Part shown: piece after piece, positions 1-51,823 of the stretch | Layout: each line of letters begins with the position of its first letter | How positions within the stretch are numbered: position 1 is the first letter of the stretch | DNA from: Synergistes sp. | GTDB lineage: Bacteria > Synergistota > Synergistia > Synergistales > Synergistaceae | NCBI GenBank assembly: GCA_017537925.1 | Contig: JAFYJW010000056.1 | Coordinates: 1 to 51,823, forward strand | Direction: 5' to 3' | DNA: 51,823 nucleotides | Program-made: the position numbers and the translations under genes | Notes under the pieces: generated by a model | Told to the model about the DNA's origin: nothing | The model's database searches: none | What the model saw: the letters and a program-made list of their open reading frames with translations, nothing else

Positions 1-2
1 CG

Positions 3-68
3 CAGGGAAGCGCGGTCCCGGCGGCCGGAGGCGCGGGCGGTCCCGGCGTGGTAATAATCGAGTGGTAG
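3..68 (+). CDS. Phage tail-fibre protein, C-terminal fragment
   Basis: The reading frame is open from the window edge to a TAG at 66-68. It encodes a Gly/Ala/Pro-rich tail ending GGAGGPGVVIIEW. Glycine-rich ends of this kind (GGxGGPGxVIIE) are common at the C-terminus of tail-fibre and tail-tip proteins, where they form a polyglycine-II-like sandwich. The start lies outside the window. The AGGAGG site of the next gene overlaps the stop codon. Confidence 0.6.
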   Translation, partial: QGSAVPAAGGAGGPGVVIIEW

Positions 69-81
69 GAGGTGCGCGCTT

Positions 82-414
82 ATGTGGGCATTTGCTGAAT
101 ACGATCTGACCGTTATCCAAGGGCAGACGGCGGGGTTTTCATTCGCGTTTAAGGATGAAAGCGACACAGCAATTAATCTTTCGGGCTATTCCGCCGAGTG
201 CAAGATCCGCAACAACGGCGGAGATTTGGTTGTCTCCATGACGGCGGCAATAACGGCCGCTGACGGCCTTGTTTCGCTGTCACTAACTGATGTGCAGACG
301 AAAACACTTCCGACGGGAACGCTCTATTATGATTTGGCGCTCGAAAAAAGCGGTGTCGTCGAAAAGCCGCTTCGCGGAAAATTCATAGTGCTGCGGGGTG
401 CCTCCAATGTCTGA
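82..414 (+). CDS. Phage baseplate/tail-associated Ig-like small protein
   Basis: A 110-aa protein. The ATG at 82 follows an AGGAGG site at 67-72. The sequence has an N-terminal YDLTVIQGQT strand, a central SGYSAECKIR segment and a C-terminal TGTLYYDLAL...LRGKFIVLRG segment. This pattern is seen in small beta-sandwich proteins next to tail-fibre genes in many phages of Gram-positive bacteria and gut anaerobes. No signal peptide or membrane segment is present. It overlaps the start of the next gene, so the two are translationally coupled. Its role as a structural baseplate or fibre-attachment protein is inferred from position and family resemblance; no enzymatic motif is visible. Confidence 0.6.
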   Translation: MWAFAEYDLTVIQGQTAGFSFAFKDESDTAINLSGYSAECKIRNNGGDLVVSMTAAITAADGLVSLSLTDVQTKTLPTGTLYYDLALEKSGVVEKPLRGKFIVLRGASNV

Positions 415-829
415 GCTGGTCAAGATAGTAGTGAATGAACAGCCTGTCAGGATATGCAAAGTATCACAGAGCTATCTTGTCGTGACGGACAAATCGACGG
501 ACAAATCGCAGGCTTTGGGCGGAGTGTCCGGGAATGTCACTATCGATGCGTCCCTCGGCAATGTCGTGTCGCTGGTGCGGAACGGCGCCATTACGCTCTC
601 TCTCACAGGCTCGGCGGGCGCGGGCGAAGTCTGCGTGCTGACGCTCGTAGTAATGGCAGGAACTTCTAACGCTGATATCACATGGCCTGATACGGTCCTG
701 TGGGACCACGGCGCGAAGCCTATGCTGACAAACAGCGGCATTGATATGTTCAACCTGTTCCAATTCAATGGCGTTGACTGCTGGTACGGAACGGTAGTCG
801 GGCAGGATTTTCAGGTGCCTATCTCATGA
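407..829 (+). CDS. Phage tail-fibre/receptor-binding-like protein
   Basis: 140 aa from the ATG at 407, which has GGGG about 8 nt upstream; an in-frame GTG at 398 is less likely. The N-terminal about 40 residues are mixed. The rest reads as a beta-rich fibre-tip domain: VTIDASLGNVVSLVRNGAI, then a TWPDTVLWDHGAKPMLT segment and a terminal DCWYGTVVG. This arrangement is typical of phage fibre and capsid-decoration tips, where the Trp-Pro and 'W-G' ends recur. The stop overlaps the next start as ATGA (826-829), so the genes are co-translated. Receptor binding is an inference from position. Confidence 0.55.
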   Translation: MSELVKIVVNEQPVRICKVSQSYLVVTDKSTDKSQALGGVSGNVTIDASLGNVVSLVRNGAITLSLTGSAGAGEVCVLTLVVMAGTSNADITWPDTVLWDHGAKPMLTNSGIDMFNLFQFNGVDCWYGTVVGQDFQVPIS

Positions 830-1461
830 TATGGTCAAGGGTGGTATCAAGCATACATAAGCAGTCCCCGCTGTATCTCTATAATGAAGGCGACGAGTGC
901 GAGGCTCGCACAGGCGGCTGGATTGTGGCAAAACCTGTGGAGAGCTACTACTCCACAGACGCTTTCGATAAAGGCGCGGATTATCTCCAGTGCGGCGATG
1001 TAGACACGAGCAGCGCAAAGTGCTGCGGCGTGATAACGCGCAACACTTTTGATTTGTTGAGCTACAGCAAGCTTAAAATCGACTATGCTTACACTGATAT
1101 CTGCACGGCAGGAAAAAACGCTAACCCTAATTATATCGGAGTGGCAAGGGTGGCCGTAACACCGTGCGCCGTGTCATATTATCCCAAAACATCAGCGTCA
1201 AAAACTTTAACAACCACGAGGAAGCCTTACAGCAATATAGTGAGTGACGCTGAGGAATATCCGACATCGACAGATGTTGCACGGAGGATATTCACGGTCG
1301 ACCTGAGCGCGATAACGCAAAATCGCGGTTATCTCAGAATAATCACTCCAATGATATGGCTGCGGCTGAGGCGTAAATCAAGCGAAAGCACAGTATCTTC
1401 CAGCAACGGCCTGACTTACGTCGGCAAGCTCCGTATCTATCGCGTTTGGGCGGAGGTGTGA
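826..1461 (+). CDS. Phage tail-region hypothetical protein
   Basis: 211 aa with the ATG inside an ATGA overlap with the preceding gene. There is no signal peptide and no clear membrane segment. The composition is rich in Tyr, Ser and Thr with alternating hydrophobic residues, suggesting a beta-rich structural protein. Six cysteines are scattered (for example YLQCGD and AKCCGV). I do not recognise the family. Position between a fibre-like gene and the lysis module suggests a minor tail, fibre or host-recognition component. Confidence 0.55.
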   Translation: MIWSRVVSSIHKQSPLYLYNEGDECEARTGGWIVAKPVESYYSTDAFDKGADYLQCGDVDTSSAKCCGVITRNTFDLLSYSKLKIDYAYTDICTAGKNANPNYIGVARVAVTPCAVSYYPKTSASKTLTTTRKPYSNIVSDAEEYPTSTDVARRIFTVDLSAITQNRGYLRIITPMIWLRLRRKSSESTVSSSNGLTYVGKLRIYRVWAEV

Positions 1462-1463
1462 GC

Positions 1464-1559
1464 ATGAAGATTGACATAGCGTTCATTGCGGTATGGGGCG
1501 GCGCGCTTATCGCCGGTCTTTTCTTTTTCTGGGGGATAATTTTTCGATTGATAACTTAG
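1464..1559 (+). CDS. 31-residue phage membrane peptide
   Basis: A short ORF (ATG 1464, TAG 1557-1559) with a good ribosome site, GGAGGTG at 1452-1458, placed within the stop region of the upstream gene. It starts MKIDIAFIAVWGG and continues with one hydrophobic segment (residues about 5-27, rich in Ala, Leu, Phe, Ile) and a short tail with one Arg. It lies just before the XhlA-like gene, so it may be a small holin, antiholin or accessory lysis peptide. Size, single membrane span, strong ribosome site and snug spacing support a real gene; function is inferred from location only. Confidence 0.55.
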   Translation: MKIDIAFIAVWGGALIAGLFFFWGIIFRLIT

Positions 1560-1571
1560 GGGGGATCCAAA

Positions 1572-1778
1572 ATGAATGACGAAACGCTTGAGTTGACATT
1601 GGAGCGGCTGACGACGCAGCTTGAGAAGTTCGAAGAAAAGAACACATCCTCGCACAAGGAACTGTTCAAGCGACTATCTGAAATAGAGAAGACGCAGGCG
1701 CGGCTCGACGTTGTCACAGGTGGGGTCCTCTTCATCGGCGGACTCGTCACGGGGGTTATCCTGCCTAAGCTGTTCTGA
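1572..1778 (+). CDS. XhlA/hemolysin-like phage lysis protein
   Basis: A 68-aa protein. Residues 1-42 form an amphipathic, charged coiled-coil-like helix (LELTLERLTTQLEKFEEKN, then ELFKRLSEIEKTQARLD). A single C-terminal membrane span follows (VTGGVLFIGGLVTGVILPKLF). This layout matches XhlA-type proteins, which work with a holin to let the endolysin cross the membrane. A GGGGGG run at 1559-1564 precedes the ATG. The stop overlaps the next gene's ribosome site. The assignment rests on architecture and context; sequence divergence in this family is high. Confidence 0.65.
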   Translation: MNDETLELTLERLTTQLEKFEEKNTSSHKELFKRLSEIEKTQARLDVVTGGVLFIGGLVTGVILPKLF

Positions 1779-1791
1779 GGAGGTAAAAACA

Positions 1792-2205
1792 ATGAATAAA
1801 ATCAGGATGCTATTAGTAAAGCTTGCTGCCGGCGCCGTCTCATCTCTGAAACTATGGGTACTCCAGATGGTCATGGAGGCCGAAGATGAAATCCCCGGCG
1901 GCACGGGCATGGAAAAGCGAGCCTATGTAGTGAAGCGCCTCGACGAAATAGTGAGGCTGCCGTGGTATTTGGAGCCTTTCGACGGGCCGGCTTTTGGGAT
2001 GCTCGTGGATCTGGCATGCAATAAGCTGAATCTGCTTGTAGGACACAATTGGAATGAAGCTAAACTCACTCCGGAGCAGGAGCAGAAAATAGCCGCAGTT
2101 ATGGATGTCCCTGCGGCTGTTGCGGAAAAGGCCGTTTCGGATATTACGGGTGCTTCTGAGCGCATCGAATCGCTGTACGAGAAATACGGTCATGAGCTGG
2201 ACTAA
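1792..2205 (+). CDS. Phage lysis-cassette protein, holin-like or unknown
   Basis: 137 aa from the ATG at 1792, chosen because GAGGAGGT at 1777-1784 lies 7 nt upstream; a longer in-frame ORF beginning at 1711 overlaps the previous gene and lacks such a site. The N-terminus has a weakly hydrophobic helix (MLLVKLAAGAVSSLKLWVLQ), followed by GGTGMEKRAYVVKRLDEI and an acidic helical tail. It resembles, loosely, LLH-type phage holins that carry a KRxxVVxxLE segment. The last 14 nt overlap the endolysin gene. The function is uncertain beyond membership of the lysis module. Confidence 0.5.
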   Translation: MNKIRMLLVKLAAGAVSSLKLWVLQMVMEAEDEIPGGTGMEKRAYVVKRLDEIVRLPWYLEPFDGPAFGMLVDLACNKLNLLVGHNWNEAKLTPEQEQKIAAVMDVPAAVAEKAVSDITGASERIESLYEKYGHELD

Positions 2206-2734
2206 GGCTATAGCTTTTGTCTTTCACTGGGAAGGCGGCTATGTCAATGACCCGCTGGACCGCGGCGGCGCGACGAACATGGGGATCACGCAGGGGACGC
2301 TTTGCGCAGCCTATACCGCTAAGATCGTCAGCCACAACGATATCCGCAGGCTGACAAAAACCGAGGCTGCGACTATCTACCAAGCCAAGTACTGGAACCC
2401 GTACCAGTGGAATCAGTACGGCGAGCCGGCAGATATGATACTGTTTGACATATCCGTGAACAACGGCCTGGGCAATATGGCAAAACTGGCACAGAGAGCT
2501 TGTGTGTCGTTGGGGCAGAACATCGTGATCGACGGCAAATGGGGTTCGAAGACACGCGCAGCGCTGTACACGTTGGCATGGTCCAAGGGCGCTGCACTGT
2601 CAAAGATGCTTCTGACCAAGCGGCTGAACTTCTACGACGCCATCGTCGCGTCGAGGCCGAGTCAGCAGAAGTATCTTGGCGGGTGGCGCAACAGGACCAA
2701 CGATCTGGCCAGGAAGTGCGGGATCAGACTGTAA
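2192..2734 (+). CDS. Phage endolysin, GH108 muramidase with peptidoglycan-binding domain
   Basis: 180 aa from the ATG at 2192. The alternative upstream start at 2105 lies deep inside the preceding gene and would add an Arg-rich leader foreign to the family. Residues about 10-30 carry the GH108 signature WEGGYVNDPLDRGGATNMGI with the catalytic Glu at residue 14. The C-terminal half (about 95-175) resembles the PG_binding_3 cell-wall domain (ARC...LGQNIVIDGKWGSKTRAAL). The enzyme would cleave the glycan strand of peptidoglycan at the end of the phage cycle. It has no signal peptide, consistent with release through a holin. A strong terminator follows at 2850. Confidence 0.88.
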   Translation: MSWTKAIAFVFHWEGGYVNDPLDRGGATNMGITQGTLCAAYTAKIVSHNDIRRLTKTEAATIYQAKYWNPYQWNQYGEPADMILFDISVNNGLGNMAKLAQRACVSLGQNIVIDGKWGSKTRAALYTLAWSKGAALSKMLLTKRLNFYDAIVASRPSQQKYLGGWRNRTNDLARKCGIRL

Positions 2735-2735
2735 G

Positions 2736-2756
2736 CTGTTCGGAATTTCCGAACAG
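2736..2756. repeat. Perfect 21-bp inverted repeat just after the endolysin stop
   Basis: Arms CTGTTCGGAA and TTCCGAACAG flank a single central T. A one-base centre is poor for an RNA hairpin, although the inner bases could form a small loop, so a protein-binding DNA site is as likely as a transcript structure. It begins 2 nt after the endolysin stop codon. Confidence 0.6.
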
Positions 2757-2849
2757 TTGAAAGTTAGCGCGCGGAGGGGGGTGGACGTCAAAGATACCTG
2801 ACACTCTTATTTATCCTCCATCTATATCATGTACCGTACACAGTCAAAC

Positions 2850-2878
2850 GCCGGGGCGAAAGCCCCGGCTATTTTTTT
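2850..2878 (+). terminator. Intrinsic terminator of the phage late operon
   Basis: GCCGGGGC (2850-2857) and GCCCCGGC (2862-2869) form a perfect 8-bp stem closed by a GAAA tetraloop and followed by TATTTTTTT. It lies 115 nt after the endolysin gene and ends the plus-strand phage transcript. Confidence 0.9.
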
Positions 2879-2890
2879 GCTTATTTTTTT

Positions 2891-2908
2891 GAGTGACCGG
2901 TGAGTGAC
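2891..2908. repeat. Direct repeat GAGTGAC x2 near the attachment region
   Basis: Two perfect copies of GAGTGAC (2891-2897 and 2902-2908) are separated by 4 bp between the phage terminator and the tRNA-Val terminator. Such short repeats beside an integration site may be integrase or excisionase arm sites; this is inference from position. Confidence 0.4.
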
Positions 2909-2910
2909 AT

Positions 2911-2936
2911 AAAAAAACCGCCTCCGGAGGGAGGCG
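2911..2936 (-). terminator. Terminator for the tRNA-Val(GAC) transcript
   Basis: On the minus strand a CGCCTCC/GGAGGCG stem with a 4-nt loop (2919-2936) is followed by seven T residues (2917-2911). It lies 17 nt past the tRNA 3' end and would stop tRNA transcription before it enters the prophage. Confidence 0.85.
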
Positions 2937-2952
2937 ATTTATTCAGTCATAA

Positions 2953-3027
2953 TGGTGGGCGATAGAAGAATTGAACTTCTGACCTCTTCCGTGTCAAGGA
3001 AGCGTTCTACCTCTGAACTAACCGCCC
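2953..3027 (-). tRNA. tRNA-Val (anticodon GAC); likely phage attachment target
   Basis: The minus strand folds as a 75-nt cloverleaf with CCA encoded. The acceptor stem GGGCGGT pairs with ATCGCCC; the anticodon stem CTTCC/GGAAG holds the loop TTGACAC, giving GAC. The T-arm carries GTTCAATTC. Its 3' end points toward the prophage at lower coordinates, which makes it the natural attB. A consensus promoter lies directly upstream. Confidence 0.95.
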
Positions 3028-3044
3028 ATTCCTGACAGAAAGAA

Positions 3045-3073
3045 ATTCTACAGCGGAAAGACCTTCCTGTCAA
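3045..3073 (-). promoter_or_regulatory. Promoter of tRNA-Val(GAC)
   Basis: On the minus strand TTGACA (3073-3068), a 17-bp spacer and TAGAAT (3050-3045). The predicted start lies about 10 nt before the tRNA 5' end at 3027. Confidence 0.85.
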
Positions 3074-3106
3074 CTCCGTATCGGAAATTGCGGACTGCTC
3101 GTCCGC

Positions 3107-4000
3107 CTATGACCTTGCCTCCTGTATCTGTGCCGTGAGCGTGGAGGCAAGCATTATCGCGCAGCCGAGCAGTTCTCTGGCAGTGAGAGACTCGCCGAGG
3201 AATATAAAGCCCGCAAGCGCAGCGAAGACCGACTCGGAAATAAGTATGATGCTTGCCTGAACGGGCGGCACATAGCGCTGAGCCGCCATCTGCATCGTAT
3301 AGGCAACGCAGGTGGATATAAGCCCCGAAAAGGCCAGCGGCTTCCATGAAAGGATTATTTCATTCATATGCGGCGTTTCCATCGACACGGCAAAGAGCAG
3401 GGATAAGACTGCGACGGTCGAGAACTGCAGCGCAGAGAGCTTGAAGGCGTCGAATTTTTGTGCGAAGCGGCCGCATACTATGATATGCAGCGCCCAGAAC
3501 AAAGCTCCTGCAAGCGTCAGCGCGTCTCCGGGCCCCACAGAAAAGTCTCCCTTTACGGATATCAGGTAGAGCCCTACAGTGCTTGCCGCTATCGCAATGA
3601 TAGTGGACTTTGACGGCACTTTGCCTGAAAAGAGCCCTAAAATCGGTACTAAGACGATGTACATCGCGGTTATGAAAGCGGATTTGCCGGCGGTGGTGTA
3701 CAGCAGCCCCACCTGCTGAAAGGCGGTCCCCGCAAAGAGCGCGCAGCCGCAGATGACGCCGGGAATGAGGCAGGAAGCCCAGTCGGAGGCAAAGGCTTCG
3801 TCCTCAGGCATGACGTCTCTTCTTCTGCCCATGAAAGCGGCAAAGGGTATAGTGAAGAGGGAGGCCAGGAAGTATCTCGCGGCGCAGAAGGTGAAGGGGC
3901 CTATATGCTCCATTCCTACTATCTGCGCTACGAACGACGTACCCCATATGAACGCTGTCAGAGTGAGCATCAGCAGCGCTGCGATGCGGCGGCTTTTCAT
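3107..4000 (-). CDS. DMT-superfamily (EamA) inner-membrane transporter
   Basis: 297 aa made of ten predicted membrane helices in two five-helix halves, the standard EamA layout and length. The first half opens LTLTAFIWGTSFVAQIVGM, with the family's 'W-G-x-x-F' in helix 1. The second half carries DALTLAGALFWALHIIV and ends ESVFAALAGFIFLGESLTA, which matches the conserved C-terminal EamA motif. The product probably exports amino acids or other metabolites, but the substrate cannot be read from sequence. A GAGAGGGG ribosome site precedes the ATG. It lies 69 nt downstream of the methyltransferase gene, so it may be co-transcribed with it. A long +-strand frame over it is antisense shadow. Confidence 0.88.
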   Translation of the reverse strand: MKSRRIAALLMLTLTAFIWGTSFVAQIVGMEHIGPFTFCAARYFLASLFTIPFAAFMGRRRDVMPEDEAFASDWASCLIPGVICGCALFAGTAFQQVGLLYTTAGKSAFITAMYIVLVPILGLFSGKVPSKSTIIAIAASTVGLYLISVKGDFSVGPGDALTLAGALFWALHIIVCGRFAQKFDAFKLSALQFSTVAVLSLLFAVSMETPHMNEIILSWKPLAFSGLISTCVAYTMQMAAQRYVPPVQASIILISESVFAALAGFIFLGESLTARELLGCAIMLASTLTAQIQEARS

Positions 4001-4069
4001 TTTGTATGACCCCTCTCAGAAAATTCCTGCTGCCAGGTCAGGCGTTAAAAATAAATGATATGCCTTTCG

Positions 4070-6244
4070 TCAGTTGTTTTCAACCACGGCAATCTCTTTC
4101 GGCGTGAGGCCGTAAAGGCTGTAGACGAGGCGGTTGGTCTCTCTTTCCGCTTCGCGGATCTCAGCGGGCAGAGAACCGTATTTTGCCGGAGGATTCTCGG
4201 CGTAGAGCCCGCAGAGCTTTTCTCCCATCTCGGCTATTTTGTTTGCCGTTTCTTTTGCCTTCGCGCTTTTCGGCGATGCTATCGGGAGGTTTGCGATCAC
4301 AGATGGACGCAGCTCGTAGTAGTTGTTCAGCAGCTCAGGCGAGACCGCGCGGAAGACAAAATCGAGCAGACGGGAGTTCAGCAGCGCCGCAAGGAAGTAG
4401 CTGCCGCTGTCTATCATGCAGCATTTATCGTTGACATAGACGCCGCGGCTGTCGAATGCCGCTGAGATGTTCCTGCATATTATCGGCATCACTATCTTCT
4501 TGTCGCGGAAGACGCTGTAGTAGCTGCAGGGGCGCAGCTCCCACCAGTAATCGCCGCGGTCCCTGCGCGCGGATGCCTTTGCTTCAAAGCGCGCCAAGTG
4601 TGACGCAAGGCGCGGATGGTTTTTGGCAAACCACATATAGCCGTCCGAGAAGCCGCTCATGCCGTTCGTGTAGCCTTTGGGCATGAATATCAGGTATTTT
4701 TTCTCGGCCGGGATGTAGTAGCGCTTTATGTCGCGCCCGGAGTAGAAGGGCACGATAAGCTCCTCGGAGGCGGGTTCTTCTTTTGCCAGAGCAAGAGCCG
4801 TTTCCTCCGGCAGCACGAAAGCTTCGTTCAGCCCCGTTAAGATGCCGCGGTACACCTTGCCGAGCCCTGCCTGAGAGAAGGGCCTGTTTTCGGCGGTGAG
4901 CTTGCGGATAAGCTTCTGCGCTTCCGTTCCTCCCACGGTTATCTGTGCTGCCGCGTTTTCTTTGACGGGGGCAAATTCTCCTTCAAATAGTGAAAGCGCA
5001 GGCGCCTGCAGGTCCAGTGATGAGTCCGCGAAGCGCGCCGCGTCGGGCTGCGGCGTCCTGAAGAAGAATATCGCAGAGAGCGCCGCCGTGGAGCCTCTGA
5101 GTTCACGCGGCTTTCCAAGCTCCATAATCATATACGGCTTGTGGAACGAGAAGAAATCCCTGAGCCCTTCGCCGTATTTTGTCTTCATCCATTTGTCTGA
5201 GACAAGCATCGCGGAAGAGCCCTGCTCCGAGAGCATCGAGTAGGATTTTTCCACATAGTAGCAGTAGACGTCCGAATTGAAGCGTGACGACGAGTAGCCG
5301 AAAAGCAGCGGCTTGAGCGTTGAGAGCTGCCCTCCGCGCAGATGCGGCGGATTGGATATTATCAGGTCAAATTCCAGGTTCTCAAATATATTGTCTACGA
5401 GCACGCTGCCCCATACAAAGCGCTCTTCCGGAAGCTTTATGCCTGGACAGAGTATCCTGAGCCTTGCCTTGAGTATATCAATAGCCGCCGCGCTGCAGTC
5501 CGTGGCGTACATCGAGTTTTCAAGGAAGCGGCGCAGGAAGGTCTCTTCTGTCCTGTTCTGCTGCGAAGGAAGATATCTGTTGAGACTCAGGCGCGCCGAT
5601 GCGGTTATTTTTGCCGCAGCGACCGCAATATCTCCGCAGCCGCAGGCTATATCGCAGAAAAGGATGCCTTCGAGCGCGGAATCGATGTCACGCGCTGCCT
5701 GAGCTATCGGGGTGTCGTCAAAGAGTATCGTATCCTGCGAGAAATAGCCGTCAAGAGCGGCGGGGGAGAGTCCGCAGGTCTTCATCAGGTAGTTCTTTAT
5801 GCCCTGCGTCACGGTCATGTCTATGACTTCGGGCGGTATTATGACTCCGCGCCGCGTCTGCGATACGAGCAGCATGGATATGAAGCCGCTGCCGCCGGCG
5901 GGGGCTACCGCGAGCAGCACAGCGTCGCAGGCTTCTTTTTTCATATATGAGAGGATGAAAGCGCGGCATTTTTTCTCGGAAGATTGAAGATCTGCGCCGG
6001 GAACGAGCTTTACAAGGATGCAGTCGGCGCGTCCGCGTCCTTCGGTTTCCCTGCAGCGCGACAGGAGCCGATAGGATGATATCGTGTCTTTCAGCGCAGC
6101 GGGGATATGCATGCCGGAGCGTATCCACTTCTCAGATGTGGAAGCGTTGGGGAAAAGCTCCGCCATCAAAGCGGAAAAGCTTTCGTTGGAGAAGGTGTCC
6201 TCCGATAATTCTCTGTTTATGACAAACTCGTCGCTCTCCAGCAT
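4070..6244 (-). CDS. Orphan Eco57I/TaqI-type DNA adenine-N6 methyltransferase with NPPH motif
   Basis: 724 aa from the ATG at 6244, chosen because GGGGGG lies 6 nt upstream; an in-frame start 15 codons earlier has no such site. Residues 1-190 form an uncharacterised N-terminal region without a clear PD-ExK nuclease motif. Motif I of the SAM-binding fold is DIACGCGD (198-205), an acidic motif II is at YATD (about 249), and the catalytic motif IV is NPPH (298-301), where NPPY/F/W is usual. The C-terminal third (GRDIKRYY, YIPAEKKYLIF, YYWWELRP-like, LLNSRLLDF) matches the TaqI-like target-recognition domain. No restriction or second subunit gene is adjacent. It may be an epigenetic regulator, a methylase-only relic of a type IIG enzyme, or a defence factor; the N-terminal function is unknown. 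Confidence 0.8.
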   Translation of the reverse strand: MLESDEFVINRELSEDTFSNESFSALMAELFPNASTSEKWIRSGMHIPAALKDTISSYRLLSRCRETEGRGRADCILVKLVPGADLQSSEKKCRAFILSYMKKEACDAVLLAVAPAGGSGFISMLLVSQTRRGVIIPPEVIDMTVTQGIKNYLMKTCGLSPAALDGYFSQDTILFDDTPIAQAARDIDSALEGILFCDIACGCGDIAVAAAKITASARLSLNRYLPSQQNRTEETFLRRFLENSMYATDCSAAAIDILKARLRILCPGIKLPEERFVWGSVLVDNIFENLEFDLIISNPPHLRGGQLSTLKPLLFGYSSSRFNSDVYCYYVEKSYSMLSEQGSSAMLVSDKWMKTKYGEGLRDFFSFHKPYMIMELGKPRELRGSTAALSAIFFFRTPQPDAARFADSSLDLQAPALSLFEGEFAPVKENAAAQITVGGTEAQKLIRKLTAENRPFSQAGLGKVYRGILTGLNEAFVLPEETALALAKEEPASEELIVPFYSGRDIKRYYIPAEKKYLIFMPKGYTNGMSGFSDGYMWFAKNHPRLASHLARFEAKASARRDRGDYWWELRPCSYYSVFRDKKIVMPIICRNISAAFDSRGVYVNDKCCMIDSGSYFLAALLNSRLLDFVFRAVSPELLNNYYELRPSVIANLPIASPKSAKAKETANKIAEMGEKLCGLYAENPPAKYGSLPAEIREAERETNRLVYSLYGLTPKEIAVVENN

Positions 6245-6393
6245 CGTATTCCCCCCATACGGCTTCATCCATATTAAATGATAATACATAAATTAAAATA
6301 TTGACACATTTGAAAAAGCCGAATGGGCAGAGAAGAGTGAAAAAATTCCGCGGTATACTGCGGGCATTGCCCGGGGCGCTTATTTCAGGCGAA

Positions 6394-7236
6394 TCACCGG
6401 GCAGGGGTTTGAATATACGGTTTTTCTCCGCCGTATGAGACTTCATATGTGGCAAGGTCTACTATCATGCCGTCTTCTGCAGGAGTCACATGCGTGTTTT
6501 CCGTGCTCAGGTTCTCTAAGAAATGTTTTCCCTCAGGCGCAGTCATTGTCGAGCAAAGGTGCGTAAAGACTGCGTGCTTTGCGTTGAGGCCGGTCAAAAG
6601 CTCTTTTGCTTCCGCCACGGAGATGTGGTCAAGGCGTTTTTTCCTGTCGGGGAATGTTGTGTTGACCGAAACAAAACTGCAGTTACGGTATCTTTCCGTG
6701 AACGACGGCAGCATTCTGCTGTCGCTTATCATGCCCCACTCAGGCAGCCCCGGCGTGCGGAATATATAGCCGTAGCATTCCGATGTCCCGTGAAGGTGCA
6801 GAACGGCTTCTGCGGTAAGGTTTGGCGTAATTTTTATTATCTTGCCGTTATGCGGCCTTTCTATGCGCGCGGCTCTTTCCTGGGAGTATCTCATAATAAC
6901 GTGGTCATCGCCCGACAGAGCGTCGGAGGGCGCTATTATAAGGCCATTTTTTTTGAAACCTCCGCCGGTCATGCATTCTATCATCACATTGGCGTCTCCG
7001 CTGTGATCTATATGTTTATGAGTCAGCAGCACGAAGTCGAGTTCTTCCGGTGAAAGAGAGGGAACTGCGGCGCAGACGTGCGCGAGGCTTCCGGGGCCCG
7101 GGTCTATTATGCCCTTTGCGCCGCCGCAGCAGATCCATATGCCGCCGGTGCAGCGTTGCTGCCTGATCATTGAAAAGCGCCCTCCGCCGCTCCCGATGTA
7201 TCTTATGAAATTTTCAGGGTATGGACTTGCAGTCAT
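6394..7236 (-). CDS. MBL-fold metallohydrolase
   Basis: 280 aa with the metallo-beta-lactamase signature THKHIDHSGD (His73, His75, Asp77, His78), a GIIDPGPGS strand-turn before it, HLHGTSECYGY as the third metal ligand region, GMISDSR (the bridging Asp) and a final THLCS. The layout resembles RNase Z/PhnP-like phosphodiesterases more than beta-lactamases. No signal peptide is present, so it is cytoplasmic. Ribosome site AGAGGTG precedes the ATG. It starts 13 nt after the YgjP gene stop, so the two form an operon. Substrate is unknown. Confidence 0.8.
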   Translation of the reverse strand: MTASPYPENFIRYIGSGGGRFSMIRQQRCTGGIWICCGGAKGIIDPGPGSLAHVCAAVPSLSPEELDFVLLTHKHIDHSGDANVMIECMTGGGFKKNGLIIAPSDALSGDDHVIMRYSQERAARIERPHNGKIIKITPNLTAEAVLHLHGTSECYGYIFRTPGLPEWGMISDSRMLPSFTERYRNCSFVSVNTTFPDRKKRLDHISVAEAKELLTGLNAKHAVFTHLCSTMTAPEGKHFLENLSTENTHVTPAEDGMIVDLATYEVSYGGEKPYIQTPAR

Positions 7237-7249
7237 ATTCTTTCACCTC

Positions 7250-7936
7250 TCAGCAGGAATACATGCTGCTGCAGCGTCTGAGCTCTTTTCTTCTTTCGGC
7301 CCAGTCGGGGCAGTATCCGGCGACAAGCGACCAGAAGGCTGGGGAGTGGTTCATCTCAAATAGATGGCACAGCTCGTGTATCATCACATATTCCATCAGG
7401 TGCGCAGGCAGCATAGCAAGGCGCAGGCTGAAGGTCATGCTGCCGGAAGCCGAGCAGCTCCCCCATATGCTGCTTACATCTTTTACATTCACGCGCTTCG
7501 GCCCCGCGCCTATTTTTTTGCACCATGCCGGGAATTCATCCTGCAGGATGCTTCTTGTCCTGCGCGCGTAAAAATGCGAAAAAGCGCTGTGAGCCGCAGC
7601 TTTGTTTTCAAAAGGCGCCGAAATAAAGGCGCTTCCGTCGAAGCGGAGCGGCCCGTCGGATATCCTGAGCGGGTACGGTTCCCCGCGGCAGAAAAAGCTG
7701 TCTCCGTCCGTATAGCTGTGCTCTCTGCGCATGCCGGCCGCTTGTCTTTTGCGGAGCTTATTTATGACGCGCTCCGCATCCTTTTGAAGGACGGCCTCCA
7801 GCTCTTTGCGCGATGCGCGCTGCGGGGCGGCAATAAAATAACCGGCGCCATCGAAGCCGATGGCGATGGTTTTTCTTCTTGCGCTTCTTTTTATCTCGAA
7901 GCTTATGCCGTTTATTACGATGCAACTCTCTTTCAT
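7250..7936 (-). CDS. YgjP-like (M48-type) zinc metallopeptidase
   Basis: 228 aa from the ATG at 7936. Longer frames extend into the divergent YgiQ gene and lack support. The C-terminal third carries the zinc site HELCHLFEMNHSPAFW (His187, Glu188, His191 and the NHSP segment) and a preceding SSIWGSCSASG motif typical of the YgjP/DUF45 family. These proteins are cytoplasmic zinc-dependent hydrolases of poorly defined substrate, sometimes paired with restriction genes. No Shine-Dalgarno sequence precedes the ATG; instead a TATAAT element sits six bases upstream, suggesting a leaderless mRNA. The MBL gene follows in the same operon. Confidence 0.85.
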   Translation of the reverse strand: MKESCIVINGISFEIKRSARRKTIAIGFDGAGYFIAAPQRASRKELEAVLQKDAERVINKLRKRQAAGMRREHSYTDGDSFFCRGEPYPLRISDGPLRFDGSAFISAPFENKAAAHSAFSHFYARRTRSILQDEFPAWCKKIGAGPKRVNVKDVSSIWGSCSASGSMTFSLRLAMLPAHLMEYVMIHELCHLFEMNHSPAFWSLVAGYCPDWAERRKELRRCSSMYSC

Positions 7937-7942
7937 GGAAAT

Positions 7943-7948
7943 ATTATA
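7943..7948 (-). promoter_or_regulatory. -10 element giving a probable leaderless mRNA for the YgjP gene
   Basis: On the minus strand TATAAT ends exactly 6 nt before the ATG at 7936, so transcription would start at or within 1 nt of the initiation codon. The -35 region is weak, and no ribosome site exists. A second gene in the window (36321) has the same arrangement. Confidence 0.55.
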
Positions 7949-8028
7949 ACAGAGTTTATAATAGTTATATCTGCTGCTGTCAGATTTACTGCGGGGGCAG
8001 GATGATTTTTTGCAAAAGGAAGATGTGG

Positions 8029-9897
8029 ATGGCATCTGAAAGATACAGCGTCCGTGCCTATACTGAGGGCAAAAGCAAAAGAGCTGCGGCGGATAAAGCC
8101 CCGGCGCCGAAGCGCGGCGCTTTCCTGCCGGTATCGAAGAAGGACATGGACGCGCGCGGATGGGACGAGCTTGACGTCCTGGTGATCACAGGGGACGCCT
8201 ATGTGGATCATCCGAGCTTCGGACATGCGATCATAGCGCGCTGGCTGGAAGCCCACGGCTTTCGCGTCGGTGTGATCTCGCAGCCTGACTGGCGCGGCAG
8301 GGACGATTTCCTGAAGATGGGGCGTCCGCGGCTGGGCGTCATGCTTTCTGCCGGCAATCTTGATTCGATGCTTAACCATTACACGGCCGGAGGAAAGAAA
8401 AGGCACACGGACAGCTATTCTCCCGGCGGGCAGGCGGGGCTGCGCCCGGACAGGGCTACGATCGTATATTGCAACAGGGTGCGGGAGCTGTGGGGGGATA
8501 TTCCGCTCGTGATAGGCGGCATAGAGGCAAGCCTGCGGCGCCTGGCGCATTACGACTGCTGGAGCGACAGCGTGCGCCGCTCAATTCTTGTTGACAGCCG
8601 TGCGGATCTGCTGGTGTACGGGATGGGGGAGCTTGCGTCGCTTGAGATAGCGCGCCGCCTGGCGGACGGGGAGAGCGTTTCGTCTCTGCGGGATATAGCG
8701 GGCACCTGCTGGAAAGCGCACGGAGCAGACGCGGCAAAGGACGCCGTCATACTTCCGTCGTTTGAAGAAGTGTCGCAGGACAAAAGAAAGTTTGCCGCCG
8801 CATTTAAACTCGCTTATGACGAGAACGACGCGCTGCGCGGAAAAAGAGTGATACAGGATCAGGGCGCATGGTTCGTCGTGCAGAACCGCCCGATGCGGCC
8901 GCTTTCCACCGAAGAGATGGACCGCGTTTACGCTCTGCCCTATGTGCGTGCGTGGCATCCCGATTATGACGCAAAAGGCGGGGTCCCGGCTCTCGAAGAG
9001 GTCAAATTCAGCATAACGACGCACCGCGGCTGTTACGGCGAGTGCGGTTTCTGCGCGATATCGTCGCATCAGGGGCGCATCATACAGCGCAGGAGCGACG
9101 AATCGATAATAGAAGAAGCAAAGCTTCTGACGCGGCTGCCGGGCTTCAAGGGCTATATACATGACGTTGGCGGCCCTACCGCGAACTTTACGGCGCCGCA
9201 GTGCGAGGCGTCCGTAAAGCGCGGCGCCTGCCGCGGCCGCTCATGCCTTTATCCGAAGCCGTGCGCGAAGCTGCGCGCGACGCACGAGGACTATATTGCG
9301 CTGCTCAGAAAGCTGCGCGCTCTGCCGAAGGTAAAAAAGGTATTCATCCGCTCGGGGCTGCGCTATGACTATATACTGGCGGACAAAAAAGGCGGATTTT
9401 TAGAGGAGCTCTGCCGCTGGCATATAAGCGGCCAGCTCAAGATAGCGCCTGAGCACATAAGCCCGAAAGTGCTGCGCTATATGCGCAAGCCGGGGCGTGC
9501 CGTGACCGAGGAGTTCCTTAAGATGTACGCAGATATGAATAGAAAGCTGGGCCTTAAACAGTTTATCGTGCCATATTTTATTTCGGCCCATCCCGGTTCC
9601 GGGCTGAAAGAGGCTGTCGAGCTTGCGGAGTTTATTCGCGACAGCGGCCTGCATCCGGAGCAGGTGCAGGATTTCACGCCTACGCCGGGCTCACTTTCCA
9701 CCTGTATTTATTACACCGGACTCGACCCTGAGACGATGGAAGAAGTCTATGTCCCGAAGAGCGCCGAAGAGCGAAAGATGCAGCGCGCGCTGCTTCAGTT
9801 CTGGATGCCGCAGAACAGGGAATATGTAAAAAAAGCGCTGATAAAAGCGGGGCGCAGGGACCTTATCGGAAACGGCCCGAAAGCTCTCGTGCGCTGA
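8029..9897 (+). CDS. YgiQ-family radical SAM protein
   Basis: 622 aa from the ATG at 8029, which has AGGA 8 nt upstream; an ATG at 8002 with GGGGG upstream is an alternative. The N-terminal part carries FLPVSKKDMDARGWDELDVLVITGDAYVDHPSFG-type sequence that is diagnostic of YgiQ, with a B12-binding-like fold. The radical-SAM cluster motif is CYGECGFC (C335, C339, C342). The reaction is not established for this family; members are cytoplasmic Fe-S proteins. It is divergent from the YgjP gene and convergent with the glycerate kinase gene, with only 28 nt between stops. The E. coli protein is longer (about 740 aa), mostly at its C-terminus. Confidence 0.9.
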   Translation: MASERYSVRAYTEGKSKRAAADKAPAPKRGAFLPVSKKDMDARGWDELDVLVITGDAYVDHPSFGHAIIARWLEAHGFRVGVISQPDWRGRDDFLKMGRPRLGVMLSAGNLDSMLNHYTAGGKKRHTDSYSPGGQAGLRPDRATIVYCNRVRELWGDIPLVIGGIEASLRRLAHYDCWSDSVRRSILVDSRADLLVYGMGELASLEIARRLADGESVSSLRDIAGTCWKAHGADAAKDAVILPSFEEVSQDKRKFAAAFKLAYDENDALRGKRVIQDQGAWFVVQNRPMRPLSTEEMDRVYALPYVRAWHPDYDAKGGVPALEEVKFSITTHRGCYGECGFCAISSHQGRIIQRRSDESIIEEAKLLTRLPGFKGYIHDVGGPTANFTAPQCEASVKRGACRGRSCLYPKPCAKLRATHEDYIALLRKLRALPKVKKVFIRSGLRYDYILADKKGGFLEELCRWHISGQLKIAPEHISPKVLRYMRKPGRAVTEEFLKMYADMNRKLGLKQFIVPYFISAHPGSGLKEAVELAEFIRDSGLHPEQVQDFTPTPGSLSTCIYYTGLDPETMEEVYVPKSAEERKMQRALLQFWMPQNREYVKKALIKAGRRDLIGNGPKALVR

Positions 9898-9925
9898 ATA
9901 TCACCCACCGCACAGCGGTAGATTT

Positions 9926-11179
9926 TCAGACGCAGAGAGCCAGAGTGAGGTCGTTGACATTCGTTCCGGTGGGGCCGGTGACGACAAGCCCTCCGCAGGC
10001 TTTAAGAGCGTTGTATGAATCATTGTCTTGAAGCATGAGAAGGGGAGCGATTCCCGACTCTTCAAGCGCGTTCCATGTACCGCCGTCAACTATGCCGCCG
10101 GCCGCGTCTGTAGGGCCGTCCGTTCCGTCTGAGCCTGCTGAGAGTATCAAAGTGTTTTCCATGCCCGATATCAGTTTTGCGGAATGCAGCGCCAGTTCCT
10201 GATTTCTCCCGCCTTTTCCGCTCCCCTTGACAGTCACCGTCGTTTCGCCGCCCATGATAAGCGCGCACGGACGGATGCGGGATGAGTTTTTATCTTTGAG
10301 CATCCTGATATGCCTGACCAGCAGTTCGGAAGCTTCTTTTGCCTCTCCCCGCAGGTCGTCGGTAATAAGATATGTATCGTATCCGAGTTCTTTTGCTCTG
10401 CGTACCGCAGACGAGCACAGTTCTCTCACGCTTCCGGCGATCGTCGTTGAAACATTGTCTAACGATGCGGGCGGTTTTTTATCAAGCAATTCGGTCATTT
10501 TAGATGATAGATTAAGAGAATACTTCTCTGCCAGAGCACGGGCTTCCGATGCTGCGGAATGGTCCAAAACGGCGGGGCCGGAGGCTATACTGGACAGGTC
10601 GTCCCCCAGTACGTCCGAAAGGATGATCTGGTGGATGCGGGCCGGACTGCAGTGCTCGGCGAAGCGCCCGCCCTTGACTGCGGAGAAGCGTTTTCTGACG
10701 GTGTTTATTTCGTTGATATCGGCGCCCGATCTGAGAAGCTGTGAGTTCAAGTCCGCTATCTCGGCCGGCGTGACTCCAGGCAGCGGCTTTTCAAACAATG
10801 CCGAGCCGCCTCCCGATACGAGAAAAAGTATATGATCGTCTTCGCTTAGCCCTTCGGTGATCTTCAGTATATATTCCGTCGCGGCAAATGTGTTTGCGTC
10901 GGAAACAGGGTGTCCCGCCTCGAATATTTTCAGTCCCTCTATCGGGCCGCATGAATGACCGTATTTCGTTATGACGGCCCCTCGTATTTCTTTGCTGGCA
11001 AGGCAGGATACCGCGGTTTTTGCCATCCTCCATGCGGCTTTGCCTATGGCAATAACAATGATTCGTTCGGGGAGGCTGCACTTTTCAAGAGCCTTCCTGA
11101 CAGCCGTGTCGGGCAGGGAATCTTTTACTGCGGAAAGAAATATATCCAAAGCGTCTGATCTTAGCTGGCCGTCTGCCAT
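9926..11179 (-). CDS. Glycerate 2-kinase (MOFRL/GckA type)
   Basis: 417 aa, the usual length. The N-terminal DUF4147 domain has VIAIGKAAWRMA and GHPVSDANTFAATEYIL, with the loop FLVSGGGSALFEKP. The C-terminal MOFRL domain carries GSGKGGRNQELALHSA, SAGSDGTDGPTDAAGGIVD and TGPTGTNVNDL, all near-invariant. The enzyme phosphorylates D-glycerate with ATP to 2-phosphoglycerate, feeding serine or glycerate catabolism into glycolysis. It is transcribed alone, upstream of the tRNA cluster terminator. No ribosome site of AGGAGG type is obvious, though GGGGGAG precedes the ATG. Confidence 0.93.
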   Translation of the reverse strand: MADGQLRSDALDIFLSAVKDSLPDTAVRKALEKCSLPERIIVIAIGKAAWRMAKTAVSCLASKEIRGAVITKYGHSCGPIEGLKIFEAGHPVSDANTFAATEYILKITEGLSEDDHILFLVSGGGSALFEKPLPGVTPAEIADLNSQLLRSGADINEINTVRKRFSAVKGGRFAEHCSPARIHQIILSDVLGDDLSSIASGPAVLDHSAASEARALAEKYSLNLSSKMTELLDKKPPASLDNVSTTIAGSVRELCSSAVRRAKELGYDTYLITDDLRGEAKEASELLVRHIRMLKDKNSSRIRPCALIMGGETTVTVKGSGKGGRNQELALHSAKLISGMENTLILSAGSDGTDGPTDAAGGIVDGGTWNALEESGIAPLLMLQDNDSYNALKACGGLVVTGPTGTNVNDLTLALCV

Positions 11180-11297
11180 TTTTGCGCTCCCCCGAAAGCC
11201 GGATGATATCTTTTTAGATTATATCAATAACAGGTATTGATTCTTTTAGCGCTTTTTACGGATATTTTTTGCGGAGTGAAGAGCGGGGGAGGATAAA

Positions 11298-11323
11298 TAA
11301 AAACGGCCGGCGTTATGCCGGCC
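11298..11323 (-). terminator. Terminator of the seven-tRNA operon
   Basis: On the minus strand a perfect GGCCGGC/GCCGGCC stem with a 5-nt loop (11305-11323) is followed by a GTTTTTATT tract. It lies 11 nt beyond the last tRNA. Confidence 0.9.
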
Positions 11324-11333
11324 GGATAATGTC

Positions 11334-11408
11334 TGGAGCGGAAGACGGGATTTGAACCCGCGACCCCAACCTTGGCAAGGTTGTGCTCTACCCCTGAGCT
11401 ACTTCCGC
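11334..11408 (-). tRNA. tRNA-Gly (GCC), distal copy
   Basis: 75-nt cloverleaf on the minus strand with encoded CCA. The anticodon arm is CAACC-TTGCCAA-GGTTG, giving GCC. It is the last gene of the operon and is repeated 299 bp away at 11633. Confidence 0.95.
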
Positions 11409-11423
11409 GTCTGTCTCTTATAG

Positions 11424-11499
<76 letters not shown>

Positions 11500-11521
11500 G
11501 TCTCAGCCCGGACAGAAAAAG

Positions 11522-11598
<77 letters not shown>

Positions 11599-11632
11599 GT
11601 ACTAACTGATGTGCCGATGCGAGAGCAAAAAA

Positions 11633-11707
11633 TGGAGCGGAAGACGGGATTTGAACCCGCGACCCCAACCTTGGCAAGGTTGTGCTCTACCCCTGAGCTA
11701 CTTCCGC
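11633..11707 (-). tRNA. tRNA-Gly (GCC), proximal copy
   Basis: 75-nt cloverleaf with encoded CCA, same sequence as the copy at 11334; anticodon GCC. Confidence 0.95.
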
Positions 11708-11722
11708 GTCTGTCTCTTAAAA

Positions 11723-11798
<76 letters not shown>

Positions 11799-11820
11799 AT
11801 CCAAGCGGCGGACAGATAAG

Positions 11821-11897
<77 letters not shown>

Positions 11898-11911
11898 ACG
11901 CATCGTCCTTA

Positions 11912-11986
11912 TGGTGGGCGGGATAGGTTTCGAACCTACGACCCTCTGCGTGTAAGGCAGATGCTCTCCCGCTGAGCTACCCGCCC
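11912..11986 (-). tRNA. tRNA-Val (TAC)
   Basis: 75-nt cloverleaf with encoded CCA; anticodon arm TCTGC-CTTACAC-GCAGA gives TAC. It is the first gene of the operon, about 35 nt after the predicted transcription start. Confidence 0.95.
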
Positions 11987-12026
11987 AACTTTCCACCGTC
12001 GTACCGCATCAGCGACAACGGAGTTA

Positions 12027-12054
12027 ATTATACTTTTTTTCGTCAATATGTCAA
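12027..12054 (-). promoter_or_regulatory. Consensus promoter of the tRNA operon
   Basis: On the minus strand TTGACA (12054-12049), a 16-bp spacer and TATAAT (12032-12027): both hexamers are perfect. It reads into tRNA-Val(TAC). Confidence 0.92.
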
Positions 12055-12283
12055 CCGCTCAGAAGTTTTGATGGCCGGTCACTTTTTTGACAGTTCCGCA
12101 AAAGTCCGGAAAACGGCATGTCCGTTCCGGGCTGCGGACATAATAAAAGAACGCCTGTGTATTTTCCAGGCGTGACCCGCGTAAAAAGAAAATATATAAT
12201 ATCCGCAGGCTTATTTGGAAAAACCGTTTTCTTCGCGGACTGTCCTGCGAAAACAACGCAGGCACGAAAGGAGCTGGTAGATA

Positions 12284-13498
12284 ATGGACGCTGTCAAATG
12301 GACGGCAAACAGCATCTCTGCGGCAGACGGTGCGGACGCGCGCATAATGTCGCGTGTTAATGTCGCTGCGGCTCGCTGTTTTCATCAGAGTTTTCCGCAG
12401 TATGCAGAAACGCCGCTTGCGGCTTTGAACGCCCTTGCCGGATTCTACGGTGTTAAAAATATTTTTGTAAAAGATGAAAGCTTCCGCTTCGGCTTAAACG
12501 CTTTTAAAGTCCTCGGAGGTTCATACGCGATGGCCCGCTGCCTTGCAGACTTTACGGGGCGCCCCGCTGAAAGCCTCACTTACGACGTCATTACTTCGCC
12601 GGAATTCAGAAAAGAGAGCGGGGAACTGACGTTTTTCAGCGCCACCGACGGGAATCACGGCCGCGGGGTAGCGTGGTCAGCAAGGATGCTTAAGCAGAAG
12701 GCCGTTATACTGATGCCGAAAGGCACGCAGCGTTCCCGCTTTGAAAATATCAGAAAAGAAGGCGCGGAGGTCACGATAGAGGATCTGAATTACGACGGCT
12801 GCGTGCGCAAAGCGGCGAAGAAAGCTAAAGAAACGCCTAACGGCGTGCTGATTCAGGATACAGCATGGGATGGCTATGAAGAGATTCCTTCCCGGATAAT
12901 GCAGGGCTACGGCACCATGGCGGCGGAAGCTGACGAGCAGTTCCTTGAAGCGGCGGGCGCTTTCCCTACTCACGTTTTCATACAGGCGGGAGTCGGTTCT
13001 CTTGCCGCTGCTGTGGCGGGCTATTTCGCGGATAAATACGGGGCTGCCGCGCCGCGCGTCACAGTGGTCGAGGCAGACCAGGCTGACTGCATTTACCGTT
13101 CGGCGCTTGCGAATGACGGCTCTATACGCACGGTGGGCGGCGCGATGCATACGATGATGGCGGGTCTCGCATGCGGAGAGCCGAGCACGACGGCATGGCG
13201 GATACTTAAAGCATATGCGTCTGCGTTTGCGTCTGTTCCGGACGCGGCGGCGGCTGTCGGCATGCGCGTGCTGGGGGCTCCGCTGCCGGGCGATCCGCGC
13301 GTGATATCTGGGGAGTCGGGCGCAGCGCCGGCGGGGCTGCTTCATCTGATGATGACGGAAAAATATCTGGAGCCGCTGCGCAGGGCTCTGGATATAAACA
13401 AATATTCCCGCATACTGCTTTTCTCGACGGAAGGAGCCACCGATCCGGAGAACTACCGCAGGGTCGTATGGGAAGGCACTGACGGCTACGGAGATTGA
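12284..13498 (+). CDS. dpaL: Diaminopropionate ammonia-lyase
   Basis: 404 aa, the usual length. It is a fold-type-II PLP enzyme that converts 2,3-diaminopropionate to pyruvate and ammonia. The PLP lysine is in VKDESFRFGLNAFKVLGG (Lys75). The ATDGNHGRGVAW segment has the catalytic Asp122 and the asparagine loop. AWDGYEEIP is typical of DpaL/YgeX and separates it from threonine dehydratases. GEPSTTAW and SGESGAAPAG close the active site. AAAGGAG lies upstream of the ATG. The gene stands alone between the tRNA operon and a convergent flavoprotein. It fits an amino-acid-fermenting lifestyle. Confidence 0.93.
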   Translation: MDAVKWTANSISAADGADARIMSRVNVAAARCFHQSFPQYAETPLAALNALAGFYGVKNIFVKDESFRFGLNAFKVLGGSYAMARCLADFTGRPAESLTYDVITSPEFRKESGELTFFSATDGNHGRGVAWSARMLKQKAVILMPKGTQRSRFENIRKEGAEVTIEDLNYDGCVRKAAKKAKETPNGVLIQDTAWDGYEEIPSRIMQGYGTMAAEADEQFLEAAGAFPTHVFIQAGVGSLAAAVAGYFADKYGAAAPRVTVVEADQADCIYRSALANDGSIRTVGGAMHTMMAGLACGEPSTTAWRILKAYASAFASVPDAAAAVGMRVLGAPLPGDPRVISGESGAAPAGLLHLMMTEKYLEPLRRALDINKYSRILLFSTEGATDPENYRRVVWEGTDGYGD

Positions 13499-13523
13499 AG
13501 ATACGAATCCGGCAGATATATAA

Positions 13524-13566
13524 AACGCCGGAAAGCCGACTGCCGTGCGTCAGCGCTTCCGGCGTT
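13524..13566. terminator. Inverted repeat after dpaL, probable terminator
   Basis: AACGCCGGAA (13524-13533) pairs perfectly with TTCCGGCGTT (13557-13566) across a 23-nt loop that can itself fold. The T-tract is short (GTTTGATTCATTT). It lies between convergent genes. Confidence 0.6.
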
Positions 13567-13667
13567 TGATTCATTTAGCATTGCCCGCCGCAAGGAGGGT
13601 CTTTTCGTTATGCGTGCCGATGCGTGAAAGCGGCAGGCCGCGGCGCGCATTCAGCCGATGAAATGTG

Positions 13668-14291
13668 TCAGCGGACGAAATTTGTCTTTGTCCACTTTTC
13701 CTTTTCAGGCAGCCCGTATTTTTCTTTGCCGAGCGCTATGCTTTTCATGAGGAATGTCATGTTGCGCGCGAGGATACGCATCGTCTGAAGCCCCTCCGCG
13801 TCCTGAGCGGCTTCTCCGGGTACTGCTCCGTGCACGCTGTTCCAGTACTGGCTGGAAGCTATCGGCATGCCGGAGATCGTGAAGTACTTGTTGAGCTCGT
13901 CAAATGTTGCTGACAGTCCGCCGCGGCGCGCTACGACCACAGAGGCTCCGACTTTCATGGCTCTGTCGAACTTTGAGCTCGTACTGAAGAAGAGACGGTC
14001 AAGGTAGGCTATCAGCGTTGCGTTCGCGGATGCGAAATATACCGGAGTCGCGACGACAAGGCCGCTGCACTCCTCAAAGAGCGGCGCGGTCTCGTTCACG
14101 ATATCGTCGAATGCGCATTTTTTCTTCGCAGCGCAGGCGCGGCAGGCAATGCATCCGCGGACGATCTTGTTCCCTACATGCACCAGTTCCGTTTCGACGC
14201 CTTCAGCGTCAAAAACTCTGCGCATTTCGTCAAGAGCGAAAAATGTGTTGCCTTTCGCGTTGGGGGAGCCGTTTACCATCATTACTTTCAT
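13668..14291 (-). CDS. Iron-sulfur flavoprotein / NADPH-dependent FMN reductase family
   Basis: 207 aa with a flavodoxin-like fold. The FMN phosphate loop is NGSPNAKGNT (8-17). A compact cysteine motif C47-x2-C50-x2-C53-x5-C59 follows in RGCIACRACAAKKKC, the signature of Isf-type proteins carrying a [4Fe-4S] cluster. ATPVYFASANATLIAYLDR is the second flavin-binding segment. Such proteins move electrons in the cytoplasm of anaerobes, often in oxygen or peroxide defence. A GGAGG ribosome site precedes the ATG. It is transcribed alone, 76 nt after the MBL gene of the ABC operon, so read-through is possible. The electron partner is not known. Confidence 0.85.
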   Translation of the reverse strand: MKVMMVNGSPNAKGNTFFALDEMRRVFDAEGVETELVHVGNKIVRGCIACRACAAKKKCAFDDIVNETAPLFEECSGLVVATPVYFASANATLIAYLDRLFFSTSSKFDRAMKVGASVVVARRGGLSATFDELNKYFTISGMPIASSQYWNSVHGAVPGEAAQDAEGLQTMRILARNMTFLMKSIALGKEKYGLPEKEKWTKTNFVR

Positions 14292-14367
14292 ATGCTTTGT
14301 TCCTCCTTCTCTGGATACGAGATATTTATAATCGTTTTTTTACTATGATAGCGGCGTTTTTCATGCC

Positions 14368-15267
14368 TCAGACTTTGAATATCCACCTGCGGAAGCCCTC
14401 GGCCGACTGGCGGATAAAATGTTCTTCGCGCATCATTGTGTTCTCGGGCAGTTTTTGAAGCTTTAAAAGCTCCGGGTCTTTTGCTTTTAATATAGCAACT
14501 GCTTCGTCTGGACCTGCGGGATGTTCTTCGCTTATAACATTATGCCAGAGCGTCATCTGCCTCTTTGCCGCCTCGAATCTTTCATGCGCGTCATACATGA
14601 AGCCTGAGTGCGGGAAGCAGGTTATGTCTATATCCTGCAGCGACAGCAGCTTGTCGAGCGATGCGATCGCCGAGTCGTAGAAGAATTTGTGAGGCGACGC
14701 CGGGCGCATGAATATATCTCCGTCTTCCGTCCTGCTGAAACACCCTGCCGCTTCGCCGGCGAAGAGTATCCTTTTGCCGTCCAGCTCGTATATATATGAG
14801 CTGTGATGCGGTGAATGTCCCGGGGTGTCTATCACAGTCAGTCCGTCTATACCGCCTGACGTCAGCTGCTCCGGGGGGACCGGAAGGGGAGCGCCGTATG
14901 TTTCAAAGAGTGTCCCGAGGCTTTTTTTGCTTGCTTCTGTCAGCCTTGACGGGTCTGCTATATGCGGGCGACCCTTTTCAGGCGCAAGTATCCGCGCTTC
15001 CGGGTGCGCTGCGGAAAAATGGCCGGCGCCTCCGGCATGGTCGAGGTGTATATGCGTGTATATAAGATGATCGATTCTGTCCGCTTTAAGCTGCGCAAGC
15101 TCACGCAGAAGATCCGGTACGGCGCATGCGGGGCCGGTTTCGACCAGTATAGTCTGCCCGCGCTTTTTGTCTGTTATCAGCCAGCCGTCGAGGAACGATT
15201 CGAACCCGCCGCGCGGTATACGAAGGTTTATGCGGTAAAGGTTAGGAAAAACTTCTGCCGCGGCCAT
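14368..15267 (-). CDS. MBL-fold hydrolase coupled to an ABC transporter
   Basis: 299 aa with the signature THIHLDHAGG (His72, His74, Asp76, His77), a DTPGHSPHHSSY third-ligand region, LFAGEAAG and a final CFPHSGF. This matches glyoxalase-II-like MBL hydrolases. Its ATG overlaps the stop of the ABC ATPase gene by one base (TAATG), so translation of the two is coupled. It may hydrolyse a compound imported by that transporter; this is inference from gene order. No signal peptide is visible. The last 60 residues are an alpha-helical extension (QMTLWHNVISEEHPAG...), as in some MBL subfamilies. Confidence 0.82.
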   Translation of the reverse strand: MAAAEVFPNLYRINLRIPRGGFESFLDGWLITDKKRGQTILVETGPACAVPDLLRELAQLKADRIDHLIYTHIHLDHAGGAGHFSAAHPEARILAPEKGRPHIADPSRLTEASKKSLGTLFETYGAPLPVPPEQLTSGGIDGLTVIDTPGHSPHHSSYIYELDGKRILFAGEAAGCFSRTEDGDIFMRPASPHKFFYDSAIASLDKLLSLQDIDITCFPHSGFMYDAHERFEAAKRQMTLWHNVISEEHPAGPDEAVAILKAKDPELLKLQKLPENTMMREEHFIRQSAEGFRRWIFKV

Positions 15268-16013
15268 TATTCACCATCTCCTATAGCGTCCAGCACTTCG
15301 TCGATGAGCCTCTGGAAACGTGGGTCGCTTCGCGGACGCGGGTACGAAAAGTCTACGTTTATCTCTTTGCGCATCTGTCCTTCCCCGAGCACTATGACCC
15401 TTGTGCCCATGCGCAGCGCCTCTCCTACGTCGTGCGTTACCATTATGAAGCTTTTCTTCTCCTGCAGATATATACGAATAAGCTCGCGCTGCATCGCTCT
15501 TCGGGTGAAGTAGTCAAGAGCGCCGAGCGGTTCGTCAAGCAGAATGACCGACGGGTTTTTTATCAGAGCGCGCCCGAGCGCGACGCGCTGCGCCATGCCT
15601 CCGGAAAGTTCGCGCGGCATAGATCTTTCGCATCCGGAGAGTCCCACCGTCTCCAGCATTTTTTTGGCCGCTTCGTGCAGCTCCGCGGTGCGCTCCCGCG
15701 GAGGAAAGGCGAAAATGATGTTTTCCAAAGCGCTGAGCCATGGCATAAGACGCGCGTCCTGGAATACCATGCCCGAGGGAAGCGGGTTTCCCGGCGAACA
15801 GAGTTTCCCGCGGAAGCGCATTTCGCCGGCGGTCGGCTCTTCGAGCGAAGCAAGTATCCGAAGCAGGGTGGTCTTGCCCGAGCCGCTTCTTCCGACTACG
15901 GCAAGAAATTCGTTTTCGCGTATATCCAAAGAAAGATCTTTCAGCGCGAAGACGCTGCGTCCCGCTGCCGAATAGCATTTGCTTATGTTCCTGAGGGATA
16001 TGAAGTCCGTCAT
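15267..16013 (-). CDS. ABC transporter ATPase, NitT/TauT/SsuB type
   Basis: 248 aa. Walker A GRSGSGKTT (41-49), Q-loop VFQDARLMPW (83-92), signature LSGGM (136-140), Walker B VILLDE (156-161) and H-loop THD are all intact. The 'QDARLMPWLS' wording is typical of the nitrate/sulfonate/taurine importers. Its stop overlaps the MBL gene start, and its start overlaps the permease stop (ATGA, 16010-16013), so the three proteins are made together. No substrate-binding protein gene is present in the set. Confidence 0.92.
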   Translation of the reverse strand: MTDFISLRNISKCYSAAGRSVFALKDLSLDIRENEFLAVVGRSGSGKTTLLRILASLEEPTAGEMRFRGKLCSPGNPLPSGMVFQDARLMPWLSALENIIFAFPPRERTAELHEAAKKMLETVGLSGCERSMPRELSGGMAQRVALGRALIKNPSVILLDEPLGALDYFTRRAMQRELIRIYLQEKKSFIMVTHDVGEALRMGTRVIVLGEGQMRKEINVDFSYPRPRSDPRFQRLIDEVLDAIGDGE

Positions 16014-16783
16014 CTTATGATACCGGCGGCTCTTGAGATGATGACGAAGAGCATGTCAAGCAGAGCTCCGAGCACTCCTATCACAAATATGCCCATAAGC
16101 ACGACGTCTGAGCGTGAGAGCTGCTCCGCGTCGAGTATCATGTAACCGAGGCCGGACGAAGCCGCAACCAGTTCGGCTGCTACGAGCGAGCGCCAACTGT
16201 AGCCGAGCCCCAGCTGCAGCCCCGTCATTATCGACGGAAGTGCTGAGGGAAGTATCACATGGCGGCACTTTTCCCACCTGTTGTAGCCAAAGACCGATGC
16301 TACCTCAAGCAGCCCGGCGTCGCAGTTTTTTATGCCATGCATCGTATTGAGGAAGACAGGGAAAAAAGTTGCCAGTATTATCAGTATTATCTTAGGGCTC
16401 TCTCCTATGCCGAACCAGAGGATGAGCATCGGGATCGTCGCCATCGGCGGCACGTGCCGCAGAAATTCCAGAGTGCCGCCTATCTGTGCGTAGATCGAAG
16501 GAAACGCGCCGCACAGGAACGCAAGCGTTACCGCAAGCAGAGCGGATATGCCGAAGCCCGCCGCGATGCGGCTCAGGCTGGCGTAGAGATGAAGCTGGAG
16601 CTCTCCGTTGCCGAGCGCGGAGCAGAATGCTTTCCATACAGTTTCGGGCGACGGAAGCAGGAATGTGTTCCACAGGCCGCCAGCAGCGCCGTAATGCCAC
16701 AGAAGAAGGACGGCCGCCGGGAAAATCAGCCCGCTGCTGAATACTTTTAGTACGGTCTTTTTTGCTTTCTCCAAATGTTTCAC
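16010..16783 (-). CDS. ABC transporter permease, NitT/TauT/SsuC type
   Basis: About 257 aa from a GTG at 16783; longer frames run into the divergent flavin reductase gene. Six predicted membrane helices surround the EAA loop FPVFLNTMHGIKNCDAGLLEVASVFG, which contacts the ATPase. HVPPMATIPMLILWFGIGE is a hallmark of SsuC/TauC permeases. The start codon is uncertain because the ribosome site is weak; a nearby TTG is possible. Substrates in the family include sulfonates, nitrate, taurine, thiamine precursors and riboflavin; nothing here selects one. Confidence 0.88.
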   Translation of the reverse strand: MKHLEKAKKTVLKVFSSGLIFPAAVLLLWHYGAAGGLWNTFLLPSPETVWKAFCSALGNGELQLHLYASLSRIAAGFGISALLAVTLAFLCGAFPSIYAQIGGTLEFLRHVPPMATIPMLILWFGIGESPKIILIILATFFPVFLNTMHGIKNCDAGLLEVASVFGYNRWEKCRHVILPSALPSIMTGLQLGLGYSWRSLVAAELVAASSGLGYMILDAEQLSRSDVVLMGIFVIGVLGALLDMLFVIISRAAGIIR

Positions 16784-16866
16784 CGTCCATACACCGTTTA
16801 TTTTAACGCCTGAAAAAGAAAAAAGCACTATAATAGACAGACATTCAGAAAGAAAGAGGTGTACTG

Positions 16867-17427
16867 ATGGCCAAGCAGACATGGAAGCCCGGCACTATGC
16901 TTTATCCTCTTCCGGTGGCTATGGTTTCATGCGGTACGGCGGAAAAGTCCAATATCATGACGGCTGCCTGGACCGGCATCATAAATTCCGACCCGCCGAT
17001 GACATATATATCTGTCCGGCCGGAACGCTATTCCTATGAAATAATCAAAGAATACGGGGAGTTCGTGATAAATCTTACTACGGAAAGGCTTCTCTGGAAC
17101 GCCGATTTCTGCGGCGTAAAAACAGGGCGCGAGCACAGGAAGTTCTCGCTGCCGGGGCTCACCGCTGTCAGCGCTTCTCAGGTCAGGGCCCCGCTGATAA
17201 AGGAAAGCCCCGTCAATATCGAATGCCGCGTCGTTAAGATAATGCCGCTCGGCAGCCACGATATGTTCATTGCGAATATCGTCGCCGTGAACGTGAACGA
17301 AGAGCTCATAGACTCGAAAGGCGTACTGCATCTTGAAAGGGCAGGTCTTATCGCTACGGCGCACGGACGTTATTTCTCTTTGGGGCGTCAGATAGGTACA
17401 TTCGGTTATTCGGTGAAAAAGAAATAG
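16867..17427 (+). CDS. Flavin reductase (DIM6/NTAB) family protein
   Basis: 186 aa with the split-barrel FMN-binding pattern: PVAMVSCGTAEKSNIMTAAWTGIINSDPPM, SVRPERYSYEIIKEYGEFVINL, and a C-terminal GRYFSLGRQIG. These proteins bind FMN and act as flavin reductases or electron carriers in the cytoplasm. AGAGGTG is placed before the ATG, and a TATAAT at 16829-16834 is the likely -10. It is followed 15 nt later by a small zinc-ribbon gene in the same transcript. It diverges from the ABC permease, with a shared intergenic region. Confidence 0.87.
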   Translation: MAKQTWKPGTMLYPLPVAMVSCGTAEKSNIMTAAWTGIINSDPPMTYISVRPERYSYEIIKEYGEFVINLTTERLLWNADFCGVKTGREHRKFSLPGLTAVSASQVRAPLIKESPVNIECRVVKIMPLGSHDMFIANIVAVNVNEELIDSKGVLHLERAGLIATAHGRYFSLGRQIGTFGYSVKKK

Positions 17428-17442
17428 GAGGACGAGCATAAA

Positions 17443-17604
17443 ATGCTGAGATGCGCGATATGCGATAAGCCGCTGCGGGAATGCTGCGATATTTTCTACG
17501 AGGCGGAGGACGAAGCCGGAAACAGCGTCGTGATATGCGGCGACTGTGCGGCAGAACACGATCTGCCTTTCGAGGACGAAAAACCGGCCGAAAAGACGGA
17601 ATAA
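17443..17604 (+). CDS. 53-residue zinc-ribbon-like protein
   Basis: A short ORF with a strong AGGAGGAC site (17427-17434) and an ATG at 17443. It has two CxxC knuckles (C4-x2-C7 and C32-x2-C35), an extra CC pair at 14-15 and an acidic C-terminus (FEDEKPAEKTE). The spacing fits a small zinc ribbon. It lies 15 nt after the flavin reductase gene, so the two are probably co-expressed. Function is unknown; a chaperone-like or regulatory role is possible but not shown. Confidence 0.65.
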   Translation: MLRCAICDKPLRECCDIFYEAEDEAGNSVVICGDCAAEHDLPFEDEKPAEKTE

Positions 17605-17617
17605 CGGAACATTCATT

Positions 17618-17681
17618 AAAAACCGCCCGTTGAAGCGGCGAGGATACAGTATATGGCCGCAGGTAATTAACGGGCAGTTTT
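17618..17681. terminator. Bidirectional terminator-like inverted repeat
   Basis: AAAAACCGCCCGTT and AACGGGCAGTTTTT are complementary apart from one mismatch, with a loop of about 36 nt. A-tracts and T-tracts flank both sides, so it can end both the zinc-ribbon transcript and the convergent TatD transcript. Confidence 0.65.
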
Positions 17682-17761
17682 TAATTATGTGTTATGCGGG
17701 TTAAAATAAAAAAATTAGAAAGATAATGCTTTTGCGGCGCCGGTTGTCGGCGCCGCCTGCG

Positions 17762-18565
17762 TTATTTTATGTTGAAGACTCTCTCCGTGTTTTTTTTGAC
17801 GGCGTCCGCAAACTCTTCAAGCGGCATCGCTTTCAGCATCGATATGTACTCGTAGACGCATCTGACGAGCGCCGGCTCGTTCGGCTTTCCCCTGTGTCCC
17901 TGAGGCGCAAGGTAGGGCGAATCGGTCTCGCAGAGTATCCTGTCAAGAGGGATCCCTGCGGCTGTTTCGCGCAGGAGTCTGTGTGATGGATATGTCACAG
18001 GCCCCGCGAATGAGATGTAAAAGCCCATTTCAAGCGCCTCTGCGGCTTCACCGGCCGTGCCCGAAAAGCAGTGTATCACGCCGCCGTATTTATCCGCGCC
18101 GCACTCGCGCATTATTGAAAAAAGCTCCGCTACCGCATCTCCCTGCGACTTATCTTTAGCGTCGCGTACATGGATCACGACAGGCAGCGCTATTTTCTTT
18201 GCCAGCTCTATCTGCTCGGCAAACACCCGGCGCTGGACAGGCCTTGGGGAATGGTCGTAGAAGTAATCAAGGCCGATCTCGCCTATCGCAAGCACCCTTT
18301 CGTTTTTCGCGATGTTTTCTATCTCCGAAAGATAATCCGCTGAAGCATTTTCTGCCTCGTGCGGATGAACTCCCGCAAGAGCGTATATTTCAGGGGACTC
18401 TTTCTGCACCGACGCAAGCGCTGCGGCTTCCCGGCTCGAAGCGACGTCGGAGGAAGCGAAGATCATTCGTTTTACGTCATTTGCCTTCGCGTTTGCAAAG
18501 ACAGCCTCCAGACCGTCCGGGAAGTATTCCCTGTTCAGATGGCAGTGTGTATCGGTAAGAAACAT
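17762..18565 (-). CDS. tatD: TatD-family metal-dependent DNase
   Basis: 267 aa, usual length. Metal ligands are HxH at DTHCHL (His7, His9), the Glu of AIGEIGLDYFYD, VIHVRDA, VIHCFSG and CETDSPYLAP, covering all conserved TatD motifs of the amidohydrolase fold. The enzyme acts as a 3'-5' exonuclease or deoxyribonuclease in DNA repair and quality control; some members act on D-aminoacyl-tRNA. It is transcribed alone and convergent with the flavin-reductase transcript. Confidence 0.92.
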   Translation of the reverse strand: MFLTDTHCHLNREYFPDGLEAVFANAKANDVKRMIFASSDVASSREAAALASVQKESPEIYALAGVHPHEAENASADYLSEIENIAKNERVLAIGEIGLDYFYDHSPRPVQRRVFAEQIELAKKIALPVVIHVRDAKDKSQGDAVAELFSIMRECGADKYGGVIHCFSGTAGEAAEALEMGFYISFAGPVTYPSHRLLRETAAGIPLDRILCETDSPYLAPQGHRGKPNEPALVRCVYEYISMLKAMPLEEFADAVKKNTERVFNIK

Positions 18566-18727
18566 TTTTAAGCCCCCTCTTCCGGCAAAAAACGCACGGC
18601 TCTTATTATCCGCGCATAATTATACATCCGCTTAAAACAAAATAGGCCAGGCGGCCCAGAGCAGGGAAGCAGGCGCAGCGCGGTGAAAAAAATGAAAAAA
18701 ATAGAGCGCGGATGTCGGATAAAAGAT

Positions 18728-18756
18728 TTGACGTATAGGATTAAATGTCGTAAAAT
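18728..18756 (+). promoter_or_regulatory. Promoter of the ferredoxin/tRNA transcript
   Basis: TTGACG (18728-18733), 17-bp spacer, TAAAAT (18751-18756): five of six matches in each hexamer. Confidence 0.8.
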
Positions 18757-18785
18757 ACTGCCTTGTGGAAGGGAGATGACGCGCT

Positions 18786-18968
18786 TTGTCTATCAAAATC
18801 AATTTGGAAGACTGCATCGGCTGCGGTGTCTGCGCGGAACTTTCTCCGGAGCATTTCAAGCTTGATGAAGCAAAAGGAACGTCTTCGGTCATAAACCAGG
18901 AAGTTTCCCCTTCTGCAAAAGAAGCGGCCGACAGCTGCCCGGTATCCGCGATAACGATCACGGAATAA
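18786..18968 (+). CDS. Single-cluster [4Fe-4S] ferredoxin
   Basis: 60 aa, TTG start with AAGGGAGA upstream. Three cysteines in CIGCGVC (C10, C13, C16) and the distant C51-Pro ligate one [4Fe-4S] cluster, as in Thermotoga and Desulfovibrio ferredoxins. The protein would carry low-potential electrons in the cytoplasm. It lies only 19 nt before a tRNA gene, with no terminator between, so both share one transcript from the promoter at 18728. Confidence 0.9.
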   Translation: MSIKINLEDCIGCGVCAELSPEHFKLDEAKGTSSVINQEVSPSAKEAADSCPVSAITITE

Positions 18969-18987
18969 GCAGCAAACGCCGTATTTA

Positions 18988-19064
18988 GGGCCCATAGCTC
19001 AATTGGTTAGAGCTCCCGGCTCATAACCGGATGGTTTCAGGTTCGATTCCTGATGGGCCCACCA
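18988..19064 (+). tRNA. tRNA with CAT anticodon (elongator Met, or Ile2)
   Basis: 77-nt cloverleaf with encoded CCA. The acceptor GGGCCCA pairs with TGGGCCC and the anticodon loop CTCATAA reads CAT. It is not an initiator because G1 pairs with C72. Elongator Met and lysidine-modified Ile2 cannot be separated with certainty by eye. Confidence 0.92.
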
Positions 19065-19075
19065 CCGATAAAATT

Positions 19076-19100
19076 CCCGGCTTTCAAGGCCGGGTTTTTT
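19076..19100 (+). terminator. Terminator of the ferredoxin/tRNA transcript
   Basis: CCCGGC (19076-19081) and GCCGGG (19089-19094) form a stem followed by six T residues. Confidence 0.85.
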
Positions 19101-19260
19101 ATTTGCGGAAGTCTCTCATAAGAGCTCCCACAAGCGACGGTATCCCGCATCCGGCAACAAGAGCCATAAGAGCGTTTTTGTCCCATTCAACGTATGATAG
19201 TATTGCCGTCAACACGGCAGCCTGTATGATATCCAGCAATATCCTGCCTTTTCTGTCCAT
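19099..19260 (-). CDS. 53-residue putative membrane protein
   Basis: An ORF with two hydrophobic helices (about residues 8-23 and 30-47) ending in MRDFRK. Its stop lies inside the T-run of the tRNA terminator. No ribosome site is seen before the ATG at 19258-19260, and no similarity is recognised. The small size and absence of a ribosome site leave it uncertain, but the membrane-protein-like pattern and charged ends argue for coding potential. Confidence 0.4.
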   Translation of the reverse strand: MDRKGRILLDIIQAAVLTAILSYVEWDKNALMALVAGCGIPSLVGALMRDFRK

Positions 19261-19380
19261 ATTTATGCGATAAAAGAAGAAGGAAAGCGGAGAAGCGGCT
19301 TTTCCGTTCCGCAGTTATCACTTTTCACTTCCTTCCTGAAAGAATGTACCTGTCCTTTATACGGATATTATAATGAAATG

Positions 19381-19449
19381 AGGGGCTGTTGCGATAAGCA
19401 AGATCTTGCTTTGCAGCAGCTCCTTTTTTATAGATCCCTTGCGGGATCT
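19381..19449 (+). repeat. Stacked hairpins with terminator-like tail
   Basis: A 12-bp stem (AGGGGCTGTTGC with GCAGCAGCTCCT, two G-U pairs) encloses the perfect 16-bp palindrome AAGCAAGATCTTGCTT (19396-19411) and ends in TTTTTTA. A second stem, AGATCCC-ttgc-GGGATCT, follows at 19432-19448. Upstream of it is a possible -10. It may be a free-standing small RNA terminator or part of a repeat element. Confidence 0.6.
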
Positions 19450-19477
19450 GCGGTATGCCTCGCTTACGTCCTTCGGA

Positions 19478-19615
19478 CATGAATTGCGTCTTGCGGCGCA
19501 TGAATTGATGCGGGCATCATGAATTGCGGCTGCGCCGCATGAATTGCGCTGACGCGCATGGAAAAGCAATTCAATTCATTGGCACAGCTAAAAATCATGG
19601 CGCAGCCAATTCATG
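19478..19615. repeat. CATGAATTG repeat array with inverted copies
   Basis: Direct copies of CATGAATTG start at 19478, 19499, 19518 and 19538, with a partial CATG at 19557 (spacings 21, 19, 20, 19). Inverted copies CAATTCATT (19572-19580) and CAATTCATG (19607-19615) follow, so the block can fold on itself. The spacers are GC-rich and mostly self-complementary (for example GCGGCTGCGCCG). Related nested ATTCAT repeats are known in gut Clostridia, a resemblance recalled rather than checked. Confidence 0.75.
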
Positions 19616-20023
19616 GGAGAAGATGTGACTTCTCCCTTTGAACAGATATCGGCTGTGCCCCCACGGAATGTTTTTTGCTGCCATGAAATCGGAGTGCTTC
19701 CTGCAAGATGCTGTCGGCTTTTTGTCTGCATTTGAAACGGATAAAAGAATATTAGAATGTCGGTGTGGCCGCCGCAGCGTTTTTATATCAGTTTGGATAA
19801 GGCCGAAAGCTGTCGTGTCGGGAAGAATCGCTGCATTATCAGCGCCGGGCGCGCCCCGCCGGATGAACGTATATGCCACGACTGTTCCTGCCGTAAATCT
19901 TTTGATAAAATACAGAACAGACCCCGATTCGGCTTTCTTCTTGCTCCGGTTTACCAGCCTTCCAGGCCCGTGCCGGTGAAAGAAAGCCGGTCGGTGTCTG
20001 CTGTAAAACGCACTGTATTTTAT

Positions 20024-22516
20024 TCAGTTATTCCTTTTCCTTTTGAAGTACTTGACGATCTCCCACCAGAATGTGGCGCATGCCGCCGTTATTATTGCTG
20101 CAGCAAAGCCGGTCGGTGAAAGGGGACGCAGCTTTGACGCGCCTGCGGCCTGAGGCAGGACGGCGCACGCCGTGAGACAGAGCAGTACACCTATGTTGAC
20201 GCCCCACGCAAGCAGGTCAGCGCTCCTGTCTCCGGAACAGAACGCAGGATCCGTGTCGGAGCGGTTCACATAGACGAGGAAAAGGTTTGACAGCACGAGC
20301 ACGGTGAGGAAGAAGGTCCTCGCATGTTCCGCGCCGCCTGTTTTCAACGCCGCGCAGTAGGAGCCGAAGGCCGCCGCGAATATGACGGCTCCCTGTATTA
20401 TCGCCTTGCCGAGCAGCCCCGCCGTTATTATAGGCGAGCTTGCCGGGCGCGGCGGGCGGTTCATTATGCCGCGCTCTTCAGGCTGCCGTTCGAATACTAT
20501 GGAGCATGTGGGGTCGATAATGAGTTCAAGCAGTGCCACGTGAATCGGCGCAAGGACCGCCGGAAGCCCCAAAAGCGGCGCGGCAAGCGCGGAAAGCGCT
20601 ATCGGAATATGTATAACGAGTATATATTCCATCGCTTTTTTAATATTGTCGTAGATATGGCGCCCGCGGCGGATAGTGCTGACTATGGTGGAGAAGTCGT
20701 CGTCAAGCAGCACCATGTCGGCGGCCTCGCGGGCGACGTCCGTTCCGCGTTCTCCCATCGCTATGCCGATGTCTGCGTATTTGAGGGCAGGTGCGTCGTT
20801 GACGCCGTCGCCCGTCATCGCGACTATCTCGCCGCGTTCGCGCAGCGCGCTTACGATGCGCATCTTTCCGCGCGGCATTATCCTGGAAAATATCGTAACG
20901 TCGCCAAGCTTTTCCGCAAGCTCTTCGTCGCTCATATTCTCAAGCTCGTCTCCGCTTATCATCACATGCTCGCGCTCTTCGCAGCCGAGCCCGATCTCAT
21001 GCGCTATGCGGTGCGCCGTCGTGCTGCTGTCTCCAGTTATCATGACGACGCGCACGCCGGCGCTTCCGCAGGCTTTTATCGATTCCGCGACGTTTCTGCG
21101 CGGAGGATCGGCAAACGCGGCAAGGCCTGCGAGGCGGAAGCGGCATTCTGTCATTTTATCCGGTATAGACGCCATATCGTCGTTATATGCCACCGCTATT
21201 ACCCTGCAGCCTGCCTCGGAAAGGCGCTTTTCTTCACGTTCGGCTTCTTCGCGTTCTTTCCCGCTCAGCGAGCAGAGCGCTGTGATGTTTTCCGGGTAGC
21301 CTTTTGCCGCTGCGATCATCTTTCCCTTGTATGACCAGACATGGCACATCATCCTTGATTCGGATGAGAAAGGATACTCATGAATCAGGCGCTGACCCTG
21401 CAGCATCGCAACGTTTATATCCCTCTTGAGGGCCTCGTCGAGCACCGCGCGTTCCATCGGGTCATATGGGTCGGTTTCGGATGCAAGTACGGAGACTTCG
21501 GCGAGTTTTTTTTCGGAATTGCCGCAAAGAGGGACGAATTCTTTCAGCGACATGCGGTTTTCCGTGAGAGTGCCGGTCTTGTCCACGCAGAGGACCGTTA
21601 CGGCCCCGAGTGTTTCAACGGAGGGGATCCTGCGTATCAGAACGCTCTGCCTGGCAAGCCGCCATGCGCCGAGCGCAAGAAATACCGTAAGGACTACGGG
21701 GAATTCCTCGGGAATCGTGGCCATTGCGATCGTAACTCCGGCAAGTATAGCATCTATAAAGCTGCTGCCGCGGCAGTAAGTCGCCGCTATGACCAGTACC
21801 AGCATGAGCGTGCTCAGCACGGAACAGTCGCGTATCAGGCGCCGTGTCTGTTTTTCCAGCGGGGTAGGACGGTCTGGCGCCTGTTCGACGTCTGATGCTA
21901 TCTTGCCGTACTCGGTATTGTTTCCTGTGTTTATCACGCGCACAACGGCGCGCCCCGCTACGACGCTTGTCCCTGCATAGCAACGGTCGATTCTCCAGCC
22001 GCCGCTGCTGCCCGGAGCAGGCGCGCAGCACTTCCAGACTATGTCCGCTTCTCCGGTGAGAACGGATTCGTCGGTGCCGAAGCCGTCGTTCTCAAGAAGT
22101 TCTCCGTCGGCAGAGACGCGTTCTCCCTCGGATATTATTATTATGTCTCCCGGCACCAGATCTTCGGAGGGAATCTCTACCGTGTATCCGCCGCGTTTTG
22201 CGGTGACTTTCGGCGAGGAAAGGGATTTCAGCGTTTCGAGCGTTTTGTCGGTCTTCCACTCCTGATAGATGTTTATCGTGCTCATTACGATGACGAAGAG
22301 CAGCATGACCGCGCCGTCTCGCGCTTCCCCGAGCAGGAAATAGAGGCATGCCGCTCCTGTCAGCAGCAGGAATACCGGTTCCGAAAACGACTTGAGAAGT
22401 TTTTTGAGGGCCCCGTCTTTTTGGCCGCTGCCGCAGATGTTTCTGCCGTACTTTGCTCGAAGCTTTATAACTTCGCTTTCATCGAGTCCGTGATACTTTT
22501 CGCCTATTTCGTTCAT
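20024..22516 (-). CDS. P-type cation-transporting ATPase (P2 type)
   Basis: 830 aa. The N-terminal actuator has the LTGEA dephosphorylation loop (153-157). Helix 4 has the ion-site motif IPEEFP (268-273), replacing the PEGLP of Ca2+ pumps and indicating a P2-type transporter whose ion is unassigned. The phosphorylated Asp is D312 in DKTGTLT. MITGDSSTTA, and MTGDGVNDAPALKYADIGIAMG complete the catalytic set. About ten membrane helices are predicted, the last six in the C-terminal third. A GAGGAGAG site precedes the ATG at 22516. Its upstream leader contains hairpins and a terminator-like structure, described separately. Likely ions are Ca2+, Mn2+ or Mg2+. Confidence 0.92.
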   Translation of the reverse strand: MNEIGEKYHGLDESEVIKLRAKYGRNICGSGQKDGALKKLLKSFSEPVFLLLTGAACLYFLLGEARDGAVMLLFVIVMSTINIYQEWKTDKTLETLKSLSSPKVTAKRGGYTVEIPSEDLVPGDIIIISEGERVSADGELLENDGFGTDESVLTGEADIVWKCCAPAPGSSGGWRIDRCYAGTSVVAGRAVVRVINTGNNTEYGKIASDVEQAPDRPTPLEKQTRRLIRDCSVLSTLMLVLVIAATYCRGSSFIDAILAGVTIAMATIPEEFPVVLTVFLALGAWRLARQSVLIRRIPSVETLGAVTVLCVDKTGTLTENRMSLKEFVPLCGNSEKKLAEVSVLASETDPYDPMERAVLDEALKRDINVAMLQGQRLIHEYPFSSESRMMCHVWSYKGKMIAAAKGYPENITALCSLSGKEREEAEREEKRLSEAGCRVIAVAYNDDMASIPDKMTECRFRLAGLAAFADPPRRNVAESIKACGSAGVRVVMITGDSSTTAHRIAHEIGLGCEEREHVMISGDELENMSDEELAEKLGDVTIFSRIMPRGKMRIVSALRERGEIVAMTGDGVNDAPALKYADIGIAMGERGTDVAREAADMVLLDDDFSTIVSTIRRGRHIYDNIKKAMEYILVIHIPIALSALAAPLLGLPAVLAPIHVALLELIIDPTCSIVFERQPEERGIMNRPPRPASSPIITAGLLGKAIIQGAVIFAAAFGSYCAALKTGGAEHARTFFLTVLVLSNLFLVYVNRSDTDPAFCSGDRSADLLAWGVNIGVLLCLTACAVLPQAAGASKLRPLSPTGFAAAIITAACATFWWEIVKYFKRKRNN

Positions 22517-22720
22517 TTTTCTCTCCTCATGGCGCGGTGCAAAAACACAAAAATGCGGCCCGCAGAATCGTTTTTGACGGTCCCGCGAACCGCATTAAAA
22601 TGAGCCGTCCGCTGCCGGGCATCGCCCCGGCCCAGCCGCACGCCGCAAAGCATAACGGAAATCAAAAAGCGCTGCTTTAAGGTGTCGCCTGATCCATGTT
22701 CAATTGGCGGGTATTTTAAA
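22517..22720 (-). promoter_or_regulatory. Structured leader of the P-type ATPase with attenuator-like hairpin
   Basis: On the minus strand, upstream of the ATG at 22516, AATGCGG (22596-22590) pairs with CCGCATT (22558-22552) and is followed by TTTGTGTTTTT, an intrinsic terminator shape placed 36 nt before the start codon. Before it lies a GC hairpin GCCGGG/CCCGGC (22631-22614) and a segment GGATCAGGCGACACC (about 22695-22681). A terminator between a structured leader and an ion pump gene suggests a metal-sensing attenuator or riboswitch. I cannot match it to a known class. Confidence 0.45.
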
Positions 22721-22937
22721 TTAAAATCAGCCTGTTAGTCAAGGCTGACGTATCATTCATCTGATGCCGGGGCAGGGCTGCCTTCTTGCGTCCGCAGCGC
22801 CTCTTTTTTAGCGATGAAATGCAGCAGTGTTCGATATGAGCTTTCGAAATGCGCGATTTTATTATATACTGCATAGCTGTGCTTCGTGCGTTTGCTGCGC
22901 GCGGGCGAAAATTCTGCCGCTCTGTCAGGAGATGTAA
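22721..22937. other. Intergenic region before the DUF486 gene; no gene seen
   Basis: It contains an AT-rich stretch near 22711-22736 and 22857-22870 (TTTTATTATATAC) that could hold divergent promoters. No reading frame is convincing; a 99-aa frame on the minus strand overlaps the DUF486 gene and lacks a ribosome site. Confidence 0.4.
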
Positions 22938-22940
22938 GTG

Positions 22941-23285
22941 ATGCTTAGATATTTTTATCCGATAGCGCTTCTTTTTGTTTCCAATATTTTTATGACATAC
23001 GCATGGTACGGGCACCTGAAATATGTTGCGTCAAAGCCTGTCTATATCGCGATAGCTTTAAGCTGGTTCATAGCTTTTTTTGAATACTGCTTCCAGGTGC
23101 CGGCAAACCGCATGGGACACCTTGTTTATACCCTGCCGCAGCTCAAGATAATGCAGGAGGTCATAACGATGACCGTCTTTGCCGGTTTTTCCGTATTCGT
23201 GATGAAGGAAAAGCTGTCGCTGAACTATCTCTGGGCGGCGCTCTGCATGACCGGCGCGGTATTTTTCCTGTTCAGGGGAAACTGA
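22941..23285 (+). CDS. DUF486 (DMT-like) small membrane protein
   Basis: 114 aa from ATG at 22941, with AGGAGATG upstream; an adjacent GTG at 22938 is in frame. Four predicted membrane helices are seen. The sequence matches the DUF486 family: FMTYAWYGHLK, ALSWFIAFFEYCFQVPANRMGH and a final FAGFSVFVMKEKLSLNYLWAALCMTGAVFF. The role is unknown; distant relation to EamA/SMR transporters suggests a small exporter. The gene is convergent with the LysR gene. Confidence 0.88.
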   Translation: MLRYFYPIALLFVSNIFMTYAWYGHLKYVASKPVYIAIALSWFIAFFEYCFQVPANRMGHLVYTLPQLKIMQEVITMTVFAGFSVFVMKEKLSLNYLWAALCMTGAVFFLFRGN

Positions 23286-23326
23286 CAGTACTCTCCGGCG
23301 CGCGGTGGCGCCGATAAAGGCATTGC

Positions 23327-24256
23327 TCAGCGCCGGATGTTTTCTTTTGCGATTTTTATGAATTCTCTTGCTGCTAAAGAGAGGTATCTGCTGCGCAGCC
23401 AGCAGAAGCCTATCGAATATTGCGCGCAGGGGGCATTGAGTGGGACTATGCACAGCTCTTTCGGAAGGTTCGCATATTCTGTATGTTCGAGATATGTCAT
23501 CGGGTAGAACGTTATCCCCATGCCCCGTACTGCCATTTCAAGAAGGGTCTCTGTGTTCACTGATTCAACTGTGACTTTGGGGGCGAATCCGGCCCTGGCG
23601 GTCAGTTCTTCGGCTACATTGCGCAAAATGTCTCCGCTGTGCGGAAGCATGAAGGGCATCATTCGCAAAGGCGAGAGATCTGAGCTTTCCCCGACTTTTT
23701 TTATTATTTCATCTCCATCATCCCCAAAATATTTTCCAAGCAGCTCTTTTGAGACCAGCAGAGCGGCCTTCTCAGTGTAAAAGAATTCTGTCGCGACACT
23801 CGGCGAATTTATGGGGATGCGGCATATCATCAGCTCAAGCTTGCCGTCCAGCATCGCGCGCTGCAGCTCTTCATTGTTGGCCTCGTATATCCTAATCTCT
23901 GTCTGCGGGAACTCCTGCTGAAAGCGCGGCAGTATCTTTGGAAGCAGGAGTTTTCCCCTTGTGTGCGTGATGCTTATGAAGATAGTCCCGCGGCGGTCGT
24001 TTTTAAGGTCTTTCAGCTCATGCATAAGAGAATCGTAGTCGTTTGAGAATTTTACCGCGTAGCTTTGAAAAAGACGCCCGGCCTCCGTCAGCGACAGCGG
24101 GGAAGTGCGCTCGAAAAGCTCCGATTCAGTTTCGCGCTCAAGCGCAGCAATGTGGGCGCTTAAAGCCTGCTGTGAGATATTCAGATTTTTCGCAGCCTTG
24201 GTGAAATTCATTGTCCTGCTTGTTTCAAGGAAATATTTTATATTCAGCAGATTCAT
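23327..24256 (-). CDS. LysR-family transcriptional regulator
   Basis: 309 aa. The N-terminal winged HTH is typical: LNIKYFLETSRTMNFTKAAKNLNISQQALSAHIAALERE, followed by the linker helix. The C-terminal half is a substrate-binding-like effector domain (IRIYEANNEELQRAMLDGKLELMI...). A GAGG site precedes the ATG. The gene is divergent from a small membrane protein at 24411, with AT-rich palindromes in the shared region, so that gene is the likely target. The effector is unknown. Confidence 0.93.
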   Translation of the reverse strand: MNLLNIKYFLETSRTMNFTKAAKNLNISQQALSAHIAALERETESELFERTSPLSLTEAGRLFQSYAVKFSNDYDSLMHELKDLKNDRRGTIFISITHTRGKLLLPKILPRFQQEFPQTEIRIYEANNEELQRAMLDGKLELMICRIPINSPSVATEFFYTEKAALLVSKELLGKYFGDDGDEIIKKVGESSDLSPLRMMPFMLPHSGDILRNVAEELTARAGFAPKVTVESVNTETLLEMAVRGMGITFYPMTYLEHTEYANLPKELCIVPLNAPCAQYSIGFCWLRSRYLSLAAREFIKIAKENIRR

Positions 24257-24287
24257 GATATCGCCTCAATATATATGTTGTTATATT

Positions 24288-24314
24288 AATAATATTTTAA
24301 CAATAATATTATTG
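24288..24314. promoter_or_regulatory. Candidate LysR operator: AT-rich repeats and palindrome
   Basis: AATAATATT occurs at 24288-24296 and 24302-24310, the second within the perfect 14-bp palindrome CAATAATATTATTG (24301-24314). It sits 32 nt before the lysR start codon and about 97 nt before the divergent gene. LysR proteins often bind A/T-rich dyads in such spots; binding is inferred. Confidence 0.4.
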
Positions 24315-24410
24315 TAATGCATACAAATGATTTTATGTTGGACAAAATAAGTATACAAGATAGAGAATAGAGCTACTGAGAAACAAAGACAATATTCGGG
24401 AGGAATAATT

Positions 24411-24671
24411 ATGACGACACTGGCAATGGATATTAGAAATGCGTGTGGTAAAAAGGTAAGCTTTAAAACGGCGGCGGCGGTGCTTTTGCCCTGTGCGGTG
24501 ATATATATGTTCATCGCGAAGCCGGAATTTTTGTATGCCGCATTCGCGTTCGCAATTTTATTCGCCTACGGGGCAATTGTTAATATCTTCTTCATGGGCA
24601 GAGGCGAAGAGATAGAGGATGAGCTGCGCTGGATGGCGGCGAAATTATCAGGTGATGACAGGCACTGTTAA
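24411..24671 (+). CDS. 86-residue membrane protein divergent from LysR gene
   Basis: ATG with GGGAGG about 8 nt upstream. Two predicted membrane helices (about 20-36 and 42-60) are joined by a short KPEF turn. The C-terminal tail is charged (GRGEEIEDELRWMAAKLSGDDRHC) and ends in Cys. The first residues MTTLAMDIRNACGKKV are soluble-like. I do not recognise the family. Position suggests regulation by the neighbouring LysR protein. Confidence 0.6.
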   Translation: MTTLAMDIRNACGKKVSFKTAAAVLLPCAVIYMFIAKPEFLYAAFAFAILFAYGAIVNIFFMGRGEEIEDELRWMAAKLSGDDRHC

Positions 24672-24692
24672 CTCCGCGGTTTTTCGCGGGGG

Positions 24693-24736
24693 AAAAAGCG
24701 GCAGGCTGTGTAAGATTGGCACAGCCTGTCGCTTTT
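24693..24736. terminator. Bidirectional terminator between the small membrane gene and pckA
   Basis: GCGGCAGGCTGTG and CACAGCCTGTCGC pair over 13 bp with one G-U pair, flanked by AAAAA on the left and TTTT on the right. It serves both converging transcripts. Confidence 0.85.
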
Positions 24737-24769
24737 ATAAACAGAACTTAAGTCTTCAGGGCTTATTTA

Positions 24770-26425
24770 TCAGAGTGAAGCTATTACCTTTTCTATCGCT
24801 TCGTGGGCGTCCTTCGGCAGCTTGTCCATGCCGCCTTTTTCCGTGTCGCGCGATTTTACGAATTTGAGGCGGTCGTTCATGCGGCTTACGAACTGTTTCC
24901 TGTATGCTTCGTCGGAGAAGTCAGGCTCAAATCCGTCTATAACCATATATTCCATTCCTTCGATGTCCCCGAGCTTCTTCCACTCGGCCTTGTCTTCAAC
25001 GATTGCCTCAAGCGACGTAAGAGTCATCTCCTTCGGCACTTTCTTGTCTGTGAAGAAGCCTGTATTCAGGATGTAGCACTCAACGCCGTCCTCGAAGAGC
25101 TGGCGGAAACGAGTGTAGTCCATTTCCAGCGGATATGTGCGGAACGGGTTGGCGTAGCTTTCTATGACGAGCGCGTCGGGATCGACTCCCGGGGCAAGGC
25201 GTTCGGCCGTCGTGCGCTTTGTGGCAAGCGTGGCGCCCATAACGGAGGCAAGCGCCGGTCCCGTGAGCTTCACGACAGGCGGAAGCGTCGGGTCTTTCAT
25301 AAGCCAGCATATAGCGTTAAGGGGCTCATCTATCCTGTCGATCCTGTTCGGCGTCCAGAAACGCGATTTTACCGCGCGTCCGTTGCCGTTTCTTATGTCT
25401 TCGCTGACTACGATAGTTTTGCCGTCGGCCAGCTTTGTCGCGCCGCAGTTCTGCAGCGTCAGAAGATATTTGTTGTCCGGGCAGCCGATGGGGTAGTCCT
25501 GCATTTTGTCAAAGTAGGCAGGCTCAAGCGCGATCGCGTATTTTTCCTTGACGTTTATTACGACAGCGTCGTCGTGAAGGACGGTGACGTTGTATTTGCC
25601 GCCGTGCTTCGCGTGGGTGATGGTCGATTTGCCGGAACCGGAAAGCCCGAACGCGGCTAAAACGAACTTTTTGCCGCTGCCGTCCTTCAGCTCATAGCGT
25701 TTCAGTCCGCCGTGGCAGGAAGCGTAGCCGTTGCGCGCTGCTATGCCCCAGGCGAGCGTAAGAGTACCCTTTTTGAATTCGCCGAAGTAGCGCATGCCGA
25801 GTATTGCCGCGCAGTTCTGCTCCGGTGAGAAGAAGGCGAGCCCGAGCGGGAAGTCGGGGTGAGTCCAGTGCGGATCGGTATATACGAATATATCCCCGTC
25901 ATTCGGAAGCGGGCGTGATTTATTGTAACGCGCCTCGTATTCCTCATTCATGATCTGGAAGTTGAGCATCCAGCTGTAGAGGTTGTTCTCGTAGCCTTCG
26001 GGGACCATTATATTCGCGCCGACCATGAAATCTTCCTCAAGGCCTATTACCGCGCGCGCTGAGTAGAACTTGCGGTGTCTGCCGTTATGTATCGCTTCGC
26101 GGAGTATCGTCGCAAGTTCGGCGGTGGATACTCCGGCTTCTCCGGTTATCCTGCGCGCTGCGGCGCAGCGGCCGAATACGGCTCCGTCGTTGAAAAGCAG
26201 CACGTTTGCGTCTTCGGGAAGCCCGAGTTCCGCTGCGCGAAAGACCGGCATCGCGGTCAGTTCTATCGTGCCTGGGGAATTCTTCGCGAGCCTGTAGGCC
26301 GTTGCGGTATCTTTTACCTGAATGACGTTGTTCCCGTAAAAAGCGCTTTCTACCGTAGTTCTCACAGGAAGCGAATTAAGTTTTTTGAAGCTTTCCAAAT
26401 CCACAAAATGCCCTTGCGTTGACAT
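24770..26425 (-). CDS. pckA: Phosphoenolpyruvate carboxykinase (ATP)
   Basis: 551 aa. Kinase-1a loop GLSGSGKST (260-268), kinase-2 HDDA (284-287) and YFGEFKKG (213-220, matching the GGEMKKG metal and phosphate site) are clear. The enzyme interconverts oxaloacetate plus ATP and PEP plus CO2 plus ADP; in anaerobes it often runs toward oxaloacetate for C4 acid fermentation. A GGAGGAAAC site precedes the ATG. The active-site segment near residues 232-240 (YASCHGGLKR) differs from the usual IASMHCSANV, so it is a divergent branch. A terminator follows at 24693. Confidence 0.93.
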   Translation of the reverse strand: MSTQGHFVDLESFKKLNSLPVRTTVESAFYGNNVIQVKDTATAYRLAKNSPGTIELTAMPVFRAAELGLPEDANVLLFNDGAVFGRCAAARRITGEAGVSTAELATILREAIHNGRHRKFYSARAVIGLEEDFMVGANIMVPEGYENNLYSWMLNFQIMNEEYEARYNKSRPLPNDGDIFVYTDPHWTHPDFPLGLAFFSPEQNCAAILGMRYFGEFKKGTLTLAWGIAARNGYASCHGGLKRYELKDGSGKKFVLAAFGLSGSGKSTITHAKHGGKYNVTVLHDDAVVINVKEKYAIALEPAYFDKMQDYPIGCPDNKYLLTLQNCGATKLADGKTIVVSEDIRNGNGRAVKSRFWTPNRIDRIDEPLNAICWLMKDPTLPPVVKLTGPALASVMGATLATKRTTAERLAPGVDPDALVIESYANPFRTYPLEMDYTRFRQLFEDGVECYILNTGFFTDKKVPKEMTLTSLEAIVEDKAEWKKLGDIEGMEYMVIDGFEPDFSDEAYRKQFVSRMNDRLKFVKSRDTEKGGMDKLPKDAHEAIEKVIASL

Positions 26426-26697
26426 ACTGTTTCCTCCTGAATTAATGAAAATTGTAACAAATCAGCAAATTTCTTTTTCTATCCGTAGCATACACTAATT
26501 GGCGAAATAAACAATACTGTTTGCCGAAAAAAGGCGATTTCAGAATATTTGAATTATAGGAATGTGAAATAACGTGCGGTTCAGATTCTGAATTCAGACA
26601 ATATACTGTGCGCAGTGCATGACAAGTGCCGCCATGAGTCATAAAGCAGCGGCGACCGATATTAGGCGGCCATTCCTGACGGTTTATTACGCAAAAC
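26426..26697. other. AT-rich upstream region of pckA; regulatory, no gene
   Basis: AT-rich leader region. The only frame (about 90 aa on the minus strand) shows no family match. It holds overlapping dyads TTCAGATTCTGAA (26580-26592) and CTGAATTCAG (26588-26597), a candidate operator. A plausible minus-strand -10 TATGCT is about 60-70 nt before the ATG, with TTGTTT upstream at 16-bp spacing. This would be the promoter of pckA, but the hexamers are weak. Confidence 0.4.
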
Positions 26698-26725
26698 AAA
26701 GGACTGCCCGCCAAAGGCAGTCCTT
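26698..26725 (-). terminator. Terminator of the UPF0173 hydrolase gene
   Basis: AAGGACTGCC/GGCAGTCCTT stem with a 7-nt loop; on the minus strand it is followed by a TTGTTTTG tract. Confidence 0.8.
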
Positions 26726-26770
26726 AATGTTTATTTTACTGCCGCGCTTATGCGGAGCGAACGTGTCTTC

Positions 26771-27466
26771 TCAGATCTCAAGCGTATCTCCGTATGCCAG
26801 TACCACGACTTCGGTTCCGTACAGCCTTGCTTCCTTTACCGCGGACGCAAATTCATAAGGATCGGCCTTAATTACAGGAAATGTGTCATAGTGCATAGGC
26901 ACGGCCCTTACCGGCCTTACGAAGCCTACCGCGCGCACCGCGTCTTCAATGTCCATAGTGTAGCGCCCGCCAATCGGCAGGCATGCCGTGTCTATCTTTT
27001 CGGCTTCAAGCAGCTGCATCTCGACCGTGAGGCCAGTGTCGCCGGCGTGGTATATCTTTTTGCCTTCCACTTCAATGACAAAGCCGCAGGCTATGCCGCC
27101 GTAACGCGCGGCGCCTCCGTCGATTATCTGGTTCCCGTGCCATGCCGGCGTAAGCTTTACGCTCCCGAACGGGAATTTTGCCCTGCCGCCAATATGCAGC
27201 CCTTCTGTCTTTATCCCTTTCTGAGCAAGCCACGAAGCCGTCTCACTGCAGCTGAAGACGCAGGCGCCGGTCCTTTTTGCAATTTCTATGGTGTCTCCGA
27301 TGTGGTCTCCGTGTCCGTGAGTCAGGAATATCGCGTCCAGTTCACTGAAATCCGACGGTTTTGCTGCCGCGTTTGGATTTCCTGAAAGGAAAGGGTCGAT
27401 AAGAGCTTTAAGGCCGGCCCCTTCTATATAAAACGCGCTGTGTCCGAGATAACGAAGTTTTGCCAT
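26771..27466 (-). CDS. UPF0173-family MBL-fold metal-dependent hydrolase
   Basis: 231 aa from the ATG at 27466, chosen because GGGGGC is 6 nt upstream; the ATG at 27472 is 1 nt from that site. The motif LTHGHGDHIGD holds His50, His52, Asp54 and His55. PAWHG, YHAGDTG and MHYDTFP match the UPF0173 signature, unlike the other two MBL proteins here. It is a cytoplasmic hydrolase of unknown substrate. It is transcribed alone from the intergenic space after the fadL-like terminator. Confidence 0.9.
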   Translation of the reverse strand: MAKLRYLGHSAFYIEGAGLKALIDPFLSGNPNAAAKPSDFSELDAIFLTHGHGDHIGDTIEIAKRTGACVFSCSETASWLAQKGIKTEGLHIGGRAKFPFGSVKLTPAWHGNQIIDGGAARYGGIACGFVIEVEGKKIYHAGDTGLTVEMQLLEAEKIDTACLPIGGRYTMDIEDAVRAVGFVRPVRAVPMHYDTFPVIKADPYEFASAVKEARLYGTEVVVLAYGDTLEI

Positions 27467-27581
27467 CTTCATGCCCCCTTTGATGATGATACAGCTATTA
27501 TAAGCTATATAAGCGGCTGCTTTATCGGTATTACAAGTACCGTGGCGGCATTCCCGCCCGTTTTTCCGGATGTTTTGCGTT

Positions 27582-27618
27582 AAAAAAAAGCAGGGGCGCG
27601 AAATGCCGCGCTCCTGCC
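27582..27618 (-). terminator. Terminator of the Rrf2-FadL transcript
   Basis: On the minus strand GCAGGAGCGCG pairs with CGCGCCCCTGC (one G-U), followed by TTTTTTT. Confidence 0.85.
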
Positions 27619-27644
27619 TGATGATCTGCCGCCGATTCCGGCGT

Positions 27645-28937
27645 TTATTTGAGCTTCATAGTGTAGCCGAGCGATACGATCTGCGTCAGACCGTCGTGGA
27701 TATAGGCGTTGGTGAAGTCCATGCCGTTCAGCTGCGACGCAACGTATCTGTTCCCGGCCCATATCGCCGTATAGGCGAAGGCGATCTCGCTGTTTTCGGT
27801 GGGACGGTATTTAAACCCTATGCTGCCCCTGTGACGGTCTCCGGTGGGGACCATGAAGTCCATCCTTTCATCGGGTACAGGGCTCTGGTCAAAGACATAG
27901 CCGCAGAGCAGGCTCCATTTATCACTGAGCTTGTGCTCTAAGCCTATGCCTATGCGCCATGCCGCTTTCCAGTCTTTTACCGAATTTGAGCTGTCTATGA
28001 CCCCGAGCACTCTGTCGTCGAAGGTCAGATTGAGAGCGTTGAAGGTGGACCAGTTCGTCCATATCGCGTTGATCTCCATGCGGGTCCTGTCGTTGAATTT
28101 ATGCCCCAGGCCGATAGCGACGGAGTCAGGCAGCGTCACGGTGCCGTGCGCCCGCGTGTCGAGGCGGTAGTCTCCTAACATTGCAAGGCTGCCGTAGAAA
28201 GAAGCGTCGGCGTCCATAGTCTGTTTGACCCTGGCACGGTAGGTAATGGCTGCAGAAGTTTTTTCATTAAAGTCATATGTCAGCGACGCGACCCATCCAA
28301 GGTTGGTGCTGTGTCCTTCGACGAGCGACTGCAGGTCTCCGAGATAGCCGAGGGCGCCTGCCATGGCAGGAGTATCCTTTCTCATCTTCAGGTTGACGTA
28401 GTTAATGTCAAGTCCTACCGCCGCCGAAAGCTTGCTGCCTATCTTGAAGGCGTAGGTCGGCTGGATGGTAATGCCCTTGACTCCCGAGAAGATGGTGTCG
28501 TAACGTCCGGCCCATGCGTCGTCATACTCGATATTGTTGCCGAAGCGGGGGAATGCGGCCAGACCGAACCACCCGTTGCTGCTGACCTTTTTCGCATAGT
28601 AGAAATAAGGTGTGAACGCAGGGCTGTACTCGTTGTCATATTCCGAGGAACGTCCCGCGTTCAGAGGTCCGTTTGTGAATGATATCGACGTCGCCGGGTT
28701 TACCCAGCTTGTGCCGAAGCTGATATAGCTTCCGTCAAGTTTCGTTATCGCGGAAGGGTTGTAGGCAAGCACCGCAGGGTCATCTTCTGCGAACATGTAG
28801 TTTTCACCCATCGCGGTTCCGGCGGCGCTCCATTCATATACGCCGAATCCTTCGGCAAAAGCCGCTGATGAAACAGAGAGCAAAAGCATCGCCGCCATTA
28901 ACACGGCTGTCAGTCTTATTTTTTTCACAGTAGACAC
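27645..28937 (-). CDS. OmpP1/FadL-family outer-membrane transporter
   Basis: 430 aa, GTG start with GGAAGG 4 nt upstream. A Sec signal peptide covers residues 1-28 (KKIRLTAVLMAAMLLLSVSSAAFA). The mature N-terminus EGFGVYEWSAAGTAMG is the FadL hatch, and DDPAVLAYNPSAITKLDG is the family signature. A beta-barrel follows and ends with a Tyr/Leu-rich C-terminus, SLGYTMKLK. The protein imports hydrophobic compounds such as long-chain fatty acids or aromatics. It lies 30 nt after an Rrf2 regulator gene, so it belongs to the same transcript. It is strong evidence for an outer membrane in this organism. Confidence 0.92.
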   Translation of the reverse strand: MSTVKKIRLTAVLMAAMLLLSVSSAAFAEGFGVYEWSAAGTAMGENYMFAEDDPAVLAYNPSAITKLDGSYISFGTSWVNPATSISFTNGPLNAGRSSEYDNEYSPAFTPYFYYAKKVSSNGWFGLAAFPRFGNNIEYDDAWAGRYDTIFSGVKGITIQPTYAFKIGSKLSAAVGLDINYVNLKMRKDTPAMAGALGYLGDLQSLVEGHSTNLGWVASLTYDFNEKTSAAITYRARVKQTMDADASFYGSLAMLGDYRLDTRAHGTVTLPDSVAIGLGHKFNDRTRMEINAIWTNWSTFNALNLTFDDRVLGVIDSSNSVKDWKAAWRIGIGLEHKLSDKWSLLCGYVFDQSPVPDERMDFMVPTGDRHRGSIGFKYRPTENSEIAFAYTAIWAGNRYVASQLNGMDFTNAYIHDGLTQIVSLGYTMKLK

Positions 28938-28967
28938 ATATCCTTCCGTATTAAAATTATTAGCGCA

Positions 28968-29456
28968 CTAATTAACGCTGCCAAAGTTCGGGTGCTTCTG
29001 CCCGCGGCTTGGCGTAACGACGGAGATCTCAATGCTCACTTCGGTGCCGTTAGCGTAGTACGAAGCAAATTCGGCGACTGTCCGTGACGCCAGGTAGCGG
29101 AAGAAAGCTGCAGATAGTTCATCCATCATCCCTGCAATGAAACATTTTTTGCCGCGGCAGCCTTCGAGAGTGCAGCCGCTTGCCTTAAACGGGCCGCCCA
29201 GCGTTTCGAAGATGGGGTAGAGCGGCGTTTCTTCAGGAACGCAGTTCAGTTTGTAGCCGCCTCCGGGCCCGTGCACAGACTTTATCAGCCCGCTTTTAGC
29301 GAGACGCTGCAGCACCTTGGACAGATACGGCTCAGATGCGCCTATGACAGAGGCAAGATGCTGTGTGGTAAGGCAGACTCCCGGCTCTTTTGTAAGCTCT
29401 CCGAATGCGTGAAGACCTAAAAGCAAAGGTTCCGGCAGGGTTGCAATAGGATTCAC
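28968..29456 (-). CDS. Rrf2-family Fe-S-type transcriptional regulator
   Basis: 162 aa, GTG start at 29456 chosen for AAAGGAGG 6 nt upstream. The winged-helix part matches Rrf2 (HLASVIGASEPYLSKVLQRLAKSGLIKSVHGPGGGYKL). Three cysteines follow: C95-x4-C100-x4-C105 in GCTLEGCRGKKC, the place where IscR and NsrR hold an Fe-S cluster. It may sense iron, redox or nitric oxide. It precedes the FadL-type gene by 30 nt and probably controls that operon including itself. Confidence 0.9.
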   Translation of the reverse strand: MNPIATLPEPLLLGLHAFGELTKEPGVCLTTQHLASVIGASEPYLSKVLQRLAKSGLIKSVHGPGGGYKLNCVPEETPLYPIFETLGGPFKASGCTLEGCRGKKCFIAGMMDELSAAFFRYLASRTVAEFASYYANGTEVSIEISVVTPSRGQKHPNFGSVN

Positions 29457-29570
29457 CTTGATCCTCCTTTCCGAGTAACTTAATACTGGAATAATGGACA
29501 TTTTATTCTTTTTTTATCTAAAGGTCAAGTAGTTTAAAAAGATTTAATATTGGAAAGGTAACCGGCAGCG

Positions 29571-29734
29571 TTATTTTTTTGCGTTTTCGGGGGTGAAGAA
29601 GCGGTTTAAAAGCATGCTGAGGGACACGGCGGAGGACGGGCCGAACTGAAATGACGCGTTCGGAAACAGAACATCTGCCGCCGCCGTGAAGAGGCGTATC
29701 TCGGAATATGTGTGCTGAGTTTTTCGCGTCAGCT
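29571..29734 (-). other. Possible -1 frameshift extension of the DUF815 protein (53 codons)
   Basis: The DUF815 frame ends GCA AAA AAC AGC TGA. The A AAA AAC heptamer (29741-29735) is the canonical -1 slippery sequence. After a -1 slip the frame stays open for 53 codons to a TAA at 29573-29571, with about two-thirds G/C in third positions, as in real genes nearby. A small stem GCTGA/TCAGC lies directly after the slip site. The extension has no start codon of its own. This is a hypothesis. Confidence 0.35.
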
Positions 29735-31057
29735 GTTTTTTGCCTCTTTTTGCATTATTTTGTGTCCGGCCAGATATTCCACATACTGTTTTGCGCTGCG
29801 GCCGGAGAAGCCTCCGTGTTTGAGCTCCCAGCGAATCGCGCCGAGCTCGAATTCTTCGCTGTCTGCCTCCACCCCGTACTCCGCCGCAAGGGTACGCGCT
29901 ATATGCAGATACTCTTTTTGTTCCGGCGATATATAGCGCACTAATATGCCGAATCTGTCCACTAAAGACATCTTTTCCTGCATCGTTTCCGATTCGTGCA
30001 TATCGTCGTCTTTGTCCGCGCGGTCGCCCCATGTCTCTTTTATAATGTGGCGGCGGTTGGATGTGGCGTAGATAAGAACGTTGTCGGGGCGTTGTTCGAG
30101 GCCGCCCTCTATGAAGGCCTTAAGGAACTTGTATTCCACCTCGGAAGGTTCGAATGAGAGATCGTCCATGAGGAGGATGAATTTATAATTTCTCCGCTTC
30201 ACGGCGTCCAGTATAGTCTCAAGGTCGCTTATCTGATGCTTGTAGACTTCTATCATGCGCAGACCGCGTGAAGCGTATTCGTTGAGGAGAGCCTTGATAG
30301 TGGAGGATTTCCCTGTGCCGCCTTCTCCGTAGAGCAGCACGTTGTTCGCGGGACGTCCCTCTAAGAAAGCTTCCGTGTTGTCAGTTACAGTTTTTTTCTG
30401 TTCCTCATAGCCTATTATATCCGAGAGCTTTATATCTTCGAGCGGCAGGGCAGGAAGCAGACGGCGTTCGTGTGTATCCCAGCGGAAGCCGCAGTTGAGC
30501 GCAAAAGCGCCGCAGCCGTATTTTTCATAAAATCTTTCTGCAGCCGCCATAATATGGGCGCCGCAGGACGCTTTTGCTAAATCTTCAGCCAGCTCCTTAA
30601 GGGACGGGTTAGCGGTTTTTTCGTCTGAGGGGACAAAATCCGCAATGCATCCGCCAAAGTCTATGCCCATCTTTTTTTCGAGCACGCGGAAATTGCAGGA
30701 GAGATAGCTGTAAAGGATGTCAAAATCCGAGGCGGCGAGCAGCTGCATCGTGCCGTCCCATATTTTTCTGCGCTCATGCGTGAGCGTGAACGCATTCTCG
30801 GCGCCTGCCAGCAAGAGCGCCAGCCATGTGCGCCAAATGCTTCCGGCGATCCCGGCTCTCTCCGCGGCGGCGGCCATATCGGCTACGCAGCCGCAGTAGA
30901 CCTTTATGCTCTCCGCCGACATGACGTCCGCCCTGCCTTTGAACTCCGCTTTTATGAGCGAGGTCAGCCTTGAGAAAACGCTGTCCTTTTCGAATTCCCT
31001 GTATATAATAAGTTCATCTGGAGAAGAGATGCGGATATTATTCTTCATCATCGTCAT
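29729..31057 (-). CDS. DUF815-family AAA+ ATPase
   Basis: 442 aa. Walker A GEGGTGKS (244-251) and Walker B FILLMDDLSF (293-302) are clear, followed by sensor-like ATSNRRHIIKETWGDR, which is diagnostic of DUF815. The N-terminal about 200 residues are helical and unassigned. The start codon lies inside the typA gene (20-nt overlap), giving translational coupling; in-frame ATGs at 31051 and 31048 are alternatives. The function is unknown; AAA proteins of this group may remodel or load other proteins. A slippery sequence lies at its 3' end, noted separately. Confidence 0.88.
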   Translation of the reverse strand: MTMMKNNIRISSPDELIIYREFEKDSVFSRLTSLIKAEFKGRADVMSAESIKVYCGCVADMAAAAERAGIAGSIWRTWLALLLAGAENAFTLTHERRKIWDGTMQLLAASDFDILYSYLSCNFRVLEKKMGIDFGGCIADFVPSDEKTANPSLKELAEDLAKASCGAHIMAAAERFYEKYGCGAFALNCGFRWDTHERRLLPALPLEDIKLSDIIGYEEQKKTVTDNTEAFLEGRPANNVLLYGEGGTGKSSTIKALLNEYASRGLRMIEVYKHQISDLETILDAVKRRNYKFILLMDDLSFEPSEVEYKFLKAFIEGGLEQRPDNVLIYATSNRRHIIKETWGDRADKDDDMHESETMQEKMSLVDRFGILVRYISPEQKEYLHIARTLAAEYGVEADSEEFELGAIRWELKHGGFSGRSAKQYVEYLAGHKIMQKEAKNS

Positions 31058-32936
31058 TTTCCGTTATTCCAGCTCTTATGCGCGCTTTTTTGCGCTGGTC
31101 GGCGTCAAGTATCATCTTGCGTATGCGCACGGAAAGAGGCGTTACTTCCACTAACTCATCGTCGCTTATCCATTCGAGCGCGGTATCGACGGTCATATGG
31201 CGCGGCACGTCGAGGACTATCATCATATCCTTTGTAGCTGAGCGGTGGTTCGTCTGCTGCTTGCGCTTGCTCGGGTTGCAGGGAATATCCTTGTTGCGCG
31301 ACGCTTCGCCCACCACCTGGCCGTTGTAGATCATGTCTCCCGGCTTGATGAAGAGAGTGCCTCGTTCCTGCAGGTTTTCGAGCGCGTAGCTCGTGGCCGG
31401 GCCGGTATCAACGCTGACGAGCGAGCCGCGCGAACGCGGGTTTATATCTCCGACCCATTCGCCGTAGCCGATAAAGCGCGATGAGAGTATGCCGAGGCCG
31501 CGCGTGTCCGTGAGGAATTCGCCGCGGTATCCGATAAGTCCGCGCGTCGGTATCCTGAATTCGAGGCGCAGGACGCCGGTACCGCTGTTTTCCATATTCT
31601 TCAGCTCTCCGCGGCGCTGCGCGAGCTTCTGTATCACAACCCCCTGATACTCTTCGGGGACGTCTATTATAAGCTCCTCCATAGGTTCCAGCGTGCGTCC
31701 GTTTGAATCGTGCTGCACGATGACTTCCGGACGCGATACACATATCTCGGAGCCTTCGCGCCTTATCTCTTCTATGAGTATGCCAAGATGCAGCTCCCCG
31801 CGCCCTGAGACCTTTATGCCGTCGGGGCGTCCGAGGTCTTCCATGCGCAGCGCGGGGTCTATTTTCGTCTCGCGCTCCACCCTTGCCTTGAGCTGGCGCA
31901 GCGTGATCGCGTTCCCGTCCTGCCCTGCGAAGGGGCTCGTGTTCACTATGAAGAACATCGATACCGTCGGTTCCTCGATATCAAGAGGCGGCATGACCTG
32001 CCCGGCGAGCTCGGGCGCGCTTACCGTATCTCCGAGGTCGATATTGTCCGGACCTGTGAACCATACTATGTCTCCAGCGCCGGCTTCCTCCACTTCGCTG
32101 CGCGACAGACCCTTTGTCACGTAGAGATGCGAGCACTGCGTCGTCTCCGTAGATACGACTTCCCAGTTCGTCTGTTCGTAATCCGTCCAGCGCGTATGAG
32201 TGCGGAGTATGCGGTCTCCCTTTTTCAGAGTTCCCTGAAGTATCTTGCCGCAGCCGATCCTCCCGAGGTATTCGCTCCATGTAAGCGTGCATACCTGCAT
32301 CAGGAACGGCTTGTCCATCTCTGCCTTTGGCGCGGGCACATGCTCGATTATCATCTTGAAAAGGTCGTCCATTCCGGCCGGGCTTCCCTCTTCGCACTTT
32401 TTGAGGTCGTCCACGAACCAGCCCTGCAGGCCGGAGCCGTAAAGAATGGGGAAGTCGCACTGTTCTTCCGTAGCGCCTAATTCTATGAAAAGGTCGAATG
32501 TCTTGTCCAAAGCTGTCTCCGGTTCGGCATTTGGACGGTCGACCTTGTTGACTATGACAATAGGCTTCAGCCCTAATTTGAGCGCGCGCATCAGGACGTA
32601 GCGCGTCTGAGGCATAGGTCCTTCGTTTGCGTCGACGAGCAGCAGCACCGAATCTACCATCGAGAGGACTCTTTCCACTTCGCCGGAGAAATCCGCGTGC
32701 CCCGGAGTGTCCACGATATTTATTTTATAACCGCCCCATTCGACTGTGCAGTGCTTTGCCTTTATCGTAATGCCGCGTTCGCGCTCAAGGCTGCCCGCGT
32801 CCATCACGCGCTCTTCCACTACCTGATTGTCGCGGAAGAGATGCGCCGCCCGGAATATGCCGTCTATAAGAGTCGTCTTGCCGTGATCTATATGGGCGAT
32901 TATCGCGATATTTCTGATCTTTGAAGAATCCTGCAT
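31038..32936 (-). CDS. typA: Translational GTPase TypA/BipA
   Basis: 632 aa from the ATG at 32936, chosen because GAGAGGA lies upstream; a longer frame starts 12 codons earlier without one. G1 AHIDHGKT (14-21), G2 with [11 protein letters not shown]3 DTPGH and G4 NKVD are intact. C-terminal domains match BipA, including [10 protein letters not shown] and [18 protein letters not shown]-type loops. The protein binds ribosomes and helps 50S assembly and stress growth. DUF815 overlaps its end. The stop follows ITENDDDEE. Confidence 0.95.
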
Positions 32937-33163
32937 ATTTTTGTTCCTCTCGTTTCGGCGCGCGGACTGCATTCGCGCCGGTAAAATAATCGTCTGTTTG
33001 TAAACAGGCTAAAAAATAATGATAGCACCGATGCGGCATATTTGTCTATTTTTTTGCATATGCAGGCGCCGGTCTGCGGCTGCGTGGCGCAGCGGGGCTG
33101 TATTGAAGAAGATGGGACGATAGGCTATATTTATCGGATGAAAAAATGACGGAGCTGACAGTA

Positions 33164-34081
33164 ATGAGAAAAGCGGCGATAGACATTGGCACTAATTCGA
33201 TAAAGCTCTGCATCGCGGAGGGCGCTCCCGGCGGTTCCTTTACGGTGATCAAAGACGTCGTGAACGTGACTAAATTAGGGCAGGGACTTAAGTCCACGGG
33301 AATAATAAACGACGAGGCTCTTGAAAGAAACGCGCGCGCCGCGGCAGCATATGTTGATGAAGCACACTCCGCGGGCGCTGATGTGAAAATAGTTGGGACT
33401 ATGGCTCTGAGGAACGCAAAGAACGCGGACGCCTTCATCGCGAGGGTAAGAGAGCTCAGCGGCGAAAGCGTTTCCGTCATTTCCGGCGAAAAAGAAGCCG
33501 AACTGCTCTGCCGGGCCGTTATTGCAGGAGTGCCGGGAGCAGATAAAAAAGATATCGTTTTGTTTGACGCGGGCGGCGGAAGCACGGAATTCGCGCATAT
33601 AAGCGCGGGGACGGTAAAGCGCAGCTTCAGCCTTAATATCGGATGCATCAGGATAAGCGAAGATTATTTTTGCGAGCCCTTCGTCGTTCCGGAAAAGCTT
33701 GCGGCGGCCCGCGCACAGGTAAGAAAAGAGCTTCAAGCCGGGCCGTCGCTTCCCGTGCCGGAAGTGCTTATAGGTTCGGGAGGGAACATCACGGCGCTTG
33801 CTTCGGTGAAGCATAAGATGACTGTCTATGACCGCTCCGTAATACACTGCTCGCTCCTTACCCTTGATGACGTACGTTCGCTGATAACGGAATTCGCGTC
33901 AAAAAGCACGGAAGAGCGGCGCAAAACCGTGGGGCTCGACCCTAAGCGTGCGGATGTGATCCTCGGAGGGGCATGTATAGTTGAAGCCGCCATGGAGCTT
34001 TACGGGGCGCCTGTGCTTACCGTAAGCGACAGCGGGCTGCGTTACGGCGTGCTGGAAGAGATGTTTTCGGAAGACGCCTGA
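33164..34081 (+). CDS. Ppx/GppA family phosphatase
   Basis: 305 aa from the ATG at 33164 (GGAG about 8 nt upstream); an upstream ATG at 33146 gives six more residues. The actin-like ATPase folds are seen: AAIDIGTNSIKLCIAE, TMALRNAKNADAF, VSVISGEKEAEL, FDAGGGSTEF and a GSGGNITALAS loop. Shorter than E. coli Ppx/GppA, it lacks the C-terminal HD domain, as in many anaerobes. It would hydrolyse polyphosphate or pppGpp, linking to the stringent response. Divergent from typA. Confidence 0.9.
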   Translation: MRKAAIDIGTNSIKLCIAEGAPGGSFTVIKDVVNVTKLGQGLKSTGIINDEALERNARAAAAYVDEAHSAGADVKIVGTMALRNAKNADAFIARVRELSGESVSVISGEKEAELLCRAVIAGVPGADKKDIVLFDAGGGSTEFAHISAGTVKRSFSLNIGCIRISEDYFCEPFVVPEKLAAARAQVRKELQAGPSLPVPEVLIGSGGNITALASVKHKMTVYDRSVIHCSLLTLDDVRSLITEFASKSTEERRKTVGLDPKRADVILGGACIVEAAMELYGAPVLTVSDSGLRYGVLEEMFSEDA

Positions 34082-34277
34082 TCCTTCCGGCAGTTTTTAT
34101 TGGAAGGGCCGGGCTTTTATCTCCTTTTCGCATATTGTTCAGCAACGGCTGCAGAAAGGCTTTGCTTTCTTATCTTTGCGAAGCAGGAATCAGTATAGGG
34201 ATATATTTATTTTTTATTCAAAAAGTGGTAGAAATATAAAGCTACTGAAAGATGATCTGCGGAGGCATTCGGAACGG

Positions 34278-34493
34278 ATGGAATGTATTGCTACGTTTGA
34301 CACCACACATATGGCTCTTTATTTCGAGAAGACCTGCCGTGCGATAGGGCTGAACGTGAAGATCGTGCCTGTGCCGCGCAGCATATCCGCAAGCTGCGGG
34401 CTGGCCTGCAGCTATCCCTGCACTGATTTTGAAAGCGTAAAAAAAGCCGTTTCGGAAAAATCCATAGAAGTGGCGGAGTATCACACGCTTTAA
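34278..34493 (+). CDS. DUF3343 (putative Se/S carrier-like) protein
   Basis: 71 aa from ATG at 34278, with GGAGG about 11 nt upstream; an ORF starting at 34176 adds 34 unrelated residues. The core ATFDTTHMALYFEKTCRAIG and VPVPRSISASCGLACSYP match DUF3343. The SCGLA cysteine is the proposed sulfur or selenium site by analogy to YedF/TusA-like proteins. It is a cytoplasmic small protein. No partner gene for selenium metabolism is adjacent. Confidence 0.8.
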   Translation: MECIATFDTTHMALYFEKTCRAIGLNVKIVPVPRSISASCGLACSYPCTDFESVKKAVSEKSIEVAEYHTL

Positions 34494-34542
34494 AACAAAA
34501 AACACGCACGGCTCTCCTGCGCGAAGCAGGCTATGCCGTGCG
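34493..34542 (-). terminator. Terminator of the CLC transcript
   Basis: On the minus strand CGCACGGC/GCCGTGCG stem with an inner CCTGC/GCAGG hairpin, followed by GTGTTTTTTGTTTT. Confidence 0.8.
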
Positions 34543-34582
34543 GAAGAGCCGAAGCGTGGTATCCTGTTTTGCCGCAGGCTGT

Positions 34583-34852
34583 TTAATCCTCTGAATCGTC
34601 CTCCTCAGGCGGCTTCTCGTCGTGGAAGTATTTTCTCCAGAACAGAGCGGAGAGCAGACGCCACAGAAGATAACCCAGACATACGACGGCGACCGATATC
34701 CATACAAGAGTCATGAGCCCCGTGCCGGAAGACGCCGCCTGCGAAACTCCGGCGCTGCCCGACGAGCTGAAGAATCTACGCGCCCATATCAGTACCATAA
34801 CTATCGCTGCCGCTGTAAGAATGCGGTTTAACCTGTTGTTCACCGAGCTCAT
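34583..34852 (-). CDS. 89-residue membrane protein coupled to the CLC channel
   Basis: The ATG overlaps the CLC stop (ATGA, 34849-34852). Two hydrophobic helices (about 10-27 and 46-66) are linked by a Ser/Gly-rich loop. The C-terminus is acidic (DEKPPEEDDSED). No family is recognised. The tight coupling suggests an accessory subunit of the channel or a co-regulated membrane stress protein. Confidence 0.65.
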   Translation of the reverse strand: MSSVNNRLNRILTAAAIVMVLIWARRFFSSSGSAGVSQAASSGTGLMTLVWISVAVVCLGYLLWRLLSALFWRKYFHDEKPPEEDDSED

Positions 34853-36264
34853 CTCCTTTTTATCAGCCGTGTCTTTATCCTTTCGATATAGAAGCGCGCG
34901 ACGCGCCTTATAGAGATGCTGTCGAAGCGCCTTACCAGCTTTTCGCCGCTCTCGGTCTTTTTTATCACGAATGTGCGAGTTTTCGGCGAGAGCAGCACCT
35001 GCGTCGGATAAAGGCTCCTGTGTCCCACTGTGATGTATGAGACTGCACAGGAAACTCCGGCAAAGGCCGCTATATGGGCTCCGAACATTTCCATTGCGAG
35101 TATCGTGCCTGATATCGGGGTGTTCGTAGAAGCTGCAAGCACTCCGGCTACTCCGAGAGCGGCGCAGAATGACGGGTCAAGCCCGGTCAGCGCGGAGAAG
35201 AGCAGCCCGGACGACGCCCCGACAAAAAGCGTCGGGGTTATCTCGCCGCCGCAGCCGCCGGCTGCGAGCGTGATCCCCATGGCAAGTATCTTTATGATAA
35301 AGCCGTAATAAAGCACTTTCTTTCCTGTTATCATGTCTTTTATCACGTCGCTGCCGAGCCCGAGGAAGTCCCTGCCGAATAAGAAAGCGACAAGAATCAG
35401 AAGGATCGTTCCGCATGCCGGCTTCTTCCAGCCTGTTATGCCGCAGCGCGCAAAGATCCTGCGGACAAGATGGATGCCTTCGATGTTGAAAATAGATATT
35501 ATGCCGAAGAAAACTCCCGCCGCAAGCACGGCTCCCAGGGAAGCAGGTCCTATCGCGGGGACAGGCACCGTATAATACGGCAAATGCCCGGCGCCTACCG
35601 CGGCAGCGGTGAAATAACCAGCTATGCCGCTGATAAGCGAAGGAAGCAGAACGTCGTAAAATATCTGACCGACAAAAAGGACTTCGACGGCGAAGATCGC
35701 TCCGGCGACCGGCGTCCCGAATACGGCACAGAAACCGGCTGATATGCCGCAGACGATTATTTTTTTCATGTCTGACTCATCGGTATTGAAAAGTTTGGCA
35801 ATAACATACGCGACGCCGGAGCCGATCTGTGCGCAGGGACCTTCTATACCGAGCGAGCCGCCGGAAGATATCGTGATTATCGTGGCTGCTATCTTTACCG
35901 GCACGGCCCTTATGTCGATCAGGGTCCTTTCTTTGTTGTGTATCGCGTCTATGACGGCTTCAGTCCCATGCCCGGCTGACTGCGGCGCAAGCGTGCGCAC
36001 AAGGTAATAGCTGATAAAAAGGCCGGGCAGAAGCAGCAGGTAGTGAAGGTCTCCGAGCCTGGCGGCATATGATATGGAAGCCCGCAGCGCACGCAGGAAG
36101 AGACCTGCCGTAAGTCCTACGGCAAATCCAACGATAACGGCTATCGTGCACCACTTCAGGACGGTGCACATGAGCCACACTTCATCGCGCACTATGTCGG
36201 CCCGGCTGTTTTTTTCTTCGATATCTATCGTGATCTGTTTTTCTTTGTCGTCAGAACTGCTCAT
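34849..36264 (-). CDS. CLC-type chloride channel/antiporter
   Basis: About 471 aa from the ATG at 36264; in-frame GTGs upstream are alternatives. The segment GGSLGIEGP contains the gating glutamate (Glu141) of GxEGP. GGCGGEITPTLFVGASSG matches the GGxxGGxFxP ion-site motif. GGTPISGTILAMEMFGAH-like sequence is also present. About 11-12 helices are predicted, and the cytoplasmic C-terminus is short, without CBS domains. Retained gating Glu fits either a channel or a Cl-/H+ exchanger. It is divergent from the gene at 36321. Confidence 0.92.
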   Translation of the reverse strand: MSSSDDKEKQITIDIEEKNSRADIVRDEVWLMCTVLKWCTIAVIVGFAVGLTAGLFLRALRASISYAARLGDLHYLLLLPGLFISYYLVRTLAPQSAGHGTEAVIDAIHNKERTLIDIRAVPVKIAATIITISSGGSLGIEGPCAQIGSGVAYVIAKLFNTDESDMKKIIVCGISAGFCAVFGTPVAGAIFAVEVLFVGQIFYDVLLPSLISGIAGYFTAAAVGAGHLPYYTVPVPAIGPASLGAVLAAGVFFGIISIFNIEGIHLVRRIFARCGITGWKKPACGTILLILVAFLFGRDFLGLGSDVIKDMITGKKVLYYGFIIKILAMGITLAAGGCGGEITPTLFVGASSGLLFSALTGLDPSFCAALGVAGVLAASTNTPISGTILAMEMFGAHIAAFAGVSCAVSYITVGHRSLYPTQVLLSPKTRTFVIKKTESGEKLVRRFDSISIRRVARFYIERIKTRLIKRR

Positions 36265-36284
36265 GATCACCACCGAAAGTCATT

Positions 36285-36314
36285 TTAGCATAAGAATGCG
36301 GCGAGCGTTATAAT
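36285..36314 (+). promoter_or_regulatory. Promoter giving a probable leaderless mRNA at 36321
   Basis: TTAGCA (36285-36290), 18-bp spacer, perfect TATAAT (36309-36314), then 6 nt and the ATG. The start point should fall on the ATG itself, and no ribosome site exists. The arrangement copies that before the YgjP gene. Confidence 0.7.
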
Positions 36315-36320
36315 AGCTTT

Positions 36321-36929
36321 ATGAAAGCGAAAATAGCAAAAGCGGCCGGAGCCGCGGCAAAAGTAATAATAATATCGGCAGTGCTTGTTTCTTTTGTCTT
36401 CATCGGATGGAGGGTGTGGACAAAAAACGCCTATACCGCACGTGAGAAGGCGGCGTGCCGCGCAATGGCGGTCAGCGCCGCACTGTGTGCCGCTGACGCC
36501 GTCTCATATGACGAAGCCGCAGCCTCCTTTGTAAAAGAATCAAAGTCGGTCGAATACATTTCTGACCACAGAAAAATGCCTGAGAACATAAATGTGAGCA
36601 TTAAGATAAGCTCAGACGGAAGCTCTTTTCTTATACAGTCGCATGCCGCTTCCGGATGGAATTCACGCAGCCCGCAGAGCGACAGCTTCTCGCTGAGGCT
36701 TGACGAAAGAGGAAAGATCATTTTTGAAAGCGACGCGGACGCAGAAGCCGCAGATCTTGTGGCGGAAGCCCTCCGCGATATTGGCCGCGGAGAAAAGCAT
36801 AAGGAGCATAAATTCACTTTCCCCAACGAACGCCCCTGTCCCGCTCCATTTTCCGCCAAAAGCGCCGAGGCCGGCGGCTTTGACGAAAAAAAAGTCTGGA
36901 TAGTATTTTATGACGGAAAGAACGATTAG
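36321..36929 (+). CDS. Membrane-anchored protein of unknown function
   Basis: 202 aa. A single N-terminal membrane span (about 12-32, AKVIIISAVLVSFVFIGWRV) is preceded by a Lys/Arg/Ala-rich start, so it is an inner-membrane anchor with a periplasmic C-terminal domain or an uncleaved signal. The rest is soluble, Ser/Ala-rich and ends in EKKVWIVFYDGKND. No family is recognised. It is divergent from the CLC gene and ends before a bidirectional terminator. Confidence 0.7.
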   Translation: MKAKIAKAAGAAAKVIIISAVLVSFVFIGWRVWTKNAYTAREKAACRAMAVSAALCAADAVSYDEAAASFVKESKSVEYISDHRKMPENINVSIKISSDGSSFLIQSHAASGWNSRSPQSDSFSLRLDERGKIIFESDADAEAADLVAEALRDIGRGEKHKEHKFTFPNERPCPAPFSAKSAEAGGFDEKKVWIVFYDGKND

Positions 36930-36977
36930 GCACGGCTTACGTATTAACTTTTAAAGCACATCGAAGAGAATAAAAAT

Positions 36978-37020
36978 GCGGGGAGCGTTTGAAATTTCGG
37001 ATGCTCCCCGCGATTTTTTT
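36978..37020. terminator. Bidirectional terminator
   Basis: GCGGGGAGC and GCTCCCCGC form a 9-bp stem with AAAAA on the left and TTTTTTT on the right; it ends both the unknown membrane gene and the convergent GNAT gene. Confidence 0.85.
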
Positions 37021-37035
37021 ACTGTTTGCGGCGCT

Positions 37036-37461
37036 TTACGAGTATTCCATCGGGCGGCGCTGCAGTATCATGAGGCCGTCGCGCGGTTCGAAGCCGAGCC
37101 TGCCCATAAACGCCGTCAGCTCGCTTGTATATGTTACTATCACTGGGACGTCTTTCAGGGCCGGATGTGAGAGCGCGTACTGAAGGAGCTGCGAGCCTAC
37201 GCCTTTGCCCTGATAGTCAGGGTGTACCAGTATGTCCCAAAGCGAGCCGCGGAAAACGAAATCGGTAAGCACACGGCAGAAAGCTATAAGCCTGCCGTTG
37301 TGGCGTATCGAAAAGCATATGCTGGTCCCCTCGAGCATTTTTTCTATCTGTTCGATCGAGCGGCTTTTCCCCCAGCGCGTGAAGCGGTACAGATCCTGAA
37401 GTTCGGAAGGGGAGAGCGCGAGTTTGCTGTCATAGAACTTATATTCACTGTTTTGCGTCAT
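37036..37461 (-). CDS. GNAT-family N-acetyltransferase
   Basis: 141 aa with the acetyl-CoA loop QGKGVGSQLL, preceded by the strand DILVHPDY, and a C-terminal TAFMGRLGFEPRDG. Substrate is unknown. It overlaps the stop of the upstream zinc-ribbon gene by 17 nt, indicating coupling. Many similar small GNATs acetylate amines, antibiotics or ribosomal proteins. Confidence 0.87.
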   Translation of the reverse strand: MTQNSEYKFYDSKLALSPSELQDLYRFTRWGKSRSIEQIEKMLEGTSICFSIRHNGRLIAFCRVLTDFVFRGSLWDILVHPDYQGKGVGSQLLQYALSHPALKDVPVIVTYTSELTAFMGRLGFEPRDGLMILQRRPMEYS

Positions 37462-37699
37462 TTTTGGCTTTTTCCAGGAAAAGCGTTATGTTTTCCTTTT
37501 TCCTGTTATCTGCGAGGGCAAAGCCCCGGATTATATTGTTCAGGTCGCCGCGCCTTGCGTCTTTTGATATCGGTATCTCCAAGAGTTGGCCGGCGCCGCA
37601 GTTGCTGCACGTCCACATAACGCGGGCTACGCCGCAGTCGTCAGGCATTCCTGCAAGTACTTTCAGCTCTTTGCATTTCTGGCAGGCTACGATATACAT
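37445..37699 (-). CDS. 84-residue zinc-ribbon protein
   Basis: From ATG at 37699, chosen because GGAAGAGG lies upstream; a longer frame to 37750 is unsupported. Two CxxC knuckles (C6-x2-C9, C31-x2-C34) with a spacing of 21 residues indicate a zinc ribbon. The C-terminal half is basic and helical (KDARRGDLNNIIRGFALADNRKK). The GNAT gene overlaps its end. Function is unknown; RNA or protein binding is possible. Confidence 0.65.
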   Translation of the reverse strand: MYIVACQKCKELKVLAGMPDDCGVARVMWTCSNCGAGQLLEIPISKDARRGDLNNIIRGFALADNRKKENITLFLEKAKNDAKQ

Positions 37700-37772
37700 C
37701 TTGACCTCTTCCTTCACAAAATCAGCCGGATAAAATGTCGTTCCGCTCAAGAAACTCAGCTTTCCCGCGGCG

Positions 37773-38981
37773 TTACTCTTTTTTCAGGTCGCATTTTACT
37801 CTAAGCGGCCCCTCGCTGTAAATATCCCTTTCGGTAACTATCTCCAGCTCTATGCTGTTTTTTGTCTTTTCGATACTGTCGATGGCGTCGTTCAGTTCGC
37901 CGGAATCCAAAGAACCGATATTTCCTGTCAGAGGATCGCGCAGCACGCCGTCGCCTGCCGCTCTCTGGTTGAGCGCGCGCAGCGCCTGCGAGATGGTCTC
38001 TTCTATTTCCGTCCGCGGAGTCCCGGGGGCGAATATATGAGTGTACAGCACCTTTCCCTTTTCATAAACGAGCAGGGACGGGTAGGTCTCGATCTTTGTG
38101 TTTACTTCTTCTCCCTCCACCGCGTTCCCGACGGCGGTAAGGCGCATCATCCATCTCCCGTGCGCGCCGGTAAGCCTGCTGCGCGCGGCGTTTGCAGAAA
38201 GCTGGGTCACATTGGGCAGATGTACCTTTTCGACGTCTTTTATGCCGAAACGGTAGGCCAGAAGCGAACGCGCCTCGACGCGCAGCGCCTGCGTATGCTC
38301 ATCCACCTGCGCCTGGGTGATGGGGGAGCCCGTTATGACGGTCTGCGCAAGGACTTCGTCAGAGAATGCGGCTATCCTTCCCTCCCTGAGGCGCTGGATG
38401 CCGGATTTCAGCCCGTCGGCTTCTTTTTTCAGAGAAGCAATGGATGTCTCTAATTTTTTGCTTTCGGAAAGCAGCTTTTCTTTTTCTTTGCGCAGAGTAT
38501 CCTGTTCGGAACGCATCTTATCGCGCATCGCTGTCATTTCAGACAGTTTTTTCTGCGTTTCCTCTAATTTTTTTGCTCCTTCTTCAAGCTGTTCTTCGAC
38601 TGCTCTGAGCTCTTCTTCTTTTCCGGCAAGATCGCCTCTGCTCTGGAAGAGATCCACTTCCATGCGGCTTATCGTATCTTCGTTCTTTTTCAGCTCTTCG
38701 CGCGTCGACGTGAGCTGGCGCTGTATCACCTGCATGCTGAAAAGGGCGGTCCTGACCTGCTCGGAAGCCGCGCTGAGCGTTAGAATCGTGGCAAGCGCGA
38801 TTCCCACTCCGGTCAGTATCGAGATTATGCGTGAAGTGTATCTCGGGCGTAGCTTCATAAAGGTTATGCGCTTTTTGCCGAGCTTCATGCCTATCACGTC
38901 GCCCGCCCACGAAACAAGCGCGCTGACCGCTATCAGAGTCCCTATAAGCACCCAGTTTATATCGTGAAATATCTCAAACAA
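37773..38981 (-). CDS. DUF3084-family inner-membrane coiled-coil protein
   Basis: 402 aa, TTG start with weak ribosome site. Two N-terminal membrane helices (about 8-30 and 50-72) flank a short basic loop KLRPRYTSRI. A long coiled coil covers about 75-200 (repeating LKKNEDTISRMEVDLFQSR-like sequence). The C-terminal half is the DUF3084 domain. Members occur in cyanobacteria and Synergistota; function is unknown but the arrangement suggests a membrane-anchored scaffold facing the cytoplasm or periplasm. It is upstream of the GNAT/zinc-ribbon pair, with 73 nt between. Confidence 0.85.
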   Translation of the reverse strand: MFEIFHDINWVLIGTLIAVSALVSWAGDVIGMKLGKKRITFMKLRPRYTSRIISILTGVGIALATILTLSAASEQVRTALFSMQVIQRQLTSTREELKKNEDTISRMEVDLFQSRGDLAGKEEELRAVEEQLEEGAKKLEETQKKLSEMTAMRDKMRSEQDTLRKEKEKLLSESKKLETSIASLKKEADGLKSGIQRLREGRIAAFSDEVLAQTVITGSPITQAQVDEHTQALRVEARSLLAYRFGIKDVEKVHLPNVTQLSANAARSRLTGAHGRWMMRLTAVGNAVEGEEVNTKIETYPSLLVYEKGKVLYTHIFAPGTPRTEIEETISQALRALNQRAAGDGVLRDPLTGNIGSLDSGELNDAIDSIEKTKNSIELEIVTERDIYSEGPLRVKCDLKKE

Positions 38982-39112
38982 TGCTAAGATCTACCCCGCA
39001 GTAAAATATATTTTCACGGCAAAGATATACCTGACCCGTTCATTCCATTATAGCAGGAAAAGAGCAGAAATTACGCTGTCAGTGCGCAAATGGCCGGCTC
39101 CTTCTGCCGCCG

Positions 39113-40330
39113 TCATTCATATTTCAGCGCTTCTATCGGATTAAGCAAAGAAGCTTTGTATGCGGGGTAGTAGCCGAAGCCGACTCCCACCATCGCGGAA
39201 AATACGAACGCAAGCACGATGGAACCTGTAGTAAAGACCGGAGGAGCAGATGTAAATGACGAAAGGGCGTAGCCCGCGCCGACCCCTGCCAGTATTCCGA
39301 GGACTCCTCCCACCATGGAAAGAACGACGGCTTCTATAAGGAACTGCATCCTTATGTCGCGTTCGGTGGCGCCTACCGCCATTCTTATGCCTATCTCGCG
39401 CGTGCGCTCCGTGACGGAAACCAGCATGATGTTCATTATGCCTATGCCTCCCACGACGAGCGATATAAACGCGATGGAGCCGAGCAGCATCGACATTATC
39501 GTAGTTGTGTTGCGCCGTGCCTCAAGCATCTGGGAGACGTTTCTCACCGAGAAGTCGTCGGCCTCGCCTTTTTTTATCTTATGCCGCTCGCGCAGCAGCA
39601 CTTCCGTTTCATTCTGGATATAGGAGAGCGCCTCCATAGATACGCCCTTTATGTAGATGTTGCCTATCCTTCCTGCCGTCTTCCAGCGGACAAGACGGCG
39701 CTGGGCCGCCGTCAGCGGGACGAGGACGAAATCGTCCTGGTCGCTGCCCATGGAAGAGACGCCCTTTGATTCAAATACTCCCACGATATTAAAGGGGATC
39801 TTGTTTATCCTTATGGATTTTCCGAGAGGATTCTCGCCGGAAAAGAGCTTGTCCGCCACAGTCTGTCCGATGACCGCGACTTTAGCGCCCTGGCGGACGT
39901 CGCTTGCCCCTATGTCGCGTCCTGTGGCTATATTCCATTCCTGTACGTACGAGTAGTCGCCCGTGCTGCCTATTACGCTTGAGCTCCAGTTCATGTTTTC
40001 ATATACAAGTGTCGCGCTCAGGTTTATCATCGGCGCTACGGCGTCCACGCCCGATACTTCTTTTTCTATCGCCAGAGCGTCGTCATATGTGAGATAGCGC
40101 GTCGTGCCGGTATTTGAACGCCCAGGCCTGTCGGGGAAGACCATTATGAAGTTGCTGCCGAAGGACGATATCTGTTCGTCTATGCTCTTGTTGGCTCCGG
40201 CTCCCACGGCGAAAGCCGCGATAACGGCGGCCACTCCTATGATTATTCCAAGCGCTGTCAGCATCGATCTTGTCTTGTTCCTGCGGAGGGCGGTAACGGA
40301 AGCGGAAAATACTTCGACTGCCGGTATCAT
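39113..40330 (-). CDS. MacB-like ABC permease (FtsX domain)
   Basis: 405 aa. One N-terminal helix (about 20-42) follows NKTRSMLTALGIIIGVAAV. A large periplasmic MacB-PCD domain covers about 45-275. Three C-terminal helices carry the FtsX motif VVGGIGIMNIMLVSVTERTREIGIRMAVGA. It ends SLLNPIEALKYE. Its ATG overlaps the ATPase stop by 4 nt (ATGA). In E. coli MacB these two parts are fused; here they are separate. It would form the inner-membrane part of a MacAB-TolC-type pump. Confidence 0.93.
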   Translation of the reverse strand: MIPAVEVFSASVTALRRNKTRSMLTALGIIIGVAAVIAAFAVGAGANKSIDEQISSFGSNFIMVFPDRPGRSNTGTTRYLTYDDALAIEKEVSGVDAVAPMINLSATLVYENMNWSSSVIGSTGDYSYVQEWNIATGRDIGASDVRQGAKVAVIGQTVADKLFSGENPLGKSIRINKIPFNIVGVFESKGVSSMGSDQDDFVLVPLTAAQRRLVRWKTAGRIGNIYIKGVSMEALSYIQNETEVLLRERHKIKKGEADDFSVRNVSQMLEARRNTTTIMSMLLGSIAFISLVVGGIGIMNIMLVSVTERTREIGIRMAVGATERDIRMQFLIEAVVLSMVGGVLGILAGVGAGYALSSFTSAPPVFTTGSIVLAFVFSAMVGVGFGYYPAYKASLLNPIEALKYE

Positions 40331-41094
40331 GCGCTCTCGCCTCCGTTCTCAGATGGGTGAGAGCCGCCGTTTTTCGCGGCGTCTGCCGTCTGCTGCCGCA
40401 CAGAGCGTCTGCTGCGGTTGATCTCGTCTTTTATTACCACGCCGTCCCTGAAATAGAGTATGCGCTTTGCATACTGCGCCACGTCCGGCTCATGCGTGAC
40501 AAGCAGTATCGTCATGCCCTCGTCGTTCAGACGGCAGAAGAGGGCCATTATCTCGTCGCTTGTTTTGGAGTCAAGGTTTCCCGTAGGTTCGTCTGCCATC
40601 AGGATCTCAGCTCGGTTCACTATCCCGCGCGCTATAGCGACGCGCTGCTGCTGTCCCCCCGAGAGCTGCGACGGCTCGTGATATATGCGCTCGGAAAGCC
40701 CCATCTCGATCAGGGCTTCTTTTGCCTTGGCATGGCGTTCCTTTCTGGGAATGCCAGCATAGAGCAGAGGCAGTTCGACGTTCTCAAGCGCCGTCGTCTT
40801 CGAGAGCAGATTGAAGCCCTGAAAGACGAAGCCTATCATCCCGTTTCTTATATGCGCGAGCTCGTCGCTGTCCATATCCTCCACGCTTTTGCCGTCAAGG
40901 TAGTACTCTCCGGACGTGGGGCGGTCAAGGCAGCCCAATATGTTCATCGTCGTGGATTTTCCGGAGCCGGAGGGCCCCATCATCGCGACGAACTCTCCGC
41001 GCTCTATGCTCAGATTTACGCCGTGTAGTATTTCCACTTCGTCATTTCCGAGCTTGAAGCTTTTTCTTATATCCCTTAGCTCTACGAGGGGCAT
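40327..41094 (-). CDS. MacB-like ABC ATPase
   Basis: 255 aa. Walker A GPSGSGKST (40-48), signature LSGGQ (144-148), Walker B ILMADEP and THE (H-loop) are present. The LolD/MacB wording MNILGCLDRPTSGEYYLDG is clear. A 30-residue polar tail (NRSRRSVRQQ...) extends the usual end. It lies 1 nt after the adaptor gene and overlaps the permease gene. It powers the mechanotransmission pump rather than substrate transport across the membrane. Confidence 0.94.
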   Translation of the reverse strand: MPLVELRDIRKSFKLGNDEVEILHGVNLSIERGEFVAMMGPSGSGKSTTMNILGCLDRPTSGEYYLDGKSVEDMDSDELAHIRNGMIGFVFQGFNLLSKTTALENVELPLLYAGIPRKERHAKAKEALIEMGLSERIYHEPSQLSGGQQQRVAIARGIVNRAEILMADEPTGNLDSKTSDEIMALFCRLNDEGMTILLVTHEPDVAQYAKRILYFRDGVVIKDEINRSRRSVRQQTADAAKNGGSHPSENGGESA

Positions 41095-41095
41095 T

Positions 41096-42292
41096 TTATT
41101 TTCCCTCTTTCGGAACGACGATGCCCGTTATGACGTTTTCCCCTTCGCCGATACCTGACAGGATCTCTGTCCTGTTGCCGTCGGTCAGCCCTTTTTTGAC
41201 TTCGATGCGCACGGGTTTTTTCTTGTCAAGCGTATAAACTGCCGGGGCAGTGGCCTCGGCGATATTCTGCTTCGGCCCTCCGGGGCCCGGCATGCCGGTG
41301 GGCATGTTCCCTGCGCCTTCGGACGGCTTGAAGCGGAAAGCGCTGTTCGGAACGGTGAGCACATCCTTGCGGCTCTCAAGTATCAGCGATACATTTGCCG
41401 TCATGCCCGGCAGAAGCTTCCCGTCCGGGTTGTTCAGTTTCACTATTACGGTATATGTGACCACATTGTCGCTGCTGTGAGGTGAAAGGCGGACCTGGGT
41501 CACTTTGCCGCTGAAATTTTTGTTCGGATATGCGTCCACGCTGAAGACGGCTTCCTGCCCTTCATGCACGCCGCCGATATCGGCTTCGTCCACGTTGACT
41601 TCGACCTGCATCTGAGTCAGGTCGCGCGCTATCTCGGCGATGGAAGGGGTCTGGTAGCTCGCCGCCACAGTCTGGCCTTCTTCTACGTTTTTAGCTACGA
41701 CTACGCCGTCGACCGGCGAATAGATCTTTGTGTAGTTAAGGTTTATTCTGGATTTGCGCAGCGCCGCCTCTACCTGCGCCGCCTTTGCCGTCGCAGCGTC
41801 CAGGGTTGCTCTTGCTTTGAGCCATGTGCTCATGTCGGCGTCCACATCAGCTTTTGCTATGAGGTCGCGCTTTGCAAGTTCCTGTGTGCGAGCAAGGTTT
41901 TTGGCCGCGACGTCAAGGCCGGCCCTCGCGTTTACGATATCCGCTTTGGCGGAAGCGAACGAAGCCTCGTTCTGTGCGACGTCAGCCGCCTGCGTTTCGG
42001 AGTCCATTACCGCGATAAGCTGCCCCTGCTTCACAACGCTGTTGTAATCAAAGTAAAGCTCTTTTATCGTGCCTGATATCTGCGTACCGACGTCTACCGT
42101 TTCCACCGGGTTCAGCGTTCCCGTTGCCTGTATAGTGGAAAGTATGTCCGCGCGTATTACCGGAGCTGTTTTGTACTGTATCTCTGAGCCGCGGGCGGAG
42201 TAGAAGTAGTAGCCTCCGGCGGCTGCCGCAATAACAATAAGCAGCGCCGCTGTCTTGAAGAATTTTCCTTTTTTTGTCCTGCTATTCCCCAT
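41096..42292 (-). CDS. MacA-like periplasmic adaptor protein
   Basis: 398 aa. An N-terminal membrane anchor (about 12-32) is followed by the lipoyl/barrel-sandwich halves (VDVGTQISGTIKELYFDYNSVVKQGQ and IYSPVDGVVVAKNVEEGQTV). A helical hairpin covers about 90-165. A Gly/Pro/Met insert (PTGMPGPGGPKQN) precedes the C-terminal membrane-proximal domain. It bridges MacB-like permease and TolC. It overlaps the TolC gene end by 11 nt. Confidence 0.93.
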   Translation of the reverse strand: MGNSRTKKGKFFKTAALLIVIAAAAGGYYFYSARGSEIQYKTAPVIRADILSTIQATGTLNPVETVDVGTQISGTIKELYFDYNSVVKQGQLIAVMDSETQAADVAQNEASFASAKADIVNARAGLDVAAKNLARTQELAKRDLIAKADVDADMSTWLKARATLDAATAKAAQVEAALRKSRINLNYTKIYSPVDGVVVAKNVEEGQTVAASYQTPSIAEIARDLTQMQVEVNVDEADIGGVHEGQEAVFSVDAYPNKNFSGKVTQVRLSPHSSDNVVTYTVIVKLNNPDGKLLPGMTANVSLILESRKDVLTVPNSAFRFKPSEGAGNMPTGMPGPGGPKQNIAEATAPAVYTLDKKKPVRIEVKKGLTDGNRTEILSGIGEGENVITGIVVPKEGK

Positions 42293-43550
42293 AATTCAAT
42301 CCTCCCATGGCTTTTTCAAGGTTTATGTGCGCGGCCTTGCAGTTGTAAAGTGCCAGAACTTTGTTTGCCGAAACGGACGCGTAGGCTTCTACTGCGTCCG
42401 ATATTTCAAGATTGTCGCCGACTCCCGCTTCATAGCGGCCCTGCGCTAAATCGAGAGTTGCTTTTACGGAGCGTACCGCTCCCTCGGTCGAAAAGAGCGC
42501 TTCCTTCGCTTCTCTGAGAGCTACCCATGCCTGGCGCACTTCAAGCGTTATGTTGTTTGACAGCGCCGCAAGCTCTGCCTCCGCCGCCCTGAGGTTTGCC
42601 TCGGACTGTTCTATGTTGCTTTTTGTAAGCCCTCCGTCTGTGATAGGGACGGAAAGAGAGAGCCCCGCGTTCCATTCGCCTCTTTCGAAGGGGGAAGCTC
42701 CTCCGAAGCCGTAACCTGCGGAAGCGGAAAGAGAAGGCGAAAGGCCCTTCATCTGGAGCGTGAGATTCGTCTTTGCCACTTCGACCCTCTTGCGCTTTGC
42801 CGCAAGCTCAGGCCGGTTTTCCTGCGCTCTTCTCATTGCTTCATCCAAAGATATGTCCCATTCTTTGAAGTCAAGTTCGTCCTTGACTTCTTTAATATCG
42901 CGTGCCGGCTCTCCCATCGCGTTTGCGAGCCTTGCGCGGAACTGCGCGATAGACGATTCTGCCTTTACAACGGCGAGTCTTGAGGAAGCAAAATCAGCCT
43001 CGGCTTTTGTGACTTCTATCTTCGGCTTCGTGCCTACTTCGTAAAATGAACGTGCCCACGTGAGCCGTTTTTCATAGTTTTCACGACGGGTGAGCGCGAC
43101 CTCTCTTTCTCTCGTTGCGCGGTTCAGCCCGTAATACGCATTGCAGACTTCCTGTATTATCGAATCGCGCTGGGCCTCCAGGTCATCTTCCGCAGCCTCG
43201 GCCGAAAGCTTTGCTCCCGCCACTCTTGCCTTGCGGCGCCCCCAGTCGCTGATCGACTGCTCGGCTCTTATGCTGGTCGAATATGTGCCGCTGTTGTTCT
43301 TGTCCGTGAGTCCGCTCCCGAACCGTTTGTAAGAGCTGCCGGCGGACATCTGAAGGTTTCCGCTCGCGGCAGCCTGCCCGATCCCGGCGCGCGAAGCCGC
43401 AACTTTTTCGCTGTAGGCCGTCAGATTCGGGTTTCTCGCCATTGCCGTTGAAATACATTCGGCAAGTGTCAGCGTTTCCGCGCAGGCCGGGGCCGCGCAG
43501 AGCGCCAGTATGATGAGCGCCGCTGGATGCCTTAAAAGTCTGATCTTCAT
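42282..43550 (-). CDS. TolC-family outer-membrane efflux protein
   Basis: 422 aa with a signal peptide (1-24; cut near CAE). Two homologous halves are rich in heptads with NPNLTAYSEKVAASRAGIGQA and RPELAAKRKRVEVAKTNL (internal repeats), typical of the TolC tunnel. It forms a trimeric outer-membrane channel. It is 13 nt after the sensor kinase gene and shares the operon. Confidence 0.94.
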   Translation of the reverse strand: MKIRLLRHPAALIILALCAAPACAETLTLAECISTAMARNPNLTAYSEKVAASRAGIGQAAASGNLQMSAGSSYKRFGSGLTDKNNSGTYSTSIRAEQSISDWGRRKARVAGAKLSAEAAEDDLEAQRDSIIQEVCNAYYGLNRATREREVALTRRENYEKRLTWARSFYEVGTKPKIEVTKAEADFASSRLAVVKAESSIAQFRARLANAMGEPARDIKEVKDELDFKEWDISLDEAMRRAQENRPELAAKRKRVEVAKTNLTLQMKGLSPSLSASAGYGFGGASPFERGEWNAGLSLSVPITDGGLTKSNIEQSEANLRAAEAELAALSNNITLEVRQAWVALREAKEALFSTEGAVRSVKATLDLAQGRYEAGVGDNLEISDAVEAYASVSANKVLALYNCKAAHINLEKAMGGLNYGE

Positions 43551-43563
43551 TGATTTTGCTCCT

Positions 43564-44952
43564 TTATTCTATATCCCTGCACGGTATCTTTATCGTAAAA
43601 CAGCTTCCTTCGCCGGGATGGCTTTTTACAGAAATGGTACCGCAGTGCGCTTCGATTATCGCCTTGACGATCGCAAGCCCGATGCCGAGTCCGCCGCTTG
43701 CGCGCGTCCGGGATACGTCTGCCCTGTAGAATCTTTCGAAGATGTAGGGCAGGTCATTTTCCGATATCCCTATGCCGCTGTCGCTTACCTCAACGATAAA
43801 GTCGTCCTTGTTTTTATTCATTTTAATTGAAACTCTGCCTCCGGAGTCCGTGTAGCGCAGAGCGTTGGAAAGAAGGTTTTCTATTACCTGCCTTATCTTG
43901 CCCGCGTCGACGGCGGCCGTTATGCCGGATTCGATCTCGCGTGAGAGCTCCACGCCCTTGTTTTTGTAAAGCGGGTCGAAGATCATCGCGGCCTTCTCGA
44001 CGATCTGGGAAACGTCGACCTTTTCAATGGAAAGCGAGTGTCCGGCGCTTTCTATGCTCGTCAGCTTCTCTGCTTCCTGAATCAGCTGAGAGAGACGGTC
44101 CACTTCGCTTACGGTAAGGCGTATCCTTTCCGGCGTAGGCTCCCATATGCCGTCCTCTATCGCTTCCAGGTGCGATTTTATTATCGTGACAGGATTGCGC
44201 AGCTCGTGGGCAAGGTCGCTCAGCAGCCTGCGGCGGAGCTTTTCCTGGGCTTCGAGAGTGCTCCCGAGGCGGTCGACGCTGTCCATAAGCTCAGAGAGCT
44301 CCGTTATATCGGATTCGGTCTTGTCTTCGATTTCGTAATTGCCGCGGCTTATCTGCTGCGCGCGTTTTGCCGCGTTGAGCACCGGACGGCTTATGCGGAA
44401 TGCCATGAAGAACGCTATCGCAGCGGCCACAGCCAGCATAAGACCGACCGCGTAGAACATTATGCGGTTGAACTTTCTCAGGAACGCGCCTTCGGGGCTG
44501 AAGTTGAAAGGAACGTGCAGGATGCGCAGACCGCCTATCCTCTGTCCGTTTATAAGGATATCGCGGTTGTCGGTGATGAGATCCTCCTCGCGCAGCTCGC
44601 GCAGCGCATTGTTTGCCCTGCCGCGTTTTACGGGAGCCTTCTGCAGCCTGCTGTAGGTGCGCACTTCATCGCCGTCTTCGTCGGTAAGCTGCACGGCGAC
44701 TATCGGCCAGCGAAGGAAGTCGGCGCTGACCGGAAGCATCGCGCACAGATCCCACGACCCGCTCTGCATATAAAAAGCCGCAAAGAGCTTCGTTATCTCA
44801 TCCTCGTTATCGCGCAGCCTCTCCGACGCGAAATTTCTGAACTGCCTGTCAAGCAGTTCGGAGATAGCGGTGGGAATGATCAGCATGCATACGAGCACGA
44901 TGACCATATACTGGAATATGAGCTGGGTCCTGAGGGATCTCTTTACATTCAT
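43564..44952 (-). CDS. Sensor histidine kinase of the efflux operon
   Basis: 462 aa. Membrane helices at 11-33 and 163-185 enclose a periplasmic sensor of about 130 residues. HAMP follows (RISRPVLNAAKRAQQIS). The phospho-acceptor is His249 in SDLAHELRNPVT. The HATPase part has NLLSNALRYTDSGG (N-box), SDSGIGI (G1) and GGLGIGLAIV (G2). It overlaps the response regulator stop by 4 nt. It probably senses envelope or drug stress and controls the pump genes downstream. Confidence 0.94.
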   Translation of the reverse strand: MNVKRSLRTQLIFQYMVIVLVCMLIIPTAISELLDRQFRNFASERLRDNEDEITKLFAAFYMQSGSWDLCAMLPVSADFLRWPIVAVQLTDEDGDEVRTYSRLQKAPVKRGRANNALRELREEDLITDNRDILINGQRIGGLRILHVPFNFSPEGAFLRKFNRIMFYAVGLMLAVAAAIAFFMAFRISRPVLNAAKRAQQISRGNYEIEDKTESDITELSELMDSVDRLGSTLEAQEKLRRRLLSDLAHELRNPVTIIKSHLEAIEDGIWEPTPERIRLTVSEVDRLSQLIQEAEKLTSIESAGHSLSIEKVDVSQIVEKAAMIFDPLYKNKGVELSREIESGITAAVDAGKIRQVIENLLSNALRYTDSGGRVSIKMNKNKDDFIVEVSDSGIGISENDLPYIFERFYRADVSRTRASGGLGIGLAIVKAIIEAHCGTISVKSHPGEGSCFTIKIPCRDIE

Positions 44953-45638
44953 TTTGTGCCGTCTGATATCTTATATCCGAAGCCGTGCATCGTGCGTATA
45001 TAGCCGTTGTCATGTTCCGCGTCGCTCAGCTTCTTCCTTATATTCTTTATGTAGCTGTCTATCGATCTTTCAAAGCCTTCATATTCATAACCCAGCGCGT
45101 ATGTTATGAGGTCGTCCCGGCTCCATGTTTTTTCGGGTCGGGAAGCCATTTTGGAAAGGATGAGAAATTCGTTGCGCGTCAGTGATATCTCTTCTCCGTT
45201 CTTTTTGACCGTATAATTCTGCGGGTCTATGACAAGAGAGTCTCCCACCTTGATCAGGTTTGCCGAAGCCGCGTTTTCGCCGCCGCCCTTTCTCAGGTTT
45301 GCCCGTATGCGCGCCATCAGTATCTTGGGGGAGAAGGGCTTTACTATATAATCGTCTGCTCCGGCGTCAAGCCCGGCCACGATGTCATCCTCTCCGCTTT
45401 TTGCCGTTACCATGATTATCGGAGCGTTTGATGTGCGCCGTATCTCGCTGCATACGTCCGCCCCCGCCATGCCGGGAAGCATAAGGTCGAGCAGGACAAG
45501 ATCAAAATTTCCGGAGTTGAACTTAGCTAACCCAGTGACACCGTCGCCTGCTATATCCGCGCTGAATCCTTCCCGTTCTATATAAGCCTTTTCGACTTCC
45601 GCTATCGCCTGTTCGTCTTCTATTATCAGGATATTCAT
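44949..45638 (-). CDS. OmpR/PhoB-family response regulator
   Basis: 229 aa. Receiver: ILIIEDE acidic pair at 7-8, phosphorylated Asp51 in LLDLMLPG, Thr/Lys (VKPFSP). The C-terminal winged helix has SLTRNEFLIL and ends RTMHGFGYKI, matching OmpR-type. It is the first gene of the efflux operon RR-HK-TolC-MacA-MacB ATPase-MacB permease. A TATAAT-like promoter lies upstream. It binds DNA, likely at its own promoter. Confidence 0.94.
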   Translation of the reverse strand: MNILIIEDEQAIAEVEKAYIEREGFSADIAGDGVTGLAKFNSGNFDLVLLDLMLPGMAGADVCSEIRRTSNAPIIMVTAKSGEDDIVAGLDAGADDYIVKPFSPKILMARIRANLRKGGGENAASANLIKVGDSLVIDPQNYTVKKNGEEISLTRNEFLILSKMASRPEKTWSRDDLITYALGYEYEGFERSIDSYIKNIRKKLSDAEHDNGYIRTMHGFGYKISDGTK

Positions 45639-45935
45639 CTGAGCCGCACCGCCTTTCGCGTTTGTCTTCTGCCGCAGGCGCTGTTTTTATAAAAGAGAGC
45701 CTTTGTCCTCCGCGGCCCTCAAAACGAATTATAAGAGCATATGGTCTGCCGCAGGAGGCATAGAGCATAAAAGCCGAAACAACGCCTTTTTCTTCGTGCC
45801 GATTATATTCTATAGGTTAAATATGTAGATTTTATGAATTGATAATAAAAGATTATAAGATTCAGAGAGAGTTTACAGACTGACGCCGCCGGGCAGGCCT
45901 GCAGAACAGTGCGAATCGCCAGGACGGCGCTTTTC
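45639..45935. other. Regulatory region before the efflux operon; no gene
   Basis: On the minus strand TCTACA (45829-45824), a 16-bp spacer and TATAAT (45807-45802) form a plausible promoter for the response-regulator operon, giving a leader of about 160 nt. A second TATAAT-like sequence lies near 45725. No gene is supported here. Confidence 0.4.
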
Positions 45936-45964
45936 TTGACATAAACAACGGCGCTTGATATACT
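45936..45964 (+). promoter_or_regulatory. Promoter of tRNA-Cys
   Basis: TTGACA (45936-45941), 17-bp spacer, TATACT (45959-45964). Confidence 0.9.
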
Positions 45965-45978
45965 TTTCGCTGTTGCGG

Positions 45979-46052
45979 GGCGGCATAGCCAAGTGGTAAG
46001 GCAGAGGACTGCAAATCCTTCATCCCCAGTTCGAGTCTGGGTGCCGCCTCCA
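45979..46052 (+). tRNA. tRNA-Cys (GCA)
   Basis: 74-nt cloverleaf with encoded CCA. The acceptor GGCGGCA pairs with TGCCGCC, discriminator T. The anticodon loop reads CTGCAAA, giving GCA. Its promoter is at 45936. Confidence 0.96.
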
Positions 46053-46793
46053 TAGCTTAAAAACAGGGATTTTTGGAAATTCAAAAAACTGCGGGAAGTC
46101 GGGCTATTACCGGCTTCCCGCTTTTTTGCGTGTTTATGGATAATCATAAAAGGATACGGAAGATCGTGAAAATGGTACCTAAACTGGTACCTATATGTTT
46201 TTTCAGAGTACCATGATTCTCCCGGCTGCATTTATTTGCCCGTCCGGGATCTTTCCTCCTGCCCGACCACAGACGAATGCTTATAATTTATATAACGTTA
46301 TGTTATTTCTTGCCGCCGGCATAAAAGAGCTCTGCGGCGGGTATCTTCGCTTTATCATGAAAAAAGATTTTCGTCCGTCGCTTGCACCGATACGGACTCA
46401 CGGAGACCGACAGATCGGCATAAGGGACACTGACGCTCAGCCAAGAGCGATCAAAGAAGGTTTTGTCGGATATAAACTTGTTCGGAAGCATACGGAGGGC
46501 TTTCATATACTCTATGTAAAAGCCGGTCTTTCGCAGACGGATTAACCATTGTATAAAAATATAAATAGTGTATATTGACTTGAAAACTGCCCATATGGAC
46601 TATTATTTATATTATCTTGCATGAATAAGAGCGGATCGCCGGAAATGAAATACGCTGTCTCCAGCGCAGGATTTAAGCTTCGCTTTATGCTATAGAGCCG
46701 CATCTTCCGCTGAGTTCTTTAGTTTACTTTTTGCGGGATGCCATGGTAAATTGTCTGATTATTCCGGTTATTTATTTTTTATGAAAAAGAATG
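46053..46793. other. Gene-poor stretch downstream of tRNA-Cys with possible integration scar
   Basis: Contents: the tRNA terminator (46091-46127); paired GGTACC sites at 46173-46191; and inverted ATGGTAC (46172-46178) and GTACCAT (46208-46214). A minus-strand frame ending near 46142 reads HGTLKKHIGTSLGTIF before a stop. That pattern resembles the tail of a tyrosine integrase inserted beside a tRNA. A 62-codon frame at 46357 lacks a ribosome site. Otherwise AT-rich, without convincing genes. Confidence 0.4.
46091..46127 (+). terminator. Terminator of tRNA-Cys
   Basis: GCGGGAAG (46091-46098) pairs with CTTCCCGC (46114-46121), followed by TTTTTT. Confidence 0.88.
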
Positions 46794-46822
46794 TTGACAA
46801 ACTCATAAAGCAGTTGTATCCT
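46794..46822 (+). promoter_or_regulatory. Promoter of the Trp T-box/ECF operon
   Basis: TTGACA (46794-46799), 17-bp spacer, TATCCT (46817-46822). The predicted start is about 46829, so the leader is about 290 nt. Confidence 0.85.
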
Positions 46823-46828
46823 TGCGTG

Positions 46829-47116
46829 CAATGTTATAGGGGAAACCGATGAGGCGGAGATAAAGCCTTCATATGTGCCTTACAGAGAGCGGGGGAGCTG
46901 AGAAACCGCGGGAGATGCAGGCAGGCAAATGGACCGCCGAGGGTGCGCGGAAAGGTATTTTACCGAGTATGGCGCAACGCAGCCGCAGCGTTAAAGGCGG
47001 AGAGGCGTAATAGCGCTTCGTTGAGCGGGCCGCGAAAGCGGTCAATGAAGGTGGCACCGCAGATATAAAAGTTATCTGTCCTTTGGCAGCAGTTTTTGCC
47101 AAAGGACAGTTTTTTT
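46829..47116 (+). ncRNA. Trp T-box riboswitch leader
   Basis: The T-box sequence AAGGTGGCACCGC (47048-47060) is near the consensus. Upstream lies a long Stem I region with AGAGAG (about 46885) and the specifier TGG at 46930-46932 followed by AC, as in known specifier loops, reading Trp. Downstream CTGTCCTTTGGCA/TGCCAAAGGACAG with seven T residues (47076-47116) is the terminator; its 5' side would pair with T-box sequence in the antiterminator. Uncharged tRNA-Trp would switch the operon on. Confidence 0.9.
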
Positions 47117-47173
47117 ATATATGCAGCAGAAACAAAAAACAGATAAGACAAGACAAGATTCAGAAAGGACGAG

Positions 47174-47797
47174 ATGAGAATGAACAGCATCGAAGTAACC
47201 AGAGGAACAAATGAAGGAATAACAGCGGCTAAGGAAAGAACGATATCTTCGGAGAAAAAGACGCAGGGGCTTACGGTATCGCAGATAATGCTCGTAGCCG
47301 TGCTTCTTGCGGCGGGAGCAGTGCTGAAGTTTTTTGTAGGCTCGATATTTTCGGTCGGGATGAAGCCGAATTTCATCATAGCGATGTATTGCCTTGCGAT
47401 ACTGCTCGTTAAACCCAAGCTCAAAGAAGCGATAATAATAGGGCTGCTTGCCGGAGCAGTATGCCAGTTCTTCCCGGGCACGCCATATCTTAATTTCCCA
47501 AGCGAGCTTATAGGCGCCGTAGTGATGGCGCTTTTTGTAAAGGCCGGACGCAAAGCCGGAGGCTTCCTGATGCCGGCGATATCCACGTTCGTATCGACCG
47601 TCGCAAGCGGCGGTACATATGCGGCTCTGCTTTATTTGCTTTTCTTCTCGAAAGGCGCAGACGCCCCGGCGCCGCTTGCGGTTTTCCTGGGGATAATATT
47701 CGGTACGGCCACAATAAACGCTGTCATCGTCCAGCTGCTTTACATACCCGTAGCGACTGCGATGCATATGCGCGCCGATACCAAAAAGGAGAACTGA
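47174..47797 (+). CDS. Tryptophan-type ECF S component (TrpP-like)
   Basis: 207 aa, ATG with AAAGGA just upstream (a second ATG at 47180 is possible). After about 37 polar residues there are six predicted helices. Wording such as VGMKPNFIIAMYCLAILLVKPKLKEAIIIGLLAGAVCQFFPGTPYLNFP resembles TrpP of Firmicutes. It binds the substrate, tryptophan or a related indole compound, and works with the ECF module encoded next. The Trp T-box upstream supports this. The N-terminal 37 residues are long and unlike short TrpP proteins. Confidence 0.85.
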   Translation: MRMNSIEVTRGTNEGITAAKERTISSEKKTQGLTVSQIMLVAVLLAAGAVLKFFVGSIFSVGMKPNFIIAMYCLAILLVKPKLKEAIIIGLLAGAVCQFFPGTPYLNFPSELIGAVVMALFVKAGRKAGGFLMPAISTFVSTVASGGTYAALLYLLFFSKGADAPAPLAVFLGIIFGTATINAVIVQLLYIPVATAMHMRADTKKEN

Positions 47798-47803
47798 GCT
47801 GCC

Positions 47804-48640
47804 GTGATAAAGATAGAGAATCTTTCGTTTATATACGATGGCGGCAGGAAGAAAGCGCTGGATGACGTTTCCCTGCATGTGCCGAAAGGCGCTTTCTACG
47901 GCGTGGCAGGAGCCAGCTGCTCGGGCAAGAGCACTCTTCTGCGGGCTGTTGCCGGAATAGTGCCGCACTTCATGCGCGGAAGATTCTTTGGAACCGTGAC
48001 GGTCGCGGGCGTCGACACACTGTCCGCCGAACCGCAGCAACTGGCGCGCACGGCCGGTTTTGTCGGCGAGGATATCGAAAGCCAGCTGATATGTGAAACC
48101 GTAGAGGAAGAGATATATTTCGGACTTGAGAATTTTGCGCTGCCGCACGATGAGATCGAAGTGCGTGCGGCAGCCGCAATGGAGATGCTTTCCATAGCGT
48201 CTTTAAGGGGAAGGCGGATATCCTCGCTTTCCGGAGGGCAGAAGCAAAAAACCGCGCTTGCGGCGATGATAGCGCTTTCCCCGCAGATTCTTATACTTGA
48301 CAACCCGTCGGCCGAGCTTGACCCGGCCGCCACGGAAAACCTTTATTCCGCGCTGGCTGAGCTTAACGCGGGCGGCATGACGATAATTACTGCGGAGCAG
48401 AAGGCGGGCGTTCTCTGCCGCTTCGCTACGCATATGACGATACTTAAAGAGGGGCGCGCGCTGGCAAGCGCCCCGGTACAGCAGGTCATGGACGATACGG
48501 AGCTTCTCAGGGACGCGGGTATAATGCTGCCGCGCCGCGCAGAGCTGAGTTCGCGGCTCAAAGCGGAAGGCCTTTACAGCGGCGGGACCCCGCTTGATAT
48601 ACAGCAGGCCGCCGGGATGGTAAAAGGAATAATGCAATGA
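47804..48640 (+). CDS. ECF transporter ATPase 1 (EcfA-type)
   Basis: 278 aa, GTG start. Walker A is GASCSGKST (36-44), with Cys in place of the usual Asn/Gly residue. LSGGQKQKTALAA is the signature and ILILDNPSAELDP the Walker B region (with Asn in place of the usual catalytic Glu). It pairs with EcfA2. The stop overlaps the next gene as ATGA (48637-48640). Confidence 0.9.
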   Translation: MIKIENLSFIYDGGRKKALDDVSLHVPKGAFYGVAGASCSGKSTLLRAVAGIVPHFMRGRFFGTVTVAGVDTLSAEPQQLARTAGFVGEDIESQLICETVEEEIYFGLENFALPHDEIEVRAAAAMEMLSIASLRGRRISSLSGGQKQKTALAAMIALSPQILILDNPSAELDPAATENLYSALAELNAGGMTIITAEQKAGVLCRFATHMTILKEGRALASAPVQQVMDDTELLRDAGIMLPRRAELSSRLKAEGLYSGGTPLDIQQAAGMVKGIMQ

Positions 48641-49455
48641 ACAACATGATAGAATTCAGAAATGTATCCTACGGATATGAGGGCGTAACCCTTCTGAAAG
48701 ACGTTTCTTTCACTATACCGGAGGGCTCTTTCACTGCAATAGCGGGGGAGAACGGCGCCGGCAAATCAACGATCTGCCGTCTGTCAGCAGCTCTTTTCAG
48801 GCCGGTTAAAGGAGAGGTCATAAGCGGAGGGTTATGTACATCCAGAGAAAAAACCGCCCGTTTTGCCAAATTCACAGGCTTTCTTTTTCAGAATCCCGAC
48901 AGACAGATATGCCGTTCCACGGTCCGCGAGGAGATCGCTTTCGGTCTGGAATGTCTTGATCTCGGCACTGAAGAAAGAGAAAAAGCCGTTGACGGCATTT
49001 TAGAAGAATTCGGTTTTGAGCCTGACCGGGAGATATTCAGCATGGGGCGCGGCGAACGCCAGATGCTTGCGCTGGCCTCTGTGCTGGTCCGCAGGCCGAA
49101 GCTGCTTATTGCCGACGAACCGACGTCGGGACTTGACGCAGGCCAGTACCGCACCGCAGCGGAAAAGCTCAGAGAAGTCCACAAAAACGGAGCTACCGTG
49201 CTTATGGTAACGCACGACATGGAACTTGCGGAAGAACTTGCGGATGAAATGCTGGTGGCCGCTGCCGGAGAAATTAAAGCCCACGCTTCTGTTGAAGAGA
49301 TATTTTCGAACAGCGCGGTGATGGAAGGCGCGTCGATCTGCCGCCCAGAGATGCGCGAGCTTGCTCAGATGCTCGGCGGTGATTTTGCCGGCGACGCTTC
49401 CGTCGATGATATCGTAAATACGATAAAAGCGTCGAAAAGGAGTGGAAACAGATGA
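48637..49455 (+). CDS. ECF transporter ATPase 2 (EcfA'-type)
   Basis: 272 aa. Walker A GENGAGKST (37-45), Q-loop FLFQNPDRQICRSTVREEIAFG and Walker B LLIADEPTSGLD are present. The signature region reads SMGRGERQMLALAS rather than LSGGQ, a loss of the canonical motif. EcfA heterodimers often have one weak site. Overlaps the EcfT gene by 4 nt. Confidence 0.9.
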   Translation: MNNMIEFRNVSYGYEGVTLLKDVSFTIPEGSFTAIAGENGAGKSTICRLSAALFRPVKGEVISGGLCTSREKTARFAKFTGFLFQNPDRQICRSTVREEIAFGLECLDLGTEEREKAVDGILEEFGFEPDREIFSMGRGERQMLALASVLVRRPKLLIADEPTSGLDAGQYRTAAEKLREVHKNGATVLMVTHDMELAEELADEMLVAAAGEIKAHASVEEIFSNSAVMEGASICRPEMRELAQMLGGDFAGDASVDDIVNTIKASKRSGNR

Positions 49456-50210
49456 AAGGCCTTTTGGAATGCGACGGCGGCAAAGGCGTGATATATGCCG
49501 TCAATCCGTCGCTTAAAGTGATCATAGCTTTTGCTGCCGGTATGTCCGCATTTGCGGTAAAAAGTATCTCCGGGGCGCTGTTCATCGCGCTTTTTACAAT
49601 TGCTGCGGCGTACTTTTCCGGCCTGGGGAAGAAAGCCGTCTCCACGGCGCTCCTGATCGCCAAAATATCGATTCTGTTTTTTGTGATCCAGCTTTTGTGC
49701 GTGAGAAGGGGAAACCCGATTCTGAATCTCGGCTTTTTCAGCATAACGGACGCTGGCCTATATTATGCAGTTATGATGGCGTTGAAGCTTATAGCCGCGT
49801 CGCTGCCGCTCGTGCTTGTGCTTTCGGCGACAAAGCGCAGCGATCTCGCAAATTCTCTGGTGTATAACCTACACATTCCATTTAAATATGCTTTTGCGCT
49901 GACAACGACTCTTAATTTCATACCGGGGCTCGCCTCTGAAATGGCACAGGTAATGGAGGCGCAAAAAGCGCGCGGCGTAGATTTTGAGATCAAAAACCCG
50001 ATAAAAAAGGCCGCTCTTATAGTGCCTCTCTGTCTGCCTCTGATGCTGTCGTGCGTCCGACGCACGGAAAACAGCGCGATAGCGGCGCAGCTGCGCGGCT
50101 TTGAGCTCCGCGGGCGCGGCAGCGCTTATAAAAAGTATCCTCTCGGCATGAAGGATGCGATCGCCGTTCTTGCATGCGCAGTCGTACTGTCGGCCGCGTT
50201 TATCCTGTAA
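49452..50210 (+). CDS. ECF transporter transmembrane component EcfT
   Basis: 252 aa with about five predicted helices. Two coupling-helix motifs with Ala-Arg-Gly are seen, AQKARGVDFE and AAQLRGFELRG; they touch the two ATPases. It links the S component to energy. The TrpP-A-A'-T set is a dedicated (group I) ECF module rather than one shared by many S components. No clear terminator follows before the ompH promoter. Confidence 0.9.
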   Translation: MKGLLECDGGKGVIYAVNPSLKVIIAFAAGMSAFAVKSISGALFIALFTIAAAYFSGLGKKAVSTALLIAKISILFFVIQLLCVRRGNPILNLGFFSITDAGLYYAVMMALKLIAASLPLVLVLSATKRSDLANSLVYNLHIPFKYAFALTTTLNFIPGLASEMAQVMEAQKARGVDFEIKNPIKKAALIVPLCLPLMLSCVRRTENSAIAAQLRGFELRGRGSAYKKYPLGMKDAIAVLACAVVLSAAFIL

Positions 50211-50342
50211 AGCATGGCGCTCTGCCGAATAGATCGTCCGCCTGATTCTGCGAATCTCTTTTGCGCGCCCTGAAAGCGCAATTAACACAAAAAACACAAA
50301 TAAAAAACACAAAACGAACACAAAAGGAGCTTTTTTTATTGG

Positions 50343-50371
50343 TAGACTTTATGCAGGAAAGATTGTAAAAT
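50343..50371 (+). promoter_or_regulatory. Promoter of the OmpH/Skp gene
   Basis: TAGACT (50343-50348), 17-bp spacer, TAAAAT (50366-50371). Upstream lies an A/C-rich stretch (50284-50327) almost without G that may act as an UP-like element. Confidence 0.65.
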
Positions 50372-50438
50372 ATCCGCGTTAGGCAGATAAAGTTTATTTG
50401 AGCAAACCGTTGCACAGAATCAAGAGGAGGATATTGTA

Positions 50439-50867
50439 ATGATTTCAAAGAAGACAATAATCGCATCAGTTACCGCAGCAGCCGCAACACTTCTTATGGC
50501 CGGCGCCGTTTTTGCGGCCGACGCTGTCGGTACGATAACCACACAGAAGATAATGTTCCAGCATCCTAAGTTTGAGCAGGTACAGAAGCAGCTTAAGGAC
50601 ATATCTGCCACGAAGCAGAAGGAAGCTCAGAGCGCCATAGACAAGGAGACCGACGATAAGAAAAAGGCTCAGATATACCAGTCTAAGCGCCAGGAACTTG
50701 CAGTGGAAGAGCAGAAGCTTATGGATCCTATCTTCAAGGATATCAATCTGGCGATAAGGACCGTAGCAAACCAGAAAAAGCTTACCGTGATCGTAGATAA
50801 GGAAGCGGTCTTTTTCGGAGGCGTTGATATAACGGACGACGTCATAGCCGAGCTTAAAAAGAAATAA
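50439..50867 (+). CDS. OmpH/Skp-family periplasmic chaperone
   Basis: 142 aa; GAGGAGG before the ATG. The signal peptide covers 1-27 (cut near FAA). VGTITTQKIMFQHPKFEQVQKQL begins the mature chain, followed by a long coiled coil (about 50-105) rich in Lys, Gln and Asp and a final VDITDDVIAELKKK, all typical of Skp. It holds outer-membrane proteins for the BAM complex. It has its own promoter and terminator. Confidence 0.92.
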   Translation: MISKKTIIASVTAAAATLLMAGAVFAADAVGTITTQKIMFQHPKFEQVQKQLKDISATKQKEAQSAIDKETDDKKKAQIYQSKRQELAVEEQKLMDPIFKDINLAIRTVANQKKLTVIVDKEAVFFGGVDITDDVIAELKKK

Positions 50868-50892
50868 CCAATAAACATATCGTGAGCTTTTC

Positions 50893-50925
50893 GGCGGTTT
50901 CCTTTACGGGAGCCGCCTTTTTTTA
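50893..50925 (+). terminator. Terminator of the OmpH/Skp gene
   Basis: GGCGG (50893-50897) and CCGCC (50913-50917) with inner TCC/GGA pairs, then a run of T residues. Confidence 0.75.
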
Positions 50926-51032
50926 TCTCTCTGTGCTATACTGCAGACGGAAGGATATATTTCGCATATCCGCGCGGCTATTGCCTTTGGAGGATATGCG
51001 CCGACCTTAAAAGCATTGTGGAGGTGTTTTTT

Positions 51033-51530
51033 GTGTCCGAGGAGCTCAGTTTAAAAATCGTGCAGGCGGATATACCGGAAGACAGCAACGTTATTGTAGG
51101 GCAGAGCCATTTTATAAAAACGGTCGAAGATCTGTATGAGGCGATGGTAACGTCCGCGCCGTGCATTGAATTCGGCATAGCGTTCTGCGAGGCGTCGGGA
51201 GACTGCCTTATCCGCCATGACGGAAACAATAAGGATATGGAGCAGGCGGCTGTCGAAAACGCGAAAAAGATAAATGCTGGACATGTCTTTGTCATCGCAA
51301 TGCGCGGAGGTTATCCGATCAATGTTCTGAACCGTATCAAGGATACGCAGGAAGTCTGCCGGATATTTGCTGCGACAGCAAATCCTCTGCAGATCGTCAT
51401 TGCTGAGAGCGCGCAGGGAAGAGGCGTGCTCGGGGTAATAGACGGCTTTGTGACAAAGGGCGTCGAGAAAGAGGAAGACGCGTCTTCGCGCGTAGCGCTC
51501 CTGCGCGATATTATCGGATATAAGAGATAG
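51033..51530 (+). CDS. Adenosine-specific kinase family protein
   Basis: 165 aa from the GTG at 51033, chosen because GGAGGTG (51020-51026) lies 6 nt upstream; a GTG at 51018 would add five residues. The sequence resembles the archaeal/bacterial adenosine-specific kinase family (PF04008): [11 protein letters not shown]-like start, [20 protein letters not shown] and RGVLGVIDG. It may phosphorylate adenosine to AMP in salvage; activity is inferred from similarity recalled without search. Terminator follows at 51561. Confidence 0.82.
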
Positions 51531-51560
51531 TAAGGTAGCGCATTATACGGATATCTGATA

Positions 51561-51589
51561 AAACGGCGGCGCATTTTGCCGCCGTTTTT
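51561..51589 (+). terminator. Terminator of the adenosine-kinase-like gene
   Basis: AAACGGCGGC and GCCGCCGTTT form a perfect 10-bp stem with a 7-nt loop and trailing Ts. Confidence 0.88.
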
Positions 51590-51633
51590 GCATGCCTCCT
51601 GCCGGCAATTTTAATGGAGATCGTTCCTGCTTA

Positions 51634-51662
51634 TTGTTAAAAAACGAATTTTGTGTTATTAT
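51634..51662 (+). promoter_or_regulatory. Promoter of the NifH-like gene leader
   Basis: TTGTTA (51634-51639), 17-bp spacer, TATTAT (51657-51662). The predicted start near 51669 gives a leader of about 127 nt. Confidence 0.7.
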
Positions 51663-51668
51663 TCACAA

Positions 51669-51795
51669 ATAGCAAAATATCGTCCTGATTTGGCAATGAT
51701 TCGTTCGGAGTCGGAAGGCGTGTGTTCTGCAAGGCATATCTGCGTTGTCGCCTTCCGCTTTCGGCGGAAGGCTTTTTTATTATGGGGGGCTGCAA
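51669..51795 (+). ncRNA. Attenuator-type leader before the NifH-like gene
   Basis: CGGAAGGCG (51712-51720) is perfectly complementary to CGCCTTCCG (51749-51757). The same right-hand segment GCCTTCCG (51750-51757) also pairs perfectly with CGGAAGGC (51765-51772), which is followed by TTTTTT (51773-51778). The two stems exclude each other: the first is an antiterminator, the second an intrinsic terminator 18 nt before the GTG. It could be a riboswitch, peptide attenuator or protein-bound leader; no known class was recognised. Confidence 0.7.
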
Positions 51796-51823
51796 GTGAT
51801 AAAAATTGCTATCTATGGCAAAG
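51796..51823 (+). CDS. NifH-like (nitrogenase iron protein family) ATPase, 5' end
   Basis: GTG start with GGGGGG at 51784-51789. The first nine codons read MIKIAIYGK, the conserved N-terminus of NifH/BchL/CfbC-type ATPases, which goes on to GGIGKST. The gene is cut by the window edge, so true nitrogenase reductase cannot be separated from nitrogenase-like relatives (methylthio-alkane reductase, cofactor F430 synthesis, chlorophyll synthesis). Confidence 0.65.

Follow-up and report, generated by a model that had tools for sequence, protein, structure and literature searches.

RESULTS

A leader with competing pairings precedes a nifH-like gene

The window, the whole 51,823-nt stretch of Synergistes sp. 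DNA analyzed here, ends in the start of a gene whose product belongs to the NifH/frxC family (PF00142, E 2.3e-87) and which continues on G000:C50:1-747. Farther upstream, positions 47174-50210 encode what appears to be a transporter set of the ECF type, with its membrane S component, T component, and two ATPases. Seven tRNA genes on the minus strand (11337-11986) look like a tandem duplication; three of the seven reappear 299 bases apart with identical scores. Positions 51018-51590, before the leader, contain a gene of the adenosine-specific kinase family (PF04008). A terminator-like hairpin (AAAACGGCGGC/GCCGCCGTTTTT) near 51562-51588 follows this gene, which suggests that the leader of the nifH-like gene begins its own transcription unit. 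The features of this leader are as follows:

51634-51662, plus strand: sigma-70-like promoter, TTGTTA (51634-51639), 17-nt spacer, TATTAT (51657-51662), with an extended TGTG before the -10 element
51680-51720, plus strand: conserved core (putative aptamer), 41 nt, found in 16 leaders from two phyla
51681-51683, plus strand: P1 5' strand CGU, pairing with 51718-51720
51691-51713, plus strand: predicted P2/P3 hairpin (RNAalifold consensus of 16 leaders)
51712-51720, plus strand: antiterminator 5' strand CGGAAGGCG, which includes the P1 3' strand (51718-51720)
51749-51757, plus strand: switching strand CGCCTTCCG, the antiterminator 3' strand, overlapping the terminator 5' arm
51750-51779, plus strand: intrinsic terminator, 9- to 10-bp stem, loop, and six U residues
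51750-51758 and 51764-51772: terminator arms GCCTTCCGC and GCGGAAGGC, followed by TTTTTT (51773-51778)
51784-51789, plus strand: Shine-Dalgarno sequence GGGGGG
51796-51823, plus strand: start of the NifH-like gene (GTG), cut by the contig end at 51823

An earlier note on this DNA had described the promoter and had proposed that 51749-51757 pairs with either an upstream or a downstream copy. Every one of these elements is present where it was placed. The promoter pattern TTG...TGTGNTA(T/A)NAT also lines up across most Synergistaceae leaders. Segments 51712-51720 and 51749-51757 form nine Watson-Crick pairs, and the latter, one base on, is the 5' arm of the intrinsic terminator (ΔG of -25.9 in a local fold). 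The three-way complementarity of 8-mers was reproduced by none of 2,000 dinucleotide-preserving shuffles; among 113-nt tiles of the plus strand of the window, only those over the leader locus carried the arrangement.

Predicted folds agree with the attenuation by mutually exclusive antiterminator and terminator that the earlier note had suggested. For a transcript ending before the terminator 3' arm, the RNAfold minimum is the antiterminator (-29.8 kcal/mol), while the full leader is predicted to adopt the terminator fold (-40.2 kcal/mol versus -34.7 kcal/mol with the antiterminator forced). The fold energy of the leader was matched by 1 of 200 shuffles (z = -3.15).

A 41-nt core is nearly invariant in two phyla

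When 61 related genomes were searched at the DNA level, the leader turned up in seven, all Synergistaceae, and the matches outlined a conserved block with sharp edges that lies outside the coding region. Pattern and profile searches raised the seven to nine Synergistaceae genomes (G000, G001, G002, G005, G010, G016, G021, G022, and G030) and added seven Bacillota genomes (G188, G189, G220, G344, G817, G1359, and G1360). The resulting 16 leaders share the core consensus UCGUnCUGAnUUGACGAUGAYnnGYUCRGAGUCRGAAGRCG. The earlier note had seen one pairing arm of this core and missed the core itself, which is the strongest evidence. Profile match L075 was left out of the 16-leader set, and weak matches (L058, L060, L061, L062, and L071-L074) were dropped as coding-like or as lacking a following terminator and operon. 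The core is rare in the Bacillota samples (four matches in 348 genomes and four in 397, some of them by chance); it was absent from the more distant nifHDK-like operons searched (L100-L115 and L125-L127), and none was found in viral contigs.

Conservation of the core far exceeds that of the genes behind it. Synergistaceae G001 and Clostridia G188 agree at 39 of 41 core positions, while their downstream NifD-like proteins share 59% identity; across G001 versus G188, G189, and G220, the corresponding ranges are 37 to 39 of 41 and 57 to 59%, and NifD-like proteins of the two phyla are 52 to 59% identical overall. Recent transfer therefore does not explain the conserved core. Outside the core, no similarity between the leaders of the two phyla is evident, which argues for strong selection on the core rather than on the whole leader.

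One way to account for such selection is a short leader peptide, MIxSESEG, translated from the core, with ribosome position setting attenuation. The AUG is invariant, M(I/T)xSES(E/Q)(G/D) can be read in 15 of the 16 leaders, and two variable core positions are synonymous third positions of Ser codons. At these third positions, however, only G and A occur, the two bases able to pair with U. The AUG has no Shine-Dalgarno sequence in any of the 16 leaders, an insertion in G344 breaks the frame, and the end of the peptide ranges from 10 codons to running into the next gene. Translation would also not account for the conserved stretch preceding the AUG or for the P1 pairs joining that stretch to the 3' side. 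We consider a leader peptide highly improbable.

Instead of an aptamer, the core might be a site bound by an RNA-binding protein acting in trans, an antiterminator or terminator protein of the LicT/SacY, PyrR, TRAP, or ANTAR type. Competing helices that overlap a terminator, together with a nearly invariant site, fit a protein target as well, and a binding protein would leave the same sequence pattern as a ligand; a switch bound to one gene set could also travel with its regulator. Against this, no common regulator gene was recognized beside the leaders in the stretches read, and the PyrR site model (RF00515) scores 15 bits (E 9.9) against a gathering threshold of 54. Near-invariance over some 40 nt across phyla exceeds the usual length of protein-binding leader sites. 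On balance, a protein target seems unlikely, but it is the chief rival to an aptamer.

Covariation supports a closing helix, P1

Covariation across homologous leaders, which the earlier note had set as its own test, is present and falls in the P1 helix only. The best covarying pairs in the 16-sequence alignment are 11-51 and 13-49, which flank the invariant pair 12-50 and with it make up P1. Pair 11-51 shows a double change from C-G to U-A, contributed by one clade of three genomes, and the inner pair 13-49 varies among U-G, U-A, and C-G. The outermost pair, 10-52, changes on both sides (U-A, A-U, G-U, or U-G in nine leaders) and is U-U in the other 7 of 16, including the window, where 3 bp remain. 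Neither the covariation score of P1 nor its number of paired cells was reached by any of 500 shuffles or by any slid control. Changes in that one clade also give pair 24-51 a score equal to that of 11-51, which means that relatedness adds to these scores; in the alignment it is the run of adjacent pairs that supports the predicted P1.

For the inner core, RNAalifold adds CU/AG, UGAC/GUCR, and UGA/UCR helices, a GA/GA internal loop, and a YnnGY loop. The predicted P2/P3 of the window reads UGGC/GUCG and UGA/UCG with loop UUCGU, its internal loop being AA/GA where the consensus has GA/GA. Changes in the inner helices occur on one side only. Pairing these invariant letters in either of two other ways is about equally compatible with the alignment, so that at least three pairings fit; since most core positions are invariant, the inner structure is not proved by the alignment, and we offer the inner fold as a proposal.

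Several alternatives were considered for the core. A local UCGU/ACGA hairpin as P1 is broken in several leaders, and UCGU/RCGA was adopted in its place. An H-type pseudoknot (CUGA/UCRG plus UGAY/GUCR) keeps all of its pairs, but these consist of letters that hardly vary, and its 1-nt loop appears sterically poor; it is retained as an alternative and was not adopted. A resemblance to the glutamine riboswitch or to a T-loop found no support in Rfam.

The terminator is constant and the antiterminator uneven

Each of the 16 leaders has an intrinsic terminator after the core and keeps the order core, terminator, operon. In G022, a G-to-A change in the core is matched by a C-to-U change in the terminator arm (CAGAAGG/CCUUCUG), a compensatory pair. 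Eight of the 16 leaders show antiterminator complementarity, taken over the region up to the terminator loop, with a shuffle P value of ≤0.06. In G005, G021, G189, G220, G344, G1359, and G1360, the simple 9-mer antiterminator is weak, and the platform there may differ. By sequence, then, the predicted mutually exclusive platform is clear in the window and in about half of the leaders and weak in the rest.

This unevenness could be counted toward a constitutive leader with an incidental terminator and incidental complementarity, its core being kept for RNA stability, as a small RNA, or as a DNA operator. Such an account would have to accommodate a three-way complementarity that no shuffle reproduced, a fixed order in all 16 leaders, and the covariation of P1; a DNA operator in particular would need neither RNA covariation nor a downstream terminator. 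Of all the explanations weighed, we regard this one as the least probable.

Downstream genes suggest a possible hydrogenase-type iron cofactor pathway

Every true copy of the core precedes one gene set, in three operon arrangements: nifH-like genes follow it in ten leaders, hydE in five, and an importer substrate-binding gene in G005. Elsewhere, nifHDK-like genes, hydE, and a FecBCD-type importer share one operon, sometimes with hydF; in G220 and G344, the order is hydE-nifH-nifD-nifK-SBP-fecCD-ABC-hydF.

The earlier note had called the window gene a member of the nitrogenase family. It belongs to a nitrogenase-like nifHDK operon linked to hydrogenase maturases (HydE, HydF, and HypDEF) and a FecBCD-type importer, and by NCBIfam cut-offs it is not a nitrogenase gene: the protein, lacking only its first few residues, scores 327.6 bits with the NCBIfam nifH equivalog against a cut-off of 394.35, and no downstream protein reached a nifD or nifK NCBIfam equivalog cut-off. 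By these cut-offs, the predicted downstream proteins are not nitrogenase.

HydE of the Bacillota carriers is a full equivalog match (562 bits; cut-off, 254.6). HydF homologs close the operon in L116 and L117, and the HydF model reaches 563 bits in L104; distant nifHDK-like operons without the core also carry hydF. The window genome's own operon has neither hydE nor hydF, and no HydG was named within the operon stretches examined. In the Bacillota loci L100-L107, L116, and L117, the operons of the nifHDK-like genes include hydE, hydF, and a FecBCD-type importer; those of L103-L107 have hypE-hypD-hypF between two nifHDK-like sets. These neighbors suggest a nitrogenase-like role in hydrogenase-type cofactor assembly. 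The Synergistaceae ABC ATPase (L032:5299-6402, on G000:C50) carries a C-terminal TM1266 domain (about 109 bits, above the cut-off), which is named for the iron-only hydrogenase system as a putative regulator; in the Bacillota homologs read, the protein is shorter by about 100 residues.

Given these neighbor genes, the controlled process looks like assembly or uptake of a hydrogenase-type iron cofactor rather than nitrogen fixation. Read most economically, the neighborhood would serve the import of a complex of iron or another metal and the building or delivery of a hydrogenase-type iron cofactor.

DISCUSSION

A candidate OFF switch

Together, these results lead us to favor, as the probable reading, a previously uncatalogued riboswitch-like transcription attenuator with a 41-nt aptamer domain that would act as an OFF switch. 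The element, its conservation, the P1 covariation, the competing pairings, and the constant terminator are computed here. They amount to a conserved structured leader domain before functionally related operons in distant taxa, covariation supporting RNA structure (in P1 only), and an expression platform with mutually exclusive structures, as expected of a riboswitch class. We infer that the signal is a directly bound small molecule or ion and that the polarity is OFF. The signal would be tied to the iron cofactor pathway (HydE, HydF, a NifHDK-like scaffold or reductase, and FecBCD-type import).

In the proposed mechanism, transcription would initiate near 51667, judging by the predicted promoter. 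The core, some 13 nt after the transcript start and closed by the short P1, is predicted to fold while emerging. When the signal is absent, the core would open and 51712-51720 would take 51749-51757, blocking the terminator so that the operon is transcribed. When the signal is present, P1 and the folded core would be stabilized and the CGGAAGGCG strand held, so that the terminator forms and transcription halts before the operon, which is the logic of feedback. The P1 3' strand sits inside the antiterminator strand, and the latter in turn pairs with the 5' arm of the terminator, so that three structures (aptamer, antiterminator, and terminator) compete, as is usual in OFF riboswitches. For the copy in the window, the aptamer fold is energetically costly relative to the alternatives and would thus need a ligand.

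Attenuation of this class is a known mechanism. The RNA family itself appears undescribed in Rfam 15 and in the open-access papers searched: a search of the leader at gathering thresholds and leniently returned no family, none in Rfam release 15 rising above its gathering threshold, in keeping with the earlier note's failure to match a named riboswitch. Neither the RNA family nor a link between nitrogenase-like proteins and HydE, HydF, or HypDEF is described in those open-access papers. As a tentative extension, the leaders may represent a new riboswitch class whose ligand is a metal species or an intermediate from a hydrogenase-type iron cofactor pathway not yet described, one that joins a NifHDK-like system, an imported iron complex, and HydE, HydF, or HypDEF; we give this fuller account distinctly less than an even chance. 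The RNA is in any case defined, testable, and only about 41 nt long, and its ligand would reveal the function of the nitrogenase-like operon. If the signal is an iron cofactor species, the RNA would sense the status of an organometallic cofactor, and nitrogenase-like proteins would seem to have a so far undescribed role in hydrogenase cofactor assembly.

Comparison with known systems

The leader attenuators controlled by PyrR, LicT/SacY, and ANTAR proteins resemble this one in that antiterminator and terminator are mutually exclusive; they differ in that the PyrR model falls far below threshold here and no common regulator gene was seen. ANTAR and RAT sites likewise appear to differ from this leader. 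The nifV motif RNA of Geobacter, listed as a weak riboswitch candidate (PMC11109978), is likewise a candidate structured RNA ahead of a nitrogenase-cofactor gene (PMC11109978). It is known from four Geobacter representatives and concerns another gene in other taxa, and its Shine-Dalgarno sequence lies within the structure, so that control is thought to be translational (PMC11109978). The transcription-terminating OFF riboswitches for purines and SAM (SAM-I) have cores unlike that of this leader, whose sequence and fold match no Rfam family, but they share its plan: an aptamer near the 5' end with the genes of a single pathway downstream, a P1 3' strand common to the antiterminator, and a terminator as the alternative.
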